From: an uncultured Burkholderiales bacterium
GTDB taxonomy: Bacteria; Pseudomonadota; Gammaproteobacteria; Burkholderiales; Burkholderiaceae_C
NCBI GenBank assembly: GCA_903871865.1
Contig: CAIQIL010000556.1
Location: forward strand, 1 to 7,930
Direction of reading: 5' to 3'
DNA length: 7,930 nt
A model generated the notes under the pieces. The model was not told the origin of the DNA. It saw only the letters and a program-made list of their open reading frames with translations, and did no database searches. Position numbers and translations under genes: made by a program. Each line of letters begins with the position of its first letter. Position 1 is the first letter of the stretch. Positions 1 through 7,930 of this stretch are shown here, in pieces.

Positions 1-196
1 GCTCGGGGTTGTCGGGGCCGTGGAGGTCCCCGCAGTCGCGCACATCGATGCCGGAATCGGCGATGGCCTGGACGATGCCCGCCACGCGCAAGGCGCTCGG
101 CCCCATGCGTGCGCCGATGCGGCCGGCACCGACGTCGGTGGGGGCGCCGATGAGGCTGACGGCGAGGGGGGGGCTCATGGGGCTTTGGGGGCTCAT
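1..196 (-). CDS. rocF: Arginase, N-terminal part (cut by left window edge)
   Basis: Arginase hydrolyses L-arginine to L-ornithine and urea in the cytoplasm, using a dinuclear manganese centre. Only the first 65 residues are in the window. They show the typical arginase opening: LIGAPTDVGAG at residues 15-25, then RIGARMGPSALRVAG at 26-40, and DVRDCGDLHGP at 51-61. The metal-binding His/Asp motifs lie beyond the edge and cannot be checked. The chosen ATG at 196 overlaps the TGA stop of the upstream ocd gene as ATGA, which suggests translational coupling. A second in-frame ATG at 178 would give a protein six residues shorter and closer to the usual arginase start; neither has a strong ribosome binding site. 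The partner gene ocd uses the ornithine made here. Agmatinase and other ureohydrolases are related, but GAPTDVGAG and the ocd neighbour favour arginase. Confidence 0.88.
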   Translation of the reverse strand, partial: MSPQSPMSPPLAVSLIGAPTDVGAGRIGARMGPSALRVAGIVQAIADSGIDVRDCGDLHGPDNPE

Positions 197-1248
197 GCGG
201 CTTGCACTCGGGCGATGGCGGGCACGCGCAAGAGCGCGAACAGGTCCTTCGGGTCGTCCAGCTCGGGCATCAGCGCCAGCGTGCGCAGCAGGCCCAGCTG
301 CTGGGCGCAGTCTCGCATGAAGCGCAGGGCGGAGAAGTCCTCCAGCGCAAAGCCGACGGAGTCGAACACGGTGACCTGGTCGCAATGGCTGCGGCCAGGG
401 GCCTGGCCCGTCAGCACCTGCCACAGCTCGGTCACGGGGAAGTCGGGCGGCATCTGCTGGACCTCGCCCTCGACGCGGGTTTGCGGCGCGTACTCGACGA
501 ACACATCGGCCGCCAGCAACACCTCGGGCGCCAGTTCCGTCTTGCCAGGGCAATCGCCGCCCACGGCATTGAGGTGCATGCCTGGGCGCAACATGTCGGC
601 CGTCACGATGGTGGCGTTGGCCTTGTCGGCCGTGATCGTGGTGACGATGTCGGCGCCCCGCAGGGCGTCTGCCGCGCTGTGGCAGGCCTGCACGCTCAAG
701 CCCGTGTTGGCCAGGTTGCGCACCAGTTTGGCCGTGGCCAGTGCGTCCACATCGAACAGGCGCAGGGTGTGCACGCCCAGCAGGTGGTGGAAGGCCAGGG
801 CCTGGAACTCGCTTTGCGCGCCATTGCCGATCAGCGCCATCACGCGGCTGTCGGGGCGGGCGAGGGCACGCGCGGCCACGGCCGACACCGCAGCGGTGCG
901 CAAGGCCGTGGTCAGGGTCAGTTCGCTGAGCAGCTCGGGCACGCCCGTGGCCACATCGGCCAGCACGCCAAAGGCCATCACGGTGGGCAGGCCCAGGCGG
1001 TGGTTGCCGGGGTGGCCGTTGACGTATTTGAAGCTGTAGGCCTGGCCGTCGGAAATCGGCATCAGCTCGATGACGCCGCCGGCCGAGTGGTGGGCCACGC
1101 GGGCCGATTTGTCGAAGGCTGGCCAGCGGCGGAAATCGGCCTCGATGGCATCGGCCATGCCGCGCAGGCAATGCGCCAGCCCCAGCCGCTGGACGATGTG
1201 GGCGGCGTCGGCCGCGCCGAGGTAGTGCGTGACGATGGCGTGTCCCAT
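193..1248 (-). CDS. ocd: Ornithine cyclodeaminase
   Basis: This enzyme converts L-ornithine to L-proline and ammonia with tightly bound NAD+, completing an arginase-to-proline catabolic route in the cytoplasm. The 351-residue product matches the family length of about 350. Visible motifs are SFKYVNGHPGN around residues 72-82, with the substrate-binding lysine K74; the Rossmann signature IGNGAQSEFQ at 140-149; and NAVGGDCPGKTEL at 227-239, with D232 at the position of the catalytic aspartate known from the Pseudomonas putida enzyme. GGDCPGKTEL separates genuine ornithine cyclodeaminases from mu-crystallin or alanine dehydrogenase relatives, by family knowledge. The ATG at 1248 is chosen because AGGAG lies 7 nt upstream; the frame stays open to 1353, but the extra 35 residues would reach into the divergent promoter region and match no family feature. 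The stop overlaps the arginase start, so the two genes form an operon. Confidence 0.95.
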   Translation of the reverse strand: MGHAIVTHYLGAADAAHIVQRLGLAHCLRGMADAIEADFRRWPAFDKSARVAHHSAGGVIELMPISDGQAYSFKYVNGHPGNHRLGLPTVMAFGVLADVATGVPELLSELTLTTALRTAAVSAVAARALARPDSRVMALIGNGAQSEFQALAFHHLLGVHTLRLFDVDALATAKLVRNLANTGLSVQACHSAADALRGADIVTTITADKANATIVTADMLRPGMHLNAVGGDCPGKTELAPEVLLAADVFVEYAPQTRVEGEVQQMPPDFPVTELWQVLTGQAPGRSHCDQVTVFDSVGFALEDFSALRFMRDCAQQLGLLRTLALMPELDDPKDLFALLRVPAIARVQAA

Positions 1249-1370
1249 GGCCGTGCTCCTGCAGATGAGCACCAGTGTGGCCGGCCCGCACGTCAATGAC
1301 AATCGCCAGGAATGTGCGTTTTGGGTGGCTCTCTTGCCAAAATGGCAGGCCACAGTGTCAAATCGCCAAC
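1249..1370. promoter_or_regulatory. Divergent regulatory region between ocd and the Lrp-type regulator
   Basis: This 122-bp region must hold both divergent promoters and probably the regulator's own sites. Seen directly: a perfect 13-bp palindrome TGCCA-AAA-TGGCA at 1335-1347; a 9-bp palindrome GTCA-A-TGAC at 1292-1300; and the 8-mer AATCGCCA at 1301-1308 and again at 1361-1368, exactly 60 bp apart. On the minus strand TTGACA (1356-1361) is a perfect -35 hexamer pointing toward ocd, but I see no convincing -10 at 16-18 bp, where the 13-bp palindrome lies. Lrp/AsnC proteins usually regulate an adjacent divergent gene and bind several phased sites, so an operator role is plausible but inferred. 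Confidence 0.5.
1256..1260 (-). promoter_or_regulatory. Ribosome binding site of ocd
   Basis: AGGAG on the minus strand, 7 nt before the ATG at 1248. It decides the start of ocd against the longer open frame that begins at 1353. Confidence 0.8.
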
Positions 1371-1796
1371 ATGGATGGCACCGACCAGCAACTGCTCGCC
1401 CTGTTGAGGCAAGACGCCCGCATGACCGTGGCCACCTTGGCGCACAAGCTCGGGGTGTCGCGCGGCACGGTCACCAACCGCATCCGCAAGCTGGAGGATG
1501 CCGGCGTGATCGTGGGCTACACCGTGCGTTTGCGGCCCCATGCCAGCCCGGACGAGATCACCGCCTGGATGAGCATCGCCGTCGTAGGCAACGCGGCCCG
1601 TGCGGTGATTGCCAGCCTGCTGGGCGAACCGGGTGTCGCCCGCCTGAGCGACACCAACGGCCGCTGGGACCTGCTGGCCGAGCTGCGGGCCGAGAACCTG
1701 GTCGGTCTGTCCAAGGTGATGGAACGTGTGCGCCTCATCCGCGGCATCAGCCACACCGAGACCAGCATCCACCTCGAAACCTACCGGCTGCCTTGA
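1371..1796 (+). CDS. Lrp/AsnC family transcriptional regulator
   Basis: A 141-residue DNA-binding regulator of the feast/famine (Lrp/AsnC) family, at the usual length of 140-160. The N-terminus MDGTDQQLLALLRQDAR is the standard family opening. A helix-turn-helix follows at about residues 17-41 (MTVATLAHKLGVSRGTVTNR). A C-terminal RAM ligand-binding and oligomerisation domain spans about 65-137, including TNGRWDLLAEL at 95-105. The ATG at 1371 is preferred over in-frame ATGs at 1275 and 1296 because the family normally begins just before the D..LL motif; no clear ribosome binding site is visible. The gene is divergent from ocd and arginase with a 122-bp gap, so the likely role is arginine- or ornithine-responsive control of that operon; the effector is inferred from context. 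It is convergent with the DUF4148 gene; the 32-bp gap holds a small hairpin (GGCCC-ACC-GGGCC, 1804-1816) without a T-run. Confidence 0.92.
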   Translation: MDGTDQQLLALLRQDARMTVATLAHKLGVSRGTVTNRIRKLEDAGVIVGYTVRLRPHASPDEITAWMSIAVVGNAARAVIASLLGEPGVARLSDTNGRWDLLAELRAENLVGLSKVMERVRLIRGISHTETSIHLETYRLP

Positions 1797-1828
1797 GGCA
1801 GCAGGCCCACCGGGCCCGCCAAGCGCGT

Positions 1829-2170
1829 TCAGCGGCCAGCGTGCTGCGTGGCTTGCTCATCCTTGACGCGGGCCACTTCCTGGGCGAAAGCCGGGCCGTT
1901 GCGCAGGCGCTGGTACTCGGCAAAGGCGGCTTGGTACTCGCGCGTTTCCATGCCGTATTGCTGGGCCTCGACGTAGCGGTCCACGCCGGCACGCTGCCAC
2001 AGGTGCAGGTCGGCGATGACTTCCGCGCGGCTGAGCTGCGAGGCGGTCGGCTTGGGCAGGTCGAATCCCTCGGCATGGGCCTGGGGCAGTGCGGCAGCCA
2101 GCAGCAAGGAAGCGGTCAGGGCCAGGGTGGCGCTGAGGGACTTGGCTTGGGCGGTGCGGTTCGAGTTCAT
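1829..2170 (-). CDS. DUF4148 family exported protein
   Basis: A 113-residue protein with a clear Sec signal peptide: basic start, hydrophobic core at about residues 13-28, and a probable cleavage after AHA at 33. The mature part contains the DUF4148 pattern LSRAEVIADLHLWQRAGVD (47-65), then EYQAAFAEYQRLRNGP (78-93). This family is abundant in Burkholderiales, often as many paralogues, and its function is unknown; the product is presumably periplasmic. No cysteine remains after the signal peptide, so it is not a lipoprotein. The ATG at 2170 is supported by AAGGA (2178-2182) 7 nt upstream. It faces the Lrp-type gene tail to tail and appears monocistronic. I see no convincing -35/-10 pair upstream on the minus strand. 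Confidence 0.9.
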   Translation of the reverse strand: MNSNRTAQAKSLSATLALTASLLLAAALPQAHAEGFDLPKPTASQLSRAEVIADLHLWQRAGVDRYVEAQQYGMETREYQAAFAEYQRLRNGPAFAQEVARVKDEQATQHAGR

Positions 2171-2241
2171 GGTGCGATCCTTTCGTGGAGTCTGGGAACG
2201 AGGGCCGGGTTTGCCCTTGGTTCACAGTGTGAGGATCGCGC

Positions 2242-2247
2242 TACAAT
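2242..2247 (+). promoter_or_regulatory. Candidate plus-strand -10 box (TACAAT)
   Basis: TACAAT matches five of six consensus -10 positions and stands out in GC-rich DNA. Possible -35 elements are TTGGTT at 2217-2222 (19-bp spacer, long) and TTCACA at 2221-2226 (15-bp spacer, short); neither spacing is ideal. It points into a stretch with no protein gene that ends at the intrinsic terminator at 2630-2661. An inverted repeat, CATGCAC (2248-2254) and GTGCATG (2273-2279), starts right after it. Confidence 0.35.
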
Positions 2248-2253
2248 CATGCA

Positions 2254-2661
2254 CATTGATTGAAATGATGCGGTGCATGCGCATTGTCGATGGTCATGGC
2301 GGCATCACCCCCCAAAGCGGTCGCAATTCACGCAAGAGGCCGGAATGTGCGTGCGCGTGTGCAAGCGAGACAGGAAAACGCCCCCGGCAGCGCTTGCGCT
2401 GGCTAGGATGCCAACAGGTTGTTCGCCTTGTGCGCCAACCCAGTCCACGCAGCACTTGCACGCGAGTGCGCCATGCGCCCATCACCCCATGCCATCTGGA
2501 CATGGGGTCAGGCCTCTCAGGCAGTGGATCCAACGCGGGTCCCTGTCGCCTGGCTCCGGCCAGGTCAGGTTGAACTGAGATGGGTGTTTGCCGCGCGGGC
2601 TCGGCCCGATCCGTTGGGCGATTTCCCCAGGCTCCGGTCTCACGGCCGGGGCCTTTCTTTT
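2254..2661 (+). ncRNA. Candidate structured small-RNA transcript (unidentified)
   Basis: From 2171 to 2818 there is no convincing protein gene: open frames here have unnatural composition and no family match I recognise. The plus strand instead shows a chain of stable hairpins before a clear intrinsic terminator. They are ACCCCATG with CATGGGGT (2484-2491 / 2501-2508), CCTG-CCTGGC with GCCAGG-CAGG (2542-2569, TCCG loop), CGGGC-TCG-GCCCG (2596-2608, part of which competes with the next pairing), and a 9-bp pairing of 2522-2530 with 2608-2616 enclosing the second hairpin. The terminator needs an upstream transcript, and no plus-strand protein gene lies between 1796 and it. The 5' end is uncertain: 2254 assumes the TACAAT box, and a shorter RNA starting nearer 2480 is equally possible. 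I see no tmRNA, RNase P RNA, SRP RNA or convincing 6S signature. Confidence 0.3.
2630..2661 (+). terminator. Intrinsic terminator, plus strand
   Basis: GGCTCCGG (2630-2637) pairs with CCGGGGCC (2646-2653) in an 8-bp stem with one G-U pair and an 8-nt loop, followed directly by TTTCTTTT (2654-2661). On the minus strand no T-run follows, so it works in one direction only. It lies 157 bp before cho and ends some transcript from the left. Confidence 0.8.
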
Positions 2662-2818
2662 GCGTGCAGCGCCGTGGTGGCCGTGTGGCCCGTGCTTGAC
2701 GCTGGATTGACGCGGTTGGGGTGCTGCCCCCGCGCAGCGCGGCCTGCCCGCACTGCGCGCGTCCTCGTAAACTGGTGGCGTCCCTTGTTCACCAGGCACC
2801 CTCGCTGCCATTGCCACC

Positions 2819-3655
2819 GTGGGTCACCCCGTTCCTCACACCTACCCCGAGCACCTGAGGCCTTGCCTGGCCGACCTGCCCGCAGCGCCGGGCGTGTACA
2901 CCTTCCATGGCGCGTCCGGCGGCTTGCCCTTGTACATCGGCAAGAGCGTGAACATCCGTGCCCGCGTGATGAGCCATTTCAATGCACCCGACGAGGCCGC
3001 GATGCTGCGCCAGACGGTGCGCGTCAGCTGCGAGCGCACGGCCGGCGAGATCGGGGCTTTGCTGCTGGAGTCGGCCCGGATCAAGGCCGAGCACCCCCTG
3101 TTCAACCAGCGCCTGCGGCGGTCGAGGCAGCTGTGGTCGCTGCGCTTTGCCGCCGAGCGCCCGGACATCGTGCCCGCGCGGGAGGCCGATGTCAGCGTCG
3201 CCGCCGAGGCAGGCCCGCTCTACGGCCTGTTTGGCAGCCCCCGCGCGGCCCAGGAACATCTGCGCCAGCTGGCCGATGCGCATGGCCTGTGCGGCGGCCT
3301 GCTGGGCCTGGAGCGCTTGAGCCCAGGGAGACCCTGCTTTCGGCACCAGATCAGGCGCTGTCTGGGCGCCTGCTGTGGCGCAGAGCCTGCGCAAGCCCAC
3401 CACGCGCGCCTCTTGGACGCTCTGGCGGCGCACCGTGTGGCCATCTGGCCGCACCAGGGCGCCGTGGCGGTGCTGGAGCGCGACGGCGAACGGCAAGACA
3501 TCCACGTCGTGCGCAACTGGTGTCACCTGGGCACCGTGGGCACGCTGGCGGCGGCACGCCAGTTGAAGCACGTGAGCGCCACTTTCGATGCCGACAGTTA
3601 CCACATCCTCAGCAAAGCCTTGCTCACGGGGGCGGCGGAGACCCTGGCACTGTGA
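2819..3655 (+). CDS. cho: Excinuclease Cho (UvrC-like GIY-YIG endonuclease)
   Basis: Cho makes the 3' incision in nucleotide excision repair after UvrA/UvrB load onto bulky lesions, at a site further from the damage than the UvrC cut. The 278-residue product is close to the E. coli protein (about 295) and lacks UvrC's C-terminal EndoV and HhH domains, as Cho does. The GIY-YIG domain spans about residues 20-100: PGVYTFHG (24-31), LYIGKSVNIRARV (38-50), and GALLLESARIK (79-89), with E84 as the expected metal ligand and Y27, K42 and R47 at active-site positions, followed by PLFN (93-96). A cysteine group C159, C173, C181, C185 follows in the UvrC-like central part. The GTG at 2819 is the only ordinary start between the in-frame stop at 2768 and the conserved YPEHLRP; no ribosome binding site is visible, so the start is uncertain by a few residues. 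The gene stands alone. Confidence 0.93.
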   Translation: MGHPVPHTYPEHLRPCLADLPAAPGVYTFHGASGGLPLYIGKSVNIRARVMSHFNAPDEAAMLRQTVRVSCERTAGEIGALLLESARIKAEHPLFNQRLRRSRQLWSLRFAAERPDIVPAREADVSVAAEAGPLYGLFGSPRAAQEHLRQLADAHGLCGGLLGLERLSPGRPCFRHQIRRCLGACCGAEPAQAHHARLLDALAAHRVAIWPHQGAVAVLERDGERQDIHVVRNWCHLGTVGTLAAARQLKHVSATFDADSYHILSKALLTGAAETLAL

Positions 3656-3670
3656 TCACCGTGGAGGCCA

Positions 3671-3700
3671 CAAAGCAAAAAGCCACCCGAAGGTGGCTTT
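3671..3700 (-). terminator. Intrinsic terminator of tRNA-Asn, UUCG tetraloop
   Basis: Read on the minus strand, AAAGCCACC-TTCG-GGTGGCTTT forms a 9-bp stem (3679-3687 with 3692-3700) capped by a very stable UUCG loop and followed by TTTTTGCTTTG. It lies 10-40 nt past the tRNA 3' end. On the plus strand the same stem ends in TTT and may also stop cho transcription, which ends at 3655, though less efficiently. Confidence 0.85.
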
Positions 3701-3709
3701 CGCTGAATT

Positions 3710-3785
3710 TGGCTCCTCGACCTGGGCTCGAACCAGGGACCTACGGATTAACAGTCCGGCGCTCTACCGACTGAGCTATCGAGGA
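3710..3785 (-). tRNA. tRNA-Asn (anticodon GTT)
   Basis: A complete 76-nt tRNA with encoded CCA. On the minus strand the acceptor TCCTCGA (3785-3779) pairs with TCGAGGA, followed by discriminator G and CCA at 3710. The D arm has AGCTCAGTCGGTAGAGC, the anticodon loop is CTGTTAA with anticodon GTT, and the T arm has GGTTCGAGCCC. The gene has its own promoter (3847-3876) and terminator (3671-3700). The 3' end is intact, and no integrase or duplicated tRNA end lies in the window. Confidence 0.97.
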
Positions 3786-3846
3786 ATATGTCGGTTTGAT
3801 TGTTGCTGAATTCGCTGTTGCGTCGTCGTCATCAACCAAGACCTCA

Positions 3847-3876
3847 ACTATAGCATTCTTTTTCGTGACGGATCAA
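3847..3876 (-). promoter_or_regulatory. Sigma-70 promoter of tRNA-Asn
   Basis: On the minus strand TTGATC (3871-3876) and TATAGT (3847-3852) are separated by 18 bp, with TGC just before the -10. Transcription would start near 3840, leaving a leader of about 55 nt before the mature tRNA 5' end at 3785. The AT-rich spacer is unusual for this GC-rich window and supports a strong promoter. Confidence 0.7.
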
Positions 3877-3976
3877 GTCAGCGGCCATTTTGTGCGCCGT
3901 GCAACAGCTTGTAGGGCCGCTGCAACAGGGGCGGTGTCAACAGGGATTCACATTGCCAGCCCACGCGCCTGCGTGC

Positions 3977-6199
3977 TCAGAAATCCAGCTGCGCAGACAC
4001 GGTCACGGTGCGTGCCATCAGCGGGAACAGGTAGGTGTGGCCGCTGAGGGTCGATGCTTCGCGCCAGGCTTGCACATCGAACAGGTTGCTCACGCCCAGG
4101 CGCCAGGTCACGGCCTGGCCGGCCGCCATGCTCTGGGTGTGGCGCACGCTCAGGTCGGTGCGCGTCCAAGAGGGCAGGCGCACGGTGTTGGCGGCGTCCA
4201 CCCAGCGGCGGCCTTCGTGGACGAGGTCAAGCTGGGCCACCACGGCCACGGGTGCCGTGAAGGCGTAGCTACCCGAGGCCTTGAGCACGCTGTCGGGCAC
4301 GTTGATGGGGCTCTGGCCGTTCACGCCGGCTTGCGTGCTGCCGCGCCGCGTGGCGTCGAGCACCATCGCGCTGCCGAACAGGCCCCAGGCGCCTTGGCGG
4401 CCTTGCCAGCTGGCCTCGATGCCCTGGTGGCGGGCGCTGCCGTCGATCACGTAGTCGCCGTTGACGTCGGTGTCCTGCGGGCGGGTGATGCGGAAGGCGT
4501 TCACGCCCCACTGCAGGTTCCAGCCGGACCAGGCGCCTTGGCCCTTGACGCCGATGTCCGTCTGGCGGCTCTTGATGGTTGGCAGGGGCGCACCTGCATT
4601 GGCATACGCCGGGTAGTGGAAGAAGGGCACCGACATCAGCTCGACCCCTTCGCCCCAGCTGATGTAGGCCTGGGTCTGTGGCGCGATGGTGTGACCCAGC
4701 GCCACCCAGGGCGTGGTCACGTTGTCGTTCAGGCTGGCGCCGGTGCTGCCGTCGGTGGGCGTCAGGCCGCGGTGCAGGCGGGTGTGGCGCAGGCCAACCC
4801 AGGCACGGGTGGCTTCGGTCAGCGTCAGGCTGTCGCGGGCGCTGAATTCGGTCGTTTGTTCGCGGCGGGTGGCGGCGGGTGAGATCAAGTCTGGTGCCGG
4901 GTCCACGGGTGCGAAGTTGCCGCTGATGTTGCCGGTGCCTGCGTAGTTGAAGGCGGAATTGCCCACGCGGGTGGCATGCAGGTTGCGCAGCACGCTGAAG
5001 CTCAGGCCATGGCGCACACCGGCCGTGTCCACCTGCCCATCGACCTGGGCCAGCAGCGAGCGGGTGGTGCGGCGCTCGTTGCTGGAGCGGTAATCGTCAA
5101 GGTCGAAGCTGCCATCGTTGCAGAAGCGTGTGTAGTCGCCACTGGCGCTGCAGCCGTAGGGGAACGCCGCACGGTCATCGGTCTTGAGGCGCTGCTCGCC
5201 ATAGGTCATGGTGCTGCGCCATCCGGCTGCCAGGGCCTGGGTCCAGCGCAGGGTGGCGGTGTCGCCACGGAAGACCACGGGCTGCGTCCAGGGCTGGCGG
5301 TTGAGGTTGATGCCGGGGTCGATGTCTTTGGCGGACGGCAGGCGGTCGCCCAGCAGGCTGAAGCCCGGCGCGCTGGGCTGGCTGTGCGTGCTGTGCTCGA
5401 ACTCGGCTTCCAGCTTGGTGTCTGGGGACACGACCCAATCGCCCGCCACGGCCAGCAACTGGCGGCGGCCACGGGTCTGGTCGATGTGGGTGGCCAGGCG
5501 CTCTGCCGCTGCATTGATGCGCAGGCCAAACGCTTGGGGCGACTGCGCTGGGCCAAAGCGCTCGCTCAGGTCGATCGCACCGAGGATGGCGCCGGAGTCC
5601 TGCACGCTGAACAGCGCGCTGCGCACACGGCCTTCCGGGCGCTTGACCAGCAGGTTCACCAGGCCGCCGGGCGAGCTCACGCCCGCTTGCATGCCGCTGG
5701 TGCCCTTGAACAGCTCGACGGCGGATTTGTTGTCCAGCGCGATGCGGGTTTCGGCGTTGATGGGCAGGCCTTCGCGGCGCCAGTTGTAGGCGTTGCTCAG
5801 TGTGAAGCCGCGGATGCTCAGGGCGTCCCAGTAGCCGACCGCGTTGTACGAATCGGTGGTGCTGGCGTCGAGCTTGGTGAGGTCGGCCAGGCGCGTGACC
5901 TGGGCGTTCTGCAAGGCCTCGCGGCTGAAGCTGCTGGCCTGCACGGGCGCTTGCCAGGCGGGCGTGTCACCCAGGCCGCTGATGCTGGCGCGGCCTTGGC
6001 GCTCGGCCGGCGCGGTGACGGTGATGGCGGGCAGGCTGGTGCTGGTGTCCTTCGGCGCTTCTTGCGCCTGGGCCGACGTGGCTGTCAGAGCGGCACAAGC
6101 GGCAGCGGCACAGGCCAGCGCGGTGGGAACGGCGGGGGCCATGTGACGAAGGTGGGCGAGGGCCTGGCGGGACAGGTCGCGGGGCAAAGAACGGCGCAT
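3977..6199 (-). CDS. TonB-dependent outer-membrane receptor under a TPP riboswitch (candidate thiamine or thiamine-precursor importer)
   Basis: A 740-residue outer-membrane beta-barrel receptor that would import a scarce substrate using TonB/ExbBD energy. Signal peptide about 1-46 (AQAQ before E47); TonB-box-like segment AITVTA at 58-63; plug about 85-190 with LSIRGF (127-132) and VELFKGTSGMQAGVSSPGGL (161-180); barrel from about 195 to the terminal phenylalanine of VSAQLDF. Length and plug motifs match the siderophore-receptor group (FhuA/FpvA-like), so similarity alone suggests a ferric siderophore. The leader argues otherwise: a TPP riboswitch lies 121 nt upstream and I see no Fur box. Cys350 and Cys360, the only cysteines I see in the mature part, could form a loop disulphide as in FhuA. 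The ATG at 6199 is chosen for the GGAG 7 nt upstream; the frame stays open from a GTG at 6226 without such a site. The gene appears monocistronic, with no clear terminator after it. Confidence 0.93.
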   Translation of the reverse strand: MRRSLPRDLSRQALAHLRHMAPAVPTALACAAAACAALTATSAQAQEAPKDTSTSLPAITVTAPAERQGRASISGLGDTPAWQAPVQASSFSREALQNAQVTRLADLTKLDASTTDSYNAVGYWDALSIRGFTLSNAYNWRREGLPINAETRIALDNKSAVELFKGTSGMQAGVSSPGGLVNLLVKRPEGRVRSALFSVQDSGAILGAIDLSERFGPAQSPQAFGLRINAAAERLATHIDQTRGRRQLLAVAGDWVVSPDTKLEAEFEHSTHSQPSAPGFSLLGDRLPSAKDIDPGINLNRQPWTQPVVFRGDTATLRWTQALAAGWRSTMTYGEQRLKTDDRAAFPYGCSASGDYTRFCNDGSFDLDDYRSSNERRTTRSLLAQVDGQVDTAGVRHGLSFSVLRNLHATRVGNSAFNYAGTGNISGNFAPVDPAPDLISPAATRREQTTEFSARDSLTLTEATRAWVGLRHTRLHRGLTPTDGSTGASLNDNVTTPWVALGHTIAPQTQAYISWGEGVELMSVPFFHYPAYANAGAPLPTIKSRQTDIGVKGQGAWSGWNLQWGVNAFRITRPQDTDVNGDYVIDGSARHQGIEASWQGRQGAWGLFGSAMVLDATRRGSTQAGVNGQSPINVPDSVLKASGSYAFTAPVAVVAQLDLVHEGRRWVDAANTVRLPSWTRTDLSVRHTQSMAAGQAVTWRLGVSNLFDVQAWREASTLSGHTYLFPLMARTVTVSAQLDF

Positions 6200-6206
6200 G
6201 CAAAAA

Positions 6207-6210
6207 CTCC
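6207..6210 (-). promoter_or_regulatory. Ribosome binding site of the TonB-dependent receptor
   Basis: GGAG on the minus strand, 7 nt before the ATG at 6199, inside TGGAGTTTTT. It fixes the start and is the likely target of riboswitch control, because the ACTCC at 6237-6241 is complementary to it. Confidence 0.75.
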
Positions 6211-6218
6211 ATCGCAGT

Positions 6219-6248
6219 GAGCGCACTCCCGGTCAGGGAGTGGGGCTC
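6219..6248 (-). promoter_or_regulatory. Leader hairpin, probable riboswitch expression platform
   Basis: On the minus strand CACTCCC (6236-6242) pairs with GGGAGTG (6224-6230) around a 5-nt loop, and GAGC (6245-6248) with GCTC (6219-6222) extends the stem across a small internal loop. The ACTCC in the left arm could instead pair with GGAGT of the ribosome binding site at 6206-6210, so the two structures exclude each other. This fits translational control. No T-run directly follows the hairpin: TTTTT comes 11 nt later, after the ribosome binding site, so attenuation by termination is less likely. Confidence 0.5.
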
Positions 6249-6319
6249 GCGCAAGGAAGGGCGCGTGCAAACCGGGTGGCCATGCGCAAAGGCATGGCGG
6301 GCACATGGCGGCGTCTTGG

Positions 6320-6413
6320 CTGGCTTCCCTACGCGAGGATGATCTCGGTCAGGTTCGAAGGGACTCTCTCAGCGGGCAACACGCACATGGCGTGGGCCCG
6401 CACCCCTAGCAAG
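6320..6413 (-). promoter_or_regulatory. TPP riboswitch (THI element)
   Basis: Read on the minus strand, all conserved THI-box blocks appear in order: AGGGGTGC (6407-6400), CTGAGA (6372-6367), GAACCTGA (6356-6349), and CGCGTAGGGAAG (6335-6324). The expected helices can be drawn: P1 with CTTGCT (6413-6408) against AGCCAG (6325-6320), one mismatch; P2 GCGGGC (6401-6396) with GCCCGC (6377-6372); a P3 hairpin CACGC with GCGTG (6394-6380); P4 TCCCT (6363-6359) with AGGGA (6330-6326); and P5 CGAG with CTCG around ATCATC (6347-6334). TPP binding normally lowers expression of the downstream gene, here the TonB-dependent receptor, whose ATG is 121 nt further on. An additional hairpin GCCATGC-CTTTGC-GCATGGC lies at 6279-6298, between the aptamer and the expression platform. 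Confidence 0.93.
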
Positions 6414-6418
6414 CACAG

Positions 6419-6424
6419 ATTGTA
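6419..6424 (-). promoter_or_regulatory. -10 box of the riboswitch and receptor transcript (TACAAT)
   Basis: TACAAT on the minus strand ends 6 nt before the riboswitch P1 stem at 6413, so transcription would begin almost exactly at the aptamer's first base. No good -35 hexamer sits 16-18 bp upstream (CCGATG at 17 bp), which may mean an activator is needed or the promoter is weak. A small hairpin GATGC-ACGC-GCATC lies at 6432-6445, in the spacer region. Confidence 0.55.
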
Positions 6425-6458
6425 AAGCGCAGATGCGCGTGCATCGGCCCGTGTCAGC

Positions 6459-6513
6459 GCGCAAACGGTGCACAAACGATGCACAAAAGGTGCGCAAACA
6501 GTGCTCAACCGGT
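6459..6513. repeat. Five 11-bp tandem repeats (consensus GCRCAAACGGT)
   Basis: On the plus strand the units are GCGCAAACGGT (6459), GCACAAACGAT (6470), GCACAAAAGGT (6481), GCGCAAACAGT (6492) and GCTCAACCGGT (6503). A decayed sixth copy, GTTCAGGCGGG, starts at 6514. The period is exactly 11 bp, about one helical turn, so the CAAAC cores face the same side of the helix. The array fills the gap between the stop of the ferredoxin reductase gene (6529) and the receptor promoter (-10 at 6419-6424), on the upstream side of that promoter. Since 11 is not a multiple of three, it is unlikely to be coding. Confidence 0.85.
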
Positions 6514-6528
6514 GTTCAGGCGGGGGGC

Positions 6529-7614
6529 TCACACGCCCAGGCGTTGGTGCAGCACCGGGCTGGTGGTCGTGTAGAGCAGGTGCGAAGGCGCGTCGGGGCG
6601 CAGCTCGACGGCCAGCGCGTGTGCGGCCAGCGTGGCTTCGTGGAAGCCGCACAGCAGCAGGCGCTTTTTGCCCGGGTAGGTGTTGATGTCGCCCACGGCG
6701 TGCACCCTGGGCAGTGAGGTGGCGAACGTCGCTGTGGACACGTTGACCTGTTTGCGCTCCAGCGCCATGCCCCAGGTGCTGAGCGGGCCCAGCTTGGGGC
6801 TCAGGCCCAGGCGCACGAGCAGGTGGTCCAGCGGCAGGCTGCGCGTCTGGCCATCTGCACCGAGCAGGCTCAGTGCCTGGACCGCATCGCCTTCGGTGAC
6901 GCTGTGGCATTCGGCCGATTGCGGCAAGCCGATCTCCAACTGCACGCTGCCTCGATGGATGAGCTCGCGCACAGCGGCTTCCAGCGCAGCGTCGGCCTGG
7001 AAGACGTCGCGGCGGTGCAGCAAGGTCAGTCGCGATGGGCGGTGTGCTGGTTGGGCTGCTTGCGCAATGGCCAGCACCGCCGACAGGGCTTCCTCGCCGC
7101 CACCCGCCACCACGAGGTGTTGGCCGGCCCAGGGCGGTGCCACGCTGTCGTCTTCCGTCAGGTGGTGGTGGACGTTGATGGCGCCGTCCAGCTCGGCCAC
7201 ACCCAGGCCCCGCGGCAGGAAGGCACCGGCGCCCGCGGCGATCAGCACGGATTGGGCCTGGAACACGAGGCCGCGATCGGTGGTGACGGTCCAGGCGCCA
7301 TCGGCCGTGGCTGTGAGGCTTTGCACCAGCTGGCCCAGGTGGAGGTGCTGGTGCACGTGAGCGCTTCCCGCATCGGCCCGGGGCAGGAAAGGCGCCGCCT
7401 GCTGGAGCAGGGACTGCGTCAGTTCACGGCCGGTGCACACAGGCACGCCGGGCACGTCGTAAATCGGCTTGTCGGGGTAGAGCGCCATGCACTGGCCGCC
7501 CGCGAAGGGCAGGGCGTCCACGACCTCGACGCTCAGGCCGAGCAGGCCCAGCTGGAAGGCCTGGAACAGGCCCACCGGGCCCGCCCCGATGACCAGGGCG
7601 TCGGTGTGGATCAT
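6529..7614 (-). CDS. Ferredoxin-NADP+ reductase, thioredoxin-reductase-like type
   Basis: A 361-residue FAD flavoprotein that moves electrons between NADP(H) and ferredoxin in the cytoplasm. The FAD-binding motif is VIGAGPVGLFQA at residues 8-19. The NADP(H)-binding motif is VVAGGGEEALSAV (168-180), with LLHRRDVFQA (198-207), whose arginine pair suits the 2'-phosphate of NADP. The second FAD motif is HAVGDINTYPGKKRLLLCGFHEA (305-327), diagnostic of the type-2 ferredoxin reductases. There is no CxxC redox pair, so it is not a thioredoxin reductase. The ATG at 7614 is 4 bp after the ferredoxin stop, which suggests co-transcription and makes that ferredoxin the probable partner. The ribosome binding site is weak. 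I see no terminator with a T-run between its stop and the 11-bp repeats, so some read-through into the receptor leader is possible. Confidence 0.92.
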   Translation of the reverse strand: MIHTDALVIGAGPVGLFQAFQLGLLGLSVEVVDALPFAGGQCMALYPDKPIYDVPGVPVCTGRELTQSLLQQAAPFLPRADAGSAHVHQHLHLGQLVQSLTATADGAWTVTTDRGLVFQAQSVLIAAGAGAFLPRGLGVAELDGAINVHHHLTEDDSVAPPWAGQHLVVAGGGEEALSAVLAIAQAAQPAHRPSRLTLLHRRDVFQADAALEAAVRELIHRGSVQLEIGLPQSAECHSVTEGDAVQALSLLGADGQTRSLPLDHLLVRLGLSPKLGPLSTWGMALERKQVNVSTATFATSLPRVHAVGDINTYPGKKRLLLCGFHEATLAAHALAVELRPDAPSHLLYTTTSPVLHQRLGV

Positions 7615-7618
7615 GGGT

Positions 7619-7930
7619 TCAGCGGATCAGCTGGTCCAGCTTGCCGGTCTTGTCCTTCCACTCGTCGGCATCTGGCAGCGCGGCCTTGCGCTTGGTGATG
7701 CTCGGCCAGTTCTTGGCAAGGTCGGCGTTGATCTGGATGTACTGCTGTTGGTTGCCGGGCACGTCCTCTTCGGGGACGATGGCGTTGACCGGGCACTCGG
7801 GGATGCAGACGGCGCAGTCGATGCACTCGTCGGGATCGATGACCAGGAAGTTGGGGCCCTCGCGGAAGCAGTCCACCGGGCACACGTCCACACAGTCTGT
7901 GTATTTGCAGCGGATGCAGGCTTCGGTGAC
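7619..7930 (-). CDS. fdxA: 7Fe-8S ferredoxin FdxA (start cut by right window edge)
   Basis: A small soluble electron carrier with one [3Fe-4S] and one [4Fe-4S] cluster. The window shows 103 residues beginning [21 protein letters not shown]. By comparison with the family (usually MTHVVTEAC) about four residues are missing, giving about 107 in all. The visible cysteines C5, C8, C13, C17, C21, C36, C39, C42 and C46 have the same spacing as Azotobacter vinelandii ferredoxin I, including the two that are not ligands there. The C-terminal tail (about 56-103) with [15 protein letters not shown] matches the long-tail Azotobacter type rather than short clostridial 2[4Fe-4S] ferredoxins. It is followed after 4 bp by a ferredoxin-NADP reductase gene, the likely electron donor or acceptor. 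The promoter is outside the window. Confidence 0.95.

What the first reader, a model, noticed from the sequence alone, without database searches (positions are those of the whole stretch)
6199..6413. TPP riboswitch controlling a TonB-dependent receptor: candidate outer-membrane thiamine importer
The receptor looks like a siderophore receptor by sequence, yet its leader contains a near-complete THI element (AGGGGTGC, CTGAGA, GAACCTGA, CGCGTAGGGAAG, with P1-P5 drawable) starting right after a TACAAT box. TPP riboswitches almost always sit before thiamine synthesis or transport genes. So the likely cargo is thiamine, a phosphorylated thiamine, or a pyrimidine or thiazole precursor, possibly in complexed form. 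Thiamine-regulated TonB receptors were predicted earlier, mainly in Bacteroidetes as I recall; for a Burkholderiales receptor of the siderophore type this assignment may be new. No thiamine gene is linked in the window, so the riboswitch is the only clue.
Basis: partly seen in the sequence, partly recalled or inferred. Interest (0 to 1): 0.85.

Follow-up and report, generated by a model that had tools for sequence, protein, structure and literature searches.

The report
Riboswitch-controlled outer-membrane vitamin B1 importer
In this bacterium and in 69 of 70 related genera examined, the gene for an outer-membrane receptor whose relatives are often named iron importers in databases sits behind an RNA of the vitamin-B1-sensing riboswitch family, so the receptor likely imports vitamin B1 (thiamine) or a close relative of it rather than iron.

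Summary
In detail: Rfam's TPP riboswitch model matches 6417-6309 (minus) at 58.1 bits (cut-off 54.3), directly before a TonB-dependent receptor (likely ATG at 6199). The nearest named relatives are Aquabacterium. The link between aptamer and receptor is conserved: one receptor locus from each of 70 genera of the GTDB family was examined, and 69 have the aptamer upstream on the same strand. In the one exception the receptor is the last gene of a thiO-thiS-thiG-thiE run. In 5 of the 70 genera thiamine biosynthesis or salvage genes lie within about 4 kb. One small genome of the genus shows no thiC, thiG or thiE, and its only detected TPP riboswitch is the receptor's. By fold the receptor resembles FoxA, FemA and FhuA; it misses NCBI's siderophore-receptor cut-off, and no Fur box stands out. 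The best reading is an outer-membrane importer of thiamine (or a derivative), repressed by TPP. Six of 34 receptors in the genus lack the riboswitch. The kind is known: Bacteroides OMthi was tested by genetics, and a Variovorax receptor was predicted in print in 2023. I found no paper describing the family-wide conservation. Cargo and switching are not shown experimentally.

The parts
6309..6417 (-). TPP riboswitch aptamer (THI element)
   Evidence: RF00059 58.1 bits, cut-off 54.3, E 1.1e-9; model R1 84.1 bits (the window's aptamer is one of the 23 sequences R1 was built from)
6419..6424 (-). TACAAT, likely -10 box of the leader's own promoter
   Evidence: sequence. A TANAAT box lies in the 26 nt around the aptamer start in 27 of 92 leaders and in the next 26 nt upstream in 32 of 92, against 1 and 0 of 92 in the two stretches further up. 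No sigma-70-type promoter match was found in the scan
6324..6337 (-). aptamer 3' strand CTCGCGTAGGGAAG: one side of the predicted alternative (switch) helix
   Evidence: 14 pairs including 2 G-U with 6259-6246; duplex energy z -2.6 to -4.6 in the window and its three nearest relatives, folds. Predicted only
6246..6259 (-). CTTCCTTGCGCGAG: anti-aptamer side of the predicted switch helix
   Evidence: identical in L002-L005 although the stretch before it differs in L005
6207..6210 (-). GGAG, likely Shine-Dalgarno of the receptor
   Evidence: sequence, 7 nt before ATG 6199
3977..6199 (-). TonB-dependent outer-membrane receptor (740 aa from ATG 6199), predicted thiamine importer
   Evidence: Pfam Plug and barrel; TIGR01783 183.8 bits, below its cut-off of 223.5; AlphaFold2 model pLDDT 82.8, nearest solved folds FoxA, FemA, FhuA
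3713..3785 (-). tRNA-Asn directly downstream, syntenic marker of the locus
   Evidence: tRNA; tRNA-Asn on the same strand within 600 nt in 57 of 62 genera with at least 300 nt held downstream
6529..7614 (-). pyridine-nucleotide/FAD oxidoreductase (ferredoxin-NADP reductase-like by its place beside fdxA) upstream, syntenic marker
   Evidence: Pfam Pyr_redox_2; a relative lies upstream in 47 of 68 genera with at least 1.8 kb held upstream

Best explanation
The receptor gene (6199-3977, minus) carries a TPP riboswitch aptamer (6417-6309) in its leader, and its product is predicted to import thiamine, or a close derivative such as a thiamine phosphate, across the outer membrane with energy from TonB. 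Transcription likely starts just downstream of the TACAAT box, so the aptamer is the first thing made. When intracellular TPP is low, the 3' strand of the aptamer (6337-6324) would pair with a segment downstream (6259-6246); the aptamer is then broken and the ribosome site stays open. When TPP is high it would bind and lock the aptamer, the leader would refold with the ribosome site less accessible, and receptor synthesis would fall. Shown here: the aptamer, its conservation before orthologous receptors, the nearness of thi genes in some genera. Predicted by model: the receptor fold. Inferred: the cargo, the direction of control, the switch helix, and the step across the inner membrane, for which no thiamine importer was identified in the genus.
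For: RF00059 over its gathering score. Genus (own genome plus 36): 34 receptor hits, 27 with the aptamer upstream on the same strand. Family: receptor profile in 154 of 299 genomes and 75 of 126 genera; one locus for each of 70 genera, 69 with the aptamer upstream, median 131 nt from aptamer end to the aligned receptor; all 69 keep CTGAGA, 61 keep three core motifs. Thi genes within about 4 kb in 5 of 70 genera: L133 (thiO-thiS-thiG-thiE-receptor), L110 (thiO-thiS-thiG-thiE, TPP, receptor, thiD on the other strand), L114 (divergent thiD-thiO-thiG-thiE; L148 of the same genus alike), L136 (divergent thiM-thiE-thiD, cytX-like gene beyond), L140 (thiO-thiG-thiE downstream). Some of these score under NCBIfam's curated cut-offs (ThiO, CytX, the ThiE of L133) while the ThiG, TMP-TENI and Phos_pyr_kin domains scanned pass Pfam's. 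In the genus the other TPP riboswitch precedes thiC. G006 shows no thiC, thiG or thiE and one TPP riboswitch, the receptor's. Outside the family 2 of 3 distant receptors also have it. Fur box best match 10 of 19, reached by 288 of 500 shuffles.
Against: Six receptors of the genus have no riboswitch and start right behind the reductase gene, so TPP control is not indispensable. The fold and nearest solved structures are siderophore receptors. No known inner-membrane thiamine importer was identified in 41 genomes of the genus: CytX 0 over cut-off, best 76.5 bits against 220-236 for the thi-linked ones, though no control genome passes that cut-off either; ThiB 0 over cut-off, 28 below it. PF04973 proteins occur in 34 of 41 but sit before a NadR-kinase-like gene in 9 of 10 loci read, and the one scanned passes the nicotinamide riboside PnuC model. 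Most genomes of the genus have thiC and thiG, so import should not be needed for growth. The switch helix holds only in the window's nearest relatives: 5 of 93 leaders have z at or below -2, four of them these. G006's missing genes lie together in relatives, so one assembly gap could explain it (94% complete).
Confidence: 0.65

Rival explanations
1. The receptor imports a thiamine precursor or breakdown product (hydroxymethylpyrimidine, a thiazole, or another vitamer) rather than intact thiamine; the cell finishes the synthesis with ThiD, ThiM and ThiE.
For: A CytX-like gene (220-236 bits, under the cut-off of 309.85), whose family is named a putative hydroxymethylpyrimidine transporter, stands in the thi cluster next to the receptor in 3 genera (L136; L133/L158; L110/L159), once with thiM and thiD. 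Nearly all genomes of the genus keep thiC and thiG, so most of the pathway is there.
Against: G006 has no detectable ThiE, so it could not join precursors (one assembly gap could explain this). No CytX over cut-off in 41 genomes of the genus, best 76.5 bits.
Confidence: 0.22
2. It is a siderophore (ferric chelate) receptor that TPP happens to regulate, for instance to supply iron for the iron-sulphur enzyme ThiC when thiamine is short.
For: Fold and closest solved relatives are ferric siderophore receptors; named relatives are called iron complex outermembrane receptor or siderophore receptor; ferredoxin and a reductase gene lie upstream.
Against: No Fur-box-like site above chance; below the TIGR01783 cut-off; TPP aptamer in 69 of 70 genera; thi genes nearby in 5 genera; kept with its riboswitch in a genome without detectable thiC.
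Confidence: 0.1
3. The aptamer is a relic or acts in another way, and the receptor is effectively unregulated by TPP.
For: Six receptors of the genus do without it; no intrinsic terminator was found between aptamer and start codon; the predicted change in accessibility of the ribosome site is modest, and absent in L004 when the unconstrained fold is the comparison.
Against: Aptamer core kept, with compensatory changes (23 aptamers), across 69 genera; a relic would decay.
Confidence: 0.03

Closest known systems
OMthi (BT2390) of Bacteroides thetaiotaomicron, PMC5613172 (passages read)
   Same: TonB-dependent receptor behind a TPP riboswitch; a biosynthesis mutant that also lacks it needs about ten times more thiamine
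   Different: Other phylum; found with pnuT and tnr3, which are not in the window; its transcript changed little with thiamine in that study; sequence relationship not tested here, as BT2390 could not be fetched
TonB-dependent receptor-like protein in the Variovorax thiamine operon, PMC10409787 (passages read)
   Same: Same order (taxonomy recalled); TPP riboswitch; predicted thiamine transporter. L133/L158 has a like layout (TPP, permease, thiD on the other strand, thiO, thiS, thiG, thiE, receptor) and may be such a genome
   Different: A single genome mentioned in one sentence; in the window the receptor stands alone with its own aptamer between a reductase gene and tRNA-Asn
omr1 receptors near TPP riboswitches in SAR86 and Flavobacteriales, PMC10881298 (passages read)
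   Same: Putative TonB-dependent vitamin B1 transporters near a riboswitch
   Different: Other lineages; not compared by sequence here
FhuA, FoxA, FemA and BauA siderophore receptors
   Different: 16-21% identity; iron-chelate ligands; the window's receptor scores below the TIGR01783 cut-off
PqqU/YncD, importer of the cofactor PQQ
   Same: Siderophore-receptor-like fold whose solved ligand (9c4o) is a cofactor and not iron; listed among the matches
   Different: Different ligand; no riboswitch link known to me (recalled)

Membership tests
TPP riboswitch (RF00059) | score over Rfam's gathering threshold | tested here: met
   58.1 against 54.3 bits
TPP riboswitch (RF00059) | conserved core and paired helices with covariation | tested here: met
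   core motifs present; 92.8% of cells paired, 15 of 23 pairs with double changes over 23 aptamers
TPP riboswitch (RF00059) | binds TPP and changes gene expression | not testable with these tools
   no binding or expression data; switch folds predicted only
TonB-dependent outer-membrane receptor | Plug domain and receptor beta-barrel | tested here: met
TonB-dependent outer-membrane receptor | TonB box at the N-terminus | not tested
   not examined
TonB-dependent siderophore receptor (TIGR01783) | score over the curated cut-off | tested here: not met
   183.8 against 223.5 bits
TonB-dependent siderophore receptor (TIGR01783) | iron control (Fur box) | tested here: inconclusive
   best match 10 of 19 in 6199-6560, 288 of 500 shuffles equal or better; consensus recalled, and this organism's own box is not known
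Thiamine TonB receptor (OMthi/omr1 kind) | preceded by a TPP riboswitch | tested here: met
   69 of 70 genera
Thiamine TonB receptor (OMthi/omr1 kind) | linked to thiamine genes | tested here: inconclusive
   not in the window; in 5 of 70 related genera
Thiamine TonB receptor (OMthi/omr1 kind) | needed for growth at low thiamine | not testable with these tools
   needs mutants
Thiamine TonB receptor (OMthi/omr1 kind) | sequence kinship with BT2390 or omr1 | not tested

The most novel reading that the evidence does not exclude
One vertically inherited receptor clade, present in over half of the sampled genera of the window's GTDB family and named in databases, where named at all, as iron, siderophore or plain TonB receptors, is in fact this group's outer-membrane vitamin B1 importer, riboswitch-controlled nearly everywhere; a large set of annotations is wrong, and bacteria that can mostly make B1 themselves also scavenge it actively.
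Probability: 0.65. Interest if true: 0.65.

Novelty: new member of a known kind. Interest (0 to 1): 0.55.

Why it matters
Vitamin B1 exchange shapes microbial communities, and genomes are scored for B1 uptake by listing known transporters. If this clade is a B1 importer, uptake has been overlooked in a large bacterial family whose receptors carry iron-transport names, and cargo prediction from fold or sequence alone is misleading. The riboswitch gives a direct, simple test, and the receptor would be another case, beside the PQQ and B12 receptors, of TonB-dependent transport of a cofactor.

Tried and rejected
Searched for a known inner-membrane thiamine partner in 41 genomes of the genus: CytX 0 over cut-off (4 weak matches; the cut-off is reached in none of the 14 control genomes), ThiB 0 over cut-off (28 genomes with a match below it), PF04973 in 34 of 41. 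The last looked like PnuT at first; a NadR-kinase-like gene follows in 9 of 10 loci read (the one scanned has 43 bits on TIGR01526, under its cut-off, and Pfam AAA_28), and one PF04973 protein passes the nicotinamide riboside PnuC model, so I do not count it. The tenth locus (L171) is a second copy with another neighbourhood.

A general anti-aptamer helix was tested on 93 of 95 leaders (two dropped for want of the AGGRAAG motif or of length) and found only in the window's clade. A plug-loop motif YNxxGYWD as a marker of the TPP-linked clade failed: 63 of 107 proteins have it exactly, and G504, with aptamer, lacks it much as G043, without, does. In the tree of the genus the aptamer-less receptors do not form one clade (four do), so loss happened more than once or the tree, weakly supported at its base (0.23), is wrong there. 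No sigma-70 promoter match and no terminator between aptamer and start codon. Of six low-scoring aptamers found by my model, Rfam reports two (L091, L094, both under the gathering score) and not L109, L111, L113 and L143 at E 0.01; all six have CTGAGA and an insert after GAACCTG, so I keep them in the 69.

Literature (search listings): searches showed no description of the family-wide pattern. Rodionov 2002 (JBC 277:48949), cited as the source of the thiamine regulon predictions, was not read. PMC3766115 (passages) lists only Burkholderia and Ralstonia among the betaproteobacteria and reports no TPP-regulated thiamine transporters there. PMC5756330 and PMC5770649 (passages) have TPP riboswitches before thiC only and TonB receptors behind cobalamin riboswitches, and PMC7011215 (passages) a TPP riboswitch before thiC, so they are not precedents.

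In the family count, 5 of 75 genera with a receptor were not sampled: the window's own, counted in the genus, and four whose places were not listed (g31, g73, g100, g103). One search listed only 150 of its matches and was not used for the count. A first count of tRNA-Asn mixed two denominators and was redone.
Full report
OBSERVATION. The leader of the receptor gene holds a full-length TPP riboswitch aptamer, RF00059, 6417-6309 on the minus strand, 58.1 bits against a gathering score of 54.3. The receptor has the Plug and barrel domains of TonB-dependent receptors; the likely start is ATG 6199, seven bases behind GGAG.

WHERE IT IS. The nearest named relatives are Aquabacterium (98% and 90% protein identity, L062 and L064). 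The window is a whole contig of a 3.27 Mb, 711-contig assembly, 82% complete. Upstream on the same strand are fdxA and a pyridine-nucleotide/FAD oxidoreductase gene, here called reductase (ferredoxin-NADP reductase-like is my reading of its place); downstream is a tRNA. The genome has the de novo pathway: part of thiC, thiG and a TMP-TENI (ThiE-type) domain on contig C260. The contig begins inside thiC, so its leader is not on it, which can explain why only one TPP riboswitch was found in this genome.

IS IT CONSERVED? In the own genome plus 36 of the same genus, 34 receptors were found at E 1e-60; 27 have the aptamer just upstream on the same strand. Six do not: G004, G015, G031 and G034, G030's copy on C145 and G024; in these the likely start lies within about 40 nt of the end of the reductase gene. 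One (G032) is cut by a contig end. G030 also has a second, partial receptor with an aptamer (L156). The other TPP riboswitch of the genus precedes thiC.

In the GTDB family, a profile of 24 receptors matched 154 of 299 genomes and 75 of 126 genera at E 1e-100. One locus was taken from each of 70 of these genera and searched with a covariance model built from 23 aptamers. In 69 of 70 an aptamer lies upstream on the same strand (one of them, L083, cut by a contig end), at a median of 131 nt before the aligned part of the receptor. All 69 hold CTGAGA and 61 hold all three core motifs. Six score low because of an insert after GAACCTG; Rfam itself reports two of these six at E 0.01, both under its gathering score. 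The locus is syntenic: tRNA-Asn follows in 57 of 62 loci with at least 300 nt held, and the reductase gene precedes in 47 of 68 with at least 1.8 kb held. So this is, in the main, one inherited gene with its riboswitch and not a set of chance meetings. Outside the family, three distant receptors were seen: G053 and G504 have the aptamer, G043 has not.

LINK TO THIAMINE GENES. A search of all ORFs in the 70 loci with eight thi proteins found thi genes in 5 of them (families; thiS read by eye). In G168 (L133, L158) the receptor is the last gene of a thiO-thiS-thiG-thiE run; a TPP aptamer stands 2.2 kb before thiO, in front of a cytX-like gene, with thiD on the other strand between them. This is the one genus whose receptor has no aptamer of its own. 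In G123 (L110, L159) the order is a reductase gene, TPP, cytX-like gene, thiO-thiS-thiG-thiE, TPP, receptor, with thiD on the other strand. In G130 (and G224 of its genus) the receptor is divergent from thiD-thiO-thiG-thiE, and in G177 from thiM-thiE-thiD with a cytX-like gene beyond; each side has its own aptamer. In G206 thiO-thiG-thiE lie 1.3 kb downstream on the other strand. The ThiO and CytX matches, and ThiE of L133, are under NCBIfam's curated cut-offs; ThiD, ThiM and ThiE of L148 and L136 pass them.

A POSSIBLE AUXOTROPH. G006 (2.6 Mb, 94% complete) shows no thiC, thiG or ThiE and one TPP riboswitch, the receptor's. If real, it must take up intact thiamine or a phosphate of it. The three genes lie together in relatives, so a single gap in the assembly could also explain it.

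HOW IT LIKELY WORKS. A TANAAT box lies in the 26 nt around the aptamer start in 27 of 92 leaders and in the next 26 nt upstream in 32 of 92, against 1 and 0 further up, so the leader probably has its own promoter, though the promoter scan found none. In the window and its three nearest relatives the aptamer strand 6337-6324 can pair with 6259-6246 over 14 pairs (z -2.98, -2.63, -2.88 and -4.58 against shuffled leaders). Folding with the aptamer enforced gives a mean unpaired probability of GGAG of 0.35, 0.19, 0.40 and 0.03; with the aptamer's P2 forbidden 0.54, 0.52, 0.54 and 0.51; unconstrained 0.52, 0.50, 0.39 and 0.60. That fits repression of translation by TPP, weakly. In the other leaders no such helix is seen (5 of 93 at z -2 or below, four of them these), so the expression platform probably differs between lineages.

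WHAT IS NOT SHOWN. Cargo, TPP binding, direction of control and the inner-membrane step. CytX and ThiB are not over cut-off in any of 41 genomes of the genus, with the reservation that ThiB-like proteins score below cut-off in 28 and that no control genome passes the CytX cut-off; the PnuC-type proteins look like nicotinamide riboside carriers.

KNOWN OR NEW. TPP-controlled TonB receptors are a known kind: OMthi of Bacteroides thetaiotaomicron, with growth defects in mutants (PMC5613172, passages); omr1 in SAR86 and Flavobacteriales (PMC10881298, passages); predicted thiamine receptors falling in three sequence clusters, one in a region with hydroxamate siderophore receptors (PMC2771747, passages); and one receptor in a Variovorax thi operon (PMC10409787, passages). 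The survey PMC3766115 (passages) lists only Burkholderia and Ralstonia among the betaproteobacteria and found no TPP-regulated thiamine transporters there. I found no paper describing the pattern across this family (search listings), but most subscription papers and the RegPrecise database were not searchable.

Noticed in passing
L022, L025, L030, L031, L152, L162: Six Aquabacterium-type receptors lack the riboswitch and start within about 40 nt of the reductase gene, probably co-transcribed with it; in the receptor tree they do not form one clade.
   Followed up: partly
L156 1-4362 and L162: Genome G030 carries two receptor copies (one partial, at a contig end), one with and one without a TPP riboswitch.
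   Followed up: partly
L091, L094, L109, L111, L113, L143: Their TPP aptamers have an insert, mostly hairpin-like to the eye, after GAACCTG, which lowers or hides the Rfam match; possibly a variant form of the aptamer.
   Followed up: partly
L115, L149: Two receptor genes in tandem behind a single TPP aptamer (G132, G353).
   Followed up: no
L157 (G006): A reduced 2.6 Mb genome of the genus without detectable thiC, thiG and thiE that keeps the TPP-controlled receptor.
   Followed up: partly
L037, L038, L045: The thiC riboswitches read here differ in type from the receptor ones (CCGGGGTG start and an insert at the place of the P3a helix), so the receptor's aptamer does not look like a recent copy of thiC's.
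   Followed up: no
window 1275-1796 (+) and 193-1353 (-): An Lrp/AsnC-type regulator ORF overlaps the start of an ornithine cyclodeaminase ORF on the other strand, a likely divergent regulator-target pair.
   Followed up: no
window 2819-3655 (+): Cho-type excinuclease (NF007833 over its cut-off) convergent with the tRNA.
   Followed up: no
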